The position numbers and the translations under genes were made by a program. 64,000 nt of DNA from Microbacterium limosum (GTDB lineage Bacteria; Actinomycetota; Actinomycetes; Actinomycetales; Microbacteriaceae): positions 1,860,001 through 1,924,000 of the forward strand of contig NZ_CP137080.1 of NCBI RefSeq assembly GCF_036324365.1, in the 5' to 3' direction. Under the pieces are notes generated by a model that was not told the DNA's origin, did not search any database, and saw only the letters and a program-made list of their open reading frames with translations. This document shows positions 1-64,000 of the stretch, piece after piece (the stretch's first letter is position 1; each line of letters opens with the position of its first letter).

Positions 1-1152
1 GTCGCGCTCGGCAAGTACGGCGAGATCTTCCGCCTGAACACCGCGGCATCCGGCGTCATCCCCCAGATCTCGATCATCATGGGGCCCGCCGCGGGAGGGG
101 CGGTCTACTCCCCGGCCCTCACCGACTTCGTCGTCATGGTCGACAAGACGAGCCAGATGTTCGTCACCGGCCCCGACGTCATCAAGACCGTCACCGGCGA
201 GGACGTCGGCATGGAGGAGCTGGGCGGCGCCCACACCCACAACACGCGCTCGGGCGTCGCGCATTACCTCGCCGACGACGAGGACGACGCGATCGACTAC
301 GTCCGGACGCTCCTGGGCTTCCTGCCCGACAACAACATGGCGGAGCTGCCGACCTACGAGTCCGGGTTCGAGTTCGAGACGACGGATGCCGATCGGGCAC
401 TGAACGCCGTGATCCCCGACTCGCCGAACCAGCCCTACGACATCCACCAGGTCATCGAGCGGCTCGTCGACGACGGCGAATTCCTCGAGGTGCAGCCGCT
501 GTTCGCGCCGAACATCGTGATCGGATTCGGCCGCGTCGAGGGGCGATCGGTCGGAATCATCGCGAACCAGCCGTCGCAGATGGCGGGCACCCTCAACATC
601 GACGCCGGCGAGAAGGCCAGCCGCTTCGTGCGGTTCTGCGACGCGTTCTCGATCCCGATCCTCACCCTCGTCGACGTTCCGGGCTACCTGCCCGGGACCG
701 ACCAGGAGTGGACCGGCGTTATCCGTCGCGGCGCCAAGCTCCTGTACGCCTACGCCGAGGCGACCGTTCCGCTCGTCACCGTCATCCTGCGCAAGGCCTA
801 CGGCGGCGCCTACATCGTGATGGGCTCGAAGCAGCTGGGCGCCGATGTGAACCTCGCGTGGCCGACGGCGGAGATCGCCGTGATGGGAGGCCAGGGCGCC
901 GTCAACATCCTGTACCGCGGCGAGATCAAGCGCGCCGAGGCCGCCGGCGAGGACGTCGCCGCCGTGCGCACGCGCCTGGCGAACGAATACACGTACAACG
1001 TGGCCTCTCCCTTCCTCGCGGCAGAGCGCGGTGAGCTCGACGGGATCATCGAGCCCGCCGCGACCCGGGTCGCGATCGCGAAGGCGTTCCGCGCCCTGCG
1101 GAACAAGCGCGCGAGCCTGCCCCCCAAAAAGCACGGGAACATCCCGCTGTGA
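1..1152 (+). CDS. Acyl-CoA (propionyl-CoA) carboxylase carboxyltransferase beta subunit, 5' truncated by window
   Basis: Carboxyltransferase subunit that moves CO2 from carboxybiotin to acetyl/propionyl-CoA, supplying malonyl- or methylmalonyl-CoA. The reading frame is open from base 1, so the N-terminus lies outside the window; about 383 C-terminal residues are visible. Crotonase-fold signatures include [13 protein letters not shown] and the C-terminal half with [13 protein letters not shown] and [12 protein letters not shown], typical of the AccD5/PccB family. The stop overlaps the epsilon-subunit start by 4 bp (GTGA). The biotinylated alpha subunit is about 5.5 kb downstream on the same strand. 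The identity is secure; whether acetyl- or propionyl-CoA is preferred cannot be told from sequence alone. Confidence 0.95.
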
Positions 1153-1385
1153 GCGGCGACGCCGCCCCGGAGGACCGACCCGCACCCTCGATCGAGGTGC
1201 GTCGGGGCACCCCCACGGTCGACGAACTCGCCGCTCTCATAGCGGTGGTCTCGGAGGCCTACGCCGCCGAGGCCAGCTCTGCGACGGCGCCGGAGGAGAC
1301 CCGTCCCTCGGCCTGGGCACGCAGCGCGCGGGGCCTGCGGCGCCCCCTGGACCGCGGTGCGGGCTGGGCCGGATTCGCCGGCTGA
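1149..1385 (+). CDS. Acyl-CoA carboxylase epsilon subunit (AccE-like)
   Basis: Short 78-residue protein translated from a GTG that overlaps the beta-subunit stop by 4 bp. Actinobacterial acyl-CoA carboxylases carry a small epsilon subunit that stabilises the alpha/beta complex. The recognisable parts are an early [14 protein letters not shown] helix and the C-terminal W-S--R-LR-PL--G-GW motif (residues about 58-76), which is the family hallmark. The middle is low-complexity Ala/Glu, as usual for this poorly conserved family. Position directly behind the beta subunit supports the call. Confidence 0.82.
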
Positions 1386-1695
1386 GACCGGCCGGAACGC
1401 CTCCCCGCGTCGTCGGCGGCCGAAACAATGGATGCCGCGACGCACCGCCGTGCCACCTGTCCCCCAAAGTACCTACAGACGGCGCCGGGGGGCCGACGCA
1501 TACTTGTAGAGCGTGACGCGATCATGCGTAGGGTTGCGACCCCCGACTTTCGGGACAGCGGCCTCGCGGACGGTTTTCGGGTAACCTGTCCGCAACCTGG
1601 AGAGGGGCGGGCGGCTTCGCCGCCCCTCTCCTTCTTCATCCGAACGCGTCGCTCCGGTTCGTCCCCCCGCCGGAGCGGCGCGTCGGGGTGTCCGC
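1386..1695. other. 310-bp gene-free convergent intergenic region
   Basis: No credible ORF; the frames crossing it lack family features. It lies between accE (left) and the end of the two-component operon (right). Bases 1532-1597 have RNA-like pairing potential: 1532-1538 pairs with 1591-1597, 1542-1546 with 1550-1554, and 1566-1571 with 1588-1593; the first and last helices share bases, so they may be alternative. A CATACT hexamer at 1499-1504 could be a -10 element, but no good -35 is seen. A strong terminator hairpin follows at 1599-1631. Confidence 0.5.
1599..1631. terminator. GC-rich hairpin terminator between convergent operons
   Basis: A perfect 12-bp stem (GGAGAGGGGCGG with CCGCCCCTCTCC) with a 9-nt loop, followed on the plus strand by TTCTTC. 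It sits between the acc genes and the converging two-component operon, so it could end transcription from either side. Confidence 0.7.
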
Positions 1696-2718
1696 CTACC
1701 GGCCCGGATGCCTGATCTCGCGCCACAGGTCGACCGCGTCGTCACCCGACTCGTCGACGAGGAGTCGGCCGACGACCGTCACCGCGATCTGCGCATCCGG
1801 CGAGGTCCTGATGATGATGCGGTTCGAGGTCGAGCCCCGCAGGGTGTCGGCGAGTTCCTGCCTGATCGCACGGAGCGCATCGTCCGTGACACCCTCGAGG
1901 CCACCCTCGTCGAACACGCTCACCTGGGCACCGCGGCGCCGGGCAGCGTCGATCTCGGCTCGCACGGCGTCGTCGAGAAGCCGCGGACCGCGCAGTTCGT
2001 CGCGCAGTCGAGCCTCGGCGATCGCCGCTTCCCGCCTCTCGTCGTCGGAGAGGACGCCGTGCATCGCGATGACCCGTGTGAGGATCGGTCCGCCCACCGC
2101 GAGCGCCCGCTGCACCTGCACGCGCCGCTCCCGCTCGCGTCCCTCCTGCGCCGCCTCCCACGAGGACGTGACGGCCTGGAGCTCGGCGAGCTGGTCGGCG
2201 TCCCGTTCCGCCCGATCGATGAGGAAGACCAGGAGGTGCGCGACCCCGATCCACACGATGGAGCCGACGAGCCCCTGCCCGAGGGCATCGAGCGGTCCGA
2301 GCCACACCATCGCCCCGACCGAGAGCAGGACCGCGCCGATCCACGCGGTCGCGGTGCGCCGCCGCACCATGACGACGACCATGAGAGCCCCGAGCCCCCC
2401 GACGTACCATGTGCCGTAGGTCGCCGTGCGGGCGCCCGCGTCGCCGAGGGCGAGCCCGGTGGCCGTGGGAACCACGCCGGCGACCACGAGCGCGAGGATC
2501 GCCGCCCACCATGGCATGGGCTCCGCCCGGCGCGGCTCGCCGGGGGGCGTGCGCGGAGTGACTGCGACGCAGACCGCAGTGGTGACGAGATACAGCGAGA
2601 TGGCCGCGATCAGCAGCCACGGCCGATCCGGCATCTCCGGCGTCCAGATGATGCCCCTCGCCGCCTGGTAGGCGGCGAAGGCGAGAGCGAGAACGGATAG
2701 CACGGCGCGGACGGTCAC
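1696..2718 (-). CDS. Membrane protein resembling a degenerate histidine kinase
   Basis: 340 residues from a GTG that overlaps the stop of the adjacent sensor kinase by 4 bp. The N-terminal half has about five or six hydrophobic segments (residues about 5-160). A charged helix and a cytoplasmic domain follow. The layout parallels the neighbouring kinase: the helix after the membrane domain looks like an H-box without the HD pair, and the C-terminal DDALRAIRQELADTLR stretch recalls an N-box, but no G1 or G2 ATP-binding motif is visible. I infer a pseudokinase partner or co-sensor of the kinase; no tested function is known to me. It is the last gene of a three-gene operon. Confidence 0.6.
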   Translation of the reverse strand: MTVRAVLSVLALAFAAYQAARGIIWTPEMPDRPWLLIAAISLYLVTTAVCVAVTPRTPPGEPRRAEPMPWWAAILALVVAGVVPTATGLALGDAGARTATYGTWYVGGLGALMVVVMVRRRTATAWIGAVLLSVGAMVWLGPLDALGQGLVGSIVWIGVAHLLVFLIDRAERDADQLAELQAVTSSWEAAQEGRERERRVQVQRALAVGGPILTRVIAMHGVLSDDERREAAIAEARLRDELRGPRLLDDAVRAEIDAARRRGAQVSVFDEGGLEGVTDDALRAIRQELADTLRGSTSNRIIIRTSPDAQIAVTVVGRLLVDESGDDAVDLWREIRHPGR

Positions 2719-3983
2719 GACGCCTCCTGCCGCCACGTCAGCGTGACGATGGTCCCGCGCGGCGAGGACTCGATACGGGCGGTGCCGCCCACGGCTGCGA
2801 CACGGGCGAGGATGGAGGCGCTGATACCCAGCCGGTCGTCGGGGACCGCGTCGATGTCGAACCCTGTGCCCGTGTCGGAGACGACGATCTCCACTCCCGG
2901 CATTTCGGGCGCGAGCGACTCGGGCCGCCGCACGAGCGCGGTGAGGCCCTTCCCTTCGGCGTGCTGAACGGCGTTCGCCGCGGCCTGCGCGCTCGCGCGG
3001 ACGAAGGCCGCGCCCACCGCACCGGGGATGGACGGCTCGTCGCCGTCGCCCTCCACGCGCACGATGAGCCGCACCCCCATGTCCGCCATGGAGACCTGGA
3101 TGCCGCGGGCCAGCCCTGCGAAGCTCTGGGTCTGGGCGGCGGCTTCGGCCTCGGGGGAATCCACTTCCGCCAGCCCCTCCAGCGCCTCTCTCGCCATCGA
3201 CACGGCGAGGGAGCGCGCCCGCGGCCCGTCGGCCCGCTCCGCGGCGATGAGCGCCGCGAGCACGCTGTCGTGCATGAGGGCGGACACCGCGACCCGCTCC
3301 TCCTGCGCCGCCTCCGCCGCGGCGGCCTTGGCGTAGCCCTCGACGGTGCGCGCCCGCTCGCGGTCCACGCCGGAGGCCATGCGCCGGAAGATCGTCACGA
3401 GCGTGAGCAGGAGCACGCCGAGGATCAGCGAATAGGGCACTTCGAACAGCAGCGCTATCCAGAAATCGGGGGCGAAGTCGCCCTGCACGATGCGAACCAC
3501 GCCGTAGAGCAGGGGCGTCGCGATCGTCCAGCCGATCTGCAGCGCCGGCGGAAAGGCGATGACCGCCGCGATCGTCGCGACGTTGATGAGATACCACGGC
3601 CACGGTTCGGGGGTGGGGCCGATGGGCACCCCCGCGGTCGCGATCGGCCACACCGCGAGGAGCCCGACGAAGAGGATCGCGAACGCGCCGGCGACGACCC
3701 GGGCGGTGCGCTCGAACATGCACGCGACGACCATCACCGCGAGCGACCCGAACGTGATGACCAGCAGGGGGATCTTCCACCCCGGTCGCAGCCCGCCGTC
3801 GTTCGAGATGGCGAGGATCAGCGACTGGATGCCGAGGGCCAGGCTCGCGACCGCCACGGCGATCCCGGTGATCCGTTCGATCCGCCGCCGCGTGAACGTC
3901 CCCTGCCACGCTGCCGCGAAGCGGCCCTGGGGGATGTGCCCCCAGGCGCGGTCCGTCGGGGGAGCACCGGCGTCAATCGACAC
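2715..3983 (-). CDS. Two-component sensor histidine kinase (HisKA_3-like)
   Basis: 422-residue membrane sensor kinase. It has about six hydrophobic segments between residues 35 and 200, then a dimerisation helix with the motif ALMHDSVLAAL (His about 238, probable phospho-acceptor). A C-terminal HATPase domain follows with N-box AANAVQHAEG (about 335), G1 DTGTGFD (about 370) and G2 GISASI. The overlap with the response regulator gene upstream (11 bp) and the membrane protein gene downstream (4 bp) marks one operon. By family it should phosphorylate the adjacent LuxR-type regulator. The signal is unknown. Confidence 0.85.
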   Translation of the reverse strand: MSIDAGAPPTDRAWGHIPQGRFAAAWQGTFTRRRIERITGIAVAVASLALGIQSLILAISNDGGLRPGWKIPLLVITFGSLAVMVVACMFERTARVVAGAFAILFVGLLAVWPIATAGVPIGPTPEPWPWYLINVATIAAVIAFPPALQIGWTIATPLLYGVVRIVQGDFAPDFWIALLFEVPYSLILGVLLLTLVTIFRRMASGVDRERARTVEGYAKAAAAEAAQEERVAVSALMHDSVLAALIAAERADGPRARSLAVSMAREALEGLAEVDSPEAEAAAQTQSFAGLARGIQVSMADMGVRLIVRVEGDGDEPSIPGAVGAAFVRASAQAAANAVQHAEGKGLTALVRRPESLAPEMPGVEIVVSDTGTGFDIDAVPDDRLGISASILARVAAVGGTARIESSPRGTIVTLTWRQEAS

Positions 3984-4635
3984 CGGAGCCCTCCTCCGAG
4001 GGCTGGACGAGTCCGTCCTCCATCGCCCGGCGCAGCAGATCCACCTTCGTCGGGGCGGGGCGGCCGACCTCGACGTACTTGACCCGCACGCGGGTGATGT
4101 TCTCCTTGGCCGTGGAGTAGGCGACCCCCAGCCGGTCGGCGACGACCTTCAGCGGCAGCCCCGCGGCGTACAGGCGGAGCACCTCCCGCTCCCTCGCCGA
4201 CAGCTGCGCGTCGCCGAACGCACGATCGCCCTCGATGGCGCTCGCCCATTCGACGTTGTCGAGGCTCTCGCCGCGCGCGACCGTGCCGATCGCATCCATC
4301 ACGCCGCCGGTGGGCGAGCTCTTGCTCACGACCCCCGCCGCCCCGGCCATGAGGGCCTCGCGTACGGCCGCCGGCCGGTCGGCCACGGAGTGGATGATGA
4401 CGCTCGACCCGTCGGAGACCACGCGCGTCACGTTCTGGGTCACGGTGGAACCGTCGCCGAGGCTCAGATCCAGCACGACCACATCGGCGGGAGCCGAGCG
4501 CTCGCGATACCGCCACTGCAGGTAGTCGTCCACGGTGGCCCCGGAGAAGACGAGGTCGTGGCCGACGCGCGCCAGCGCGGCCTCCAGTCCCAGGCGCACG
4601 GATTCGTGATCATCGATCAGTGCGACCCTCGTCAT
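3973..4635 (-). CDS. LuxR/NarL-family response regulator
   Basis: 220 residues. The N-terminal receiver domain has the acidic pair IDDHE near residue 8, phospho-acceptor Asp about 56 in VVVLDLSLGDG, and a Lys in VVSKSSP. The C-terminal helix-turn-helix (about 145-185) carries the LSAREREVLRLYAAG signature of LuxR/NarL regulators. It is the first gene of the operon and overlaps the kinase by 11 bp, so it is presumably the kinase's cognate partner. Its targets cannot be inferred. Confidence 0.9.
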   Translation of the reverse strand: MTRVALIDDHESVRLGLEAALARVGHDLVFSGATVDDYLQWRYRERSAPADVVVLDLSLGDGSTVTQNVTRVVSDGSSVIIHSVADRPAAVREALMAGAAGVVSKSSPTGGVMDAIGTVARGESLDNVEWASAIEGDRAFGDAQLSAREREVLRLYAAGLPLKVVADRLGVAYSTAKENITRVRVKYVEVGRPAPTKVDLLRRAMEDGLVQPSEEGSGVD

Positions 4636-4680
4636 GCGACCAGACTAACGGGCCGGGCGAGGCCCGCCACGGTCGGGCCG

Positions 4681-5943
4681 TCAGCGTCGCCGCTGCAGCA
4701 CCGCGAGCGCCTCGACGTGGTGCGAGTTGGGGAAGAGGTCGAAGGCCCTCACGCTCGTGGGCTCGTAGCCGTGCAGCCCGAAGGTGCGCATATCGCGCGC
4801 GAGCGCGACGGGGTCGCACGCCACGTAGACGACGGTGCGCGGCTCCCGGGCGGCGATCGCCTCCACGACCGCCGTGCCGGCGCCTGCCCGCGGCGGGTCG
4901 AGGAGGACCGTCGCGGCTTGGCGCTCGGCCCGTGGAGCGGGTTCCGCGCCCGCCAGATACCGATCCACCCGCGCCGTGACGGCCTCGACGCCGGCGGCGT
5001 CGGCGAGGTTGCGGACGGCGTGCGAGGTGGCGCGCGGGGCCGACTCGACGGTGACGACGCGTGTGCCTGGGCCCCCGACATCCGCCATGACGCCGGCGAA
5101 GAGCCCCACTCCCCCGTACAGGTCGAGGTTGGCAGCCTGCGGCTCGAAGGAGGCGCCGCGCAACGCCTCCGCCACGGCGCCCGCGAGCGTGCGGGCCGCA
5201 CCGCGGTGCACCTGCCAGAAGCCGCCCGCGTCGAGGGCGAAGGATCGGCCCGCCGCCTCCTCCACGACGATCTCGCTCCCCGCGTCATCCGTGCCGCGTC
5301 GTGGGGAGTGCCGCGACCTGCCCGGCCGGTCGGGCCGCGGGACGATCCGGACACGGCCGTCTCCGGGCTGCACGAGGTCCACGCGGCCCGGCGCGGCAGG
5401 CCCGAGCGCGGCCGCCGCGGCGGCGATCTCGGGCGTCGCGAGGGGATGGGTCGCCACGGGGATGACCCGGTGGCTGCGCGCCGCGACGGGGCCTATGGCG
5501 CCTCCGGCGTCGACGTGGAGGCTGAGCCGCGTCCGCCACCCCCGCCCGTCGGCGTCCTCGCCGCTCACCGGCTCCACCTCGACATCCCACCCGACGCCGC
5601 CGAACCTCTGGAGCGCATCGCGCAGCACGTCGGCCTTCAGCGCACGCTGCCGCCCGAGCGTGATGTGCCCGAAGTCCGCGCCGCCCGGGCGGTCGCGAGG
5701 ATCGCGGGCCAGGTCCGCCTCCGGCCATACGTGCCGCGCCCGCCGGTCGGGGGAGGCCTCGAGCACCTCGAGGGTGTCGGCGCGCCAGAACGACGCCTTG
5801 GAGGCATCCGCCACCCGCGCCCTCACACGCTCGCCCGGGATCGCGTCGGAGACGAAGACAACCCGCCCGTCGTGGCGCGCGACGACGATCCCTCCGTGCG
5901 CGACGTCGGTGATCTCGAGCTCGAGGACGGCTGGCTCTTCCAC
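4681..5943 (-). CDS. TrmA/RlmD-family RNA (uracil-C5) methyltransferase with TRAM domain
   Basis: SAM-dependent RNA m5U methyltransferase family, 420 residues from the chosen GTG, which lies 36 bp from the divergent maf start. An N-terminal TRAM-like RNA-binding domain (about 3-60) precedes the Rossmann methyltransferase domain. This has a SAM-binding loop LYGGVGLFAG (about 275), LLDPPRAGAG, the nucleophile Cys in YVACDPVALARD (about 375) and the general-base Glu in HHVEAL near the end. The usual CNP is CDP here, a common actinobacterial variant. The substrate (23S rRNA or tRNA) is not decided by sequence. Confidence 0.85.
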   Translation of the reverse strand: MEEPAVLELEITDVAHGGIVVARHDGRVVFVSDAIPGERVRARVADASKASFWRADTLEVLEASPDRRARHVWPEADLARDPRDRPGGADFGHITLGRQRALKADVLRDALQRFGGVGWDVEVEPVSGEDADGRGWRTRLSLHVDAGGAIGPVAARSHRVIPVATHPLATPEIAAAAAALGPAAPGRVDLVQPGDGRVRIVPRPDRPGRSRHSPRRGTDDAGSEIVVEEAAGRSFALDAGGFWQVHRGAARTLAGAVAEALRGASFEPQAANLDLYGGVGLFAGVMADVGGPGTRVVTVESAPRATSHAVRNLADAAGVEAVTARVDRYLAGAEPAPRAERQAATVLLDPPRAGAGTAVVEAIAAREPRTVVYVACDPVALARDMRTFGLHGYEPTSVRAFDLFPNSHHVEALAVLQRRR

Positions 5944-5979
5944 GCGTCGAGCATTCCACAGCCCGGCTACGGTAGCCCC

Positions 5980-6627
5980 ATGCGTCTCTGCCTCGCCTCC
6001 ACCTCGCCCGCACGCCTCATGCTGCTGCGCCAGGCCGGCATCGAGCCCCTCACGATGGCTCCCGACGTCGACGAGGAGTCGGTCATCGCCGCCGTGGAGG
6101 CGGCCGAGTCCCGCATCCTCGAGCCCGCCGAGCACGTTCTGCTACTGGCACGGCGCAAGGCGGCGGATGTCGCGGCGCGCCTCGCCGAGGAGGACCCCTC
6201 CTTCGACGGCCTCGTCGTCGGGGGCGACTCGATGTTCGAGCTCGACGGCGAGGTGCTCGGAAAGCCGCACACCCCCGCGAACGCCCGCGCCCGATGGGAG
6301 GGCATGCGCGGACGCACCGGCGTGCTGCACTCGGGGCACTCCGTCTTCCGCATCTCCCCCGGCGCCGGCGCGCGCGAGGAGCACGCCGTCGCCGAGGCAT
6401 CGGTAACCTTCGCCGACGACGTCACGGACGACGAGATCGCCGCCTATGTCGCGACCGGTGAACCCCTGAACGTCGCGGGTGCGTTCACCGTCGACAGCCT
6501 CGGGAGCGCGTTCATCACGAGGGTGGAGGGAGACCCCTCCACGGTGGTCGGGATGTCGCTGTCCACGCTGCGGAGGCTGGTGCGCGAGCTGGGAGTGGAC
6601 TGGACCCGCCTGTGGCGGGACTTGTAG
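5980..6627 (+). CDS. maf: Maf-family nucleotide pyrophosphatase
   Basis: 215-residue Maf/HAM1-like nucleoside triphosphate pyrophosphatase, a house-cleaning enzyme acting on non-canonical or modified NTPs. Evidence is the N-terminal LASTSPARLMLLRQAGI signature (S-S-P-R phosphate site), GGDSMFELDGEVLGKP and GEPLNVAGAFTVDSLG. The position between the acc carboxylase subunits matches the accD5-accE5-maf-accA3 order known from mycobacteria. It diverges from the RNA methyltransferase gene. Confidence 0.92.
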   Translation: MRLCLASTSPARLMLLRQAGIEPLTMAPDVDEESVIAAVEAAESRILEPAEHVLLLARRKAADVAARLAEEDPSFDGLVVGGDSMFELDGEVLGKPHTPANARARWEGMRGRTGVLHSGHSVFRISPGAGAREEHAVAEASVTFADDVTDDEIAAYVATGEPLNVAGAFTVDSLGSAFITRVEGDPSTVVGMSLSTLRRLVRELGVDWTRLWRDL

Positions 6628-6705
6628 GGATCTCCCCACGCCTCCGGGAGTGTTTTGTGGGAGTGGCGCAAAGGAGGCGCCCCGCGCGTCGGTAGGCTGA
6701 CACTC

Positions 6706-8472
6706 ATGCCTCAGATCGGCAAGGTCCTCATCGCCAACCGCGGCGAGATCGCCGTCCGTATCATCCGAGCCACCCGCGACAGCGGAATCGCCTCGGTTGC
6801 CGTCTACGCCGACCAGGATCGGGATGCGCTGCACGCGCGGCTCGCCGACGAGGCGTACGCCCTCGGGGGTGCCACCAGCGCCGAGACGTACCTCTCGATC
6901 GAGAAGATCCTCTCCGTCGCGAGACGCTCCGGCGCCGATGCGGTGCACCCCGGCTACGGCTTCCTCGCCGAGAACGCCGCGTTCGCGCGCGCCGTGATCG
7001 AGGCGGGCCTGACATGGATCGGCCCCTCGCCCGACGCCATCGACGCGCTGGGCGACAAGGTCACCGCGCGCCACGTCGCCGAGAAGGTGGGGGCACCCCT
7101 CGCGCCCGGGACCCCCGGCCCCGTGGACTCGGCCGACGAGGTCGTCGCCTTCGCCCGCGAGTACGGCCTGCCGATCGCGATCAAGGCCGCCTACGGCGGC
7201 GGCGGACGCGGCCTCAAGGTCGCGCGGGAGTTCGACGAGATCGCCGAGATGTTCGAGTCGGCGACGCGCGAGGCGGTTACGGCCTTCGGGCGCGGCGAGT
7301 GCTTCGTCGAGAAGTACCTCGACAAGCCGCGCCACGTCGAGACGCAGTGCCTCGCGGATGCCGCGGGCAATGTGGTCGTCGTCTCCACCCGCGACTGCTC
7401 GCTGCAGCGCCGCCACCAGAAGCTCGTCGAAGAGGCGCCCGCCCCCTTCCTCACCGAGGAGCAGACGCGCGTGCTCTACGACGCGTCGAAGGCGATCCTC
7501 CGCGAGGTCGGCTACGTCGGGGCGGGGACCTGCGAGTTCCTCATCGGCGCCGACGGCACGATCTCCTTCCTCGAGGTCAACACCCGCCTGCAGGTCGAGC
7601 ACCCCGTCTCGGAGGAGGTCACAGGACTCGACCTCGTCCGCGAGCAGTTCCGGCTCGCCGAGGGCGGGCTGCTGGACTACGACGACCCCGAGGTGACGGG
7701 CCACTCCATCGAGTTCCGCATCAACGGGGAGGACCCGGGCCGCGGCTTCCTGCCCCAGCCCGGCCCGATCCACGTCTTCAAGACGTTCGGCGGCCCCGGC
7801 ATCCGCCTCGACTCCGGTGTCACGGCCGGCGACAGCGTCAGCGGGGCCTTCGACTCGCTGCTGGCGAAGATCATCGTGACCGGCCGCGACCGCGCCGAGG
7901 CGCTCAGCCGCGCGCGGCGCGCCCTCGACGAGTTCGAGGTCGCCGGCATGCCCACCGTGCTGCCGTTCCACCGCAAGGTCGTGCGCGACCCCGCCTTCAC
8001 CGCCGAGGACGGTCGGTTCGGCGTGTACACGCGCTGGATCGAGACCGAGTTCGACAACGACATCCCGCCGTGGGACGGCGAGCTCGGCGACACGGCCCCC
8101 GACCAGGGCCGCCACACCGTCGTCGTCGAGGTCGGCGGCAAACGCCTCGAGGTGAGCCTGCCCGACCGGGTCGCGCAGCCCGTCGGGACGGCCGGCCGGC
8201 CCGCGGCTGTGCCGCCGTCACGGCGCAGCCACGCGACGAGCGTCGTGGCCGGGGCATCCGGCGACGCCGTGCGCTCCCCCATGCAGGCGACGATCGTCAA
8301 GATCGCCGTCGCGGAGGGTCAGCAGGTCGTCAAGGGCGACCTCGTCGTCGTGCTCGAGGCCATGAAGATGGAGCAGCCGATCCAGGCCCACAAGGACGGC
8401 ACGATCGGCGCGATCGACGCGAGCCCCGGCACGACCGTGTCGGCCGGCCACCAGCTTCTGACGATCTCCTGA
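6706..8472 (+). CDS. accA3: Acetyl/propionyl-CoA carboxylase alpha subunit (biotin carboxylase + BCCP)
   Basis: 588-residue biotin-dependent carboxylase alpha chain. It carboxylates its own biotin with ATP and bicarbonate and works with the beta and epsilon subunits at the left edge. The biotin carboxylase domain spans about 1-450, with [26 protein letters not shown], the ATP-grasp loop [11 protein letters not shown] and [14 protein letters not shown]. After a linker comes the biotinyl domain, with Lys about 554 in EAMKMEQ as attachment site. The ATG at 6706 was chosen because the family starts just before [10 protein letters not shown]; a longer start at 6655 is possible but unlikely. Confidence 0.95.
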
Positions 8473-8517
8473 CGCACGGCCGTCCCGAGCGGACGCCAGG
8501 CCCGCGGATGCCGCGGG

Positions 8518-9966
8518 TCAGTACTGCTCGTGGTCGCGGTCGACGATGTGCATCGCGCGCGCGGCATCCGTGATGCTGCCCGTCAGGGAGGGATAGACGG
8601 CGAAGGCGCGCGAGAGCTGGTCGACGCTCAGGCGCCGGTCGACGGCGACGGCGATCGGGTAGATCAGCTCGGAGGCCTTCGGGCCGACGATCACGCCGCC
8701 GATGACGGTGCCCGAACCCTTGCGGGCCATGATCTTCACGAACCCGTCCTTGATGCCCATCATCTTCGCGCGCGGGTTGGCCGACAGCGGCAGCTTGTGC
8801 ACGACGCCCTCGATGCGGCCCGCGACGATATCGGCCTCCGACCAGCCGACCGTGGCGATCTCGGGGGCGGTGAAGATGTTCGCGGCGATGCGGCGGCGCT
8901 CGACGGGGATGACGACATCCCCGAGCGCGTGGAAGACCGCCGTGCGGCCCTGCATCGAGGCGACCGAGGCGAGCGGCACGAACGTCGTGCAGTCGCCGGC
9001 GGCGTAGATGTTCGGCACTGACGTGCGCGCGACGCGGTTGACGCGGATGTGACCGGAGTCGGTGAGCTGGACCCCCGCCTGCTCCAGCCCGATCCCCGCC
9101 GTGTTGGGGATGGATCCGACCGCCATGAGGCAGTGGCTGCCCTCGATGCGGCGGCCGTCGGCGAGCGCCACGACGACGCCGTCCCCCTCGCGGGTCACCG
9201 ACTCGGCCCGGGCCTTCGACAGCAGCGTCATCCCGCCGCGCTTGAACACGTTCTCGAGCACGGCCGCGGCATCCGCGTCCTCCCCGGGGAGGACCTGATC
9301 GCGACTCGAGACGAGCGTGACCTTCGCACCCAGGTTCATATACGCGGAAGCGAACTCGGCTCCCGTCACACCCGATCCCACGACGATGAGGTGCTCAGGC
9401 AACGAGGGCATGTCGTACAGCTGGGTCCACGTGAGGATGCGCTCGCCGTCGGGCATGGCGTTCGGGAGCTCGCGCGGCGACGCCCCGACCGTCACCACGA
9501 AGGTGTCGGCCTCGACGCGGTCGAAGTCGGTGCCTCCCGGACCGGTGGACACGATGACCGCATCGCGGCCCTCGAGGCGTCCGTGGCCGGAGATGATGCG
9601 CACGCCCGCGTCAGCGAGGCTCTGACGCATGTCCTCGGACTGCTGCCGAGCCAGCGCCAGGAGCCGCTTGTTGATGGCGGAGAGATTGATGGCGACCTCG
9701 GGCCGGCTCGCCTTCCCGTCGCCGCCGCGCGTGTAGAACTGCACGCCGAGGTCGCTCGCCTCCTTGATCGCCGACGCGGCATCCGCCGTCGCGATCAGGG
9801 TCTTCGACGGCACGACGTCGGTGATCACGGCGGACCCGCCGACGCCCGCGCGCTCGATGAGCGTCACCTCCGCCCCCAGCTGCGCCCCGGCGAGCGCCGC
9901 TTCGTACCCGCCCGGCCCCCCGCCGATGATCGCGATCCGCTGTGTCGTCTCGAACTCACCCGGCAT
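8518..9966 (-). CDS. lpdA: LpdA-type NAD(P)H-quinone dehydrogenase (lacks the lipoamide-dehydrogenase disulfide)
   Basis: 482-residue FAD/NAD-dependent pyridine nucleotide-disulfide oxidoreductase fold. The FAD Rossmann motif IIGGGPGGYEAA (about 11-22), the NAD motif VVGSGVTGAEFASAY and the FAD-binding YAAGDCT are present. Where true dihydrolipoyl dehydrogenases have the redox CxxxxC, this protein reads GVGGSAVITDVVPSKTL with no cysteine, as in mycobacterial LpdA (Rv3303c), a quinone reductase. It is divergent from the purine nucleoside phosphorylase gene, also as in Mycobacterium. An alternative ATG lies 9 bp upstream (9975). Confidence 0.88.
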   Translation of the reverse strand: MPGEFETTQRIAIIGGGPGGYEAALAGAQLGAEVTLIERAGVGGSAVITDVVPSKTLIATADAASAIKEASDLGVQFYTRGGDGKASRPEVAINLSAINKRLLALARQQSEDMRQSLADAGVRIISGHGRLEGRDAVIVSTGPGGTDFDRVEADTFVVTVGASPRELPNAMPDGERILTWTQLYDMPSLPEHLIVVGSGVTGAEFASAYMNLGAKVTLVSSRDQVLPGEDADAAAVLENVFKRGGMTLLSKARAESVTREGDGVVVALADGRRIEGSHCLMAVGSIPNTAGIGLEQAGVQLTDSGHIRVNRVARTSVPNIYAAGDCTTFVPLASVASMQGRTAVFHALGDVVIPVERRRIAANIFTAPEIATVGWSEADIVAGRIEGVVHKLPLSANPRAKMMGIKDGFVKIMARKGSGTVIGGVIVGPKASELIYPIAVAVDRRLSVDQLSRAFAVYPSLTGSITDAARAMHIVDRDHEQY

Positions 9967-9975
9967 GCACCCCAT

Positions 9976-9991
9976 TGTGTCATCCGACACA
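9976..9991. promoter_or_regulatory. Palindrome TGTGTC-N4-GACACA in the lpdA/PNP divergent region
   Basis: A perfect 6+6 inverted repeat with a 4-nt spacer just upstream of lpdA and about 57 bp upstream of the nucleoside phosphorylase start. Size and symmetry fit a dimeric repressor operator, but no regulator is identified. It could be chance in an 81-bp intergenic region. Confidence 0.35.
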
Positions 9992-10047
9992 CGGGGCACC
10001 GTGCGGCGTGGCTGGCCGGTGGCTCCCGCTGTTCCTAAAGTGGACCC

Positions 10048-10881
10048 ATGCCAGAGCACATCATCAATCCGCTGGATGACCCGACCGCCGACCCCTTCGA
10101 GGTCGCCGGACGCGCGGCGGACGACATCGCGCGCCTGACGGGCGTGGAGCAGCACGACATCGCGCTCACGCTCGGGTCGGGCTGGGGGAAGGCCGCAGAG
10201 CTCATCGGCGAGACCGTGGCCCAGTTCCCCGCCACCGAGGTGACCGGCTTCTCGCGCCCCGCGCTGGAGGGGCACGGGGGGACGCTCCGAAGCGTCGTCA
10301 CCCCGCGCGGCAAGCGCGTGCTCGTGATCGGCGCGCGCACCCACTACTACGAGGGCCACGGCGTGCGTCGCGTCGTGCACAGCGTGCGCGCGGCGGCGGC
10401 GACCGGCGCGCGCACCATGGTGCTCACCAACGGCGCCGGAGGCATCAAGGGCGCCTGGAAGCCGGGACAGCCCGTGCTGATCAGCGACCACATCAACCTC
10501 ACCGCGGCGTCCCCGCTCGAGGGTGCGACGTTCATCGACCTGACCGACCTCTACGCGCAGCGCCTGCGCGACCTGGCGCGCACGATCGACCCCTCCCTCG
10601 ACGAAGGCGTGTACTGCCAGTTCCGCGGACCCCAGTACGAGACCCCGGCCGAGGTGCGTATGGCGAAGGCGATCGGCGGGCACATCGTGGGGATGTCGAC
10701 GGCGCTCGAGGCGATCGCGGCACGGCAGTCCGACATGGAGGTGCTGGGCTTCTCGCTGATCACGAACATGGCCGCCGGCATCCAGAGCACGCCCCTGAGC
10801 CACCAGGAGGTCATCGAGGCCGGCCGCGAGGCGGAGCCGGTGATCTCGTCCCTCCTGGCCCGTGTGATCGGGGCGATGTGA
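10048..10881 (+). CDS. Purine nucleoside phosphorylase (trimeric class)
   Basis: 277-residue purine-nucleoside phosphorylase that splits inosine/guanosine with phosphate to free base plus ribose-1-phosphate. Signatures are LGSGWGK near residue 37, MVLTNGAGGIK, SDHINLTAASPLEG, FRGPQYETPAEVRM and GMSTALEAIAARQ with LITNMAAGI, all typical of the trimeric family. The stop overlaps the phosphomutase start by 4 bp. That coupling fits conversion of ribose-1-phosphate to ribose-5-phosphate by the next enzyme. It complements the salvage operon at 26-35 kb. Confidence 0.93.
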   Translation: MPEHIINPLDDPTADPFEVAGRAADDIARLTGVEQHDIALTLGSGWGKAAELIGETVAQFPATEVTGFSRPALEGHGGTLRSVVTPRGKRVLVIGARTHYYEGHGVRRVVHSVRAAAATGARTMVLTNGAGGIKGAWKPGQPVLISDHINLTAASPLEGATFIDLTDLYAQRLRDLARTIDPSLDEGVYCQFRGPQYETPAEVRMAKAIGGHIVGMSTALEAIAARQSDMEVLGFSLITNMAAGIQSTPLSHQEVIEAGREAEPVISSLLARVIGAM

Positions 10882-12560
10882 ACGGGGCGGATGCCGCGGC
10901 ACCCCTCGCGGCCGCGCGCGACTGGCTCGCGCAGGATCCCGACCCGCAGACCCGCGCGGAGCTGGAGGCGCTCATCGCCTCCGCCGACGCGGGTGACGCC
11001 GCGGCATCCGCGGACCTCGCCGACCGGTTCGGCGCGCGTCTGGCGTTCGGGACGGCGGGCCTGAGGGGGGCGCTGGGGGCGGGCAGCAACCGGATGAACC
11101 GCGTCCTCGTCGCGCAGGCCGCCGCGGGGCTGGCCGCCTATCTGCGCGAGCGTGCCGACGACGGCGCGGCGCCCTCCGTCGTCATCGGCTACGACGGGCG
11201 ACGCAACTCCGACGTCTTCGCCCGCGACTCGGCGGAGATCTTCGCCGGCGCGGGGCTGCGCGCCATCCTCCTGCCCCGCCTGCTCCCGACGCCGGTGCTC
11301 GCCTTCGCGGTGCGCCACCTTGGCGCCGATGCCGGCGTGATGGTCACCGCGAGCCACAATCCCCCGGAGGACAACGGATACAAGGTCTACCTCGGGGGCG
11401 CGGACCGGGGCGCCCAGATCGTCTCGCCCTCCGATGCCGAGATCGCGGCGCACATCGAGCGGGTCGCGACCACCGAGCGGGTGCCGCTTCTCCCGCGATC
11501 CACCGGATACGAGACGGCGCCCGAGTCCGTCGTCGACGCCTACGCCCGCGCCACGGCCGCCGTCGCCCCCGCGCCCGCCGGGGCGGACGCGCTGCGGTGG
11601 GTGTACACGGCGATGCACGGCGTCGGGTGGGAGACGCTCTCGCGGATCGTCGAGCGCGCCGGATACCCCGCGCCGCACAACGTCGAGGCCCAGCTGCACC
11701 CGGACGCCTCGTTCCCGACGGTCTCGTTCCCCAATCCAGAGGAGCCGGGCGCCATGGACCTCGCCCTCGAGGAGGCGCGGCGGGTCCGCGCCGACCTCGT
11801 GCTGGCGAACGACCCGGACGCCGACCGCCTCGCCGTGGCCGTCCCGGTGGACGCCGAGGGCGGCTATCGCGTGCTCTCCGGCAACGAGGTCGGCCTGCTC
11901 CTGGGCTGGCGGGCGGCACGCGCGGCACGAGACGCCGGTGCGACCGCCGGGGCATCCCTCGCCTGCTCGCTCGTCTCGTCGCCCGGGCTCGGGGAGATCG
12001 CCCGGCACTACGGGCTCGACTTCCACGAGACGCTCACGGGCTTCAAGTGGATCTCGCGAGCCCCCGGCATCCTCTTCGGCTTCGAGGAGGCGCTCGGGTA
12101 CCTCGTCAATCCCGAGACCGTGCGCGACAAGGACGGCATCTCGGCCGCGATCGCCGTCCTCGGCCTGGCCGCCGCGGCGCGGGCAGAGGGGTCTTCGCTC
12201 GCCGGCATGCTCGAGGAGCTCGCGTCGCGCTTCGGTCATTTCCGCAGCGGCCAGGTGTCGGTGCGGGTGACCGACCTGCGCATCATCGCCGACGTCATGG
12301 CGCGGCTGCGTGCGCAGCCGCCGTCGGAGTTCGGCGGCGTCGGCATCCTGCGCGCCGACGACCTGCTGCGCCCCACCGACGGGACGGTGCCGGGCGACGT
12401 GCTGCGCTACACCCTGGACGACGGGTCGCGCGTCATCGTGCGCCCGAGCGGCACGGAGCCCAAGCTCAAGATCTACCTCGACGTCCGGGCGGATTCCGCG
12501 GAGGACGCCGCGGGACGCCTCGCCCGCCTCGAGGAGGCCGCCCGGGCCCTGGTGTCCTGA
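10878..12560 (+). CDS. Phosphohexomutase/phosphopentomutase family (phosphomannomutase-like)
   Basis: 560-residue alpha-D-phosphohexomutase superfamily enzyme from a GTG overlapping the upstream stop. Active-site Ser159 lies in TASHNPPEDNGYK, the metal loop is NDPDADRLAVAVP, the sugar loop is GFEEALGY, and the C-terminal phosphate loop is RPSGTEPKLKIYLD. Families of this length include actinobacterial PmmB and phosphopentomutase/glucose-1,6-bisphosphate-type mutases. Coupling to a nucleoside phosphorylase favours a pentomutase role, while manC at 34.8 kb leaves a mannose role open. Confidence 0.88.
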   Translation: MNGADAAAPLAAARDWLAQDPDPQTRAELEALIASADAGDAAASADLADRFGARLAFGTAGLRGALGAGSNRMNRVLVAQAAAGLAAYLRERADDGAAPSVVIGYDGRRNSDVFARDSAEIFAGAGLRAILLPRLLPTPVLAFAVRHLGADAGVMVTASHNPPEDNGYKVYLGGADRGAQIVSPSDAEIAAHIERVATTERVPLLPRSTGYETAPESVVDAYARATAAVAPAPAGADALRWVYTAMHGVGWETLSRIVERAGYPAPHNVEAQLHPDASFPTVSFPNPEEPGAMDLALEEARRVRADLVLANDPDADRLAVAVPVDAEGGYRVLSGNEVGLLLGWRAARAARDAGATAGASLACSLVSSPGLGEIARHYGLDFHETLTGFKWISRAPGILFGFEEALGYLVNPETVRDKDGISAAIAVLGLAAAARAEGSSLAGMLEELASRFGHFRSGQVSVRVTDLRIIADVMARLRAQPPSEFGGVGILRADDLLRPTDGTVPGDVLRYTLDDGSRVIVRPSGTEPKLKIYLDVRADSAEDAAGRLARLEEAARALVS

Positions 12561-12688
12561 GCCCCCGCACGAGCGAACAGGCCCTCCTCGAGGAGAAGTG
12601 GCGCGAGGACTGGATCCGGGTCCCGTCCCCGCGCCGCGAACCGGGGAGCGGAGCGCTATACACCCGACTGCCCGAATACGATCGAGGG

Positions 12689-13285
12689 ATGCCGCTGACC
12701 ACGCCCCTGATCCTGGCCGGCGACGTCGTGCGGCTCGAGCCCCTGCGAACCAAGCACACATCCGACCTCGAGCGCGCCGCACGGGAGTTCGGCGACGCGG
12801 GCCCGTGGTACACCAGCGTCCCCGCGCCGGCCGAGGTCGCCGCGGCGATCCAGAGGAGGCTGTCGGAGCATGCTGCGGGGCGCATGAACCCGTGGGCGGT
12901 GCGCGATGCGGCGTCCGGTCGAACGATCGGAATGACCACGTTCTGCAACATCGACGAGCACAATCGTCGGGTCGAGATCGGCTACACCTGGCTGGCTCCA
13001 TCGGCGCAGCGCTCCGGGATCAACACGGAGGCGAAGCTGCTGCTGCTGACCCATGCGTTCGAGGGGTGCGACACCATCGCCGTGGAGTTTCGCACCCACT
13101 GGCACAACCGGCAGTCCCGCGCGGCGATCGAGCGGCTGGGGGCGCGGCCCGACGGCGTCCTGCGCAATCACAGCATCAGCGCGGACGGCGTGCTCCGAGA
13201 CACGGTGGTGTACTCGGTGCTCCCGCACGAGTGGCCCGCGGTACGCACCGGCCTCCGCGCACGCCTCGCCGCGCATGCGCGCTGA
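12689..13285 (+). CDS. GNAT-family N-acetyltransferase (RimJ/RimL type)
   Basis: 198 residues with the RimJ/RimL-like layout: N-terminal VRLEPLRTKHTSDLERA, central TIGMTTFCNI, a VEIGYTWLAPSAQRSGINTEAK acetyl-CoA strand region and NRQSRAAIERLGARPDGVLR near the end. The substrate is unknown. The start is the ATG at 12689; the reading frame continues upstream over the mutase end but without homology. It converges on the HPr-like gene with 8 bp between them. Confidence 0.8.
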   Translation: MPLTTPLILAGDVVRLEPLRTKHTSDLERAAREFGDAGPWYTSVPAPAEVAAAIQRRLSEHAAGRMNPWAVRDAASGRTIGMTTFCNIDEHNRRVEIGYTWLAPSAQRSGINTEAKLLLLTHAFEGCDTIAVEFRTHWHNRQSRAAIERLGARPDGVLRNHSISADGVLRDTVVYSVLPHEWPAVRTGLRARLAAHAR

Positions 13286-13293
13286 CCGCGCCC

Positions 13294-13551
13294 TCAGGCG
13301 GGGTCGAGCAGCGCTTCCAGCCGGTCCAGGAGCGCCTCCGCGTCGGCGCCCTCGACCGAGACGACGATGGATTCGCCCCGGTCCACCCCGAGGGTCATGA
13401 CGCCCAGGATGCTCGCGCCGTCGACCGGCTCGCGACCCGGCGCGCGCACGACGACCGCGCCGGGGTGGGCGTGGGCGAGCCGGACGAATTCCGCCGCGGG
13501 GCGCGCATGGAGCCCCTCGGCCGCGGTCACGATCACCGTCCGCTCCGCCAT
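13294..13551 (-). CDS. HPr-family phosphocarrier protein (second copy)
   Basis: 85-residue HPr. The phosphorylatable His15 sits in EGLHARPAAEF, and the Ser-46-like site is present in DGASILGVMTLGV. It lies downstream of the PRD regulator on the minus strand, behind a GAGGAGG ribosome-binding site, and is separate from the ptsH at 16.0 kb. It could carry phosphate to the regulator or be a specialised HPr. The start at 13551 is fixed by the ribosome-binding site and homology. Confidence 0.87.
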   Translation of the reverse strand: MAERTVIVTAAEGLHARPAAEFVRLAHAHPGAVVVRAPGREPVDGASILGVMTLGVDRGESIVVSVEGADAEALLDRLEALLDPA

Positions 13552-13567
13552 CGTCCTCCTCGCATCG

Positions 13568-13596
13568 CGCCGCCCCCACTGTACGGGGGGGCGGCG
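13568..13596 (-). terminator. GC hairpin between PRD regulator and HPr-like gene
   Basis: 10-bp perfect stem (CGCCGCCCCC / GGGGGCGGCG) immediately after the regulator stop and just before the HPr ribosome-binding site. There is no T-tract. It probably attenuates read-through rather than fully terminating. Confidence 0.45.
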
Positions 13597-13597
13597 C

Positions 13598-15517
13598 TCA
13601 GCCGTCGATGACCGCGACGAGCTCGTCGATGAATCCGGCGTAGTCGACGCCACGGCGCACGATGCGCTGCACGCTGTCGCGCTCGGAGAACACCTCGACA
13701 AGCTGCTCGAAGATCGTCTGGAATGCCGCGCGGTCGCTCTCGCTGAACGCCACGAGCGCGATGACCTGCACGCGGTTCTCGCCCCACCCCATCGACTGCT
13801 CCGACACCGCCACGGCGATCGCCGTGCGCGTCGCCGACATCGTCAGCGCGTGAGGAACCGCGAGGGCATCCGTGAAGGCCGTCGACGACAGCCGCTCCCG
13901 CTCGATCGTGCGCTCGATGTAGTCGTCGTCGATCACGCCGCGGGCCACGAGCAGCGAGCCCAGCCTCCGGATCGCGGACTCCTCGTCGCCCATCCCCTCG
14001 AATCCGCGCACGAACGACGCGGCATCCATGTACTGCTCCAGCTCGGCGCGCAGTCGCGCGAGCCGCCGGCCGCGACGCACACGGGCCGCCGCGCCCCGCA
14101 CGCGCTCCACATCGGACTCGGTCAGGAAGGGCTGCACCTGCACGACGCGGTCGGATGCCGCGGGCGCGGCGATCGTCGTGAGGATGACGTCGGTGCCGAG
14201 CGCCGCCCAGTCGGGGTCGGCCCGGGTCTCGACCGAGACGACCTCGATGTCCTGCCCGAGGGAGCGCACGACGCTCGAGCGCAGCAGCTCGTGGAGCTCG
14301 TAGTAGCCCGGGCACACGATGGTGGCGGTCACGATCGCGTCGGCGCGGCGGCTGCGCTCGAGACGCCCTCCCACGTGCATGGCGATGTATGCCAGCTCGT
14401 CGTCCTGCAGGTCGAGCCCGAGGCTCTCCCGCAGCTGCACGGCGATGAAGACCGCGACCTCGAAGATCATCGGATAGCTCGACTTGATCGAGCGGGTGAG
14501 CGGATTGCGCGACCATGCGCCCACCCGCGCGCGGTGCAGCAGGTTCTGCACGTGCAGGGCGAGGCGCAGGACGAAGTCGTCGTGCCCGAGATCGACGGCG
14601 AACTCCGCGGCGGCGCGATCGACCGCGTCCCGCACGGCGCCCTCGACCTGCGGATCCAGCCGCTCACGCGGATCGTTCTCGCCCTCGGCTGCGGGGGCGA
14701 CGACACGCGTCAGGAGCAGCGTGGCCAGGTGCTGCGTGTCGGCGGCGCCCAGGCTGACGTCGAAGTGGCTCTGGGCGAGCGCGCCGACGACCTCGGCGAT
14801 CCGGTCCGCGGGCGGCGAGGCTGCGCCCGGCTCCTCGATCGTGCGCCGCCGGCGCGTGCGGTCGACGGCGATGGCCACGTGCAGCAGGACGTCGGTGATG
14901 CCGAACTCGTTGACGTAGTACCCGAGCGCGGGCAGTTCCGCCACGAGCGCCGACTTGAAGGCCTGCAGCGCGTCGGGATCGACGTACTCGGCGCCGAGGG
15001 AGCGACGCAGAAGGGGCATGTCGAGGGCACCGGCATCCATCTCGTCGTGCACGAGACGGCTCAGCAGGCGCCGCTGCGCCTCCTCCGGTCCCCTCAGCCT
15101 CACCCGCGTGCCCTGGCGCTCGAGCACGAGCCCCCCGCCGGCGATGAGCCCGCGCACGCGCGCCAGGTCGCCGTCGAAGGTCGCGTCGCTCACGTAGAGG
15201 CGAGCCGCGGTCTCGTGCACGTCGATCCCGTCATCGGCGTCGACGAGGGTGCGGACGAGGGAGTGGAGCCGGTCGCGGGGCGTGCCGGTCTCGGCTCCCG
15301 TCTCGCGCAGACGCGGCAGCGCGGCGGGATCGATCCGGTAGCCGTGCGGTCCGGACTCGATCGCATCTGCGGCACCCGCCCGCGCATTCACCGCGGTGAC
15401 ATATGTGCGGATGCTGCGGGGAGTGACGCCGAGCGCGTCGGCGAGAGTCGCCGCGGTGACCCACCCGCGGTCGCGGGCGAGCAGCGCGACGACGCGGTCC
15501 TGACGCGCCCTGGTCAC
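13598..15517 (-). CDS. mtlR: BglG/MtlR-family PRD transcriptional regulator with EIIB-like and EIIA domains
   Basis: 639-residue PTS-controlled activator or antiterminator. The order is helix-turn-helix (about 5-60, DRVVALLARDRGWVTAATLADALG), a second HTH/Mga-like part (about 85-140), and PRD1 and PRD2 (about 170-390) with histidines in LLHVAIAV and YIAMHVGG. An EIIB-Gat-like domain has a Cys in IVCPGYYELHELL, and an EIIA-Mtl-like domain has His about 556 in LAVPHALT. This is the MtlR architecture. It is divergent from the mannitol PTS operon, which is its likely target, with activity set by HPr/EIIA phosphorylation. The GTG start at 15517 has a GGAGAGGGA ribosome-binding site. Confidence 0.87.
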   Translation of the reverse strand: MTRARQDRVVALLARDRGWVTAATLADALGVTPRSIRTYVTAVNARAGAADAIESGPHGYRIDPAALPRLRETGAETGTPRDRLHSLVRTLVDADDGIDVHETAARLYVSDATFDGDLARVRGLIAGGGLVLERQGTRVRLRGPEEAQRRLLSRLVHDEMDAGALDMPLLRRSLGAEYVDPDALQAFKSALVAELPALGYYVNEFGITDVLLHVAIAVDRTRRRRTIEEPGAASPPADRIAEVVGALAQSHFDVSLGAADTQHLATLLLTRVVAPAAEGENDPRERLDPQVEGAVRDAVDRAAAEFAVDLGHDDFVLRLALHVQNLLHRARVGAWSRNPLTRSIKSSYPMIFEVAVFIAVQLRESLGLDLQDDELAYIAMHVGGRLERSRRADAIVTATIVCPGYYELHELLRSSVVRSLGQDIEVVSVETRADPDWAALGTDVILTTIAAPAASDRVVQVQPFLTESDVERVRGAAARVRRGRRLARLRAELEQYMDAASFVRGFEGMGDEESAIRRLGSLLVARGVIDDDYIERTIERERLSSTAFTDALAVPHALTMSATRTAIAVAVSEQSMGWGENRVQVIALVAFSESDRAAFQTIFEQLVEVFSERDSVQRIVRRGVDYAGFIDELVAVIDG

Positions 15518-15676
15518 TGCGTTGTCCGTCCCTCTCCTCGGGCGCGACCACCGACGCCCCCGACCCCAGTCAATCACGCGTGTGCGAGGCGGTTTCCGCC
15601 GGGGCGGAAGACGGTGTGCCTTTACCCGCTCCCAGCATCCTCGCAGGATAGGTCTACGGAGGAGGTGACCGGATCG

Positions 15677-16003
15677 ATGAGGATCCTCGTTGTGTGCAGC
15701 GCGGGCGCGTCCAGCACGTTCGTCGCCATGCGGTTGCGCCGCGCCGCCCAGTCGCAGGGCATCGCCCTGCACGCGGTCGCCGGAACGCGCGAATCGCTCC
15801 CGATCGACATCGACTCGGCCGACATCCTCCTGCTCGGGCCCCACCTGCGGGACGAGATGCCCCGCGTCCACGCCCAGAGCGCTCACCGGAGCGTCCCGGT
15901 GCTCGCCCTGCCAGACGATGTCTTCTCCGACCTCGACGGCACCCGAACCCTCGACCTGGTGCGGCCGCTCCTGAGCGGCGCACCCACCGCCCTGAACGCC
16001 TGA
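15677..16003 (+). CDS. PTS EIIB, lactose/cellobiose-type, orphan
   Basis: 108 residues starting ILVVCSAGASSTFVAMRLR, where the Cys in the P-loop-like CSAGASS is the phosphorylation site of the Lac/Cel EIIB family. No EIIC of that family is in the window. It is the first gene of the ptsH-ptsI-mtlA-mtlF-mtlD series, 17 bp before ptsH. The ATG at 15677 follows GGAGGT at a 10-bp spacing; an in-frame GTG at 15665 is less well placed. It may be a regulatory phosphate acceptor rather than a transport component, which is inference. Confidence 0.78.
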   Translation: MRILVVCSAGASSTFVAMRLRRAAQSQGIALHAVAGTRESLPIDIDSADILLLGPHLRDEMPRVHAQSAHRSVPVLALPDDVFSDLDGTRTLDLVRPLLSGAPTALNA

Positions 16004-16020
16004 CCGGAAGGAACCCCACC

Positions 16021-16305
16021 ATGGCCGAAATCTCCCGCACCGTCCGCATCGGCTCGTCCCATGGACTCCACGCGCGCCCCGCGAAGCTCTTCGCGCAAGC
16101 AGCGAAGGAGGCGGGCATGCCCGTCACGGTCGCCAAGGACTCAGGCAAGCCGGTCAACGCCGCCAGCATCCTGGGCGTCATCTCGCTCGGCGTGGAGCAG
16201 GGCGACTACGTGACCCTCACGGTCGAGACCGACGACGAAAGCGCGGGCGAGAAGACGCTCGACGCGCTCGCCGAGCTGCTCACGACCGACCACGACGCCG
16301 CGTGA
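16021..16305 (+). CDS. ptsH: HPr phosphocarrier protein
   Basis: 94-residue HPr with His17 in SHGLHARPAKLF and the conserved serine in NAASILGVISLG. It transfers phosphate from enzyme I to EIIA domains. The ATG follows a good GGAAGGAA ribosome-binding site. Its end overlaps ptsI by 4 bp (GTGA), giving translational coupling. The direct neighbourhood of ptsI makes this the general HPr, in contrast to the divergent copy at 13.3 kb. Confidence 0.93.
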   Translation: MAEISRTVRIGSSHGLHARPAKLFAQAAKEAGMPVTVAKDSGKPVNAASILGVISLGVEQGDYVTLTVETDDESAGEKTLDALAELLTTDHDAA

Positions 16306-17984
16306 GCATGGCCGAGCTGAGAGGCGTGGGCATCGGGCTGGGCGTCGCCCAGGGTCCGGTGGCCCGCATGGCCGAGCCGCTGCCGGCGCCCGCCGACGTC
16401 GCGAGCGAGCTGACCGCCGCGGAGGAGACGGCGCGCGTGCGCGATGCCGTCGCCGCGGTGGCACGGGAACTCGAGGAGCGCGGGGCGGCCGCGGGCGGAG
16501 CCGCGCAGGAGGTTCTCGAGGCGCAGGCCATGATGGCCGAGGACCCGACCCTCGAGGAGGAGCTCGACGCGCGCATCGCCGCCGGCAAGACGGCGGAGTT
16601 CGCCGTCTACGACGCCTTCCACTCCTTCCGCACGCAACTGGAGGCCGTCGGCGGCTACCTCGGCGAGCGCGCGGCCGATCTCGACGACGTCGCCCAGCGC
16701 GTCATCGCGCGCCTGCGGGGGGTTCCCGCACCCGGGGTGCCCGATCCGGGGCATCCGTTCGTCCTCGTCGCGAAGGACCTCGCCCCCGCGGACACGGCGC
16801 TGCTCGACCTGGACAAGGTTCTCGCGCTCGTGACCACCGAGGGCGGACCGACCTCCCACACGGCGATCCTGGCCCGGGAGAAGGCGATCGTCGCGGTCGT
16901 CGGCGTCGCCGGCGCGAAGGACCTCGTCGACGGTGAGATCGTGATCGTGGATGCCGCGGCGGACGTCGTCGTGCGGAACCCGACGGCCGAGGAGCTCTCG
17001 CGAGCGCAGAACCGTGCCGCTCAGCGCGCGGCCGCGGCCGACGCGCCCGTGACACCGGGCGCGCTCGCCGACGGCACGGCGATCCCGCTCCTGGCGAACC
17101 TCGGCTCCCCCGCCGGCGCCGCCGAGGCGGTCGAGCTGGGCGCCGAGGGTGTGGGGCTCTTCCGCACCGAGTTCCTCTTCCTCAGCCACAGCCAGGCACC
17201 CACCGTCGCGCAGCAGAGGGCCGCGTACACGCAGCTGCTGGAGGCGTTCCCCGGCAAGAAGGTCGTCGTGCGCGTGCTCGATGCGGGGTCGGACAAGCCC
17301 CTGCCGTTCCTCAACGACGCCCACGAGGAGAACCCCGCGCTCGGGCTTCGCGGCCTGCGCGCGCTGCGCGCGAGCGAGGACATCCTGCGCGAGCAGCTCA
17401 CCGCCCTGGCCGAGGCGGATGCCGCGACATCCGCCGATCTCTGGGTCATGGCACCGATGGTGTCCACCGTCGAGGAGACCGAGTACTTCGTCTCGCTCGC
17501 GCGCGAGTACGGCATCAAGACGGCCGGCGTCATGGTGGAGGTGCCCTCCATCGCCCTCCTCGCCGACCGCGTGCTCCCCCACGCCGACTTCGCCTCGATC
17601 GGCACGAACGACCTGACGCAGTACACCCTCGCGGCCGACCGGCTGCTGGGGTCGGTCGCCTCCTTCCAGGATCCGTGGCACCCCGCCGTGCTGCGGCTGA
17701 TCCGCGAGGTCGGTGCCGCGGGCGGCGCCGCCGGCAAGCCCGTCGGAATCTGCGGCGAGGCCGCGGCCGACCCGCTGCTCGCGGTGGTCCTGGTCGGCCT
17801 CGGCGCCACGAGCCTGTCGATGGCCCCGACCGCGCTGGCCGACGTGCGCGCGACTCTGCTCACCCACTCCCTCGAGGATGCCCGCCGCATCGCCGAGGCC
17901 GCCCTGGCCGCGAACGAAGCGGCCGCAGCCCGACAGGCGGCCCAGCAGGCCGCCAGCCCACACGCGGCCCCCGCCGCTCACTGA
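16302..17984 (+). CDS. ptsI: PTS enzyme I (phosphoenolpyruvate-protein phosphotransferase)
   Basis: 560-residue enzyme I that takes phosphate from PEP onto its own His and passes it to HPr. The N-terminal HPr-binding region is followed by the swivelling phosphohistidine domain with His186 in GGPTSHTAILAREK, then the PEP-binding TIM barrel with LFRTEFLFLS, RVLDAGSDKPLPF and IGTNDLTQYTLAADR. Length is normal for the family. The C-terminus ends in an Ala/Gln-rich tail. The GTG start overlaps ptsH; an ATG two codons later is an alternative. Confidence 0.94.
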   Translation: MSMAELRGVGIGLGVAQGPVARMAEPLPAPADVASELTAAEETARVRDAVAAVARELEERGAAAGGAAQEVLEAQAMMAEDPTLEEELDARIAAGKTAEFAVYDAFHSFRTQLEAVGGYLGERAADLDDVAQRVIARLRGVPAPGVPDPGHPFVLVAKDLAPADTALLDLDKVLALVTTEGGPTSHTAILAREKAIVAVVGVAGAKDLVDGEIVIVDAAADVVVRNPTAEELSRAQNRAAQRAAAADAPVTPGALADGTAIPLLANLGSPAGAAEAVELGAEGVGLFRTEFLFLSHSQAPTVAQQRAAYTQLLEAFPGKKVVVRVLDAGSDKPLPFLNDAHEENPALGLRGLRALRASEDILREQLTALAEADAATSADLWVMAPMVSTVEETEYFVSLAREYGIKTAGVMVEVPSIALLADRVLPHADFASIGTNDLTQYTLAADRLLGSVASFQDPWHPAVLRLIREVGAAGGAAGKPVGICGEAAADPLLAVVLVGLGATSLSMAPTALADVRATLLTHSLEDARRIAEAALAANEAAAARQAAQQAASPHAAPAAH

Positions 17985-18001
17985 GAGAAAGAGACACAGT
18001 C

Positions 18002-19606
18002 ATGACGACGACGTCACCTGCCGCGCAGAGGGGCGGTGCCCGGGTCGCGGTCCAGCGATTCGGCACGTTCCTCTCCGGCATGATCATGCCGAACATCCCC
18101 GCGCTGATCGCGTGGGGCATCATCACGGCGTTCTTCATCCCGGTCGGCTGGACCCCCAACGCCGACCTCTCCACGATGGTCGGCCCGATCATCCACTACC
18201 TGCTGCCGATCCTCATCGCCTACACGGCCGGCTACATGGTCTACAAGATCCGCGGAGGCGTCGTCGCCTCCATCGCGGTGATGGGTGCGATCGCGGGCTC
18301 CGACCTGCTCATCGCCAACTTCAACGCCACGCTCCCCGAGGGCGAGGCCCCGCTCGGCCAGATCCACATGTTCATCGGCGCGATGATCATGGGACCGCTC
18401 GCGGCCTACACGATGCGCTGGCTCGACAGCCTCTGGGACGGCAAGATCAAGGCCGGCTTCGAGATGCTCGTCAACATGTTCTCGGCCGGCATCTGGGGCT
18501 TCGTGATGGCCATCGTGGGCTTCTTCCCCGTCGCCTGGCTGGTCAACGGCATCATGAACGTGCTGAGCACGGCGGTGAACTGGCTCGTCGAGACGAATCT
18601 GCTCCCGCTGACCAGCATCATCATCGAGCCCGCGAAGGTCTTCTTCCTGAACAACGCCATCAACCACGGCGTGCTCACGCCGCTCGGCATCAGCCAGGCG
18701 GCGGAGGACGGCAAGTCGATCCTGTTCCTCCTCGAGGCCAACCCCGGCCCCGGCGTCGGCCTGCTGCTCGCGTTCACGATCTTCGGGATCGGCGCGGCCC
18801 GCGCCTCGGCTCCCGGTGCCGCGGTGATCCAGTTCTTCGGCGGCATCCACGAGGTGTACTTCCCCTTCGCACTGATGAAGCCGGTACTGATCGTCGCGCT
18901 GATCGCCGGCGGCATGACGGGCGTCACCACGAACATGATCTTCGACGCGGGCCTGCGTGCGCCGGCCGCTCCGGGCAGCATCTTCGCGGTGATCGCCCAG
19001 ACGGCCAGCGACAGCTACATCGGCGTGATCCTCTCGGTCATCCTCTCGGCGGCGGTGAGCTTCGTGATCGCGTCGGTCATCCTGCGCGCGACGCGCAAGC
19101 GCGACCTGCTCGCGGAGGGCGACGAGTTCGCCGCGGCGGTCTCGCAGACCGCGGCCAACAAGGGCAAGTCCTCGGCAGCCCTCGACGCCCTGCGGGCGTC
19201 CGACGGCCGTGACCGCGAAGCCGTGCGCGCGGCCGGCGAGGCGGTGGACCGCCTCGAAAGCGAGGCCGACACCGGCGGCCGCCTGGACGGCGGAGTCGTC
19301 ACGACGAGGCAGGTGAGGACGATCGTCTTCGCGTGCGACGCCGGCATGGGCTCCTCCGCCATGGGCGCGAGCGTGCTGCGCAACAAGATCAAGAAGGCGG
19401 GCATCGAGGACGTCACGGTCACCAACAAGGCGATCGCGAACCTGGATGCCTCCGCCGATCTCGTGATCACGCAGAACCAGCTCACCGACCGTGCCCGGCA
19501 CCAGACGCCCGACGCGATCCACGTATCGGTCGACAATTTCATGAACTCGCCGAAGTACGACGAGGTCGTGGATCTCGTGCGCGATCAGCACCAGGATGGT
19601 GCGTAG
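18002..19606 (+). CDS. mtlA: PTS mannitol-specific EIICB permease
   Basis: 534-residue membrane sugar permease that phosphorylates mannitol during import. The EIIC domain (about 15-360) has multiple hydrophobic segments and the mannitol-family motifs FLNNAINHG and FFGGIHEVYFPF. The EIIB domain (about 438-534) has Cys445 in VFACDAGMGSSAMGAS. There is no fused EIIA; that function is encoded by the next gene. The domain composition (EIICB) is the common Gram-positive arrangement. It lies 17 bp after ptsI. Confidence 0.93.
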   Translation: MTTTSPAAQRGGARVAVQRFGTFLSGMIMPNIPALIAWGIITAFFIPVGWTPNADLSTMVGPIIHYLLPILIAYTAGYMVYKIRGGVVASIAVMGAIAGSDLLIANFNATLPEGEAPLGQIHMFIGAMIMGPLAAYTMRWLDSLWDGKIKAGFEMLVNMFSAGIWGFVMAIVGFFPVAWLVNGIMNVLSTAVNWLVETNLLPLTSIIIEPAKVFFLNNAINHGVLTPLGISQAAEDGKSILFLLEANPGPGVGLLLAFTIFGIGAARASAPGAAVIQFFGGIHEVYFPFALMKPVLIVALIAGGMTGVTTNMIFDAGLRAPAAPGSIFAVIAQTASDSYIGVILSVILSAAVSFVIASVILRATRKRDLLAEGDEFAAAVSQTAANKGKSSAALDALRASDGRDREAVRAAGEAVDRLESEADTGGRLDGGVVTTRQVRTIVFACDAGMGSSAMGASVLRNKIKKAGIEDVTVTNKAIANLDASADLVITQNQLTDRARHQTPDAIHVSVDNFMNSPKYDEVVDLVRDQHQDGA

Positions 19607-19618
19607 GCACTGAACGCG

Positions 19619-19652
19619 GTGGGGTCGGGCGGCGTGACGCCCCCGACCCCAC
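19619..19652 (+). terminator. Strong hairpin between mtlA and mtlF
   Basis: 11-bp perfect stem (GTGGGGTCGGG / CCCGACCCCAC) with a further inner stem, only 12 bp after the mtlA stop. No long T-tract follows. Between two subunits of the same transporter it is more likely a partial terminator or a 3'-end stabiliser that sets mtlA/mtlF ratios. Confidence 0.5.
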
Positions 19653-19750
19653 TGCTTCTGTCCCGGCATCCGCTTCCCCGCGGTGCCCGCCCGCGTCACC
19701 TGCGGCCGTCACGACGGGGATGCGACAGCTCTTCAACGAAAGGCAATGAC

Positions 19751-20191
19751 ATGGCACGTGACGTCCTCTCCCTGGGTCAGGTTCGCATCCACGCAGGATC
19801 CGCAACGCGCGAAGAGGCGATGAAGGAGGCCGCCGACATCCTCGAAGCGGCCGGGTGCGTCACGACCGCCTACTTCGACGCGATGCAGCTGCGCGAGCAG
19901 ACCGTCTCGACGTACATGGGCAACGAGCTCGCGATCCCGCACGGCACGAACGAGACGAAGGACGCGATCCTCGAGTCCGGCCTCTCTGTGGTCCGCTACG
20001 ACGGCGGGATCGATTGGGGCGGCGAGCACGTCACGTTCGTGATCGGGATCGCCGGCAAGGGCGACGAGCACCTGGAGATCCTGTCGCAGATCGCCATCCT
20101 CTTCTCCGACGAGGACGAGGTCGCGAAGCTGAAGGCCGCTTCCTCCCCCGATGAGCTCTTCTCGCTCCTCTCGGCGGTGAACGAGTCGTGA
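19751..20191 (+). CDS. mtlF: PTS mannitol EIIA
   Basis: 146-residue EIIA of the mannitol/fructitol family. Phosphorylated His64 is in [12 protein letters not shown], followed by [25 protein letters not shown] helices typical of the fold. It relays phosphate from HPr to the EIIB domain of MtlA. The stop overlaps mtlD by 4 bp. The ATG at 19751 was chosen over the out-of-frame ATG at 19746. Confidence 0.93.
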
Positions 20192-21339
20192 AGGCGGTTC
20201 ACTTCGGCGCCGGCAACATCGGCCGCGGCTTCGTCGGGCTGCTCCTGCACGAGGGCGGGTACGAGCTCGTCTTCTCCGACGTCGCGGCGGATCTCGTCGA
20301 CGCCATCAACGCCCACGACTCGTACACGGTGCACGAGGTCGGCGAGGGCGGCACCGACAAGACCGTGACGGGCTTCCGCGCGATCAACAGCGCCGAAGAC
20401 CCCCAGGCCGTCATCGACGAGATCGCGGGCGCGAACGTCGTGACCACCGCGGTCGGCCCGACCGTGCTCCGCTTCGTCGCCCCGCTCATCCTCGCGGGTC
20501 TCGCACTGCGCGACCCGTCGTCGCCCCCGCTGCAGATCATGGCGTGCGAGAACGCCATCGGCGCGACCGACACCCTGCGGGACCACATCCGGGACCAGGC
20601 GGCGGAGGCCTGGGACGCGATCTCCGCGCGGGCCGTGTTCGCCAACACGGCCGTCGACCGCATCGTTCCGGCCCCGCAGGACAACCCCGGGGTGGATGTC
20701 ACGGTCGAGCCCTTCTACGAATGGGCGATCGAGCGGGGCCCGTTCGGGTCGAACCCGCCGGCGATACCCGGCGCGCACTTCGTCGACGACCTCACCCCGT
20801 ACATCGAGCGCAAGCTCTTCACGGTCAACACCGGCCACGCCACGACCGCGTACTACGGTGCGCTCGCGGGCGCGGAGAAGATCTCCGACGCGCTCGCGGA
20901 TCCCGCGATCGCCGAGCGCGTGTCGGCCGTGCTCGAGGAGACCTCGGCGCTCCTGGCCGCCAAGCACGAGCTCGACCCCGCCCACCTGTCGGAGTACCGC
21001 GCGACGATCCTGGGACGCTTCCGCAACCCCGCACTCCCCGACACCGTGGGCCGGGTGGGCCGGCAACCGCTGCGCAAGCTCTCGCGACACGAGCGTTTCG
21101 TGGGTCCCGCCGCCGAGGCCGCCGAGCGCGGACTGCCGGTGGACGCCCTCGTCGATGCGATGGGCGCCGCCCTGGCCTTCGACGACCCCGCAGACGAGCA
21201 GGTCGCGCAGCTCCAGCAGCTGCTGCGCGATCAGGATGCCGCGGCCGCGACGACCGCCATCACGGGTCTCCCGACGGATCACCCGCTGTTCCCCCGCGTC
21301 GAGCGGATCGTGGCACGGCGACAGTCCGAGCTGCGCTGA
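20188..21339 (+). CDS. mtlD: Mannitol-1-phosphate 5-dehydrogenase
   Basis: 383-residue NAD-dependent polyol dehydrogenase converting mannitol-1-phosphate to fructose-6-phosphate. The N-terminal nucleotide motif is [13 protein letters not shown], with [13 protein letters not shown] (lysine/histidine helical C-domain region), [11 protein letters not shown] and [16 protein letters not shown] further on. It closes the mannitol operon and is translationally coupled to mtlF. Length matches the family (about 380). Confidence 0.95.
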
Positions 21340-21371
21340 CGGTGGAAACCGAACTGGCAGATCCGCGCCAG

Positions 21372-21390
21372 TTCGGTTAGCCTGCCCTAA
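21372..21390. promoter_or_regulatory. DtxR/IdeR-type iron box in front of the siderophore-interacting protein gene
   Basis: TTCGGTTAGCCTGCCCTAA matches 15 of 19 positions of the actinobacterial iron-box consensus TTAGGTTAGGCTAACCTAA (my own alignment). It ends one base before the GTG start, so a bound regulator would sit on the transcription start. The mRNA may be leaderless. Repression when iron is sufficient is the expected behaviour. Confidence 0.75.
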
Positions 21391-22323
21391 GTGAACACGC
21401 TCACCCGCTCCCCCCACATCGCCCACGTGCCGATGCGAGCCTCGGTCGCTCGCATCGAAGTGCTGAGCCCGACGTTCCGGCGCTTCACCCTGACCGGCCC
21501 CGAGCTGGCCTCGGTCGCCGACAACCGGCTCGACCAGCGGTTCAAGATCCTCTTCCCCGTCCCCGGCGTGGGGCTCGACGCGATGCCCCCCGGCGACGAC
21601 TGGTATCTCGCGTGGCGGCAGCTCGACAACGCCGTGCGACCGATCATGCGCACCTACACCGTGCGCGAGGTGCGCCCCGAGGCATCCGAGTTCGACGTCG
21701 ACATCGCCCTGCACGGCCGCATCGGACCCGCCTCCGCATGGGCCCTCGACGCCAAGCCCGGCGACGAGCTGATCGTCTGCGTTCCGCACCGCGGATTCGA
21801 GGGCGACTTCCACGGCGGCGTGGACTGGCGACCCCCGGCCGAGGCGCGTCGCGTGCTCATCGCCGCCGACGAGACCGCGCTGCCCGCCGTCTCCGGCATC
21901 TTCGAGCGCCTCGACCCCCTCGCGCAGGGGACGGCCGTCATCGAGGTTCCCCACCCGGACGACGCGGCGGCGCTCAGCCCCGCACCCGCCGGCGTCGAGG
22001 TCGTCGTCGTCGCCCGAGGCGATCGTCCCGTCGGGTCGGAGCTCGTCCCCGCCGTGCGCGCCGCCGCCGAGCGCGTGCTCGACGGCACGCGCACGCCCGT
22101 CGCGGAGCTCGAGGACGTCGACATCGACAGCGTCATGCTGTGGGAGGTCCCCCACGACGCCAAGGGCGAGCCGCTGGGGCACGCGCCGTTCTTCGCCTGG
22201 CTCGCCGGCGAGGCATCCCCCATCAAGGAGCTCCGCCGTCACCTCGTGTCCGAGCGCGGCGTCGATCGGCACGCCGTGGCCTTCATGGGGTACTGGCGCG
22301 CCGGCCGGCCCGAGATGTCCTGA
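21391..22323 (+). CDS. Siderophore-interacting protein (flavin-dependent ferric-siderophore reductase)
   Basis: 310-residue SIP/ViuB-family NAD(P)H:FAD reductase that releases iron from imported siderophores in the cytoplasm. It has an N-terminal FAD domain with VARIEVLSPTFRRFTL and IMRTYTVREVRPE (FAD-binding RxYT), then HGRIGPASAWALDAKPGDE and a C-terminal SIP domain with LIAADETALPAVSGI and YWRAGRPE at the end. The GTG start abuts the iron box. It heads the iron cluster, followed by a second iron box and the ABC transporter. Confidence 0.9.
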   Translation: MNTLTRSPHIAHVPMRASVARIEVLSPTFRRFTLTGPELASVADNRLDQRFKILFPVPGVGLDAMPPGDDWYLAWRQLDNAVRPIMRTYTVREVRPEASEFDVDIALHGRIGPASAWALDAKPGDELIVCVPHRGFEGDFHGGVDWRPPAEARRVLIAADETALPAVSGIFERLDPLAQGTAVIEVPHPDDAAALSPAPAGVEVVVVARGDRPVGSELVPAVRAAAERVLDGTRTPVAELEDVDIDSVMLWEVPHDAKGEPLGHAPFFAWLAGEASPIKELRRHLVSERGVDRHAVAFMGYWRAGRPEMS

Positions 22324-22351
22324 CGGGATCGCCACACGCGGGCCGTTGAGG

Positions 22352-22370
22352 TATGGTTAGGCTTGCCTAA
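22352..22370. promoter_or_regulatory. DtxR/IdeR-type iron box upstream of the siderophore binding protein
   Basis: TATGGTTAGGCTTGCCTAA matches 15 of 19 consensus positions (own alignment) and lies 37 bp before the start of the lipoprotein gene, a position where a bound repressor would cover the promoter. It gives the transporter operon its own iron control, separate from the SIP gene. Confidence 0.78.
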
Positions 22371-22407
22371 GCAAACGCCTGGCAGCACAGCCCCTGAAGG
22401 AATCCCG

Positions 22408-23445
22408 ATGACCCTCTCCCGTCGCGTCGCGCCCGTCGCGCTGGCCGCCGTCGCCGCACTCGCCCTCACCGCCTGCTCCACCCCCGCCGCCTCCGACTCG
22501 GCCGCCGAGTCGCCCGAGTCCGGGTCCGGCTTCCCCGTCACGATCGAGCACGCCTACGGCGAGACCGTCATCGAGGACAAGCCCGAGCGGGTCGCCACGG
22601 TCGCATGGGCCAACCACGAGGTCCCCCTCGCCCTGGGCGTCGTGCCGGTCGGTATGAGCGAGGCGACGTGGGGCGACGACGACAACGACGGCGTGCTGCC
22701 CTGGGTCGAGGATGCGCTCGCCGAGCTGGGCGCCGAGACGCCGGTGCTCTTCGACGAGACGGACGGCATCGACTTCGAGGCCGTGGCCGACACGCAGCCC
22801 GACGTGATCCTGGCCTCCTACTCCGGCCTGACGCAGGAGGAGTACGACACGCTCTCGCAGATCGCTCCTGTCGTGGCCTACCCCGACGTCCCGTGGGGCA
22901 CCTCGGTCGAGGACATGATCCGCATGAACTCCGAGGCCATCGGACTCGCCGAGGAGGGCGAGCAGCTCATCGCCGATCTGCAGGCGGACGTCTCCGACGC
23001 CCTCGCGGCCAACCCGGCGCTCGAGGGCAAGAAGGTGCTCTTCTCCTACATCGACCCGACCGACCTCAGCCAGATCGGGTTCTACACGAGCTACGACACG
23101 CGCCCCGGATTCCTCGAGTCGATCGGGCTGCCCACGCCGGAGATCGTCGCGGAGGAGTCCGCCGGCACGGAGGAGTTCTACCTGATGGTCAGCGCGGAGG
23201 AGGCCGACCGCTTCGCGGACGTGGACCTCTTCGTCACCTACGGCGAGGCCGACGGCGCGCTCGTCGAGGCGATCAAGGCCGACCCGCTGCTGTCGCAGAT
23301 CCCCGCGATCGCGAACGGGCAGATCGCCGTGCTGGAGAACTCGACGCCGCTGGCCGCCTCGGCGAACCCCTCCCCGCTCTCGATCAGCTGGGGCATCGGC
23401 GACTACTTCGCGCTGCTCGCCGCTCCCCTCTCGCAGAACGGGTGA
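22408..23445 (+). CDS. Iron-siderophore ABC transporter substrate-binding lipoprotein
   Basis: 345-residue FecB/FepB-family periplasmic-type binding lipoprotein. The signal peptide ends with lipobox LTAC (Cys about 25), followed by a Ser/Glu-rich linker and the binding domain, with VTIEHAYGETVIEDKPERVAT and DFEAVADTQPDVILASYSG as family marks. It captures ferric siderophore outside the membrane and delivers it to the two permeases downstream. The ATG at 22408 has a GAAGGA ribosome-binding site. The stop overlaps the first permease by 4 bp. Confidence 0.92.
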   Translation: MTLSRRVAPVALAAVAALALTACSTPAASDSAAESPESGSGFPVTIEHAYGETVIEDKPERVATVAWANHEVPLALGVVPVGMSEATWGDDDNDGVLPWVEDALAELGAETPVLFDETDGIDFEAVADTQPDVILASYSGLTQEEYDTLSQIAPVVAYPDVPWGTSVEDMIRMNSEAIGLAEEGEQLIADLQADVSDALAANPALEGKKVLFSYIDPTDLSQIGFYTSYDTRPGFLESIGLPTPEIVAEESAGTEEFYLMVSAEEADRFADVDLFVTYGEADGALVEAIKADPLLSQIPAIANGQIAVLENSTPLAASANPSPLSISWGIGDYFALLAAPLSQNG

Positions 23446-24491
23446 GCACCGCCACCACGGCACCCGGACGGCCGCCTGGCACCGCCGCACTGCGGCGACC
23501 GGCGGCCGTCCGTCTGGCGTGGCTCGGCGCCGGCGTCGCACTCCTCGCGGTGCTCTTCGTCGCATCGGTCGCCTTCGGCGTGCGGGATGTGTCGCTGACC
23601 GAGATCCTCGCGGCGATGCGCGGGGATGCCGGGGGCATCGGCGAGGCCGCCGTCGTGCTCCGCGTCCCCCGCACGGTGCTCGCGATGATCGTCGGCGCCG
23701 CGCTCGCGCTCTCGGGCGCGGCGATGCAGGCCGTCACGCGCAATCCGCTCGCAGACCCCGGCATCCTCGGCATCAGCCCCGGCGCCGCGCTGGCGGTCGT
23801 CATCGGCATCGCGTTCTTCGGCCTCAGCAACCCCTACTCCTACATCGGCGTCGCGACGATCGGAGCAGCCCTCGCCGCCGTGTTCGTCTATGCGGTCGGC
23901 TCGGCGGGGCGCGGGGGCGCCACTCCCCTCAAGCTCGCCCTCGCGGGGGCGGCGTCCGCGGCGGCGTTCACGTCGCTCGTGAGCGCCATCCTGCTGCCCC
24001 GCGTCGACATCCTCGAGACGTTCCGCTTCTGGCAGATCGGCGGGGTGGGGGGAGCCAGCTGGGACCGCATCGCGATCGTCGCCCCGTTCCTCGCGCTCGG
24101 CGCGTTCATCTGCCTCGTCAGCGCCCGGAGCATGAACTCCCTCGCGCTCGGCGACGACATGGCCGCCGGTCTCGGCGTACGGGTGGGCCGGGCACGGCTG
24201 CTCGCCGCCGTCGGCGCCGTCATCCTCGCCGGCGCCGCCACCGCGATCGCGGGGCCGATCGGCTTCGTAGGCCTCGTCATCCCCCACCTGTGCCGCCTGC
24301 TCGTGGGAGGCGACCACCGCTGGCTGCTGCCGTTCTCGGCGATCGCGGGCGCAGCGCTGCTCACCTTCGCCGACATCGTCGGCCGCCTCATCACGCGCCC
24401 CGAGGAGATCGAGGTCGGGATCGTCACGGCCCTCATCGGCGCCCCCGTCTTCATCTGGATCGTCCGCCGGCAGAGGGTGCGCGAGCTATGA
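23442..24491 (+). CDS. FecCD-family iron-siderophore permease 1
   Basis: 349-residue polytopic membrane permease. RVPRTVLAMIVGAALALSGAAMQ and NPLADPGILGISPGAAL are the FecCD hallmarks. GPIGFVGLVIPHLCR is the conserved region contacting the ATPase. About nine or ten hydrophobic segments are visible. It starts at a GTG overlapping the lipoprotein stop and ends overlapping permease 2 (ATGA), so the order is binding protein-permease-permease-ATPase. Confidence 0.93.
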   Translation: MSTATTAPGRPPGTAALRRPAAVRLAWLGAGVALLAVLFVASVAFGVRDVSLTEILAAMRGDAGGIGEAAVVLRVPRTVLAMIVGAALALSGAAMQAVTRNPLADPGILGISPGAALAVVIGIAFFGLSNPYSYIGVATIGAALAAVFVYAVGSAGRGGATPLKLALAGAASAAAFTSLVSAILLPRVDILETFRFWQIGGVGGASWDRIAIVAPFLALGAFICLVSARSMNSLALGDDMAAGLGVRVGRARLLAAVGAVILAGAATAIAGPIGFVGLVIPHLCRLLVGGDHRWLLPFSAIAGAALLTFADIVGRLITRPEEIEVGIVTALIGAPVFIWIVRRQRVREL

Positions 24492-25543
24492 CCGTCGACA
24501 CCGCCCCCGCCGCCACGACGACCGTCGCCGCCGTCGTCGCCGGACGCCGCCACCGGGCCCGTCGACGCGCCGTCGTGATCGGATGCCTCGCGGTCGCCGT
24601 GCTCGCCTCCTACGCCGCGACGCTCATGATCGGGCAGACGTTCTACTCGCCGGGCGAGGTCATCGCCGTCATCCTCGGGCAGCAGGTGCCGGGTGCCTCG
24701 TTCACCGTCGGCACGCTGCGGCTTCCGCGCGCCACGCTCGGGCTCTTCGCGGGCGCGGCCTTCGGCCTCGCGGGCGTGACGTTCCAGACACTGCTGCGCA
24801 ATCCGCTCGCCTCGCCGGATGTCATCGGCATCAGCGCGGGAGCGAGCGCGGCCGCCGTCTTCGCGGGGGTCACCCTGGGGCTCGGCGACACCGGGGTGTC
24901 GGCCTTCGCGCTCGTCGCCGCACTCGCCACCGCAGGCGCCATCTACCTGCTCTCGTACAAGGCGGGCTTCGCGGGGACGCGACTGATCCTCATCGGCATC
25001 GGCGTCGGCGCGATGCTCGACAGCGTCGTCACCTACCTGCTCTCCCGCGCCGCGGCGTGGGACCTCCAGACGGCCATGCAGTGGCTCACGGGAAGCCTCA
25101 ACGGGGCGACGTGGGAGCGCATCCTCCCGCTCATCCTCGTCGTCGTGGTGTTCGGATCGCTCCTGGCCGGCGCGGGGCGCTCCTTCGGCGCCCTCCACCT
25201 CGGCGACGACTCGGCGGCATCCCTCGGCGTGCGCACCGACCGCACCCGCCTGCTCATGATCCTGGCCGCCGTCATCCTGCTGGCCTTCGCCACCGCGGCG
25301 AGCGGCCCGATCGCGTTCGTCGCGTTCATGGCCGGCCCCATCGCCGCCCGCCTGGTCGGCCCGGGCGGCTCGCTGCTGCTGCCCTCGGCGCTCGTCGGCG
25401 CGCTCCTGGTGCTGCTGGCAGACCTCGTCGGGCAGTTCGCCTTCGGCACCCGCTACCCCGTCGGGGTCATCACGGGCGTGCTCGGCGCGCCCTTCCTCAT
25501 CTACCTGCTCATTCGCACCAATCGCGCGGGAGGCTCCCTGTGA
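24488..25543 (+). CDS. FecCD-family iron-siderophore permease 2
   Basis: 351-residue partner permease of the heterodimeric channel. An N-terminal Arg-rich cytoplasmic tail precedes the hydrophobic core, with RLPRATLGLFAGAAFGLAG, NPLASPDVIGISAGASAA and GPIAFVAFMAGPIAARL as FecCD signatures. It overlaps both neighbours by 4 bp. The identity with family members is clear; the siderophore type is not. Confidence 0.93.
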   Translation: MTVDTAPAATTTVAAVVAGRRHRARRRAVVIGCLAVAVLASYAATLMIGQTFYSPGEVIAVILGQQVPGASFTVGTLRLPRATLGLFAGAAFGLAGVTFQTLLRNPLASPDVIGISAGASAAAVFAGVTLGLGDTGVSAFALVAALATAGAIYLLSYKAGFAGTRLILIGIGVGAMLDSVVTYLLSRAAAWDLQTAMQWLTGSLNGATWERILPLILVVVVFGSLLAGAGRSFGALHLGDDSAASLGVRTDRTRLLMILAAVILLAFATAASGPIAFVAFMAGPIAARLVGPGGSLLLPSALVGALLVLLADLVGQFAFGTRYPVGVITGVLGAPFLIYLLIRTNRAGGSL

Positions 25544-26337
25544 TCGAACACCACCGCCTTGCCGCCGAGGGGCTCACCCTCGCCTACGGCGATCGCGAGG
25601 TCGTGCGGAACATGGATCTCACGGTCCCCGAGGGCCGCATCACCGCGATCGTCGGCGCGAACGGATGCGGGAAGTCCACGGTGCTGCGGGCGCTCGCGCG
25701 CCTGATCCGCCCGCGGGAGGGCGCCGTCATGCTCGACGGGGAGGAGATCCACCGCCTCTCCTCCCGCGAGGTCGCGCGACGCCTGGGGCTGCTCCCCCAG
25801 AGCCCCACCGCCCCCGAGGGCATCGTCGTGACCGACCTCGTCGGCCGCGGCCGGCATCCGCATCAGCGCTTCCTCGCGCGGTGGAGCGCCGACGACTACG
25901 CGACCGTGGCCGAGGCGCTGGATGCCACGGGCATCGCCGATCTCGCCGACCGCGCGGTCGACGAGCTCTCGGGCGGGCAGCGTCAGCGGGTCTGGATCGC
26001 GATGGCTCTCGCGCAGCAGACCGACATCCTGCTGCTGGACGAGCCGACGACCTTCCTCGACGTGACGCACCAGATCGAGGTGCTCGATCTGCTCACCGAC
26101 CTCAACCGCACACGCGGCACGACGATCGTCATGGTCCTGCACGACCTCAACCTCGCCGCCCGCTATGCGGACCACCTCATCGCCGTGCACGAGGGACGCA
26201 TCCATGCGTCGGGCAGCCCCGCCGAGGTCATCTCGCCGAAGATCGTGCGCGAAGTGTTCGACCTCGACTGCACCGTCATCCCCGATCCGGTATCGGGCGC
26301 CCCGCTCGTGCTGCCCCGCGGTCGCCACCACAGCTGA
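25540..26337 (+). CDS. Iron-siderophore ABC transporter ATP-binding protein
   Basis: 265-residue FecE-family ATPase. Walker A GANGCGKST (about 37-45), the Q-loop LLPQSP, signature LSGGQRQR, Walker B ILLLDEPT and switch His in VLHDLNLAARY are all present. It energises the FecCD permease pair. It starts with a GTG overlapping permease 2 and ends the iron operon just before a large inverted repeat. Confidence 0.94.
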   Translation: MIEHHRLAAEGLTLAYGDREVVRNMDLTVPEGRITAIVGANGCGKSTVLRALARLIRPREGAVMLDGEEIHRLSSREVARRLGLLPQSPTAPEGIVVTDLVGRGRHPHQRFLARWSADDYATVAEALDATGIADLADRAVDELSGGQRQRVWIAMALAQQTDILLLDEPTTFLDVTHQIEVLDLLTDLNRTRGTTIVMVLHDLNLAARYADHLIAVHEGRIHASGSPAEVISPKIVREVFDLDCTVIPDPVSGAPLVLPRGRHHS

Positions 26338-26367
26338 CGCCCCCGCCCCTTGCCGCGCCCCCTCTCA

Positions 26368-26436
26368 GCGAGACACCACATCCGCGCCGAGACACCACCC
26401 GAGGGCCGGTGTCTCGGCGCGCGTGTGGTGTCTCGC
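26368..26436. repeat. 69-bp nested inverted repeat (REP/terminator-like) between convergent genes
   Basis: Two-step palindrome: outer arms GCGAGACACCACA / TGTGGTGTCTCGC and inner arms CGCGCCGAGACACC / GGTGTCTCGGCGCG around an 11-nt loop. The unit GAGACACC therefore occurs twice in each arm. It sits between the convergent iron ATPase and adenosine deaminase genes. It can act as a bidirectional terminator. The repeated unit suggests a dispersed intergenic palindromic element. Confidence 0.7.
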
Positions 26437-26461
26437 GGTGCGCTCGGCGCGCGACGAGACG

Positions 26462-27577
26462 CTACAGGTCGAAGCCCTCGGCGATCAGCTCGATGAGCTC
26501 CTCCCGCTCCTCCACCGTGAGGAACGCCCCGGCCGCCGCGTTGAGCTGGAAGGCCTGCAGGTCCTCCAGGTCGTAGTCGAAGGCGCGTGCGAGCAGGGCG
26601 AGCTCCTTCGTCAAGGACGTGCCGCTCTGCAGGCGGTTGTCGACGTTGACCGTCACGGAGAAGCCCAGCTGATACAGCAGGTCGAACGGGTGGTCGGCGA
26701 GCTCCTCGCCCCACGCCTCGATCGCCCCGGTCTGCAGGTTGGAGGAGGGCGAGAGCTCGAGGGTGATCTCCCGGTCGCGCACCCAGCGGGAGAGGTCGCC
26801 GAAGGTCACCAGCACCTCATCGCCCGAGCGCGAGACGACGTCGAGATCGGACGCGAGGCGCACGCCGTGCCCGAGGCGCAGGGCACGGCCGTCGATCAGC
26901 GCCGAGCGGATCGAGTCCAGGCCCGCAGCCTCCCCGGCGTGCACCGTCACGGGGAAGAACTGCGTCGCGAGGTAGTCGAAGGCGGCGCGGTGGCGCGACG
27001 GGGGGAAGCCGTCCTCGGGGCCCGCGATGTCGAACCCGACGGCACCGCCGTCGCGGTGGCGCACGGCCAGCTCGGCGATCTCCAGCGAGCGGTCGGTGTG
27101 GCGCATCGCCGTGATCAGCTGACCCACGCGGATGCTGCCGCCGTCGGCGTCGATCGAGTCCTCGCCATCCTCGATCCCCGCCTGCACGGCCTCGACGGCC
27201 TCGTCGAGCGTCAGCCCGCCCGCGAGGTGCTGCTCGGGCGCCCACCGCACCTCGCCGTACACGACGCCGTCGGCGGCGAGATCCTCCACGAACTCGCGCG
27301 CGACGCGGCGGAGCCCTTCCGCGGTCTGCATGACGGAGGTCGTGATGTCGAAGGTCTTCAGGTACTCCACGAGCGAGCCCGAATCGCTGCGCTCGGCGAA
27401 CCAGTCGGCGAGGGACGCGGCATCCGTCTCGGGCAGGTCGATACCCGCCTCATCGGCGAGCTCGATGACGGTCGCGGGACGCAGCGCCCCGTCGAGGTGG
27501 TCGTGCAGGCTCACCTTCGGCAGCGAGCGCACCGAGACGCCGTCGATGGTGTAGTCGCCGTGGGCGTCGAGGATCAT
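26462..27577 (-). CDS. add: Adenosine deaminase
   Basis: 371-residue zinc hydrolase converting adenosine to inosine. The metal-binding SLHDHLDGAL (His25, His27), catalytic VTVHAGEAAG, LRLGHGVRL and ELSPSSNLQTGA are present in family order. The ATG at 27577 follows AGAAGG. It is the last gene of the nucleoside operon, 35 bp after thymidine phosphorylase. Products feed purine nucleoside phosphorylase at 10 kb. Confidence 0.94.
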   Translation of the reverse strand: MILDAHGDYTIDGVSVRSLPKVSLHDHLDGALRPATVIELADEAGIDLPETDAASLADWFAERSDSGSLVEYLKTFDITTSVMQTAEGLRRVAREFVEDLAADGVVYGEVRWAPEQHLAGGLTLDEAVEAVQAGIEDGEDSIDADGGSIRVGQLITAMRHTDRSLEIAELAVRHRDGGAVGFDIAGPEDGFPPSRHRAAFDYLATQFFPVTVHAGEAAGLDSIRSALIDGRALRLGHGVRLASDLDVVSRSGDEVLVTFGDLSRWVRDREITLELSPSSNLQTGAIEAWGEELADHPFDLLYQLGFSVTVNVDNRLQSGTSLTKELALLARAFDYDLEDLQAFQLNAAAGAFLTVEEREELIELIAEGFDL

Positions 27578-27612
27578 GCGGGTCTCGCCTTCTGGAGGGG
27601 TCGTGGGGGGGG

Positions 27613-28926
27613 TCAGGCCGTGATGCGCTCGACGACAAGCGGGGCGGATGCCGGGGCCGTCTCGCCGATGCTCCACGCTCCCTCCAGCGCGTCCAGCGCT
27701 CGGGCGAACCGCGCCGGGTCGTCGGCGGAGAGCGCGAAGACGGGCTCGCCGGCGCGCACCGCGTCACCGGGCTTCTTGTGCAGGTCGATCCCGGCGGCGT
27801 GCACGACGGCGTCCTCGGCGCGCGCACGTCCGGCGCCCAGGCGCCACGCGGCGATCCCGAACGGCAGCGCCTCCATGCGGTCGACGATCCCGTCGGCGGT
27901 CGCCCTGACGACGTGCGTCTCGCGCGGCGCGGGGAGCGCCGCATCCGGGTCGCCGCCCTGCGCCGCGATCATTCGGCGCCACGCGTCCATGGCGCGCCCG
28001 TCGGCGAGGGCGGCCTCGACGTCGGCGTCCGGCCGACCCGCGAGCGCGAGCATCTCGCGCGCGAGGGCGACGGTGAGCTCGACGACATCGGCCGGTCCTC
28101 CCCCTGCGAGCACCTCCACCGACTCGCGCACCTCATTGGCGTTGCCGATCGCCCGCCCGAGGGGCGTGTTCATGTCGGTCAGCAGCGCGGTGGTCGCGAC
28201 CCCCGAGTCGGCGCCGAGGGCGACCATCGTCCGTGCGAGCTCGCGCGCCCGGCCGATGTCCTGCATGAAGGCGCCGGAGCCGAACTTCACGTCGAGCACG
28301 AGCGCGTCGGTCCCCTCCGCGATCTTCTTCGACATGATGCTCGACGCGATGAGCGGGATCGCCTCGACGGTGCCGGTCACGTCGCGCAGCGCGTAGAGGC
28401 GCTTGTCTGCGGGGGCGAGCCCGGAGCCGGCGGCGCAGATGACGGCGCCGACGCCCTGCAGCTGCTCGAACATCTCGGCGTTCGACAGCGCCGCGCGCCA
28501 TCCCGGGATCGCCTCGAGCTTGTCCAGCGTGCCGCCCGTGTGACCGAGACCGCGGCCCGAGAGCTGGGGGACCGCAACTCCGAACGAGGCCACCAGCGGC
28601 GCCAGCGGCAGGGTGATCTTGTCGCCCACCCCGCCCGTCGAGTGCTTGTCGACCGTGCGCTTGCCGAGCCGCGCGAAGCTCATCCGCTCGCCGGAGGCGA
28701 TCATCGCGTCGGTCATGACCCGGATCTCCTCCCGCGTCATCCCGTTCAGCAGCACGGCCATCGCGAACGCGGCCATCTGGGCGTCCGAGACGTAGCCGCG
28801 CGTGAACGCGTCGACCATCCAGCGCAGCGCGTCGTCCGCGACCGCGCCGCCGTCGCGCTTGCGGCGGATGACGTCGACGGCGTCGAAGGGCTCTATGCCG
28901 GATGCCGCGGCATCCGCCCCGCTCAC
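27613..28926 (-). CDS. deoA: Thymidine phosphorylase
   Basis: 437-residue pyrimidine-nucleoside phosphorylase. The signature SGRGLGHTGGTLDKLE with VDKHSTGGVGDK upstream defines the glycosyltransferase family, and LVLDVKFGSGAFM is also present. It splits thymidine or deoxyuridine with phosphate to base plus deoxyribose-1-phosphate. The GTG start overlaps the cytidine deaminase stop by 4 bp. The gene order add-deoA-cdd next to sdhCDAB is as in mycobacteria. Confidence 0.95.
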   Translation of the reverse strand: MSGADAAASGIEPFDAVDVIRRKRDGGAVADDALRWMVDAFTRGYVSDAQMAAFAMAVLLNGMTREEIRVMTDAMIASGERMSFARLGKRTVDKHSTGGVGDKITLPLAPLVASFGVAVPQLSGRGLGHTGGTLDKLEAIPGWRAALSNAEMFEQLQGVGAVICAAGSGLAPADKRLYALRDVTGTVEAIPLIASSIMSKKIAEGTDALVLDVKFGSGAFMQDIGRARELARTMVALGADSGVATTALLTDMNTPLGRAIGNANEVRESVEVLAGGGPADVVELTVALAREMLALAGRPDADVEAALADGRAMDAWRRMIAAQGGDPDAALPAPRETHVVRATADGIVDRMEALPFGIAAWRLGAGRARAEDAVVHAAGIDLHKKPGDAVRAGEPVFALSADDPARFARALDALEGAWSIGETAPASAPLVVERITA

Positions 28927-29327
28927 GGCCGGCCCGCCTCTTCGAGGTTGCGCGGGCCGAAGGCGTCGGGCAGGACCTCGTCGATCGTGCGGATGCCGGA
29001 GACGGTCTCCAGGAGCATGCCGGGAAGCGCGTGTTCGTAGAGCAGCTGGCGGCACCGCCCGCACGGCATGAGGGTACGGCCGTCGCCGTCCACGCACACG
29101 AAGGCGACGAGCTGCCCTCCGCCCGACATCGCCAGCTCCGACACGAGGCCGCACTCGGCGCAGAGCGTGACGCCGTAGGAGGCGTTCTCGACGTTGCAGC
29201 CGGCCACGATGCGGCCGTCGGTCACGAGTGCGGCGGCGCCCACGGGGAAGCGGGAGTACGGCACGTACGCCCGCCGCATCGCCTCGGTGGCGACGTGGCG
29301 CAGCTCGTCCCAATCGATATCGGTCAT
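28923..29327 (-). CDS. cdd: Cytidine deaminase
   Basis: 134-residue tetrameric-type cytidine deaminase. Zinc ligands lie in LCAECG and MPCGRCRQ, with the substrate-binding NVENASYG before them. It converts (deoxy)cytidine to (deoxy)uridine for DeoA. It is 1 bp from the second permease and overlaps deoA, so uptake and first degradation steps are co-transcribed. Confidence 0.95.
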   Translation of the reverse strand: MTDIDWDELRHVATEAMRRAYVPYSRFPVGAAALVTDGRIVAGCNVENASYGVTLCAECGLVSELAMSGGGQLVAFVCVDGDGRTLMPCGRCRQLLYEHALPGMLLETVSGIRTIDEVLPDAFGPRNLEEAGRP

Positions 29328-29328
29328 G

Positions 29329-30623
29329 TCATCCCTTGATATACGGCCTGCCCGCTGCGGCGGGTCCGCGGGCGCGACCCACGAGGCCCGCGACGGCGAA
29401 GATCGTCACGACGTACGGCAGCATGAGCATGAACTCGCTCGGCACGGGCGAGCCGATCACGCCGAGCGTGTTCTGCAGGTTGGAGGCGAAGCCGAACAGC
29501 AGCGCCGCGAGCGTGGCCTTGATGGGGTCCCACTGCCCGAAGATCACGGCGGCGAGCGCGATGAACCCCGCGCCGGCGGTCATCTCCTTGTTGAACGCGC
29601 CGACCGAGCCGAGCGTGAAGAAGGCGCCTCCCAGGCCCGCGATCGCGCCGCCGAGAGAGACGTTCCAGAACCGGGTTCGAGCGACGTTGATGCCGACCGT
29701 GTCCGCCGCCTGGGGGTGCTCGCCGACCGACCGCAGACGCAGGCCCCACTTGGTGTGGAACAGGCCGATGTATACCAGCACGACGGCCGCGTACATGAGG
29801 TACACGATGATCGTCTGCCGGAAGAACATGGGCCCGATCAGGGGGATGTCCGCCAGGAACGGGATGTTGATGCGCTCGAAGCGCGGCGGCGAGTTCAGCG
29901 TCGCGGCGTTGGGCGCGAGTAGCTGAGAGAAGAAGAAGCTCGTCAGCCCGACGACGAGCACGTTGAGCACGACTCCGACGATCACCTGGTCGACGAAGTA
30001 CACGATGGAGAAGGCCGCGAGCACGAAGCTCACGAGCACGCCCGCCACCGCGGCGGCGGCGAGTCCGATCAGGGGCTGGCCCGTCGCGGTCGCGACGACC
30101 GCCGACGTGAACGCCCCCGCCAGCAGCTGACCCTCGATCGCGATGTTCACGACGCCGACGCGCTCGCTGATGACGCCGCACAGGGCACCGAAGATGAGCG
30201 GCACCGACAGGCTCAGGGCCCCCGCGAGCAGGCCGGCGAGGGGGATGACGTGGATGGATGCCCCGGCGGCCGCCCACGTGAGGAAGGCCGTCATGAACAC
30301 CCCCGCGAAGACGATCGCGAACCAGATCGGCACGCGGCGCCGTGCACGCACGAGAAGCGCCGACGCGATCGTCACCGACACCAGCAGCACGAGGCAGACC
30401 GCCGTCGTGATGCCCGATGCCAAGACGACCTCGGGCAGCTGCACGGCGTCGCCCGCCGCCGAGATGCGGAAGATCGCCTCGCCGTCGTGCGGCGCGAGCA
30501 CGAACAGCAGCGCGGCGAGGACCGTGATCGCCGCGAAGGCGATGGGCGCCTTCCAGCTGACGACGACGGTCGTGTCGAGCCGGGCGGGAGCGAGTGCGCC
30601 ATCGGGACGCTCGGCGACGGTGC

Positions 30624-30627
<4 letters not shown>
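29329..30627 (-). CDS. Nucleoside/simple-sugar ABC transporter permease 2
   Basis: 432-residue permease of the BPD_transp_2 (BmpD/YufQ) type. The N-terminal half is an extra hydrophobic region; the core has ERVGVVNIAIEGQLLAGAF and GLFHTKWGLRLRSVGEHPQAADTVGI-like coupling motifs of nucleoside permeases. It starts with a GTG overlapping permease 1 by 4 bp. With the RbsA-like ATPase and BMP lipoprotein it should form a nucleoside importer. Confidence 0.9.
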
Positions 30628-31876
<1,249 letters not shown>

Positions 31877-31880
<4 letters not shown>

Positions 31881-33397
31881 GCCGCGGCTCCCTCGAGATT
31901 CGGGGCTTCGCCCGCCATCATCAGTCCCAGCACGTCGCGGGGCGTGTCGCCCGGGACGATGCCCACGACACGGCCCCGGTACATGACCATGATCCGGTCG
32001 GCGAGCGCCGTCACCTCGTCGAGCTCGGTCGAGACGACGACGACGGGAACCCCGGCATCCCGCGTCGCCACGATGCGCTTGTGGATGAACTCGATCGAGC
32101 CGACGTCGACGCCGCGGGTCGGCTGGGCGGCGACGAGCAGCCGCAGCTCGCGGCTGAGCTCGCGGGCCAGGACGACCTTCTGCTGGTTGCCGCCGGAGAG
32201 GCGACCCACCTTCGTGTCGATGGAGGGCGTCCGCACGTCGAACTCCTCGACCTTCTCGCGGGCGAACTCCGACAGCACGGAAAGCTGGAGCACTCCCGCC
32301 TTCACGAACGGCTCGCCGTCGGAGCGGTCGAGCATGAGGTTCTCGGAGACGGAGAACTCCCCCACGAGGCCGTCCTCCTTGCGGTCCTCGGGGACGAAGC
32401 CGACGCCGGCGTCGAGCACGCGGCGCACGCTCGCACCGACCAGCTGCTTGCCGTCGAGGACGACGGAGCCCCGCACGTGGGGCTGCAGGCCGACGAGGGC
32501 CTCCGTGAGCTCGGTCTGGCCGTTGCCCTGCACGCCCGCCACGGCGAGGATCTCGCCGGCGCGCACCTGGAAGCTGACGCGGTTGAGCACGACGTGCCCG
32601 GTCGGGTCGATCACGGAGAGGTCCTCGACGGCGAGCGCGGGCTCGCCGAGCCGGGGGGCGTCCTTGTGCACGGTGAGCTCGACGGCGCGCCCGACCATCA
32701 GCGAGGCCAGCTCGGCGTTGGACGCGGTGGGGGATGCCTCCCCCACGACCTTGCCGAGGCGGATGACCGTGATGCGGTCGGCGACCTCCCGCACCTCGCG
32801 GAGCTTGTGGGTGATGAAGACGATGGAGGTGCCGGACTGCTTCAGCTGGCGCATGATCGCCATGAGCTCGTCGGTCTCCTGGGGCGTGAGCACCGCGGTC
32901 GGCTCGTCGAAGACGAGAACCCGCGCGTCGCGCGAGAGCGCCTTGATGATCTCGACCCGCTGCTGGACGCCGACGGGGAGATCGTCGACGAGGGCGTCGG
33001 GGTCGACGTCGAATCCGAAGCGATCGGAGATCTCGCGCACCTTCGCGCGGGCGGCGGCGAGGTCGAGTCGTCCGCCGAACCGGGTCTGCTCGTGGCCGAG
33101 CATGACGTTCTCGGCGACCGTGAAGACGGGGATCAGCATGAAGTGCTGGTGGACCATGCCGATGCCCGCGCGCATCGCATCGCCGGGGCCCGCGAAGTGC
33201 TGCACCTCGTCGTCGAGGAGGATCTCTCCGGCATCCGCCTGATACAGCCCGTAGAGGACGTTCATCAGCGTCGACTTGCCCGCCCCGTTCTCGCCGAGAA
33301 GGCAGTGGATCTCACCGGCCCCGACGGTGAGGTCGATGTGGTCGTTCGCCACCAGAGACCCGAACGTCTTCGTAATCCCGCGAAGTTCGAGCTTCAT
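31877..33397 (-). CDS. Nucleoside ABC transporter double ATP-binding protein
   Basis: 506-residue RbsA/YufO-like protein with two ABC domains. The first (about 1-240) has Walker A GENGAGKST, Q-loop VHQHF and Walker B VLVFDEPTAVLTP. The second (about 255-500) has a degenerate Walker A GVQGNGQTEL, signature LSGGNQQK and LLVAAQPTRGVD. This asymmetry is normal for the family. It lies 101 bp after the BMP lipoprotein gene, behind a hairpin that may lower its expression relative to the binding protein. Confidence 0.94.
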
Positions 33398-33455
33398 GCT
33401 CCCGATCCTAGTTGTGGGTGGGGTGGATCCGGCGAGGGGTCCGGTCCAAGAAGAA

Positions 33456-33483
33456 GGGGAGGCCGGCTCGCGCCGACCTCCCC
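33456..33483 (-). terminator. Attenuating hairpin between bmp lipoprotein and ATPase genes
   Basis: 12-bp stem (GGGGAGGTCGGC / GCCGGCCTCCCC with one G-U pair) and GCGA tetraloop on the minus strand, followed by TTCTTCTT. It lies 15 bp after the lipoprotein stop. It probably allows partial read-through, so that the binding protein is made in excess. Confidence 0.65.
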
Positions 33484-33498
33484 TCGAAGGTGCCGTGC

Positions 33499-34596
33499 TT
33501 ACTCGGCCAGGTACGACTCGACGGCGATCTCGCCGGCGATGATCGCGGCCTGCAGCTCCTCGATCTTGGTGGCGAGCTCCGCGGGAACCCGGTCCTCCCA
33601 GTCGTGGAACGAGGCGATTCCCACGCCCTCGTTCTCGAGCGTGCCGACGAACGGGGTCGGGTCGAAGTTGCCGTTGCCGGCCTCGACGATCGCCTCGTGC
33701 ACCGCGACGTCGATGCCCTTGAGCACCGAGGTCAACAGCAGGTCGCCGACCGAGGGGTCGGTCTCGTACACGTCGGCGTCGACGCCGATGAGGGCGATCT
33801 CACGACCCGAGTCGCGGATGGCGGCGGCGGCCGACTGGTAGATCGGTCCGCCGACGGGGAGGATGATGTCGGCGTTCTGGTCGATCAGGCCCTGCGCGAT
33901 CTGGCGCGCGGTGTCGTTGGCCTCGAACCCGCCGGTGAACGAGCCGTCCTGCGCCTCGCGGTCCCAGCCGACGACCTGGACGTCGGCGCCCATCTCCTCG
34001 TTGTAGTAGTCCACGCCCTGCGCGAAGCCGTCCATGAACACCGAGACGGTCGGGAAGTTCTGGCCGCCGAAGGTGCCCACGACGCCCGTCTGCGACACAC
34101 CCGCCGACAGGTAGCCCGCGAGGAACGCGGCCTGGGCGGTGTCGAAGATGAGCGGCTTGATGTTCTCGGCGTCGGTCGTGCCGTCGAAGTCCTGGTCGAC
34201 CGTGTCGTCGATCGAGACGTACTCGACATCGGGGTTCGCCAGCGCGGACTCGAGCGCGGCGGGCGCGAGCGCGAACCCGACCGTCACGATCGTGTTGCAG
34301 CCCTGGTCGACGAGGTTCTGCAGGTTCGCGTTGTAGTCGGTCTCGGCCTGCGACTCGACCTCCGTGTACTCGACGCCGAGCTCCTCGGCCGCCGCGACCA
34401 TGCCCTCGAAGCCGAGCTGGTTGAAGGACTTGTCGTCGAAGCCGCCGAAGTCCGACACCATGCAGGGCAGGTAGTCCAGCGCCTCGCCGCCGTCGCCGCC
34501 GTCGGTCTCCTCCGGCGCCGAACCACAGCCGGCGAGCAGCGCGGCGGTGGAAACCAGTGCCAGACCGCTGAACGCGGCCTTCTTGGTGATCCTCAC
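33499..34596 (-). CDS. BMP-family ABC transporter substrate-binding lipoprotein (nucleoside)
   Basis: 365-residue Bmp/PnrA-like lipoprotein. The signal peptide ends in lipobox LLAGC (Cys about 22). The mature part opens with an acidic linker, then MVSDFGGFDDKSFNQLGFEG, the family hallmark; IGVDADVYETDP and SVLKGIDVAVHEA follow. The GTG start at 34596 has GGAGG at good spacing; an ATG 12 bp upstream is an alternative. The salvage genes in the same operon support nucleosides as ligand. Confidence 0.92.
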   Translation of the reverse strand: MRITKKAAFSGLALVSTAALLAGCGSAPEETDGGDGGEALDYLPCMVSDFGGFDDKSFNQLGFEGMVAAAEELGVEYTEVESQAETDYNANLQNLVDQGCNTIVTVGFALAPAALESALANPDVEYVSIDDTVDQDFDGTTDAENIKPLIFDTAQAAFLAGYLSAGVSQTGVVGTFGGQNFPTVSVFMDGFAQGVDYYNEEMGADVQVVGWDREAQDGSFTGGFEANDTARQIAQGLIDQNADIILPVGGPIYQSAAAAIRDSGREIALIGVDADVYETDPSVGDLLLTSVLKGIDVAVHEAIVEAGNGNFDPTPFVGTLENEGVGIASFHDWEDRVPAELATKIEELQAAIIAGEIAVESYLAE

Positions 34597-34784
34597 TGTG
34601 TCCTCCATAAAGACTCGTGAGACCCCGACCGATCCGGGATCTGCCGACGAAACGTTACCCAATGTTGCGCTCCGTTCCCGCCGGATCGGCCCCGCGAAAC
34701 CCAATGGTTATAAAAGACGCGATTCCGCGCCACGCAGGACGCAGTATCGCCGGTCCGCGGCGACGGAGGCGCGATCGAGGGCGC

Positions 34785-35897
34785 TCAGAGCACGTCGCCC
34801 CGCCCGGTCAGCTTGAGCGCGTCCACGACGCCCTTCACGCGCTGCGCGTGCTCGCTCGTGGTGACCAGGAGCGCATCCTCCGTGTCGACCACGACGATGT
34901 CCTGCACGCCGATCAGGCTGATGACGCGCGAGGTCTGCGAGACGAGGATGCCGCTGGAGGCGTCCGAGAGCACGCGGGCGTTCTGGCCGAGGATCGCCAG
35001 CTCGTTGCGCCCGTGGGAGTTGAGCTTGGCGAGGCTCGCGAAGTCGCCGACGTCGTCCCAGTCGAAGTGGCCCGGGATGACGGCGAGGCGACCGCGCTCG
35101 GCGGCCGGCTCCGCGACGGCGTAGTCGATCGCGATCTTCGTCAGCCGCGGCCAGACGCGGTCGACCGCGGGCCCGCGGCGCTCGCGGTCGTCCCACGCCT
35201 CGGCCAGCTCGATGAGCCCCGCGTGCAGCTCCGGCTGGTTGCGCGCGAGCTCGTCGAGCAGCACGTCGGCACGCGAGATGAACATGCCCGCGTTCCACAG
35301 GTAGGAGCGGTCCGCGAAGTAGGACCGCGCAGTCTCCAGGTCGGGCTTCTCCACGAATCGCTCGACGGTCGCCGCCTCGGGGGCGCCGTCGACATCGAGC
35401 TCACCCGACTTCTTGATGTAGCCGAAGCCCACGGACGCCTCGGTGGGCTGGATGCCGATCGTGCAGATGTAGCCGGCGCGCGCGACCTCCACGGCCTGCT
35501 GGACGGCGAACTCGAACGTGCGGGTGCCGCGGATCACGTGGTCGGCGGCGAACGAGCCGATGATGACGTCGGGCTCGCGGGCGACGAGGATCGCGGCGGC
35601 GAGCCCGATGGCGGCGGCGGAGTCGCGCGGCTCGGACTCGAGGAAGACGTTCCTGTCGGCGATGTCCGGCAGCTCCCGCTCGACGGCGGCGCGGTGCGCG
35701 CGCCCCGTGACGACGGCGATGCGGTGCTCGCCCGACAGCGGGGCGAGGCGATCCCACGTGTCGCGCAGGAGGGTCTGACCGGAGCCGGTCAGGTCGTGGA
35801 GGAACTTGGGGGCGTCGGCGCGCGAGAGGGGCCAGAGCCTGCTGCCCACTCCCCCCGCGGGGATCACGGCATAGAAGTCGTCGAGTGGGTGAGCCAT
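34785..35897 (-). CDS. manC: Mannose-1-phosphate guanylyltransferase
   Basis: 370-residue GDP-mannose pyrophosphorylase. Nucleotide-binding VIPAGGVGSRLWPLSR at residues about 11-26, FAADHVIRG, FVEKPDLETA, YLWNAGMFISRADV and a C-terminal GHFDWDDVGDFASL are in family order. It makes GDP-mannose for cell-envelope glycans. It is 188 bp upstream of the BMP gene, so it probably has its own transcript. Divergent from sdhC. Confidence 0.94.
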   Translation of the reverse strand: MAHPLDDFYAVIPAGGVGSRLWPLSRADAPKFLHDLTGSGQTLLRDTWDRLAPLSGEHRIAVVTGRAHRAAVERELPDIADRNVFLESEPRDSAAAIGLAAAILVAREPDVIIGSFAADHVIRGTRTFEFAVQQAVEVARAGYICTIGIQPTEASVGFGYIKKSGELDVDGAPEAATVERFVEKPDLETARSYFADRSYLWNAGMFISRADVLLDELARNQPELHAGLIELAEAWDDRERRGPAVDRVWPRLTKIAIDYAVAEPAAERGRLAVIPGHFDWDDVGDFASLAKLNSHGRNELAILGQNARVLSDASSGILVSQTSRVISLIGVQDIVVVDTEDALLVTTSEHAQRVKGVVDALKLTGRGDVL

Positions 35898-35955
35898 GCA
35901 GCCAGCGTAGCGATCGGGGCGGCACCCACAGTGGGCGAAGGTATCTCGATGTCGA

Positions 35956-35974
35956 GAGAGTTAGGCGGACCTAA
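35956..35974. promoter_or_regulatory. Possible iron box upstream of sdhCDAB
   Basis: GAGAGTTAGGCGGACCTAA has a core that matches 13 of the last 15 positions of the DtxR/IdeR consensus, but the left arm is poor (13 of 19 overall). It is 95 bp before the sdhC start. A candidate -10, TAGGAT, lies at 36000-36005 with no good -35, so the box would sit just upstream of the -35 region, a place more typical of activation than repression. Confidence 0.45.
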
Positions 35975-36069
35975 TCGCCATCCGGCGGCGCCGCCGACAT
36001 AGGATGGCGGGGCGCCCGCGCCGTCCGGCGCTCGCGCGTGGCACCTCGCATCGATCAGGGAGGACGATC

Positions 36070-36498
36070 GTGTCTTCAGCCACCCGCCTGGCACCGACGG
36101 TCTCGGAGACCACGTCCAAACGACCCGCGGGCACTCTGTACCGCGGCCGTGAGGGAATGTGGTCGTGGGTGCTGCACCGCATCACCGGTGTGGCGATCTT
36201 CTTCTTCCTTCTCGTGCACGTGCTCGACACCGCGCTCATCCGCGTCTCCCCCGAGGCCTACGACGCGGTCATGAGCACCTACAAGAACCCGATCATGGGG
36301 CTCGGCGAGGTCGTCCTCGTCGGGGCGATCGCCTATCACGCCTTCAACGGCCTGCGCATCATCCTCGTCGACTTCTGGTCGAAGGGCGCGAAGTATCAGC
36401 GCCAGCTGTTCTGGGGTGTGCTGGGGGTCTGGGCCGTGACCATGGCGGCCTTCACGCCGCGTCACCTCATCAACGTCTTCACGGGAGAGGGACACTGA
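36070..36498 (+). CDS. sdhC: Succinate dehydrogenase cytochrome b subunit
   Basis: 142-residue membrane anchor. It has three hydrophobic segments and the haem-region motif WSWVLHRITGVAIFFFLLVHVLDT with the conserved HR-TG and a downstream His. The GTG at 36070 follows GGGAGGA and gives the usual family length. It anchors SdhAB and passes electrons to quinone. It overlaps sdhD by one base (TGATG). Confidence 0.93.
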   Translation: MSSATRLAPTVSETTSKRPAGTLYRGREGMWSWVLHRITGVAIFFFLLVHVLDTALIRVSPEAYDAVMSTYKNPIMGLGEVVLVGAIAYHAFNGLRIILVDFWSKGAKYQRQLFWGVLGVWAVTMAAFTPRHLINVFTGEGH

Positions 36499-36959
36499 TG
36501 ACCACCGCCGACGCGCTCGCCGCGCCCCGCTCCCCCCGCCCCGCCGCCCCACGCCGCCGCGGCGTCAACCTCGAGAAGTGGGGCTGGATCTACATGCGCG
36601 CCTCCGGCGTCGTGCTGATCGTGCTGATCTTCGGACACCTCTTCGTGAACCTCATGCTCGGCGAGGGCATCAGCGGCATCGACTTCGGCTTCGTGGCCGG
36701 AAAGCTCGCCAACCCGTTCTGGCAGTGGTGGGACGTGCTGATGCTCTGGCTCGCCCTCATCCACGGCGCCAACGGCATGCGGACGATCACGAACGACTAC
36801 GTCACCAACCCGACCGCGCGGAAGGTCCTCGTCTGGGCGATCGCACTTTCGGCGGCGTTCCTCATCATCCTCGGCACGCTGGTCGTCTTCACCTTCGACC
36901 CCTGCATCGGCGTGACCCCCGACAGCATCCTGTGGGAGCAGTGCCGGGCCGCAGCCTGA
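36498..36959 (+). CDS. sdhD: Succinate dehydrogenase hydrophobic membrane anchor
   Basis: 153-residue anchor with an Arg/Pro-rich cytoplasmic tail and three membrane segments. [15 protein letters not shown] contributes a candidate haem His, and [15 protein letters not shown] is the conserved quinone-side motif of SdhD. Short of sdhA by 40 bp. Gene order sdhC-D-A-B is the standard actinobacterial one. Confidence 0.92.
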
Positions 36960-36999
36960 CACCGACCGCCCGACGATCAACGAAGAGGCAATCAAGACC

Positions 37000-38826
37000 G
37001 TGACGACCCCAGCCCCGACCGGGACCGCGCCGACCGGCGTGCACCACCACCAGTTCGACATCGTCATCGTCGGCGCCGGCGGCGCCGGCATGCGCGCCGC
37101 GATCGAGGCGGGCCCGCACGCGAAGACCGCGGTGATCTCCAAGCTGTACCCCACGCGCTCCCACACCGGCGCAGCGCAGGGCGGAATGGCGGCGGCCCTG
37201 GCGAACGTCGAAGAGGACTCGTGGGAGTGGCACACCTTCGACACCGTCAAGGGCGGCGACTACCTCGTCGACCAGGACGCGGCCGAGATCCTCGCGAAGG
37301 AGGCCATCGACGCGGTCATCGACCTCGAGAACATGGGCCTGCCCTTCAACCGCACCCCCGAAGGCAAGATCGACCAGCGCCGCTTCGGCGGCCACACCGC
37401 CGACCACGGGAAGTCGCCCGTGCGCCGCGCATGCTACGCCGCCGACCGCACCGGCCACATGATCCTGCAGACGCTGTTCCAGAACTGCGTCAAGCTCGGC
37501 ATCAACTTCTTCAACGAGTTCTACGTCCTCGACCTCATCACGACGAAGGATGCCGCGGGCAAGACGCAGGTCGCCGGCGTCGTCGCCTACGATCTCGCGT
37601 CCGGCGAGCTGCACGTCTTCCACGCCAAGGCCGTGATCTTCGCCACGGGCGGCTTCGGCAAGATCTACAAGACGACCTCGAACGCCCATACGCTCACCGG
37701 CGACGGCGTCGGCATCGTGTGGCGCAAGGGCCTGCCGCTCGAGGACATGGAGTTCTTCCAGTTCCACCCCACCGGGCTCGCGGGCCTCGGCATCCTGCTC
37801 ACCGAGGGCGCCCGCGGCGAGGGCGCGATCCTGCGCAACGTCTCGGGCGAGCGCTTCATGGAGCGTTACGCCCCCACCATCAAGGACCTCGCGCCCCGCG
37901 ACATCGTCAGCCGATGCATGCAGCAGGAGGTCGCCGAAGGCCGCGGCGCCGGCCCGCACCGCGACTACGTGCTGCTGGACTGCACGCACCTGGGCGCCGA
38001 GGTGCTCGAGACGAAGCTCCCCGACATCACGGAGTTCGCCCGCACCTACCTGGGGGTCGACCCCGTCGTCGAGCCCGTTCCCGTCATGCCCACCGCGCAC
38101 TACGCGATGGGCGGCATCCCCACCAACGTCGCCGCCGAGGTGCTCGCCGACAACGAGACCGTCGTCCCGGGGCTCTACGCCGCCGGCGAGTGCGCGTGCG
38201 TGTCGGTGCACGGATCGAACCGCCTCGGCACCAACTCGCTGCTCGACATCAACGTCTTCGGCAAGCGCGCCGGCCGCAACGCGGTCGAATACGTCAAGAC
38301 GGCCGACTTCGTGCCGCTGCCCGAGAACCCCGCGGGCGCCGTGCACGACATGATCGAGGGCCTGCGCGCCGGCACCGGCACCGAGCGCATCGCCGTGCTG
38401 CGCAAGAAGCTGCAGGACGAGATGGACAAGGGCGCCCAGGTGTTCCGCACCGAGGAGTCGCTCACGCACGTGCTCGGCGTCATCGAGGAGCTGCGCGAGC
38501 GCTACCGGAACATCCACGTCGACGACAAGGGCAAGCGGTTCAACACCGACCTGCTCGAGGCCGTCGAGCTCGGCTTCCTCCTCGACATCGCCGAGGTCGT
38601 CGTCGTCACCGCCCGCAACCGCAAGGAGAGCCGCGGCGGACACATGCGCGACGACTTCCCGGGGCGCGACGACGAGGCCTACATGAAGCACACGATGGCC
38701 TACCTGAGCGGCGACCCGAACTCGTCGACGGCGGACGACCACATCCGGCTCGACTGGAAGCCCGTCGTCTTCACGAAGAACGAAGCCGGCGAGTTGCGTT
38801 ACCCGCCGTTGGAGAGGAAGTACTGA
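37000..38826 (+). CDS. sdhA: Succinate dehydrogenase flavoprotein subunit
   Basis: 608-residue FAD subunit oxidising succinate to fumarate. Rossmann motif [14 protein letters not shown] (about 16-29), covalent-FAD His in [14 protein letters not shown], catalytic HPTGL and HTADHGKS regions, and [14 protein letters not shown]. The start is a GTG at 37000. It abuts sdhB with a one-base overlap (TGATG). Confidence 0.96.
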
Positions 38827-39602
38827 TGTCCCAGGCGATCGTCGACTCCGCTGAGGCACCGGCCGAGCCCGAGGTCACGGCCGACACCGGCATCCAGTCG
38901 TTCCTCGTCACCTTCATCGTGCGCCGCTTCGACCCCGAGGTCGACGAGGAGCCGCGCTGGGTCGACTACGACGTCGAGATGTACTCCACCGATCGTGTGC
39001 TCGACGCGCTGCACAAGATCAAGTGGGAGGTCGACGGGTCGCTGTCGTTCCGCCGGTCGTGCGCCCACGGTATCTGCGGGTCCGACGCGATGCGCATCAA
39101 CGGCCGCAACCGCCTGGCGTGCAAGACGCTCATCAAGGACCTCGACATCTCGCGGCCCATCTATGTCGAGGCGATCAAGGGCCTGCCGCTGGAGAAGGAC
39201 CTGATCGTCGACATGGAGCCGTTCTTCGCCTCCTACCGCGAGGTGCAGCCGTTCCTCATCTCCAACTCCGCGCCGGAGCCCGGCAAGGAGCGCGTGCAGT
39301 CGATCGCCAACCGCGAGATCTTCGACGACACCACCAAGTGCATCCTGTGCGCCGCGTGCACGTCCTCGTGCCCCGTGTTCTGGACCGACGGGCAGTACTT
39401 CGGCCCGGCGGCGATCGTCAACGCGCACCGGTTCATCTTCGACTCGCGCGACGACGCGGGCGACGTTCGTCTCGACATCCTCAACGACAAGGAGGGCGTG
39501 TGGCGCTGCCGCACGACCTTCAACTGCTCCGAGGCGTGCCCCCGCGGCATCCAGGTGACCAAGGCGATCGCCGAGGTCAAGCAGGCGGTCCTGCGCGGCT
39601 GA
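38826..39602 (+). CDS. sdhB: Succinate dehydrogenase iron-sulfur subunit
   Basis: 258-residue iron-sulfur protein. The [2Fe-2S] ligands lie in CAHGICGSDAM plus RLACKTL. The [4Fe-4S]/[3Fe-4S] ligands lie in CILCAACTSSCP and CRTTFNCSEACPRG. The N-terminus has an acidic extension of about 25 residues. It carries electrons from SdhA to the membrane anchors. The stop overlaps the next gene by one base. Confidence 0.96.
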   Translation: MSQAIVDSAEAPAEPEVTADTGIQSFLVTFIVRRFDPEVDEEPRWVDYDVEMYSTDRVLDALHKIKWEVDGSLSFRRSCAHGICGSDAMRINGRNRLACKTLIKDLDISRPIYVEAIKGLPLEKDLIVDMEPFFASYREVQPFLISNSAPEPGKERVQSIANREIFDDTTKCILCAACTSSCPVFWTDGQYFGPAAIVNAHRFIFDSRDDAGDVRLDILNDKEGVWRCRTTFNCSEACPRGIQVTKAIAEVKQAVLRG

Positions 39603-40360
39603 TGCCCGCCCACCCGCACGATGGCCCGCCCCTTCCGGGACGGGCCGTCGTGGGTCAGGTCTGGAGCGACCTGGTGTTCCTCCACTGGCGTGCGGACCCC
39701 GAGCGCGTCGCGCCCATGATGCCGGCGGGCGTGCGCCCCGACGTCATCGACGGGGCCACGTGGGTGGGGCTCATCGGCTTCACCCTCGCCGACCACCGGT
39801 TCCTGCCGCTGCCCGCGGTGCCCGTCTGGGGCACCTTCGTCGAGATCAACGTGCGCCTGTACTCGATCGATGCCGCGGGGCGCCGCGGCGTGGTGTTCCG
39901 ATCGCTCGACGCGTCGCGGCTCGTGTCGGTCCTGGCTGCACGAGCCCTGTTCGGGCTGCCGTACGTGTGGTCGCGCACGCGTCTGCAGCGCACGGAGAGC
40001 GCGTGGGAGTTCACCGCGACACGGCACCGGAGCGGAGCCCGGACGGCCTTCCGGGTCGCCGCGACCGAGGAGCCCGACGACTCCCCCGAGGCGCGATGGC
40101 TCACCTCCCGGTGGGGCTTCCACGAGACGCGCCGCGGACGCACGATCTACGCGCGCAACACCCATCCGGCGTGGCAGCCGCTGCGGGGCAGGCTGCTGCA
40201 CCTGGAGGATTCTTTCGTCGCGGCGGCGGGGTTTCCCGGCCTCGCCGACCGGCGTCCCGATTCGGTGCTGGTCGCCCCCGCGCCGATGCCCACGCTCTTC
40301 TCCCGCCCCACGACGATGAGACGGACGGATGACGGGGGCGTCGCTAGCCTGGAGCGGTGA
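39602..40360 (+). CDS. YqjF/DUF2071 family protein
   Basis: 252 residues of the DUF2071 (YqjF-like) family. Motifs are LVFLHWRADPERVAPMMPAG near the start, WVGLIGFTLADHRF, TFVEINVRLYS, and WLTSRWGFHETRRGRTIYAR. No catalytic role is established for the family to my knowledge. It overlaps sdhB by one base (TGATG) and the YihY gene by 4 bp, so it is translated as part of the sdh transcript. Confidence 0.75.
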   Translation: MPAHPHDGPPLPGRAVVGQVWSDLVFLHWRADPERVAPMMPAGVRPDVIDGATWVGLIGFTLADHRFLPLPAVPVWGTFVEINVRLYSIDAAGRRGVVFRSLDASRLVSVLAARALFGLPYVWSRTRLQRTESAWEFTATRHRSGARTAFRVAATEEPDDSPEARWLTSRWGFHETRRGRTIYARNTHPAWQPLRGRLLHLEDSFVAAAGFPGLADRRPDSVLVAPAPMPTLFSRPTTMRRTDDGGVASLER

Positions 40361-41571
40361 CCGATCGCCCGAGCCCTGACGCGTCCGCCGAGGACGACGG
40401 GGCGACGCAGTGGCGTGCGAGGTGGGAGAGCGCGCAGGATTCGCTGCGCACGCGGCTCGAGGAGCCCGTCGAGACGGCCACCCGCATCACGCGCCGGACG
40501 CTGGCGTGGTTCCCCATCCGGGTGTGGCGGCACTTCCTGCGCCACAACGGGTTCCTCCTCGCGGCCGGCGTGAGCTATCAGGCGCTGTTCGCCATCTTCG
40601 GCGTCATCTACCTCGCCTTCGCGACCGTCGGGCTGTGGCTCGGCGCCAGTCGGACGGCGATCGAGGGCCTGATCTCGGTCATCAACGACTACATCCCGAA
40701 CCTCATCAGCGAGCAGGGTCTCGTCACGCCCGAGCAGGTCGAGGCCGTCGCGACGAACAGCGCCAGCACCCTCGGCATCACCGGCGCGATCGCACTCGTC
40801 ATCGTCGTGTGGACCGCGATCGGCTTCATCACCTTCGCCCGGCGGGCCGTGCGCGACATCTTCGGTCTCCCGTTCGACACCCGGTCCTATGTGCTCCTGA
40901 AGGCGCGGGACCTGCTCGCCGCCGTGGTCTTCGGTGTCGCCCTGCTGGTCGGTGCGGTCATCGGAAGCATCGCGACGTGGGCGCTCGGACTGCTGTTCGC
41001 GCTCTTCGGCCTCGAAGACCTCAGCGCGCTGTCGAACGTGCTCGCGCGCATCGCCTCGCTGCTGGTGTCCTTCGCGATCAACGGCGCCGCGCTGGCGGCG
41101 ATGTTCCGCTTCCTCACGGGCGCGGCCCTGCCGTGGGCGCGCATCTGGCCCGGGTCGCTCCTGGGCGGCGGGGCGATCGTCGTCCTGCAGGTGGGCGCCG
41201 GCCTGCTGCTGAGCTACACCCCCTCCAACCCCCTGCTGGCGACCTTCGCCGTGCTCATCGGGTTCCTGCTGTGGTTCCGCCTGAACAGCATCGTCATCCT
41301 CGTGGCCGGCGCGTGGATCGCCGTCGCGGCATCCGACCGCGACCTCGAGATCGCCGAGCAGACCGCGGAAGAGCGCGCCCGCGCCGAGTACGACGCCCTG
41401 CTGCTGGCCGCCGAGGTGCGGCTGCGCGAGGCGCGCGCCGCCCGCGACGCCGCGCCCTGGTACCGGTCGTGGGCCGCCGCGAGGCGGGAGGGCCGGGCGG
41501 AGGAGGAACTCGCGCGCATCCGGGAGACGCCGCCCCCGCCCGTGCGCACGGGCGGCGTCTTCGACTTCTGA
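40357..41571 (+). CDS. YihY/BrkB-family inner-membrane protein
   Basis: 404-residue membrane protein of the YihY/virulence factor BrkB family. The core (about 60-320) has six hydrophobic segments and the family motifs FLRHNGFLLAAGVSYQALFA and GGGAIVVLQVGAGLLL. The C-terminal 80 residues are charged and helical, with many Glu/Arg/Ala, probably a cytoplasmic coiled coil. The function of the family is unsettled. The GTG start overlaps the DUF2071 stop. Confidence 0.85.
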   Translation: MTDRPSPDASAEDDGATQWRARWESAQDSLRTRLEEPVETATRITRRTLAWFPIRVWRHFLRHNGFLLAAGVSYQALFAIFGVIYLAFATVGLWLGASRTAIEGLISVINDYIPNLISEQGLVTPEQVEAVATNSASTLGITGAIALVIVVWTAIGFITFARRAVRDIFGLPFDTRSYVLLKARDLLAAVVFGVALLVGAVIGSIATWALGLLFALFGLEDLSALSNVLARIASLLVSFAINGAALAAMFRFLTGAALPWARIWPGSLLGGGAIVVLQVGAGLLLSYTPSNPLLATFAVLIGFLLWFRLNSIVILVAGAWIAVAASDRDLEIAEQTAEERARAEYDALLLAAEVRLREARAARDAAPWYRSWAAARREGRAEEELARIRETPPPPVRTGGVFDF

Positions 41572-41604
41572 GGGGGTGTCGCCGGCCGCGCATAGGGTGG
41601 AATC

Positions 41605-42453
41605 ATGCCCCGCACCGTCCGCATCGCCTCCGTCAACGTCAACGGAATCCGGGCCGCGACCCGCAAGGGCATGCTCGCCTGGCTCGACGACGCCGGGGTC
41701 GAGGTCATGACGCTGCAGGAGGTGCGCGCGTCGGCCGACCACCTCGCGGCATCCCTGCCCGGATGGCACCTCGTCGGCGACGAGGCTCTCGCCAAGGGGC
41801 GCGCCGGCGTCGCCGTGGCGACCCGCGAGCCCGTCGCGCGGGTGCGCACGGAGTTCGCCGACGAGAGCCTCGACACCGCCGGCCGCTGGATCGAAGCCGA
41901 CATCGAGCTCGGGGGCGAGTCCCTCACGATCGTGAGCGCCTATGTGCACACGGGCGAGGCCGGCACGCCGCGCCAGGAGCAGAAGTGGGCCTTCCTCGAC
42001 GCCATGGAGGAGCGGATGCCGCAGCTGCGCGAATCGGCACCGCTCTCGCTCATCACGGGCGACCTCAACGTCGGCCACCGCGAGCTCGACATCCGCAACT
42101 GGCGGGGCAACGTCAAGAAGGCGGGCTTCCTCCCGCGGGAGCGCGCGTACTTCGACCGTTTCCTCGGCGCGGAGGGGGAGATCGTCAGCTGCGTCGACGG
42201 GACGTCGGGACCGGGGCTCGGGTGGGTCGACGTGGGGCGCCGATTCCACGGCGACGTCGACGGCCCGTACACGTGGTGGTCCAACCGCGGCAAGGCGTTC
42301 GACAACGACACCGGCTGGCGCATCGACTACCACCTGGCCACCCCCGAGCTGGCGAGCCGCGTGGAGGACTACCGCGTGGTCCGGGCGCCGTCGTGGGACA
42401 CCCGGTGGAGCGACCACGCGCCGGTCGTGGCCGACTATCGGATCGGCGGCTGA
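41605..42453 (+). CDS. xthA: Exodeoxyribonuclease III (AP endonuclease)
   Basis: 282-residue ExoIII-family DNA repair nuclease. The metal and catalytic motifs are in order: ASVNVNGIRAA, LQEVRAS (metal Glu), LITGDLNVGH (catalytic Asp/Asn) and TRWSDHAPVVADY (catalytic Asp-His). It nicks at abasic sites and trims 3' ends. A small gap separates it from trpS. The glycosylase gene 1.3 kb downstream acts in the same base-excision pathway. Confidence 0.93.
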   Translation: MPRTVRIASVNVNGIRAATRKGMLAWLDDAGVEVMTLQEVRASADHLAASLPGWHLVGDEALAKGRAGVAVATREPVARVRTEFADESLDTAGRWIEADIELGGESLTIVSAYVHTGEAGTPRQEQKWAFLDAMEERMPQLRESAPLSLITGDLNVGHRELDIRNWRGNVKKAGFLPRERAYFDRFLGAEGEIVSCVDGTSGPGLGWVDVGRRFHGDVDGPYTWWSNRGKAFDNDTGWRIDYHLATPELASRVEDYRVVRAPSWDTRWSDHAPVVADYRIGG

Positions 42454-42513
42454 CCCCCGCGCGACGGGGCACCGCACGGCGGCGGGGCGCGGGCGGCGCA
42501 GGGCCGGACGCCT

Positions 42514-43530
42514 ATGATCGATCGGGTGAGCAAAGCGCGCCTGTACTCCGGAATGCAGCCCTCCGCCGACTCCCTGCAGATCGGCAACTACATCGGAGCG
42601 CTCATGCAGTGGCGCGATCTGCAGGAGTCGTACGACGCGTACTTCTCGGTCGTCGACCTGCACGCGCTGACGCAGCCCAACGACCCCTCCGAGCTGCGGG
42701 AGAAGACCCGCCGCACGGCGGCGCAGTACATCGCCGCCGGGATCGAGCCCGCGAAGTCCACGCTCTACGTGCAGTCGCACGTGCCCGCGCACGCCGAGCT
42801 GGCGTGGATCCTCGGCACGCTGACGGGCTTCGGCGAGGCCGGCCGCATGACCCAGTTCAAGGACAAGTCGTCGCGCTACGGCCAGGACGCGACATCCGTG
42901 GGCCTGTTCACCTACCCCGTGCTGATGGCCGCCGACATCCTGCTCTACCAGACCGCCGTGGTCCCCGTCGGTGACGACCAGAAGCAGCACATCGAGCTGA
43001 CGCGAGACATCGCGGAGCGCTTCAACGCGCGCTACGGCGAGACGTTCCGGGTGCCGATGCCGATGATCCAGCAGGAGTCGGCGCGCATCTACGACCTGCA
43101 GAACCCCGTGGCGAAGATGTCGAAATCGGCGGAGACCGACGCGGGCGTGCTGTGGCTGCTCGACGAGCCGTCCAAGAGCGCCAAGAAGGTCATGCGCGCC
43201 GTCACCGACAGCGAGGGCAGCGTGCGGTACGACCGCGAGAACAAGCCCGGCGTGTCGAACCTGCTCGTCATCTACGCCGCCCTCACCGGTCGGCAGATCC
43301 CCTCGATCGAGGACGAATACGCCGGCCGGGGCTACGGAGACTTCAAGAAGGGCCTGGCCGACGTCGTCGTCTCGGAGTTCGAGCCCGTTCGCAACCGCGC
43401 CCTCGAGCTGCTCGACGACCCCGCGGAGCTCGACCGCGTGCTGGCCGCCAACGCCGGGCGCGCCGAGACCGTGGCGATGGAGACGCTCGGCACGGTCTAC
43501 GACCGCATGGGCCTGCTGCGCCGGCGCTGA
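42514..43530 (+). CDS. trpS: Tryptophanyl-tRNA synthetase
   Basis: 338-residue class I aminoacyl-tRNA synthetase. The N-terminal SGMQPSADSLQIGNYIGA contains the HIGH-equivalent, PVLMAADILLYQ and VGDDQKQHIELTRDIAERFN shape the tryptophan site, and the KMSKS loop is present in VAKMSKSAET. The ATG at 42514 is used; a GTG four codons later (42526) is equally plausible. Confidence 0.94.
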   Translation: MIDRVSKARLYSGMQPSADSLQIGNYIGALMQWRDLQESYDAYFSVVDLHALTQPNDPSELREKTRRTAAQYIAAGIEPAKSTLYVQSHVPAHAELAWILGTLTGFGEAGRMTQFKDKSSRYGQDATSVGLFTYPVLMAADILLYQTAVVPVGDDQKQHIELTRDIAERFNARYGETFRVPMPMIQQESARIYDLQNPVAKMSKSAETDAGVLWLLDEPSKSAKKVMRAVTDSEGSVRYDRENKPGVSNLLVIYAALTGRQIPSIEDEYAGRGYGDFKKGLADVVVSEFEPVRNRALELLDDPAELDRVLAANAGRAETVAMETLGTVYDRMGLLRRR

Positions 43531-43721
43531 GGCTCGCCACTCGGACACCCGCCCCTCCGCACCGAGCCCGCGACGCGTCGAACCGGACAACATTCCGGAA
43601 GGATCGCCGCCGAGCGGGCGGAACCGGCCCCGGGCAGGCGGCGGCGCGCACTGTCACCGGAGCGTTGTCGGCAGACCGCCCCGTCGACCCCTGGGTCGGT
43701 ACCCCGTGCCACCATGGATGC

Positions 43722-44597
43722 ATGCCCGAGATGCCGGAAGTGCAGGGCCTCGTGGACTTCCTCCGCGAGCGCGTCGTCGGCCTGCGCGTCACGACCGCGA
43801 CGGTGCTGCAGTTCGCCGCGCTGAAGACGTTCGATCCCCCGATCCGGGCGCTGGAGGGCGCGGAGATCTCCGGCGTCACCCGAGCCGGCAAGTTCATCGC
43901 GATCGGATGCCGCGGCCTGGGCGATGACGCCCTGCACCTCGTCTTCCACCTCGCCAAGGCGGGCTGGCTGCGCTGGCACGACAGCGCGCCCGCGACCCCG
44001 GTACGCCCGGGCAAGTCGCCGCTCGCCGCCCGCGTCGTCCTCTCGGACGGGTCGGGGTTCGATCTGACCGAGGCGGGCACGAAGAAGTCGCTCGCGATCT
44101 CCGTCGTCCGCTCGCTGGGGGACGTTCCGGGCATCGCCCGCCTGGGGCCCGATCCCCTCGACCCCGCCTTCACACGCGATGTCTTCGCCGCCCTCCTCTC
44201 CGGCCGGCGCACGCAGATCAAGGGAGTGCTGCGCGATCAGTCGATCGTCGCGGGGATCGGCAACGCCTACTCCGACGAGATCCTGCACGCCGCCCGGATG
44301 TCGCCGTACGCCCTCGCCGCGAATCTCGACGACGGCGAGGTCGACCGGCTCTACGGGGCGACGCAGCAGACCCTCCGCGAGGCCGTCGCGACCGCCACCG
44401 GACGTCCGCCGGCCGACCTCAAGGACGCCAAGCGGCGCGGGATGCAGGTGCATGCGCGACGCGGGCAGCCGTGCCCCGTGTGCGGCACCGAGGTGCAGTC
44501 CGTTTTCTTCGCAGACAACTCGCTCGAGTACTGCCCCACGTGTCAGACCGGCGGCAAGAAGCTCGCCGATCGCCGGCTCTCCCGCCTGCTGAAGTGA
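43722..44597 (+). CDS. Fpg/Nei-family DNA glycosylase
   Basis: 291-residue bifunctional glycosylase/AP lyase. The protein begins MPEMPEVQ, so after Met removal Pro and Glu form the catalytic N-terminus. The helix-two-turn-helix region is QSIVAGIGNAYSDEIL, and a C-terminal zinc finger has CPVCGTEV and YCPTCQTGGK. It removes oxidised bases. It is close to Fpg/MutM, but Nei specificity cannot be excluded. A gap of about 190 bp upstream has no other gene. Confidence 0.9.
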   Translation: MPEMPEVQGLVDFLRERVVGLRVTTATVLQFAALKTFDPPIRALEGAEISGVTRAGKFIAIGCRGLGDDALHLVFHLAKAGWLRWHDSAPATPVRPGKSPLAARVVLSDGSGFDLTEAGTKKSLAISVVRSLGDVPGIARLGPDPLDPAFTRDVFAALLSGRRTQIKGVLRDQSIVAGIGNAYSDEILHAARMSPYALAANLDDGEVDRLYGATQQTLREAVATATGRPPADLKDAKRRGMQVHARRGQPCPVCGTEVQSVFFADNSLEYCPTCQTGGKKLADRRLSRLLK

Positions 44598-44656
44598 CGC
44601 GGCGGGGCGGGAATGCAAAGGCGTCCCGCCCGCGTTGCTAGACTCCAGAGCATCAA

Positions 44657-44809
44657 CGTGCTCCGGGGTCGGTGAGAATCCGAACCGGCGGTGAGAGTCC
44701 GCGAGCCGAGGCACCCGTTCCGACGGGAGCCGAGGTCGATCCGGTGTAATTCCGGAACCGACGGTGATGTACGGCACCTGCCGTACGAGTCCGGATGGGA
44801 GGCAGCACG
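44657..44809 (+). promoter_or_regulatory. FMN riboswitch (RFN element)
   Basis: The leader has the RFN landmarks in order: GGGGTCGGTG near 44665, AACCGGCGGTGAGAGTCCGC (about 44684-44703), a variable stem, GGTGTAATTCCGGAACCGAC and AGTCCGGATGGGAGG. The closing P1 stem is formed by CGTGCT (44657-44662) and AGCACG (44804-44809). It lies 76 bp before ribD and should reduce expression of the riboflavin operon when FMN is plentiful. Confidence 0.95.
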
Positions 44810-44838
44810 GAGGTGTCGCGTCGACGCGTGACACCTCC
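44809..44838 (+). promoter_or_regulatory. Expression-platform hairpin of the FMN riboswitch
   Basis: GGAGGTGTC pairs with GACACCTCC (9 bp) around a self-complementary GCGTCGACGC. The 5' base of the stem is shared with the end of the aptamer P1 helix, so the two can interact. No T-run follows, so regulation may be by translation or Rho rather than an intrinsic terminator. Confidence 0.5.
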
Positions 44839-44884
44839 ACGTCGCGCACCGTCGACGGTCCCCGGAGCCAAGTAAGGACCGGAA

Positions 44885-45937
44885 GTGACCGTCAGCGACA
44901 GGGAATGGCAGGCCATGGGCCGCGCCCGCGATCTCGCGCTCCTCGGGCCGCGCGGCATCAATCCGCAGGTGGGTGCGATCGTCCTCTCGCCCACGGGAGA
45001 CGTGCTCGCCGAGGGATGGCACCGCGGCGCCGGCACCCCCCACGCCGAGGTCGACGCGCTCTCCCGGCTCGCCCCGGGCGCCGCCCGCGGCGCGACGATG
45101 GTCGTCACCCTCGAGCCGTGCAACCACACCGGGCGCACGGGTCCCTGCGCGCTCGCCCTGATCGAGGCCGGCGTCGCCCGCGTCGTGTACGCCGTCGAAG
45201 ACCCCGCCGAGGTGTCGGGCGGCGGCGCCGAGCGCCTGCGCGCCCACGGCATCGAGGTCGAGCCCGGCGTGCGCGCCGACGAGATCCGCACCATGATCGC
45301 CGGCTGGCTGGACGCCGCGCGCCGGGGCAGGCCGCACGTCAGCATCAAATGGGCGCAGAGCCTCGACGGCCGCGCCGCCGCCGCCGACGGCTCCAGCCGG
45401 TGGATCACGGGGCCCGACGCCCGGCGCGACGTGCACCGCCGCCGGGCCGACGCGGACGCCATCGTCGCGGGCATCGGCACGATCCTCGCCGACGACCCCG
45501 CCCTCACCGCTCGCGCCGAGGACGGCTCCCTCCTGCCGACCCAGCCGCTGCCGGTCGTGCTCGGGCGCCGCGGCGTGCCCGCGGATGCCGCGGTGCGGCG
45601 TCACCCGCGGGAGCTGCTGCACCTCGACGGCACCGACCTGGCCGACGCCCTCTCCCAGCTGCGCCGCCGCGGCATCCAGCGGGTCTTCGTCGAGGGCGGC
45701 CCCACCCTCGCCGCGTCGTTCGTGCGCGCGGGGCTCGCCGACGAGCTGCTGGTGTACGTCTCGCCGATCCTGCTCGGCGGCCCGCGCGTGGCCCTCGACG
45801 ACGTCGGCGTCGGCTCCATCGCCGCGGCCCGCCGCTTCGCCTTCACCGATGTCCGCCCGCTCGGTGCGGACGTGCTCTTCACCGCCGTTCCCGCGGATGC
45901 CCCAGCATCCGACCCGTCGCCCCAAGGAGGACGCTGA
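44885..45937 (+). CDS. ribD: Riboflavin biosynthesis deaminase/reductase
   Basis: 350-residue bifunctional enzyme. The N-terminal deaminase (about 1-145) has zinc motifs HAEVDAL and EPCNHTGRTGPC. The C-terminal reductase (about 150-340) has HVSIKWAQSLDGRAA and RVFVEGGPTLAASF. It performs the second and third steps from GTP to lumazine. The GTG start is preceded by AAGGA. One base separates it from ribE. Confidence 0.95.
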   Translation: MTVSDREWQAMGRARDLALLGPRGINPQVGAIVLSPTGDVLAEGWHRGAGTPHAEVDALSRLAPGAARGATMVVTLEPCNHTGRTGPCALALIEAGVARVVYAVEDPAEVSGGGAERLRAHGIEVEPGVRADEIRTMIAGWLDAARRGRPHVSIKWAQSLDGRAAAADGSSRWITGPDARRDVHRRRADADAIVAGIGTILADDPALTARAEDGSLLPTQPLPVVLGRRGVPADAAVRRHPRELLHLDGTDLADALSQLRRRGIQRVFVEGGPTLAASFVRAGLADELLVYVSPILLGGPRVALDDVGVGSIAAARRFAFTDVRPLGADVLFTAVPADAPASDPSPQGGR

Positions 45938-45938
45938 C

Positions 45939-46571
45939 ATGTTCACCGGAATCATCGAGGAGATCGGCGAGGTGACCCGCCTGGAGCCGTCGGGGGACGG
46001 CGTGCGGCTCACGCTGCGGGCCCCTCTCGCGGTGGCGGACGCGCGGCACGGCGACTCGATCGCGGTCAGCGGCGTCTGCCTCACCGTCGTCGCCCAGGAT
46101 GCGCAGACGTTCACAGCGGACGTGATGCAGCAGACGCTCGACATGTCGACGCTCGGCGCCCTGACGGCGGGCGCACCGGTGAACATCGAGCGGGCGATGC
46201 CCGTGGGCGCGCGGCTGGGCGGGCACGTCGTGCAGGGGCACATCGACGGCACCGGCGTCGTCGCCGACGTGCGGCCGGGCGACCGCTGGCAGGTGGTCCG
46301 GGTCGCGATGCCCCCGCACCTGGCGCCGCTCGTCGTCGACAAGGGCTCCATCGCGGTCGACGGAGTGTCCCTCACCGTCAGCGCCGTGAGCGACGCCGCC
46401 GAGACCGCGCCGTGGTTCGAGGTGTCCCTCATCCCCGAGACGCTCGAGGCCACGACCCTCGGCGGGCGCTCGCCGGGCGATCCGGTCAACCTGGAGACCG
46501 ACATCCTCGCGCGTCACGTCCAGCGGATGCTCGCCTTCGCCGGCGACGCCACGGAAGGAGGCTCGAGATGA
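45939..46571 (+). CDS. ribE: Riboflavin synthase alpha chain
   Basis: 210 residues with the two lumazine-binding repeats. It starts MFTGIIEEIGEV; repeat 1 has SGVCLTV and repeat 2 has DGVSLTV, and HVVQGHIDGTG links them. It dismutates lumazine to riboflavin. An AAGGAGG ribosome-binding site precedes the ATG. The stop overlaps ribBA (ATGA). Confidence 0.96.
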   Translation: MFTGIIEEIGEVTRLEPSGDGVRLTLRAPLAVADARHGDSIAVSGVCLTVVAQDAQTFTADVMQQTLDMSTLGALTAGAPVNIERAMPVGARLGGHVVQGHIDGTGVVADVRPGDRWQVVRVAMPPHLAPLVVDKGSIAVDGVSLTVSAVSDAAETAPWFEVSLIPETLEATTLGGRSPGDPVNLETDILARHVQRMLAFAGDATEGGSR

Positions 46572-47842
46572 GCCTGTCCACGATCGACGAGGCCCTCGAC
46601 GCGCTCCGCGCGGGTCGTCCCGTGCTCGTCGCCGACGACGAGAATCGCGAGAACGAGGGCGACGTCATCCTCTCCGCCGAGCTCGCCACCCCCGAGTGGG
46701 TGGCGTGGACGGTGCGGTGGTCGTCGGGATTCGTCTGCGCGCCGATGCCGGCGGAGTTCGCCGACCGGCTCGACCTCCCCCCGATGGTCGAACGCAACGA
46801 GGACGCACGCGGCACGGCCTACACCGTCAGCGTGGATGCCGCGGACGGCGTCACGACGGGCATCAGCGCCTCCGACCGTGCGCACACGCTCAACGTGCTC
46901 GCGAACCCCCGGTCCACGCCCACGAGCGTCATCCGCCCCGGCCACATCCTTCCCCTGCGCGCCGTCGACGGCGGGGTGCGGGAGCGCAGCGGCCACACCG
47001 AGGCCGCCGTCGAGCTCATGCGGCTGGCGGGCCTGTCCCCCGTCGGCGCCATCGCCGAGGTCGTCGCGGAGGACGGCAGCATGATGCGCCTGCCCGGGCT
47101 GATCGAGCTCGGCGAGCGCGACGGGGTTCCGGTCATCACGATCGAACAGCTGATCGCCTATCTCGAGGAGCACGAACCCCGCGCGGAGGCCGCGGGCGGC
47201 GTGCACCGGCGGCGGGTGAGCCTGCGGGCCGAGTCCCGCGTGCCCACCGAGCACGGCGTCTTCCGCTTCCTCGCCTACAAGGACCGCACCACCGGCACCG
47301 ACCACCTCGCCGTGGTGGCGGGCGACCTGGAGGGCGCCCCCCTCGTCCGCGTGCACTCCGAGTGCCTCACGGGCGAGGCCTTCGGCTCGCTCAAGTGCGA
47401 GTGCGGACCGCAGCTGGATGCCGCGCTGGAGGCGATCTCGCGCGACGGAGGCGTCGTCGTCTATATGCGCGGGCACGAGGGCCGCGGCATCGGGCTCATC
47501 AACAAGCTGCGGGCCTACGGCCTGCAGGAGCGCGGCCTCGACACGGTGGACGCCAACCTGGCCCTCGGCCTGCCCGCCGACGCGCGTGACTACGCCGCCG
47601 CCGCCGGCATCCTCGCCGACCTCGGCGTCGAGCGCGTGCGCCTGCTCACCAACAACCCCGACAAGGTGTCGCAGCTGCGCGAGCTGGGGCTCGAGATCGT
47701 CGAGCAGGTTCCGCTGCTCGTCGGGGTGGGACCCAACAATCATCAATACCTGGAGACGAAGCGAGACCGCATGGGACACGTGATCGACGAAGACGACCTG
47801 GCCGAGGCGTTCGCCGAGATGAAGACGGGAAGCGACCAGTGA
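46568..47842 (+). CDS. ribBA: Bifunctional DHBP synthase / GTP cyclohydrolase II
   Basis: 424 residues. The DHBP-synthase half (about 1-205) has [14 protein letters not shown] and [11 protein letters not shown]. The cyclohydrolase II half (about 215-415) has zinc ligands in [16 protein letters not shown] and the GTP-binding [12 protein letters not shown]. It provides both starting branches of riboflavin synthesis. It overlaps ribE and ribH by 4 bp each. Confidence 0.96.
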
Positions 47843-48312
47843 GCGGCAAGGGGGCCCCCGAGCGCGCGGGCACGGATGCCGCGGGCCTGAGGGTCGTCGT
47901 CGTCGCCGGCGAATGGCACGACGTCATCACCGACGGTCTCATCGCGGGCGCGACGCGGGCGCTCGACGCCGCCGGGGCGGCCCACCAGGTGGTGCGCGTG
48001 CCGGGGTCCTTCGAACTGCCCGTCGTCTGCAAGGCCGCGCTCGAGGCCGGCGCCGACGCCGTCGTAGCGCTCGGTGTCATCATCCGGGGCGGCACGCCGC
48101 ACTTCGAGTACGTCTCGTCCGCCGCCACGGACGGCCTCACCCGCGTGGCGATCGACACCGGCAAGCCCGTGGGCTTCGGGGTGCTGACCCTCGACGACGA
48201 GCAGCAGGGCATCGATCGGGCGGGCCTGCCCGGCTCGAAGGAGGACAAGGGCGCCGAGGCCGCGGATGCCGCGATCCGCACCGCCCTCGCGCTGCGCGCC
48301 CTGCGGGGCTGA
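47839..48312 (+). CDS. ribH: 6,7-Dimethyl-8-ribityllumazine synthase
   Basis: 157 residues with the lumazine synthase motifs [15 protein letters not shown] and [17 protein letters not shown], the His in the latter being the catalytic residue. It joins the DHBP and pyrimidine products of RibBA and RibD. It is the last gene of the riboflavin operon. Confidence 0.95.
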
Positions 48313-48360
48313 GGCGCCGCAGCGCGCGATCGGGCGCGCGGCGGCGTAGGATCGTCCTTC

Positions 48361-48389
48361 GTGTGCCGGCGAACCCCGCCGGCGCACAC
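48361..48389 (+). terminator. Possible hairpin after the riboflavin operon
   Basis: GTGTGC-CGGCG pairs with CGCCG-GCGCACAC, with a 2-nt bulge, 48 bp after ribH. No T-tract follows, so it may be a weak terminator or part of the leader of the transporter gene downstream. The rest of this 179-bp gap shows nothing else recognisable. Confidence 0.35.
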
Positions 48390-48491
48390 GGTGCCCACCG
48401 ACGCGCCCCGGCGCGTCACCCTGCGCCGAGCGCTCCCACCGACCCCAGCCGCCACTTCGGCGTCGCCGCGCTCTCCGACAGGTTCTCCCGC

Positions 48492-49949
48492 ATGACCGCT
48501 TCAGCCACCTCCGCCCCCGCCCCGGCGCCCGCACCCGCCAACCCCCGCTCGCGCGTCATCACGGCGAGCCTCGTGGGCACGACGATCGAGTTCTACGACT
48601 TCTACGTCTACGCCACCGCGGCCGTGCTCGTCTTCCCGATCCTGTTCTTCCCGACCGGCAACGACACGACCGCGCTGCTCTCATCGTTCGCGGTCTTCGG
48701 CGCGGCGATGGTCGCGCGCCCCGTCGGGGCGGTCATCTTCGGGCACTTCGGCGACCGATTCGGCCGCAAGGCCACGCTCGTGGCGTCACTGCTGACCATG
48801 GGGATCGCGACCTTCCTCATCGGCTGCCTGCCGACCTTCGACGACATCGGCTGGTGGGCGGCCCTGCTGCTGCTCGTGCTGCGCCTCGCACAGGGCTTCG
48901 CGCTCGGCGGCGAGTGGTCCGGTGCGGCCCTCGTGGCGACGGAGAACGCGCCGCGCGGCAAGCGCGCGTGGTACGGCACCTTCCCGCAGCTGGGCGCCCC
49001 CATCGGGTTCATCATCGCCAACTCCGTGTTCCTCGCGATCTACTTCGCCCTGCCCCACCCCGACGGCGGCGCCCAGCGCTCCGAGGAGTTCCTCGCGTGG
49101 GGCTGGCGCGTGCCGTTCCTCTTCTCGGCCGTCATGGTCATCGTCGGCCTCTGGGTGCGCCTGAAGCTCGTCGAGTCGACGACGTTCACCTCGGCGTCGA
49201 CGGCGGGGACGATCCGCAGGTTCCCGCTCGGCGAGGTCGTGCGGCGGCACTGGCGCCAGCTCATCCTCGGCACGTTCATCATGCTCGCGACCTACGTGCT
49301 CTTCTACCTCATGACGAGCTTCACCCTCTCCTACGGCACGAAGGCGACCACCGACGCCGCTCAGGCGGCGGCGGATGCCGCGGGGACCGCGTTCGACGCC
49401 GCGACCTACGTACCCGGTCTCGGGTTCGGTTACACCGACTTCGTGATCATGCAGATCGTGGGCGTCGTGTTCTTCGGGATCTTCACGACGCTCTCCGGGC
49501 CTCTCGCCGATTCCCTGGGCCGCCGCCGCCTGCTGATGTGGATCACCGGGGGCATCTTCGTCTTCGGCCTGCTGTTCAACATCTTCCTGATGCCGCAGGC
49601 CGACCCCAAGTTCACCGGCGCTCTCGTGCAGGCCTTCCTCGTGCTCGGCTTCATGCTCATGGGCGCCACGTTCGGACCGATGGGGGCCGTGCTGCCCGAG
49701 CTGTTCCCGACGAACGTGCGCTACTCGGGATCGGCGATCTCCTACAACGTGTCCTCGATCCTCGGCGCCGCGCTCGCCCCCATCGTGGCGGTGGCCCTGT
49801 GGGCCGCGGCGGGCGGCAGCCCGTGGCTCGTCGGGGTGTACCTCTCGGTCATGGCCGTGCTGACCTTCGTCGCGCTCTGGCTCTCGCCCGAGACGAAGGA
49901 CATCGACTACGACTCCAACATCGGGACGACCGCCCCCCAGGCGTCATGA
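48492..49949 (+). CDS. MFS transporter, metabolite:H+ symporter (MHS) family
   Basis: 485 residues with about twelve membrane segments. ITASLVGTTIEFYDFYVYATAA near the start, GHFGDRFGRKATL in the first cytoplasmic loop, RLAQGFALGGEWSGAALVATE and LPELFPTNVRYSGSAISYNV are characteristic of the MHS group (shikimate, dicarboxylate, proline/betaine carriers). The substrate is unknown. Uptake of an aromatic or organic acid is conceivable, but the gene is 4.6 kb from the catabolic cluster. Confidence 0.88.
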   Translation: MTASATSAPAPAPAPANPRSRVITASLVGTTIEFYDFYVYATAAVLVFPILFFPTGNDTTALLSSFAVFGAAMVARPVGAVIFGHFGDRFGRKATLVASLLTMGIATFLIGCLPTFDDIGWWAALLLLVLRLAQGFALGGEWSGAALVATENAPRGKRAWYGTFPQLGAPIGFIIANSVFLAIYFALPHPDGGAQRSEEFLAWGWRVPFLFSAVMVIVGLWVRLKLVESTTFTSASTAGTIRRFPLGEVVRRHWRQLILGTFIMLATYVLFYLMTSFTLSYGTKATTDAAQAAADAAGTAFDAATYVPGLGFGYTDFVIMQIVGVVFFGIFTTLSGPLADSLGRRRLLMWITGGIFVFGLLFNIFLMPQADPKFTGALVQAFLVLGFMLMGATFGPMGAVLPELFPTNVRYSGSAISYNVSSILGAALAPIVAVALWAAAGGSPWLVGVYLSVMAVLTFVALWLSPETKDIDYDSNIGTTAPQAS

Positions 49950-50001
49950 CCCCGCTGCTGAGGGCGTCCTTGCTGGTGCTCACGGTGCACGAGCCTCTAC
50001 C

Positions 50002-50364
50002 GTGACGAGCATGGAGATTCTGCGCCACCTCGTCGTCCTGGTCCACCTCACCGGATTCGCGCTCCTCTTCGGCGCGTGGGCCGCCCAGGCATGGGGCGGC
50101 CGCCGGCAGATAACGCGACTCCAGCACGTCGGCTTCACCGTCGCCGCGGTCGCCGGGCTCGCGCTGGCCGCGCCGTGGGGGATCTCGTACGAGCTCGACT
50201 ACGCCAAGATCGCCACGAAGCTCGTCATCCTGCTCGTCATCGGCGCGCTGCTCGGCATCGGGCAGGCGCGCCAGCGCCGCTCCGGCGCGGCGCCCTCGGC
50301 GATGTTCTGGGGCATCGGCATCCTGACGTTCGCCAACGCGGCGATCGCCGTGCTCTGGCGCTGA
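50002..50364 (+). CDS. Small four-helix membrane protein, function unknown
   Basis: 120 residues with four hydrophobic segments (about 8-27, 45-60, 70-87, 99-118) separated by short Arg/Gln-rich loops. I recognise no family. The start is a GTG at 50002; an ATG three codons on (50011) is also possible. It is convergent with the ABC-2 exporter genes, with 9 bp between stops. Confidence 0.65.
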   Translation: MTSMEILRHLVVLVHLTGFALLFGAWAAQAWGGRRQITRLQHVGFTVAAVAGLALAAPWGISYELDYAKIATKLVILLVIGALLGIGQARQRRSGAAPSAMFWGIGILTFANAAIAVLWR

Positions 50365-50373
50365 GCGGATGCC

Positions 50374-51198
50374 TCAGTCCAGGAACAGCGCGCGCAGCCG
50401 GCGCGTGGTCATGAGCAGGCCCAGCGCGATCATCAGGGCGTAGTAGAGGACGTGCCACAGCATCCCGGGGTGCAGCGCGCCCGTCGTGAGACCACGCACG
50501 AGCTCGACACCGTGCCAGAGCGGCAGCGCCTGCACGATCGCCTGCACCCACTCCGGGTAGACCGTGATCGGGTAGAACGTCGCCGAGAACAGGAACATCG
50601 GCAGCATCACGAACTGGATCCAGTCCATGTGCTGGAACGCCTTCATGTAGCTCGTGACTGCCATGCCGAGACTCGCGAAGCCGAAGGCGATCAGCATGAC
50701 GGCCGGCAGTGCCAGCAGGGCCGTCCACGACAGATTGAGGCCCGCGAACTGCATGATCACGAGGAACCCGCTCGCATAGACGAGCCCGCGCAGCAGCGCG
50801 TAGAGGATCTCGCCCAGCGCGACATCGAACGGCCCGAGCGACGTCGCGAGCATCCCCTCGTAGAGCCGTCCGTAGTTGAGCTTGAAGAAGACGTTCCAGG
50901 TGGAGTCGTAGACGGCGCCGTTCATCGCCGACACCGCCAGCAGCGCGGGCGCGATGAACGCCGCGTACGAGACCACGACCCCGCTGGAGGTCTCGACGTC
51001 GCCGATGAGGGCGCCGAGCCCGATGCCCATCGAGGCGAGGTAGAACACGGGCTCGAAGAACCCGGAGAGCACGACGATCCAGCTCGAGGAGCGCGCCGCG
51101 ATGAGTCCCCGCTGCACGACGGCACCCGGGTTGCCCGCCCAGAGCGCGCGCACCCCGCCGCGTCGCGCTGCGGCGGGAACCGCCGTCGTCGCGCTCAT
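50374..51198 (-). CDS. ABC-2 type exporter permease (second)
   Basis: 274-residue permease of the NodJ/ABC-2 type. It has about six membrane segments. Family features are GFFEPVFYLASMGIGLGALIG and MLPMFLFSATFYPITVYPEWVQAI with the following PLWHGVELVRGL. It overlaps the sister permease by 4 bp. The cargo is unknown; such pairs with a NodI-like ATPase usually export drugs or lipids. Confidence 0.87.
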   Translation of the reverse strand: MSATTAVPAAARRGGVRALWAGNPGAVVQRGLIAARSSSWIVVLSGFFEPVFYLASMGIGLGALIGDVETSSGVVVSYAAFIAPALLAVSAMNGAVYDSTWNVFFKLNYGRLYEGMLATSLGPFDVALGEILYALLRGLVYASGFLVIMQFAGLNLSWTALLALPAVMLIAFGFASLGMAVTSYMKAFQHMDWIQFVMLPMFLFSATFYPITVYPEWVQAIVQALPLWHGVELVRGLTTGALHPGMLWHVLYYALMIALGLLMTTRRLRALFLD

Positions 51199-52097
51199 TT
51201 CGCGAGCCTCCGCGTGAAGACGCGCCGCGCGGCGACGTAGCCGCCCGCCGCCAGCAGCGCCAGGTAGACGACGTGGACCATAGTCTGCTCGGCGCTCTGC
51301 GGGGAGCCGTAGGTCACGAGCCGGCCGAGCTCGGAGGCGTGCCACAGCGGTGAGATCCACCCGATCCACTGCAGCCAGACGGGGAGGGTGTCGAGCGGAT
51401 AGAACGTGCCCGAGAAGAGGAACATGGGCATGAACACGAACCGCTGCACGAGCGCGAACTGTCCCCTGTCGTCCTCGATCGAGCCGGCGTAGGCCATGAG
51501 CGGCAACCCGAACGCGGCGCCCGCCAGGAGCGCGATACCGATGCCGATCCAGCCCGTCGCGGGGTCTGGCACCGCGCCGAAGAGCCACAGGAACGCGTAG
51601 TACGCCACGGCGGTCACGATCATCCGCGCCATCGCACCGAACACCACGCCGGTGGCGATCTGTCCGCTGGAGAGCGCCGAGGCGCTGAACCCGAAGAAGT
51701 ACCGGCGCCACTTGAAGCCCGCCATGACGGGATAGGTGAACTCCTCGCTCGCGACCGAGATGGTGGCCGTCATCAGCAGCGCCGGCGCGACGAAGACGAG
51801 GTACGACACATCCCTCCCGCCGTCGACGATCGGCGCGTCGATCAGTGCGGCGAGCCCCACGGCGAGCCCCAAGAGGTAGAGGATCGGCTGCCCGAGCGCC
51901 CCGACGATGATCGTCCACCCGTAGGCGCGCATCGCCCGCACCATGTGCTCCGTGACGTACCAGGAGCCGAACCGCCGCGGCCGGCGACCCGCGGCGAGGG
52001 CCTCGGACCGCAGCTCGTCGAGGGAGGGCTGCGGACGCACACCCCCCGGCGCGGGGCCGGTCCGGGGATCGTGACCGGCGTGGTCGATGCCGCTCAC
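51195..52097 (-). CDS. ABC-2 type exporter permease (first)
   Basis: 300-residue paralogue of the next permease: EEFTYPVMAGFKWRRYFFGF, MPMFLFSGTFYPLDTLPVWLQWI and SPLWHASELGRLV align with its partner. A 50-residue cytoplasmic N-tail precedes six membrane segments. The GTG start overlaps the ATPase stop by 4 bp. The two unequal permeases suggest a heterodimeric channel. Confidence 0.87.
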   Translation of the reverse strand: MSGIDHAGHDPRTGPAPGGVRPQPSLDELRSEALAAGRRPRRFGSWYVTEHMVRAMRAYGWTIIVGALGQPILYLLGLAVGLAALIDAPIVDGGRDVSYLVFVAPALLMTATISVASEEFTYPVMAGFKWRRYFFGFSASALSSGQIATGVVFGAMARMIVTAVAYYAFLWLFGAVPDPATGWIGIGIALLAGAAFGLPLMAYAGSIEDDRGQFALVQRFVFMPMFLFSGTFYPLDTLPVWLQWIGWISPLWHASELGRLVTYGSPQSAEQTMVHVVYLALLAAGGYVAARRVFTRRLAK

Positions 52098-53035
52098 TCG
52101 ATCAGCGACCTTCCCGTGAGCCGGAGGAAGACGTCTTCCAGGCTCGAGCGCCGCACGAGCGAGGTCACCGGCGTCAGGCCCTCTGCCGTGATGCGCTCGA
52201 GGGCCCGTTCGCCGTCGTGGGTGTAGACGAGGATGCGGTCGGGGAGGACCTCCACCCGCTCCCCCGCCCCCTCGAGCCTCGGTGCGACCTGCTGGTTGCG
52301 TTCCGACCCGAACCTCACCTCGAGCACCTCGCGCGTGGAGTGCCGGCGGATCAGCTCGCTCGGGCTGCCCTCCGCCATGATCCTGCCCTCGTCCACGACG
52401 ATGAGGCGGTCGCAGAGCTGCTCGGCCTCGTCCATGTAGTGGGTCGTCAGCACGAGAGTCGTGCCCTGCTCCTTCAGGCGGAACAGGCGGTCCCACAGCA
52501 CGTGGCGCGCCTGGGGGTCGAGGCCGGTGGTCGGCTCGTCCAGCAGCAGGATGCGCGGGTCGTTCACCAGAGCGCGGGCTATCGTCAGCCGGCGCTTCAT
52601 GCCGCCGGAGAGCTGGTCGACCTTGCTGCGCGCCTTCTCCTCCAGCTGGGCGAACGCCAGCAGCTCGTCGGCCTTCCGATGGCACACCCGCGCGGGCAGA
52701 CCGAAGTAGCGACCGTAGATGAAGAGGTTCTCGCGGGCGTTGAGCTCGGCGTCCAGATTGTCCTGCTGGGGCACGACCCCCAGCCGCGAACGGATGTCGG
52801 GGCCGTGGCGGTCGGGGTCGAGGCCGAGGATCTGCAGCTGCCCGCTCGATCGCGTCGAGACCGCGCCCACCATCTTCATGGTCGTCGACTTGCCCGCCCC
52901 GTTCGGCCCCAGCAGGCCGAACGATTCCCCCGGCGCGACCTCGAAGGAGAGCCCGTCGACGGCGACGAGATCGGGCTTGCCCTTCACGCGGTACGACTTG
53001 CGCAGATCGACGGCGGAGATGACGGCTTCTGGCAC
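52094..53035 (-). CDS. ABC-2 exporter ATP-binding protein (NodI/DrrA-like)
   Basis: 313-residue ATPase. Walker A GPNGAGKST, Q-loop VVPQQDN, signature LSGGMKRR, Walker B ILLLDEPTTGLDP and switch His in LTTHYMDEAEQL are all present. A C-terminal domain of about 80 residues is typical of daunorubicin/NodI-type exporters. It is the first gene of a three-gene minus-strand operon with 4-bp overlaps. Confidence 0.93.
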   Translation of the reverse strand: MPEAVISAVDLRKSYRVKGKPDLVAVDGLSFEVAPGESFGLLGPNGAGKSTTMKMVGAVSTRSSGQLQILGLDPDRHGPDIRSRLGVVPQQDNLDAELNARENLFIYGRYFGLPARVCHRKADELLAFAQLEEKARSKVDQLSGGMKRRLTIARALVNDPRILLLDEPTTGLDPQARHVLWDRLFRLKEQGTTLVLTTHYMDEAEQLCDRLIVVDEGRIMAEGSPSELIRRHSTREVLEVRFGSERNQQVAPRLEGAGERVEVLPDRILVYTHDGERALERITAEGLTPVTSLVRRSSLEDVFLRLTGRSLIE

Positions 53036-53102
53036 CGCACCACCCTAGTCCGCATCCCGGACATCGCCTCCGGGCTGGACGCCCTCTCCTGATGTCGCCA
53101 TA

Positions 53103-53114
53103 ATTGGCTACAAT
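53103..53114. promoter_or_regulatory. Candidate promoter/operator before ligJ
   Basis: ATTG-N4-CAAT dyad containing TACAAT (53109-53114), a good -10 hexamer for the ligJ gene starting at 53144. The same GNCTACAATNC string occurs at 58305-58313 before ligM, suggesting common control. No convincing -35 is visible, which would fit an activator- or IclR/LysR-controlled promoter. Confidence 0.4.
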
Positions 53115-53143
53115 TCCTCGACGTAGAGACTCGGAGACAGCAC

Positions 53144-54159
53144 GTGATCATCGACTGCCACGGCCACTTCACCACGACCCCGCCGGGGGTCGCCGCATGG
53201 CGGGAGGCGCAGCTGGCGGCATCCACCGCCGACGAGCTCGATGCCGTCGCCGCGCGCGAGTACGAGGTGACCGACGACGAGATCCGGGATGCCGTCGGCG
53301 GCGCCCAGCTCGCCCAGCAGCGGGAGCGCGGCACCGATCTCACGATCTTCTCCCCTCGCGCCAGCTGGATGGCCCACCACGTGGGCGACGAGCGCACGTC
53401 GCGGGAATGGACCAGGAGGCAGAACGACCTCATCCACCGCGTCTGCACGCTCTTCCCGGGCAGCTTCGCCCCCGTCGCGCAGCTGCCGCAGAGCCCGGGC
53501 GCTCCGATCGAGGGCGCGGTCGCCGAGCTGCGGCGCTGCGTCGAGGAGCTCGGCTTCATCGGCTGCAACGTCAACCCCGACCCGAGCGGGGGCGATGGGA
53601 CGGCCCCGCCCTGTCGGATGCGTACTGGACGCCGCTCTGGGAGGCGATGGAGGAGCTCGACGTGCCCGGCATGGTGCACGTGAGCGCATCGGACAACCCG
53701 ACCGTCCACACCACCGGCGCCTACTATCTCGCGGCCGACACGACCGCCTTCATGCAGGCCCTCAGCTCGGGGTTCCTCTCCCGGCATCCCGGCCTGCGCC
53801 TCGTGATCCCCCACGGCGGGGGCGCCGTTCCGTACCACTGGGGTCGATTCCGCGGCATGGCCCGCGACCAGGGGTGGGACTTCGAGGCCACCATGTCGCA
53901 GATCTGGTTCGACACCTGCGTGTACCACCAGCCCGGAATCGACCTCCTCCTCGAGGTCGTACCGACGTCCCAGGTGCTGTTCGGCTCCGAGATGATCGGC
54001 GCCGTGCGAGGCACCGACCCCGACACCGGTCGGCACTGGGACGACACGAAGGCCTACATCGAGGCGTCCGCACTGGATGCCGCGGCCCGCGACGCCGTCT
54101 TCGAGGGCAACGCCCGCCGGGTCTACCCCCGCATCGAGGGCTGGTTGCCGGCGCGGTAG
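53144..54159 (+). pseudogene. ligJ: 4-Oxalomesaconate hydratase (LigJ-type amidohydrolase), apparent 1-nt frameshift
   Basis: Amidohydrolase_2-family hydratase of the gallate/protocatechuate 4,5-cleavage pathway, making 4-carboxy-4-hydroxy-2-oxoadipate. It begins IIDCHGHFTT (metal HxH); later parts are VIPHGGGAVPYHWGRF, IWFDTCVYHQ and LFGSEMIGAVRGTDPDTG, matching LigJ landmarks. The frame breaks at the G5 run 53588-53592. The upstream frame would stop at 53683 (179 residues), and the rest is read in another frame to 54159. One extra G would restore NPDPSGGRWDGPALSDAYW and a 338-residue protein, the usual length. It may be a sequencing error or a true loss. Ribosome-binding site GGAGA before the GTG. 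Confidence 0.82.
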
Positions 54160-54190
54160 CGCACGCCCCTCTCCCGGGCAGAGGAGCATT

Positions 54191-54234
54191 GCCGAGGCGA
54201 GGGGGCCTTCGCGGGAAAGCCCCCTCGCCTCGGC
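54191..54234. terminator. Bidirectional terminator between ligJ and the convergent catabolic operon
   Basis: A perfect 16-bp stem (GCCGAGGCGAGGGGGC / GCCCCCTCGCCTCGGC) with a 12-nt loop. A second small hairpin (CGTCCTC / GAGGACG) follows at 54239-54261. Suited to stop both converging transcripts. Confidence 0.75.
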
Positions 54235-54318
54235 AGACGTCCTCTCCCGAGGCGAGGACGCCACGCGTCGCGACCGCTCAGACGGAACGGTGGAGCGCGC
54301 GAGCAGCCGGTGGAGGCA

Positions 54319-55422
54319 TCAGGCGAAGACCACCACCGGCTTGACGACCTCGCCGTTCTCCGAGGCGGAGAAGGCGTCGTTGATGTCGTGGAAGTCGAAG
54401 TTCTCCACGAGGCGGTCGAAGGGGAAGCGACCCTGCCGCCACAGCTCGATCAGTCGAGGGATGAAGACCTGCGGGATCGAATCGCCCTCGATGATCATCT
54501 TCAGCGACCAGCCCCGGGTCATGGACAGGCCGGTCTCGACGGCCGTCTCGGTGCCGGGCGCCTGAGCGCCGACGACGCCGACCGTTCCGCGGACGCCGAG
54601 AGAGTCCACCGCCTGGCGCAGCACATCGCTGCGCCCCGAGGTCTCGAGCGCGAAGTCCACTCCGTCGCCGGTCAGCTCCTTCACCCGCGCCGCGACGTCG
54701 CCCTCACGCGCATCGACCGTGTCGGTCGCCCCGAGCTCGAGCGCGAGCGCGAGACGGTCGGGGTTGACGTCCACCGCGATGATCCGTCCGCACCCGACCG
54801 CCACGGCGGCGAGCAGGGCCGACAGACCCACGGCACCCGCCCCGAACACGGCGAAGGTCGTGCCCGCCGCCGGGCGCAGCGAGTTCATCACCGCTCCGGC
54901 TCCGGTCTGGATGCCGCAGCCGAGCGGCCCCATGAGCTCGAGCGGCACATCGTCGGGCACCTTCACCACGGCGCGCTCGTCCGCGTTCGCGTATGTCGCG
55001 AAAGAGGATTGCCCGAAGAAGTGCGACGAGACCGCCGAACCCCCGGCATCCGTGAGCGCCGTGGAGCCGTCGATGCGGGTCCCGCCGAAGTTCAGGGCGT
55101 AGAGCGACTCGCAGTAGGTGCTCGCTCCCTCGAGGCAGTGCCGGCACCGGCCGCACGTGTTCACGGAGAGGACGACGTGATCGCCGGGGGCCACCGACCT
55201 CACCGCGCCGCCGACGGCCTCCACGATCCCCGCTCCCTCGTGGCCGAGAACGGCGGGCAGCGGCGTCGGGTAGATCTGGTCGCGGACGACGGCGTCGGTG
55301 TGGCACACGCCGGTCGCGACCATGCGCACCCGCACCTCCGTGGGGCGCAGCTCGTCGAGATCCAGCTCCTCGATGACGAGGGGGGCGCCCGCGTCGCGGG
55401 CGACGGCTGCCAGCGTCTTCAT
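54319..55422 (-). CDS. Zinc-dependent alcohol dehydrogenase (aryl-alcohol/XylB-like)
   Basis: 367-residue medium-chain NAD-dependent dehydrogenase. Catalytic zinc ligands lie in GVCHTD, GHEGAG and PLGCGIQTG. The structural zinc ligands are four Cys in NTCGRCRHCLEGASTYC. The NAD fold has FGAGAVGLSALL. The subgroup resembles aryl-alcohol dehydrogenases, so oxidation of a lignin-derived benzylic or cinnamyl alcohol is a reasonable inference. An alternative would be removal of an aldehyde by-product. It is the last gene of the minus-strand operon, 13 bp after the dioxygenase. Confidence 0.85.
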   Translation of the reverse strand: MKTLAAVARDAGAPLVIEELDLDELRPTEVRVRMVATGVCHTDAVVRDQIYPTPLPAVLGHEGAGIVEAVGGAVRSVAPGDHVVLSVNTCGRCRHCLEGASTYCESLYALNFGGTRIDGSTALTDAGGSAVSSHFFGQSSFATYANADERAVVKVPDDVPLELMGPLGCGIQTGAGAVMNSLRPAAGTTFAVFGAGAVGLSALLAAVAVGCGRIIAVDVNPDRLALALELGATDTVDAREGDVAARVKELTGDGVDFALETSGRSDVLRQAVDSLGVRGTVGVVGAQAPGTETAVETGLSMTRGWSLKMIIEGDSIPQVFIPRLIELWRQGRFPFDRLVENFDFHDINDAFSASENGEVVKPVVVFA

Positions 55423-55435
55423 CTTCGTTCCTTCC

Positions 55436-56428
55436 TCAGCGGCCCTCGAGGGCTTTGCGGTCGATCTCCTCCTGATTCTCCACGTACGGAGTGCCGTGCG
55501 TGTGGAACGTGGGGATCGTCTTCATGCCCCAGGCCTGACCCTTGGCGCGCTCGGCCTGCGTCCACTCCACGACCGGCCAGTCGGGATCGAGGATGAGGCG
55601 GGCGCCCGCGTTGGCGAACTCGATCCGGTTGCCACCGGGCTCCCACACGTAGAGGAAGAACGTCTGGTTGATCGCGTGCTTGTAGGGGCCGTACTCGATG
55701 TAGACCTTGTTCTCGAGGAAGATGTCGGCCGCCTTGAGGATGTCCTCGCGCGTGTCGGGGGCGAGGGCGAAGTGGTGGAAGCGCCCGCGCTGCTTCGACC
55801 AGTCGTCGGAGTAGACCACGTCGTAGGACTTCTGGTTGAAGCGGAACCACCACGCGCCGTAGCGGCCGTCGTCGAGGCGAACCCGCTCCGACTCACGCGC
55901 CTTCATGACATCGCGCCAGAACTCTCCCGCCGCGTTGACGTCGCTGGCGAGGTAGTTGATGTGGTCCATGCGACGCGCGTTGACGCCGCGTCCGGGGAAC
56001 GCCGAGGCCTGGTTCTTCAGCGCCGGGCGGTCCTCGTCGTCCGCGCGGTAGAGCTCGGTGTCGTAGTACACCGCCATCGTGTGGCCGTCCGGGTCCTCGA
56101 ACTCGTAGGAGCGGCCGACGCCGACCTCAGGGTCGCGCCAGCCGTGCCCGAGACCCGCGGCCTCGATCGCGGCGACGCGACGCTCGAGGGCCTCCTGGCT
56201 CGACGCCCGGAAGAGGGTGCGTCCGACGCCGTTCGTGTCGGACGCCGTGAGCTTGAGCGTATAGAGCTGGTACTCGTCCCAGCAGCGCAGATACGCGGAG
56301 TCTCCGATCCGCGCGACCTCGCGCATCGCGCACAGGTCGCGGAAGAAGTGCAGGCTCTCCTCGAACTTCGGGGTGAACAACTCGACGCCGCCCATGTGGG
56401 CGATGTCGAAGTTCTCGTATTCGGCCAT
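55436..56428 (-). CDS. Type I extradiol (VOC) ring-cleavage dioxygenase
   Basis: 330 residues with two vicinal-oxygen-chelate modules (about 8-125 and 150-275). The candidate iron ligands of the C-terminal module are His156 (RMDHINYL), His218/219 (GRFHHFAL) and Glu270 (NRIEFA), the 2-His-1-carboxylate set of catechol 2,3-dioxygenases. A C-terminal tail of about 50 residues contains FHTHGTPYVEN. The ATG at 56428 follows AAGGAGG at ideal spacing. Its operon encodes lower-pathway enzymes for gallate/protocatechuate 4,5-cleavage. I infer that it opens gallate or a methylgallate; substrate is not proven by sequence. Confidence 0.85.
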   Translation of the reverse strand: MAEYENFDIAHMGGVELFTPKFEESLHFFRDLCAMREVARIGDSAYLRCWDEYQLYTLKLTASDTNGVGRTLFRASSQEALERRVAAIEAAGLGHGWRDPEVGVGRSYEFEDPDGHTMAVYYDTELYRADDEDRPALKNQASAFPGRGVNARRMDHINYLASDVNAAGEFWRDVMKARESERVRLDDGRYGAWWFRFNQKSYDVVYSDDWSKQRGRFHHFALAPDTREDILKAADIFLENKVYIEYGPYKHAINQTFFLYVWEPGGNRIEFANAGARLILDPDWPVVEWTQAERAKGQAWGMKTIPTFHTHGTPYVENQEEIDRKALEGR

Positions 56429-56474
56429 GTGTCCGTCCTCCTTGACTGTGCCGGATGCCTCGGATCCGGCGGGT

Positions 56475-57534
56475 TCACCTCCGCGGGCGCGGGAAGACGC
56501 GCCCGTCGAAGAGCTTTCGTGCGGTGCGCTCCGACGCGGACGACCCGCGCCAGACACCGTCTTCGTCCTGCGTCACGATCACGCGCGCGGCGAAGGTGCC
56601 GCCGGGATGCTCGATGAGCGTCTCGTCCCCCGGGCCGAGCGCGGCCAGGGAGTGCCCCACCGCACCGGGAACGCGGATGCCGGCGGCCACCGACGCGGCC
56701 ATGAGCACCCCGATCGAGGTGTGCACCCGGTGGGGGATGAAGGCCCGCGTGCGGATGGCGCCCCCCGCGGCCGGGGCCGAGAGGAGGAACATCTTCGGCA
56801 CGGTCTGCCCCGCGGCATCCGCGATGCCCAGGAGCGCCGCGGCGCCCATCCGCACCCGCTCCACCTCGGCGCGCAGCGCGGCGTTCTCCTCGAGCTCGGC
56901 GGGCGACTCCGACCCCGTGATGCCGAACTCGGCGGCGTCCATCAGCACCGTCGGCATCCCGTTGTCGACGATGGAGACGCGGTGGCCGGCGACCTCGTCG
57001 CGCACGGCGCCGGTCGGGAACAGGGGTGCGGACCGGGTCACCGAGAGCTCGATCGCGCCGGCCGTCCCCGGCACACCGTCGATCGCGAGATCGCCGTCGT
57101 AATCGACGACGCCCCCCGGGGTGGATATCCGAGCGGAGGCGATGTCGTCGGTGTTGAGCAGGCGGATGCGGACGGTCGTGACCGGGTCCTCGGCCCTCAC
57201 GAGTCCGCGCTCGATCGCGAAGGGGCCGACGCCGGCGAGCAGGTTGCCGCAGGTCTGCGAATCGCTGACGACGGGCTCGTCGACCCCCACCTGGAGGAAG
57301 AGATAGTCCACGTCGGCGCCGTCCTGCTCCGACGTCGAGACGATCGCGACCTTCGAGGTGAGGGGGTGCGCCCCGCCCACGCCGTCGATCTGCGCCGGAT
57401 CCGGCGTGCCCATGACGCGCATCATCAGGTCGTTGCGTGCGTCGCGCTCGGCGGGCACGTCGGATGACACGAAGTAGGCGCCCTTGGAGGTCCCGCCGCG
57501 CATGAGCATGCAGGGGATCCCCTCGCGGCTCGCG

Positions 57535-57545
<11 letters not shown>
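56475..57545 (-). CDS. 4-Oxalomesaconate tautomerase (GalD/LigU, PrpF family)
   Basis: 356-residue PrpF-superfamily isomerase interconverting keto/enol or double-bond isomers of oxalomesaconate. The start region GIPCMLMRGGTSKGAYF, then GVGGAHPLTSKVAIV, QTCGNLLAGVGPFAIERGLV, VDNGMPTVLM and RAFIPHRVHTSIGVL, follow the GalD of Pseudomonas putida throughout by my recall of that sequence. The ATG at 57545 gives an 11-bp overlap with the aldolase gene upstream. It acts between ring cleavage and LigJ hydration. Confidence 0.87.
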
Positions 57546-59809
<2,264 letters not shown>

Positions 59810-59819
59810 CCGCACACGA

Positions 59820-59851
59820 GAGGGGGTGGATGCCGCGGCATCCGCCCCCTC
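59820..59851. terminator. Terminator between ligM and convergent LysR gene
   Basis: 14-bp stem (GAGGGGGTGGATGC / GCATCCGCCCCCTC, one G-U) with CGCG loop, 10 bp after the ligM stop and close to the end of the lysR gene, followed by CCTTC. The stem is built around GGATGCCGCGGCATCC, a word that recurs through the window. Confidence 0.7.
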
Positions 59852-59876
59852 CCTTCGTATCGGCGCTGCGGCGGGC

Positions 59877-60809
59877 CTACCCCGCGGCGACGGCGTCGCC
59901 GTGGATCACGCCGAACTGGCCGGAGGACCCCCGGATGGCACCGGCGACCGTGGCGAACAACCAGTCCAGCGCGGCGGCGTGCTGGGTCGTGGAACGCCGG
60001 TAGAGCCGCACATCCACGGGCGCCATCTCGAACGGCAGCGGGCGGACGACCAGGCGCCAGCTCTCGGCCCACCCCGCGGCGATCGTGTCGGGGACCGTGG
60101 CCACGAGACCCGAGCGCCCCGCGAGCAGCGGCGGGAGCGCCGCGAAGTGGTTGATGGACACCCGCGGCGGCGGAGGCGCGGCCACGCGTCGCAGAGCGGC
60201 GTCGACATTCGCCGCACCCGAATCGCTCGCGACCCTCACGTGCTCGGCGGCGAGGTAGTCGGCAAGGCCCACCTCGCCCCGCGCGAGGGGGTGCCGCTGG
60301 GACACCGCCACCCCGTAGGCCTGCGACTTCAGCACCGTCTGGGCGAACTCCCCCGGCACCGGGGCCGGGGTGACGGCGAGATCGACACTGCCCCTGCCGA
60401 GCCATTCCGGCAGCTCCGCGACATCCATCGGCACGACCTCGAGACGCATGCCGGGCGCCCGCTCCGCGACAGCGCGGTGTATCGCGGGGATCCACCCGAT
60501 CTCCCCCAGTTCCGACAGCGCGATCCGGAACAGTCGCTGCGACGAGGCGGGGTCGAACCGGTGCACCGCATCGACCGTGCGATCGATCCCGGCGATCGCG
60601 TCGCGAAAGCCCGGGTACACCGAGAGTGCGAGCGGCGTGGGAACCATCTCCCGGCCGGAGCGCTGGAAGAGCGGATCATCCAAGTCGCGCCGCAGCTTCG
60701 CCAGCGCCTGGCTGACCGCCGGCTGGGTGACGTAGAGACGGGCCGCCGCCGCCGTGAGACTGCGCGTCTCCGCGACCGCCACGAAGACGCGCACGAGGTT
60801 CAGGTCCAT
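59877..60809 (-). CDS. LysR-family transcriptional regulator
   Basis: 310 residues with the LysR N-terminal helix-turn-helix (about 1-60): LVRVFVAVAETRSLTAAAARLYVTQPAVSQALAKLRRDL. The effector-binding domain follows. It is divergent from the second ligM-like gene, with a T-N11-A dyad between them, so it probably controls that gene and itself in response to an aromatic acid. GalR in Pseudomonas is also a LysR regulator of gallate genes, a parallel but not proof. Confidence 0.9.
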   Translation of the reverse strand: MDLNLVRVFVAVAETRSLTAAAARLYVTQPAVSQALAKLRRDLDDPLFQRSGREMVPTPLALSVYPGFRDAIAGIDRTVDAVHRFDPASSQRLFRIALSELGEIGWIPAIHRAVAERAPGMRLEVVPMDVAELPEWLGRGSVDLAVTPAPVPGEFAQTVLKSQAYGVAVSQRHPLARGEVGLADYLAAEHVRVASDSGAANVDAALRRVAAPPPPRVSINHFAALPPLLAGRSGLVATVPDTIAAGWAESWRLVVRPLPFEMAPVDVRLYRRSTTQHAAALDWLFATVAGAIRGSSGQFGVIHGDAVAAG

Positions 60810-60842
60810 GTTCTTCGCCCCCTAAGGCATCCTTCGGACCGG

Positions 60843-60857
60843 ATAAGTATCGCTTAT
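60843..60857. promoter_or_regulatory. LysR-type operator ATAAG-N5-CTTAT
   Basis: Perfect 5+5 dyad containing the T-N11-A core of LysR recognition sites, 34 bp from the lysR start and 71 bp from the divergent ligM-like start. AT-rich in a GC-rich background. Location and form fit the binding site of the adjacent regulator. Confidence 0.65.
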
Positions 60858-60927
60858 TCACGATCGGGGCGAATATGCGGCTGCCTACTTAGCATGGAAC
60901 CAGACCCGACCGAACGAAGGAGTTCCC

Positions 60928-62292
60928 GTGAACACCCCCGCCCCCGAGACCGCCGCCGCCGCGATCGCCCGCGCCGGCGGTCCGGTCGCCCATCTGCGCC
61001 ACGCGCAGGTGCGCCCCACCGTCTTCCCCGTGACGCCCGAGTTCAGTAACTGGCGCAGCGAGCAGCGCGCCTGGCGCGACTCGGTCGCGCTGCTGGACCA
61101 GTCCCACCACATGACCGACCTGTTCATCTCGGGGCCCGACGCCCTGTCGCTGCTGCGCGACGTCGGGGTGAACAGCTTCGCCGACTTCCCCGTCGACGCC
61201 GCGAAGCAGTTCATCGCCGTCAACCACGAGGGATACCTGATCGGAGACGCCATCCTCTTCCACCTCGAGGAGGACGTCTACGACCTGGTCGGATGGCACA
61301 TGGTGATCGACTGGGTGCAGTACCACGGCGAGCGCGGCGAGTACAACGTCACCTTCGAGCGCGACGGCAACTCCCTCGTCCGCGAGGGCGATCCCACGCT
61401 CTACCGCTACGAGATCCAGGGGCCGCACGCCCTCGCCCTCATGGAGAAGGTGACGGGAGCCGCCGTCCCGAAGACGAGGTTCTTCGGGATGGCCACGTTC
61501 GAGATCGCCGGAGTGACGGTGCGCTCGCTCCGCCACGGCATGGCCGGGCAGCCCGGATTCGAGCTCTTCGGCCCGTGGGCGGAGGGCGAGCGGGTGCGCA
61601 GCGCCCTGATCGAGGCGGGCGAGGAGTTCGGTCTCGTGCTCGTCGGCTCGCGCGCGTACTCGTCCGCCAATCTCGAATCGGCGTGGGTCCCCTCTCCGCT
61701 CCCCGCCATCTTCACGGGACGGGGATCGGCGGAGTACCTGGAGTGGCTTCCCGCGGCCCGTACGGGCTCGCTGGCCGGGAGTCTGGACGCCGCCGACATC
61801 GAGGACTACTACCTCACACCGTACGACCTGGGCTATGGCCGCAGCGTCGCCTTCGACCACGACTTCATCGGACGGGAGGCGCTCGAGGCCCACGCGGCGG
61901 CACCCCAGCGCGTGAAGGTGACGCTGGTATGGCACCCCGAGGACGTCGCCGCGGCGCAGCGCAGCCTGTACGAGGAGGGGACTCCCGCGAAGTTCATCGA
62001 CTTCCCGAAGGCGCGGTACGGGCAGCACCAGATGGATCGCGTGCTCCTGGACGGCACGGACGTCGGCATCTCGCACGATGCCGGATACATCGTCGGCGAG
62101 CAGGCCTTCGTCTCGCTGGCGAGCATCGCGGCCGAGCACGCCACGCCCGGCACCGAGGTCGTCGTCCTATGGGGAGAGGAGCCGAACACCACCAAGCCCT
62201 CGGTGGAGCCCCACCGCCAGGTGGCGATCCGCGCCACGGTGGAGCCGGCCCCCTACTCGCGGTTCGCCCGAGAGAACTACCGCGCCGGCTGA
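60928..62292 (+). CDS. Second LigM/DesA-like tetrahydrofolate-dependent O-demethylase
   Basis: 454-residue paralogue of the 58.4-kb ligM. Shared blocks include TPEFSNWRSEQRAWRD, LDQSHHMTDLFI, YEIQGPHALALMEKV, RSLRHGMAGQPGFELFGPW and NLESAWVPSPLPAIF; Tyr244 sits in GSRAYSSAN. It differs from ligM at the [11 protein letters not shown] stretch (here YDLVGWHMVIDW), so substrate choice may differ, perhaps syringate versus vanillate. GTG start with AAGGAG ribosome-binding site. Own LysR regulator next door. Confidence 0.86.
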   Translation: MNTPAPETAAAAIARAGGPVAHLRHAQVRPTVFPVTPEFSNWRSEQRAWRDSVALLDQSHHMTDLFISGPDALSLLRDVGVNSFADFPVDAAKQFIAVNHEGYLIGDAILFHLEEDVYDLVGWHMVIDWVQYHGERGEYNVTFERDGNSLVREGDPTLYRYEIQGPHALALMEKVTGAAVPKTRFFGMATFEIAGVTVRSLRHGMAGQPGFELFGPWAEGERVRSALIEAGEEFGLVLVGSRAYSSANLESAWVPSPLPAIFTGRGSAEYLEWLPAARTGSLAGSLDAADIEDYYLTPYDLGYGRSVAFDHDFIGREALEAHAAAPQRVKVTLVWHPEDVAAAQRSLYEEGTPAKFIDFPKARYGQHQMDRVLLDGTDVGISHDAGYIVGEQAFVSLASIAAEHATPGTEVVVLWGEEPNTTKPSVEPHRQVAIRATVEPAPYSRFARENYRAG

Positions 62293-62305
62293 CCAGTCTC
62301 CGCGC

Positions 62306-62355
62306 GACGACGAACGCCGCCGCCTCTCGTGGAAGAGGGGGCGGCGTTCGTCGTC
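62306..62355. terminator. Long bidirectional terminator between second demethylase and IclR gene
   Basis: 16-bp perfect stem (GACGACGAACGCCGCC / GGCGGCGTTCGTCGTC) with an inner CCTCT/AGAGG stem. The right arm overlaps the last codon of the IclR gene, which is convergent. Confidence 0.75.
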
Positions 62356-63253
62356 ACCGCGGCATCCCCTCCGACGCTCGCGCATCGCGCATCCCCGGAT
62401 CGTGCGGATCGCGCGCGAGGCGCTCCAGATACTCGAGCGACCTGGTGGAGGCGCCCATGAGGGCGCGAAGACCTCGTGCGCCCTCATCTGCGTCGGGACG
62501 ATAGGCGCGCGCGAGCTCACGCGCCGCACCGGCCGCCGCGCGCTGCAGCAGCTCGACGATCGGCTGCGGCGAGGATCCGTCGTTGGGCACGACGACGCCC
62601 ATCGCGGCGTACACGGAGCCGTCGGGGCCCCGCACGGGCACGGCGACGCCGCGCGACTCCTCGTGGATGTGACCCGCCAGCTCGGCGTACCCCCTGGCGC
62701 GCACGCGCCGCAGCTCGGCTCGCAGGCGCGATCCGGACGTGATCGTCTGGTCGGTGTACCGGCGAAGGCCGCGCGCGATCAGCTCGTCGACGACGCCCTC
62801 GCCGGCATCCGCGAGCAGCACGAGCCCGCTGGAGGAGGCGTGCAGCGGGATGCGTCCCCCGATGAGCGTGGCGTTGAGCACGGCATCCCGGGCCGACATC
62901 CTCTCGATGAAGAGCACGTCGCTGCCGCTGCGGATCCCCAGCTGCGCGTGCTGCCGCGCACGTTCGTGCACCGCCCCGAGCCACGGACGCGCGATCTCCC
63001 GGAGGCCCAGCGCGCCGGGTGTGCGGCTGGCGAACTCCCATAACCGCACACCCAGGCGATACGACCGGTCGGGCAGCCTCTCGAGCAGCCCCTCCCTCTC
63101 GAGCTCGGAGACGAGACGGTGGGCGCTGGAGCGGGCGAGGCCCGCGGCATCCGCGATCTCCGAGAGGGTCAGCGTCGGATGCCAGGGATCGAAGGCGTCG
63201 AGGATGCGCAGGTGCTTGTGCAGCACGCTCTCGCCCGCCGACCCTCTTGCCAC
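62354..63253 (-). CDS. IclR-family transcriptional regulator
   Basis: 299 residues. The N-terminal winged helix (about 1-70) has LTLSEIADAAGLARSSAHRLVSELEREGLL, and the effector domain has GIRSGSDVLFIERMSARDAV and SRGVAVPVRGPDGSVYAAMGV, both typical of IclR regulators of aromatic catabolism. It starts with a GTG and lies 62 bp after the third demethylase gene on the same strand. It is a candidate controller of the TACAAT-box promoters, which is inference. Confidence 0.9.
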   Translation of the reverse strand: MARGSAGESVLHKHLRILDAFDPWHPTLTLSEIADAAGLARSSAHRLVSELEREGLLERLPDRSYRLGVRLWEFASRTPGALGLREIARPWLGAVHERARQHAQLGIRSGSDVLFIERMSARDAVLNATLIGGRIPLHASSSGLVLLADAGEGVVDELIARGLRRYTDQTITSGSRLRAELRRVRARGYAELAGHIHEESRGVAVPVRGPDGSVYAAMGVVVPNDGSSPQPIVELLQRAAAGAARELARAYRPDADEGARGLRALMGASTRSLEYLERLARDPHDPGMRDARASEGMPR

Positions 63254-63269
63254 CGCGTCCTCCTCGACA

Positions 63270-63304
63270 TCGGCGCCATGCTACCTGCCGGGGACGGGCG
63301 CCGA
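63270..63304 (-). terminator. Hairpin between third demethylase and IclR gene
   Basis: 8-bp perfect stem (TCGGCGCC / GGCGCCGA) with a 19-nt loop directly after the demethylase stop. It probably limits read-through into the regulator gene. No T-run. Confidence 0.4.
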
Positions 63305-63315
63305 CGCCGCCCGAG

Positions 63316-64000
63316 TCAGTCGTCGGCGCGATATACGGTGCGCGCCCACTCGTGGTACGGAGCCGGTGCGACCGTCGCGCGGATCCGGACCTGGCGGTGC
63401 GACGCGTCGACGGAGTCCTTGCGCGAGATCGGGTCCTCGCCCCACACGACCTCGACCTCGGCTCCGTCCGCCACGTCGTTGTCGACCGTGGCGAGGGACA
63501 TGTAGAGCTGGTCGTAGGCGATGTACCCCGCGTCGGTGGAGATGCCCGCCGGCCGGTCGTGGTAGCGCACCTCGTCCATCTGGAACAGTCCGTAGCGCGC
63601 CTTCGGGAAGTCGAGGAACTTCGCCGGCACGCCGGGCTCCATCTGCGACCGGACGACCGCCGCGACGTCCTCCGCGTTCCAGAGCAGCGTCACCTTCCGG
63701 CGGCGCTGGTCGGCCGCGTGACGCTCGAGGGCCTCGCGCCCGTGGAAGTCGTGGTCGAAGCGCACGGAACGACCGAGCCCCAGGTCGTAGGGCGTCATGT
63801 AGTAGTCGTGGATGTCGTCGGAGTACAGCGAACCGGCGACCGATCCGGCGCGTGCGGCCGGCAGCCACTCCCGGTACTCGGCGAAGTCGTCGCCGAAGAT
63901 CGCGGGGAACGGCGTGGGCACCCACCCCGACTCCAGCGGCGTGGCGGAGTATGCCTTGGCCCCGACGCGCCGGATGCCGAACTCCTCGCCCGCGGTCAGG
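63316..64000 (-). CDS. Third LigM-like O-demethylase, 5' part beyond window
   Basis: The C-terminal 227 or so residues of another GcvT-fold demethylase; the frame stays open to the right edge. Blocks shared with the two other copies are AYSATPLESGWVPTPFPAIF, EYREWLPAARAGSVAGSL, YDLGLGRSVRFDHDF and RIRATVAPAPYHEWARTVY. The tyrosine corresponding to the LigM catalytic residue is retained (codon 63949-63951). It is closer to the 60.9-kb copy than to ligM (LDFPKARYG, AGYIAYDQ). The start cannot be seen. Confidence 0.86.
   Translation of the reverse strand, partial: LTAGEEFGIRRVGAKAYSATPLESGWVPTPFPAIFGDDFAEYREWLPAARAGSVAGSLYSDDIHDYYMTPYDLGLGRSVRFDHDFHGREALERHAADQRRRKVTLLWNAEDVAAVVRSQMEPGVPAKFLDFPKARYGLFQMDEVRYHDRPAGISTDAGYIAYDQLYMSLATVDNDVADGAEVEVVWGEDPISRKDSVDASHRQVRIRATVAPAPYHEWARTVYRADD

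Follow-up and report, generated by a model that had tools for sequence, protein, structure and literature searches.

A VOC-fold extradiol dioxygenase as a candidate gallate dioxygenase in a demethylation and ring-cleavage cluster of Microbacterium limosum

Organization of the cluster

The window analysed here comprises 64,000 nucleotides of the Microbacterium limosum genome, and profile and sequence searches recovered all genes that the earlier note had listed at its positions 53144–64000. A LigJ-type 4-oxalomesaconate hydratase gene of the Amidohydro_2 family (53144–54159, plus strand) is followed by a gene for a zinc-dependent, benzyl-alcohol-dehydrogenase-like alcohol dehydrogenase (54319–55422, minus strand). 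The latter lies outside the conserved core; its first solved match is an unspecified alcohol dehydrogenase, its second a benzyl alcohol dehydrogenase, and just three matches with 30–37% identity were found across 80 loci of relatives. Three genes on the minus strand encode a VOC-fold (type I) extradiol dioxygenase of 330 amino acids (55436–56428), which we propose as gallate dioxygenase, a LigU/GalD-type 4-oxalomesaconate tautomerase (56475–57545) and a LigK/GalC-type 4-carboxy-4-hydroxy-2-oxoadipate aldolase (57535–58236). The tautomerase scores 421.9 bits against NF033377, 18 bits short of the equivalog cut-off of 440, and its top solved match is an oxalomesaconate delta-isomerase (336 bits). 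The aldolase lies over the cut-off of NF006731 (283 bits, cut-off 179) and under that of TIGR02798 (255 bits, cut-off 304). The gap between the divergent LigK and LigM genes contains an inverted repeat (58295–58318) that represents a candidate operator. Two regulators are encoded on the minus strand, one of LysR type (59877–60809) and one of IclR type (62354–63253), the latter PcaR/PcaU/PobR-like with scores below cut-off. Scans of the region returned two promoter-like sites, versus a mean of 0.5 in shuffled sequences, and one terminator-like site, versus a mean of 1.9; the only Rfam match was an FMN riboswitch located outside the cluster.

The three LigM-like demethylases of the earlier note are present, but one of them alone reaches a specific model. 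LigM (58406–59809, plus strand), a vanillate/3-O-methylgallate O-demethylase of the tetrahydrofolate-dependent family, scores 905 bits against NF047885 (equivalog cut-off 580). The substrate of the LigM/DesA-like demethylase at 60928–62292 (plus strand) is unsettled, with 569 bits for DesA (NF047633, cut-off 800) and 513 for LigM (cut-off 580). The corresponding scores of the third, at 63316 to about 64767 on the minus strand and thus extending past the window end at 64000, are 482 and 445 bits; Liv-type ABC transporter genes come after it, beyond the window. Since a DesA equivalog is not established, growth on syringate is not established either. The sole MTHFR match of the genome adjoins PurU and a fourth LigM. 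VanAB was rejected as demethylase, given that the VanA C-terminal domain (VanA_C) has no match in the genome.

All three downstream types claimed by the earlier note, LigU, LigJ and LigK, are encoded, but it had overlooked that the LigJ frame is broken. Comparison with 13 of 13 intact relatives shows that the gene is spread over two frames with a switch between about 53563 and 53614. It is LigJ-type by its relatives, one of which (from locus L016) matches a solved 4-oxalomesaconate hydratase with 419 bits, and lacks an intact reading frame as sequenced. Either the sequence is in error at this point or the step has been lost. Four other two-frame alignments in the 19.9 kb region read as joined neighbouring genes or antisense frames, and a second frame break was therefore not recognised there. 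A GalB elsewhere in the genome was dismissed as a substitute: the sole PIG-L match, judged by reading its sequence, resembles a methyltransferase fusion.

The dioxygenase and its alternation with LigB

The earlier note had listed the extradiol dioxygenase without recognising its fold. PF00903 is the only Pfam match of the protein; the absence of PF02900 places it outside the LigB superfamily of GalA and DesB, and it has both the fold and the 2-His-1-carboxylate ligands of type I (VOC) enzymes, with H156 and E270 conserved in 81 of 81 aligned sequences and H219 in 80. AphC-type structures are its best fold matches (TM 0.86 to AphC); its AlphaFold model has a mean pLDDT of 79 and a weak C-terminal part. 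Fold and metal ligands are shared with AphC, catechol 2,3-dioxygenase and homoprotocatechuate 2,3-dioxygenase. AphC differs by an identity of only 34%, by a histidine where the window's enzyme has a tyrosine, and by the oxalomesaconate neighbourhood found here. This tyrosine is present in 89 of 89 clade members, whereas all 20 distant paralogues examined carry histidine at the same position, and no LigU, LigK or GalB match occurs in the regions of these 20. The plasmid cases repeat the split with eight Tyr-type and two His-type enzymes, which brings the His-bearing paralogues to 22. At least 7350 relatives were scored, some of which may be more distant enzymes, and the quick tree of relatives was flagged for long branches.

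A search of the 99.91%-complete genome for PF02900 returned no match, with 4 of 14 control genomes positive; hence no LigAB, DesB, DesZ or GalA was found, and a hidden LigB-type dioxygenase was rejected. This result supports the earlier note in its preference for a gallate route over protocatechuate 4,5-cleavage. Complete LigAB-LigC-LigI and VanAB systems, which it had named as evidence that would speak against its route, did not turn up in the parts that were searched for, namely the LigB superfamily and the VanA C-terminal domain. It had seen no DesB/GalA in the window; very likely the gallate dioxygenase nevertheless lies there, as the VOC enzyme.

The distribution of the two families was surveyed in 150 genomes of the host's family, which yielded 27 tautomerase matches in 25 genomes. 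The VOC enzyme (at least 57% identity) was found in nine of the 150 genomes, all of them among the 25, and it always adjoins the tautomerase. The neighbourhoods examined, 21 of the 27 (20 fetched plus that of the window), contain the VOC enzyme in nine cases, LigB in eight, neither in four and both in none. This alternation applies to the locus: two of the nine genomes (G036, G044) hold LigB elsewhere, and among 48 whole genomes with VOC enzyme, LigU and LigK, 26 are without a LigB match and 22 carry LigB genes, two of them scoring above 220 bits. Of eight plasmid records that encode a Tyr-type enzyme, seven are without a match to LigB, a count that refers to the plasmids and not to the chromosomes. 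Counting against our preferred explanation, a LigB gene of Roseomonas gilardii shares an operon with a VOC relative.

Conserved neighbourhood in relatives

The gene arrangement recurs in relatives, so that the cluster is not a chance assembly. Within 5 kb of the dioxygenase relative, the 80 loci contain LigU in 64 cases, LigK in 66, a GalB-type PIG-L protein in 50 and LigJ in 12. The complete set of three steps, with a hydratase next to LigU and LigK, is present in 57. The two hydratase types never occur together within this distance, and a PIG-L representative matches a solved 4-oxalmesaconate hydratase with 257 bits. LigU or LigK is missing in 18 loci, six of which lie on short contigs and 12 of which have about 10 kb on each side; five of these 12 (L021, L022, L032, L080, L083) have none of the four downstream types. 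One example from a proteobacterial plasmid is that of a walnut Agrobacterium, where PIG-L, VOC enzyme, aldolase, tautomerase and a tannase (PF07519, 438 bits) stand in line.

Proposed gallate pathway and alternative readings

From the sequence data we consider it probable (about 0.73) that the VOC enzyme is a gallate dioxygenase non-homologous to the known ones, forming 4-oxalomesaconate and fed by tetrahydrofolate-dependent demethylation. We infer the substrate, cleavage position, product and growth from gene content and conserved neighbours. The cluster would convert methoxylated lignin acids via gallate to central metabolites, with LigM-family enzymes passing the methoxy methyls to tetrahydrofolate. 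The dioxygenase, a putative replacement of the LigB-superfamily enzymes GalA and DesB with tyrosine in place of the active-site histidine, would open gallate beside the third hydroxyl (4,5-cleavage). As this would yield 4-oxalomesaconate directly, LigC and LigI would be unneeded. The product would be tautomerised by LigU and hydrated by LigJ, or in many relatives by the GalB-type protein, and LigK would cleave the hydration product to pyruvate and oxaloacetate. Vanillate, which the earlier note had sent through the gallate branch, is expected to take another course: PcaGH is present in the genome, protocatechuate thus has its own route, and protocatechuate derived from vanillate should enter it. 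Counting against the gallate reading of the VOC enzyme, PcaGH of another bacterium can convert some gallate to 2-pyrone-4,6-dicarboxylate (PMC12481942).

An ordinary catechol 2,3-dioxygenase with incidental oxalomesaconate neighbours would agree with the names of the relatives, mostly catechol 2,3-dioxygenase or VOC family protein, and with a score of 286 bits against TIGR03211 (equivalog cut-off 320), near the 292 bits of the genome's own His-type paralogue. The test discriminates poorly, because this paralogue, too, falls short of the cut-off despite its location in a catechol-type cluster. It is this separate enzyme (at 58639), adjoining acetaldehyde dehydrogenase, 4-hydroxy-2-oxovalerate aldolase and a hydratase-like gene below cut-off, that argues against a catechol role for the Tyr-type one, as does the retention of the oxalomesaconate genes with the Tyr clade in Actinobacteria and on proteobacterial plasmids; we regard such a role as quite improbable. 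A protocatechuate 4,5-dioxygenase of VOC fold, with a DUF1932 dehydrogenase taking the place of LigC in some hosts, would account for the DUF1932 genes of 36 of the 80 loci and for Thermus oshimai, where the relative lies near 4-hydroxybenzoate hydroxylase in an operon that also includes DUF1932. However, the presence of PcaGH, on which protocatechuate was rejected as main substrate of the branch, the lack of a DUF1932 match in the genome (a search without positive control) and the Agrobacterium tannase, which points to gallate, render it improbable.

Cleavage of 3-O-methylgallate to a methyl ester, from which an esterase would release 4-oxalomesaconate, is suggested by LigM-family genes within 5 kb in 36 of the 80 loci and by the activity of GalA on 3-O-methylgallate, as described in PMC12481942; yet the remaining 44 loci have no such gene and the tannase fits free gallate, which makes this scenario very improbable. 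Decay of the pathway in this strain, with LigJ as a true pseudogene and an unused branch, would be compatible with the enzyme roles proposed above. The frame break seen against all intact relatives and the lack of a recognised GalB-like gene in the genome speak for decay, whereas the break comes from one assembly only and stands without a recognised second one; on balance decay appears rather unlikely.

The preferred reading, gallate cleavage by the VOC enzyme, may extend beyond this locus. Somewhat more tentatively, though still with the odds in favour, the large VOC clade mostly named catechol 2,3-dioxygenase would constitute a second class of gallate dioxygenases with an evolutionary origin of its own. 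Its hallmark would be the tyrosine in the position of the active-site histidine; this residue may hold the third hydroxyl group of the substrate and direct cleavage to the 4,5-bond. The clade would be responsible for degrading gallate and tannins in Actinobacteria and, encoded on plasmids, in Proteobacteria both plant-associated and other. Dedicated gallate ring cleavage would then have arisen on at least two occasions, in folds unrelated to each other, and among the proteins annotated as catechol 2,3-dioxygenase a single residue together with the gene neighbourhood would mark out a distinct gallate-cleaving clade. This would account for a possible use of tannins and syringyl lignin acids by actinobacteria lacking LigB. 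Lignin conversion would gain new enzymes, and research on the much-studied type I mechanism a natural His-to-Tyr variant.

In Pseudomonas putida KT2440, the gal pathway (GalA, GalB, GalC, GalD) has the tautomerase, hydratase and aldolase steps in common with the cluster, and its hydratase type is the one of the 50 PIG-L loci. It differs in that GalA is assigned to the LigB superfamily, its counterpart here being the VOC-fold enzyme, and the window has LigJ in place of GalB. The pathway of Sphingobium SYK-6 (LigM/DesA, DesB, LigU-LigJ-LigK) is resembled in LigM, in the LigU, LigJ and LigK types and in a MetF-like gene beside a LigM gene; here, however, PurU rather than LigH accompanies this pair, a LigB-superfamily gene was not found and two demethylases match neither model cut-off. 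The enzyme that appears to cleave the gallate ring is from another protein family than the dedicated gallate dioxygenases in the literature surveyed, and no report of a type I gallate dioxygenase was recognised among titles and abstract openings of the open-licence literature. The closest solved sequence is PDB 9wgj (367 bits), for which this literature returned no paper; it is named catechol 1,2-dioxygenase and carries tyrosine at the matching position of the alignment.

Organization of the cluster and its genomic setting

The genome consists of a single contig of 2,792,796 bases (99.91% complete) with the window at 1860001-1924000, and the presence of the cluster genes was confirmed. The genes for LigK, LigU, the dioxygenase (55436-56428) and an alcohol dehydrogenase form a row on the minus strand from 58236 down to 54319, to which the LigJ gene (53144-54159) is convergent. 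A divergent LigM gene starts at 58406 and is followed by a LysR gene, a LigM/DesA-like gene, an IclR gene and a third LigM/DesA-like gene ending outside the window, past which we read Liv-type ABC transporter genes, a GntR regulator and an aldehyde dehydrogenase. The divergent LigK/LigM gap contains an inverted repeat (CAAGATT-8-AATCTTG, 58295-58318) as a candidate regulator site; a separate FMN riboswitch (44655-44811) exceeds the gathering score.

The earlier note had listed a LigJ-type enzyme and three LigM-like demethylases. The former is present, but its frame is broken as sequenced: all 13 intact relatives align in two frames with a change between about 53563 and 53614, while four other two-frame alignments of this region, by our reading, join neighboring genes or antisense frames. 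The first demethylase passes the LigM model, but the second and third fall below both the LigM and the DesA cut-offs, and syringate is therefore a putative substrate of the cluster.

The dioxygenase has a VOC fold according to PF00903, and AphC-type structures match its fold best (TM 0.86). Its closest named relatives are mostly from Microbacterium, with Kocuria, Brevibacterium and other actinobacteria nearby. The genome search for LigAB-, DesB- and VanAB-type genes proposed in the earlier note found neither a LigB-superfamily gene nor a VanA C-terminal domain. Both subunits of protocatechuate 3,4-dioxygenase (PcaGH) are encoded in the genome (above cut-offs), and a second VOC enzyme (at 58639 of the genome) adjoins a hydratase-like gene, an acetaldehyde dehydrogenase and a 4-hydroxy-2-oxovalerate aldolase, the same gene company as in catechol meta-cleavage. 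Thus protocatechuate, and probably also catechol, is served by a route of its own. The catechol 2,3-dioxygenase model cannot separate the two VOC enzymes, because they score 292 (second enzyme) and 286 bits, both just under the cut-off. The oxalomesaconate enzymes of the cluster need a source of 4-oxalomesaconate. Since PcaGH of another bacterium converts some gallate, according to an excerpt of PMC12481942, it may contribute to gallate turnover here.

Conservation of the neighborhood and of position 202

A scan of the genome collection confirmed at least 519 relatives, the best 80 loci of which were analyzed. Within 5 kb of the dioxygenase, LigU is found in 64/80, LigK in 66/80, a GalB-type PIG-L protein in 50/80, LigJ in 12/80 and a LigM-family gene in 36/80 loci, and LigU, LigK and a hydratase occur jointly in 57/80; profiles and thresholds were built from these same loci, so that the counts are a measure of conservation rather than an independent test. 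PIG-L and LigJ never occur together within this distance (0/80), as expected for alternatives for one step. LigU or LigK is missing in 18 loci, six of which lie on short contigs. The remaining 12 extend about 10 kb on both sides; five (L021, L022, L032, L080, L083) lack all four downstream types, four (L015, L017, L033, L034) have LigM-family genes as their sole pathway genes, and three (L054, L059, L082) harbor GalB- and LigK-type genes without LigU. A gene for a DUF1932 NAD-binding oxidoreductase (L068:11017-11832 and similar), which may act as a dehydrogenase in the pathway, is present in 36/80 loci and adjoins the enzyme on several plasmids.

Position 202 is a tyrosine in all 89 clade members (the window, the 80 loci and eight cases from the family survey, some perhaps of the same species) and a histidine in 20/20 more distant paralogues from Microbacteriaceae genomes. 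LigU, LigK and GalB matches are absent from the fetched regions of these paralogues, five of which contain a LigJ-profile match, probably to a general amidohydrolase. In a quick tree calculated without the column of position 202, a single branch separates the tyrosine clade from the other sequences (SH-aLRT 99); the tree carries a warning about long branches. The aligned residue of AphC is a histidine, which we take to be the equivalent of His200 of homoprotocatechuate dioxygenase, presumably located close to the carbon adjacent to the chelated diol. It is plausible that the tyrosine helps to handle the third hydroxyl of gallate.

Ten neighborhoods were read from the 73 records of a tblastn search of plasmids, and position 202 is a tyrosine in eight of eight cases and a histidine in both controls. 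The plasmid of Agrobacterium tumefaciens 186 (from walnut) shows the order PIG-L, VOC enzyme, aldolase, tautomerase and tannase (PF07519, 438 bits), adjoining a Liv-type transporter and a DUF1932 gene. The tannase points to gallate most directly, because tannases free gallate from gallotannins. The same four-gene order without tannase is found in Agrobacterium vitis, two Thioclava and one Paracoccaceae plasmid, the latter with one small extra gene within it, and Pantoea has all four genes in a divergent layout. Within the regions read, Thermus oshimai has PIG-L and aldolase genes with a 4-hydroxybenzoate hydroxylase nearby and no tautomerase. No oxalomesaconate genes are annotated near the enzymes of the controls, Rhodococcus qingshengii and Thermus thermophilus (38% identical).

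Alternation with LigB and probable novelty of the enzyme

A tautomerase match is present in 25 of 150 Microbacteriaceae genomes (27 matches in total), a LigB gene in 36 and the dioxygenase, at 57% identity or more, in nine. All nine belong to the group with a tautomerase match (Fisher p about 2.5e-8, uncorrected for kinship). The 20 fetched tautomerase neighborhoods contain the dioxygenase in eight cases, LigB with LigJ, LigU and LigK in eight, neither in four and both in none; that of the window raises the dioxygenase count to nine and the coverage to 21/27 matches. This exclusion holds for loci of the family and not for whole genomes, because two of the nine (G036, G044) carry LigB at another site, and because at least one LigB match, mostly below 150 bits, occurs in 22 of 48 whole genomes with dioxygenase, LigU and LigK (part of 62 such loci; none in 26), a survey apparently sharing some species with the former. 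LigB matches are missing from 7/8 plasmid records with the tyrosine-type enzyme (plasmids only). A counter-example is Roseomonas gilardii, whose plasmid carries LigB- and VOC-type dioxygenase genes in one operon (L137:6411-8963); the aldolase gene is located at a distance of about 8 kb, and the region read contains neither tautomerase nor PIG-L.

The pathway parts are already known. The ring-cleavage enzyme, judged by its genomic context, appears to represent a new class of gallate-cleaving enzymes, non-homologous to the known ones. The consulted portion of PMC4250580 assigns gallate dioxygenases to the LigB superfamily and lists type I substrates without gallate. Excerpts of a 2025 paper (PMC12314914) name DesB and GalA for gallate, with LigAB, DesZ and Mga enzymes nearby, and two new genes resembling parts of GalA, LigA and LigB; an actinobacterial protocatechuate enzyme that also takes gallate is of type II, according to an excerpt of PMC8431788. 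No type I gallate dioxygenase was recognized in the literature searched. An open risk to this novelty is the gallate gene cluster of Rhodococcus opacus PD630 cited in an excerpt of PMC9942251. The solved structure of a tyrosine-type clade relative (PDB 9wgj), named catechol 1,2-dioxygenase, a name unfit for a VOC-type sequence, shows that others have already worked on a clade member.

Methyl fate and further demethylase genes

The earlier note had looked to the flank beyond 64 kb for metF. The sole MTHFR match of the genome (31 bits, cut-off 24) forms a row with a PurU gene and a fourth LigM gene, which scores 876 bits and passes the cut-off; the row lies about 0.7 Mb away (L009:7402-10598, genome about 2614.4-2617.6 kb). 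This trio would represent a one-carbon hub; in some relatives, among them L024, L025 and L030, it adjoins the dioxygenase. A MetE-like gene of the cobalamin-independent methionine synthase family (e.g., L014:2862-3977), located within 5 kb of the dioxygenase in 15/80 loci, is a possible methyl sink.

A region at about 47.6-59.7 kb of the genome (L010:9591-14130, L116:2982-7656) contains a fifth LigM-like gene that passes neither the LigM nor the DesA cut-off. After it come a two-piece PEP-synthase-like pair, a regulator gene and a meta-cleavage set of the catechol type that includes a histidine-type VOC dioxygenase. These genes, for which a literature search gave no recognized match, possibly form a cluster for guaiacol-type demethylation that involves phosphorylation.
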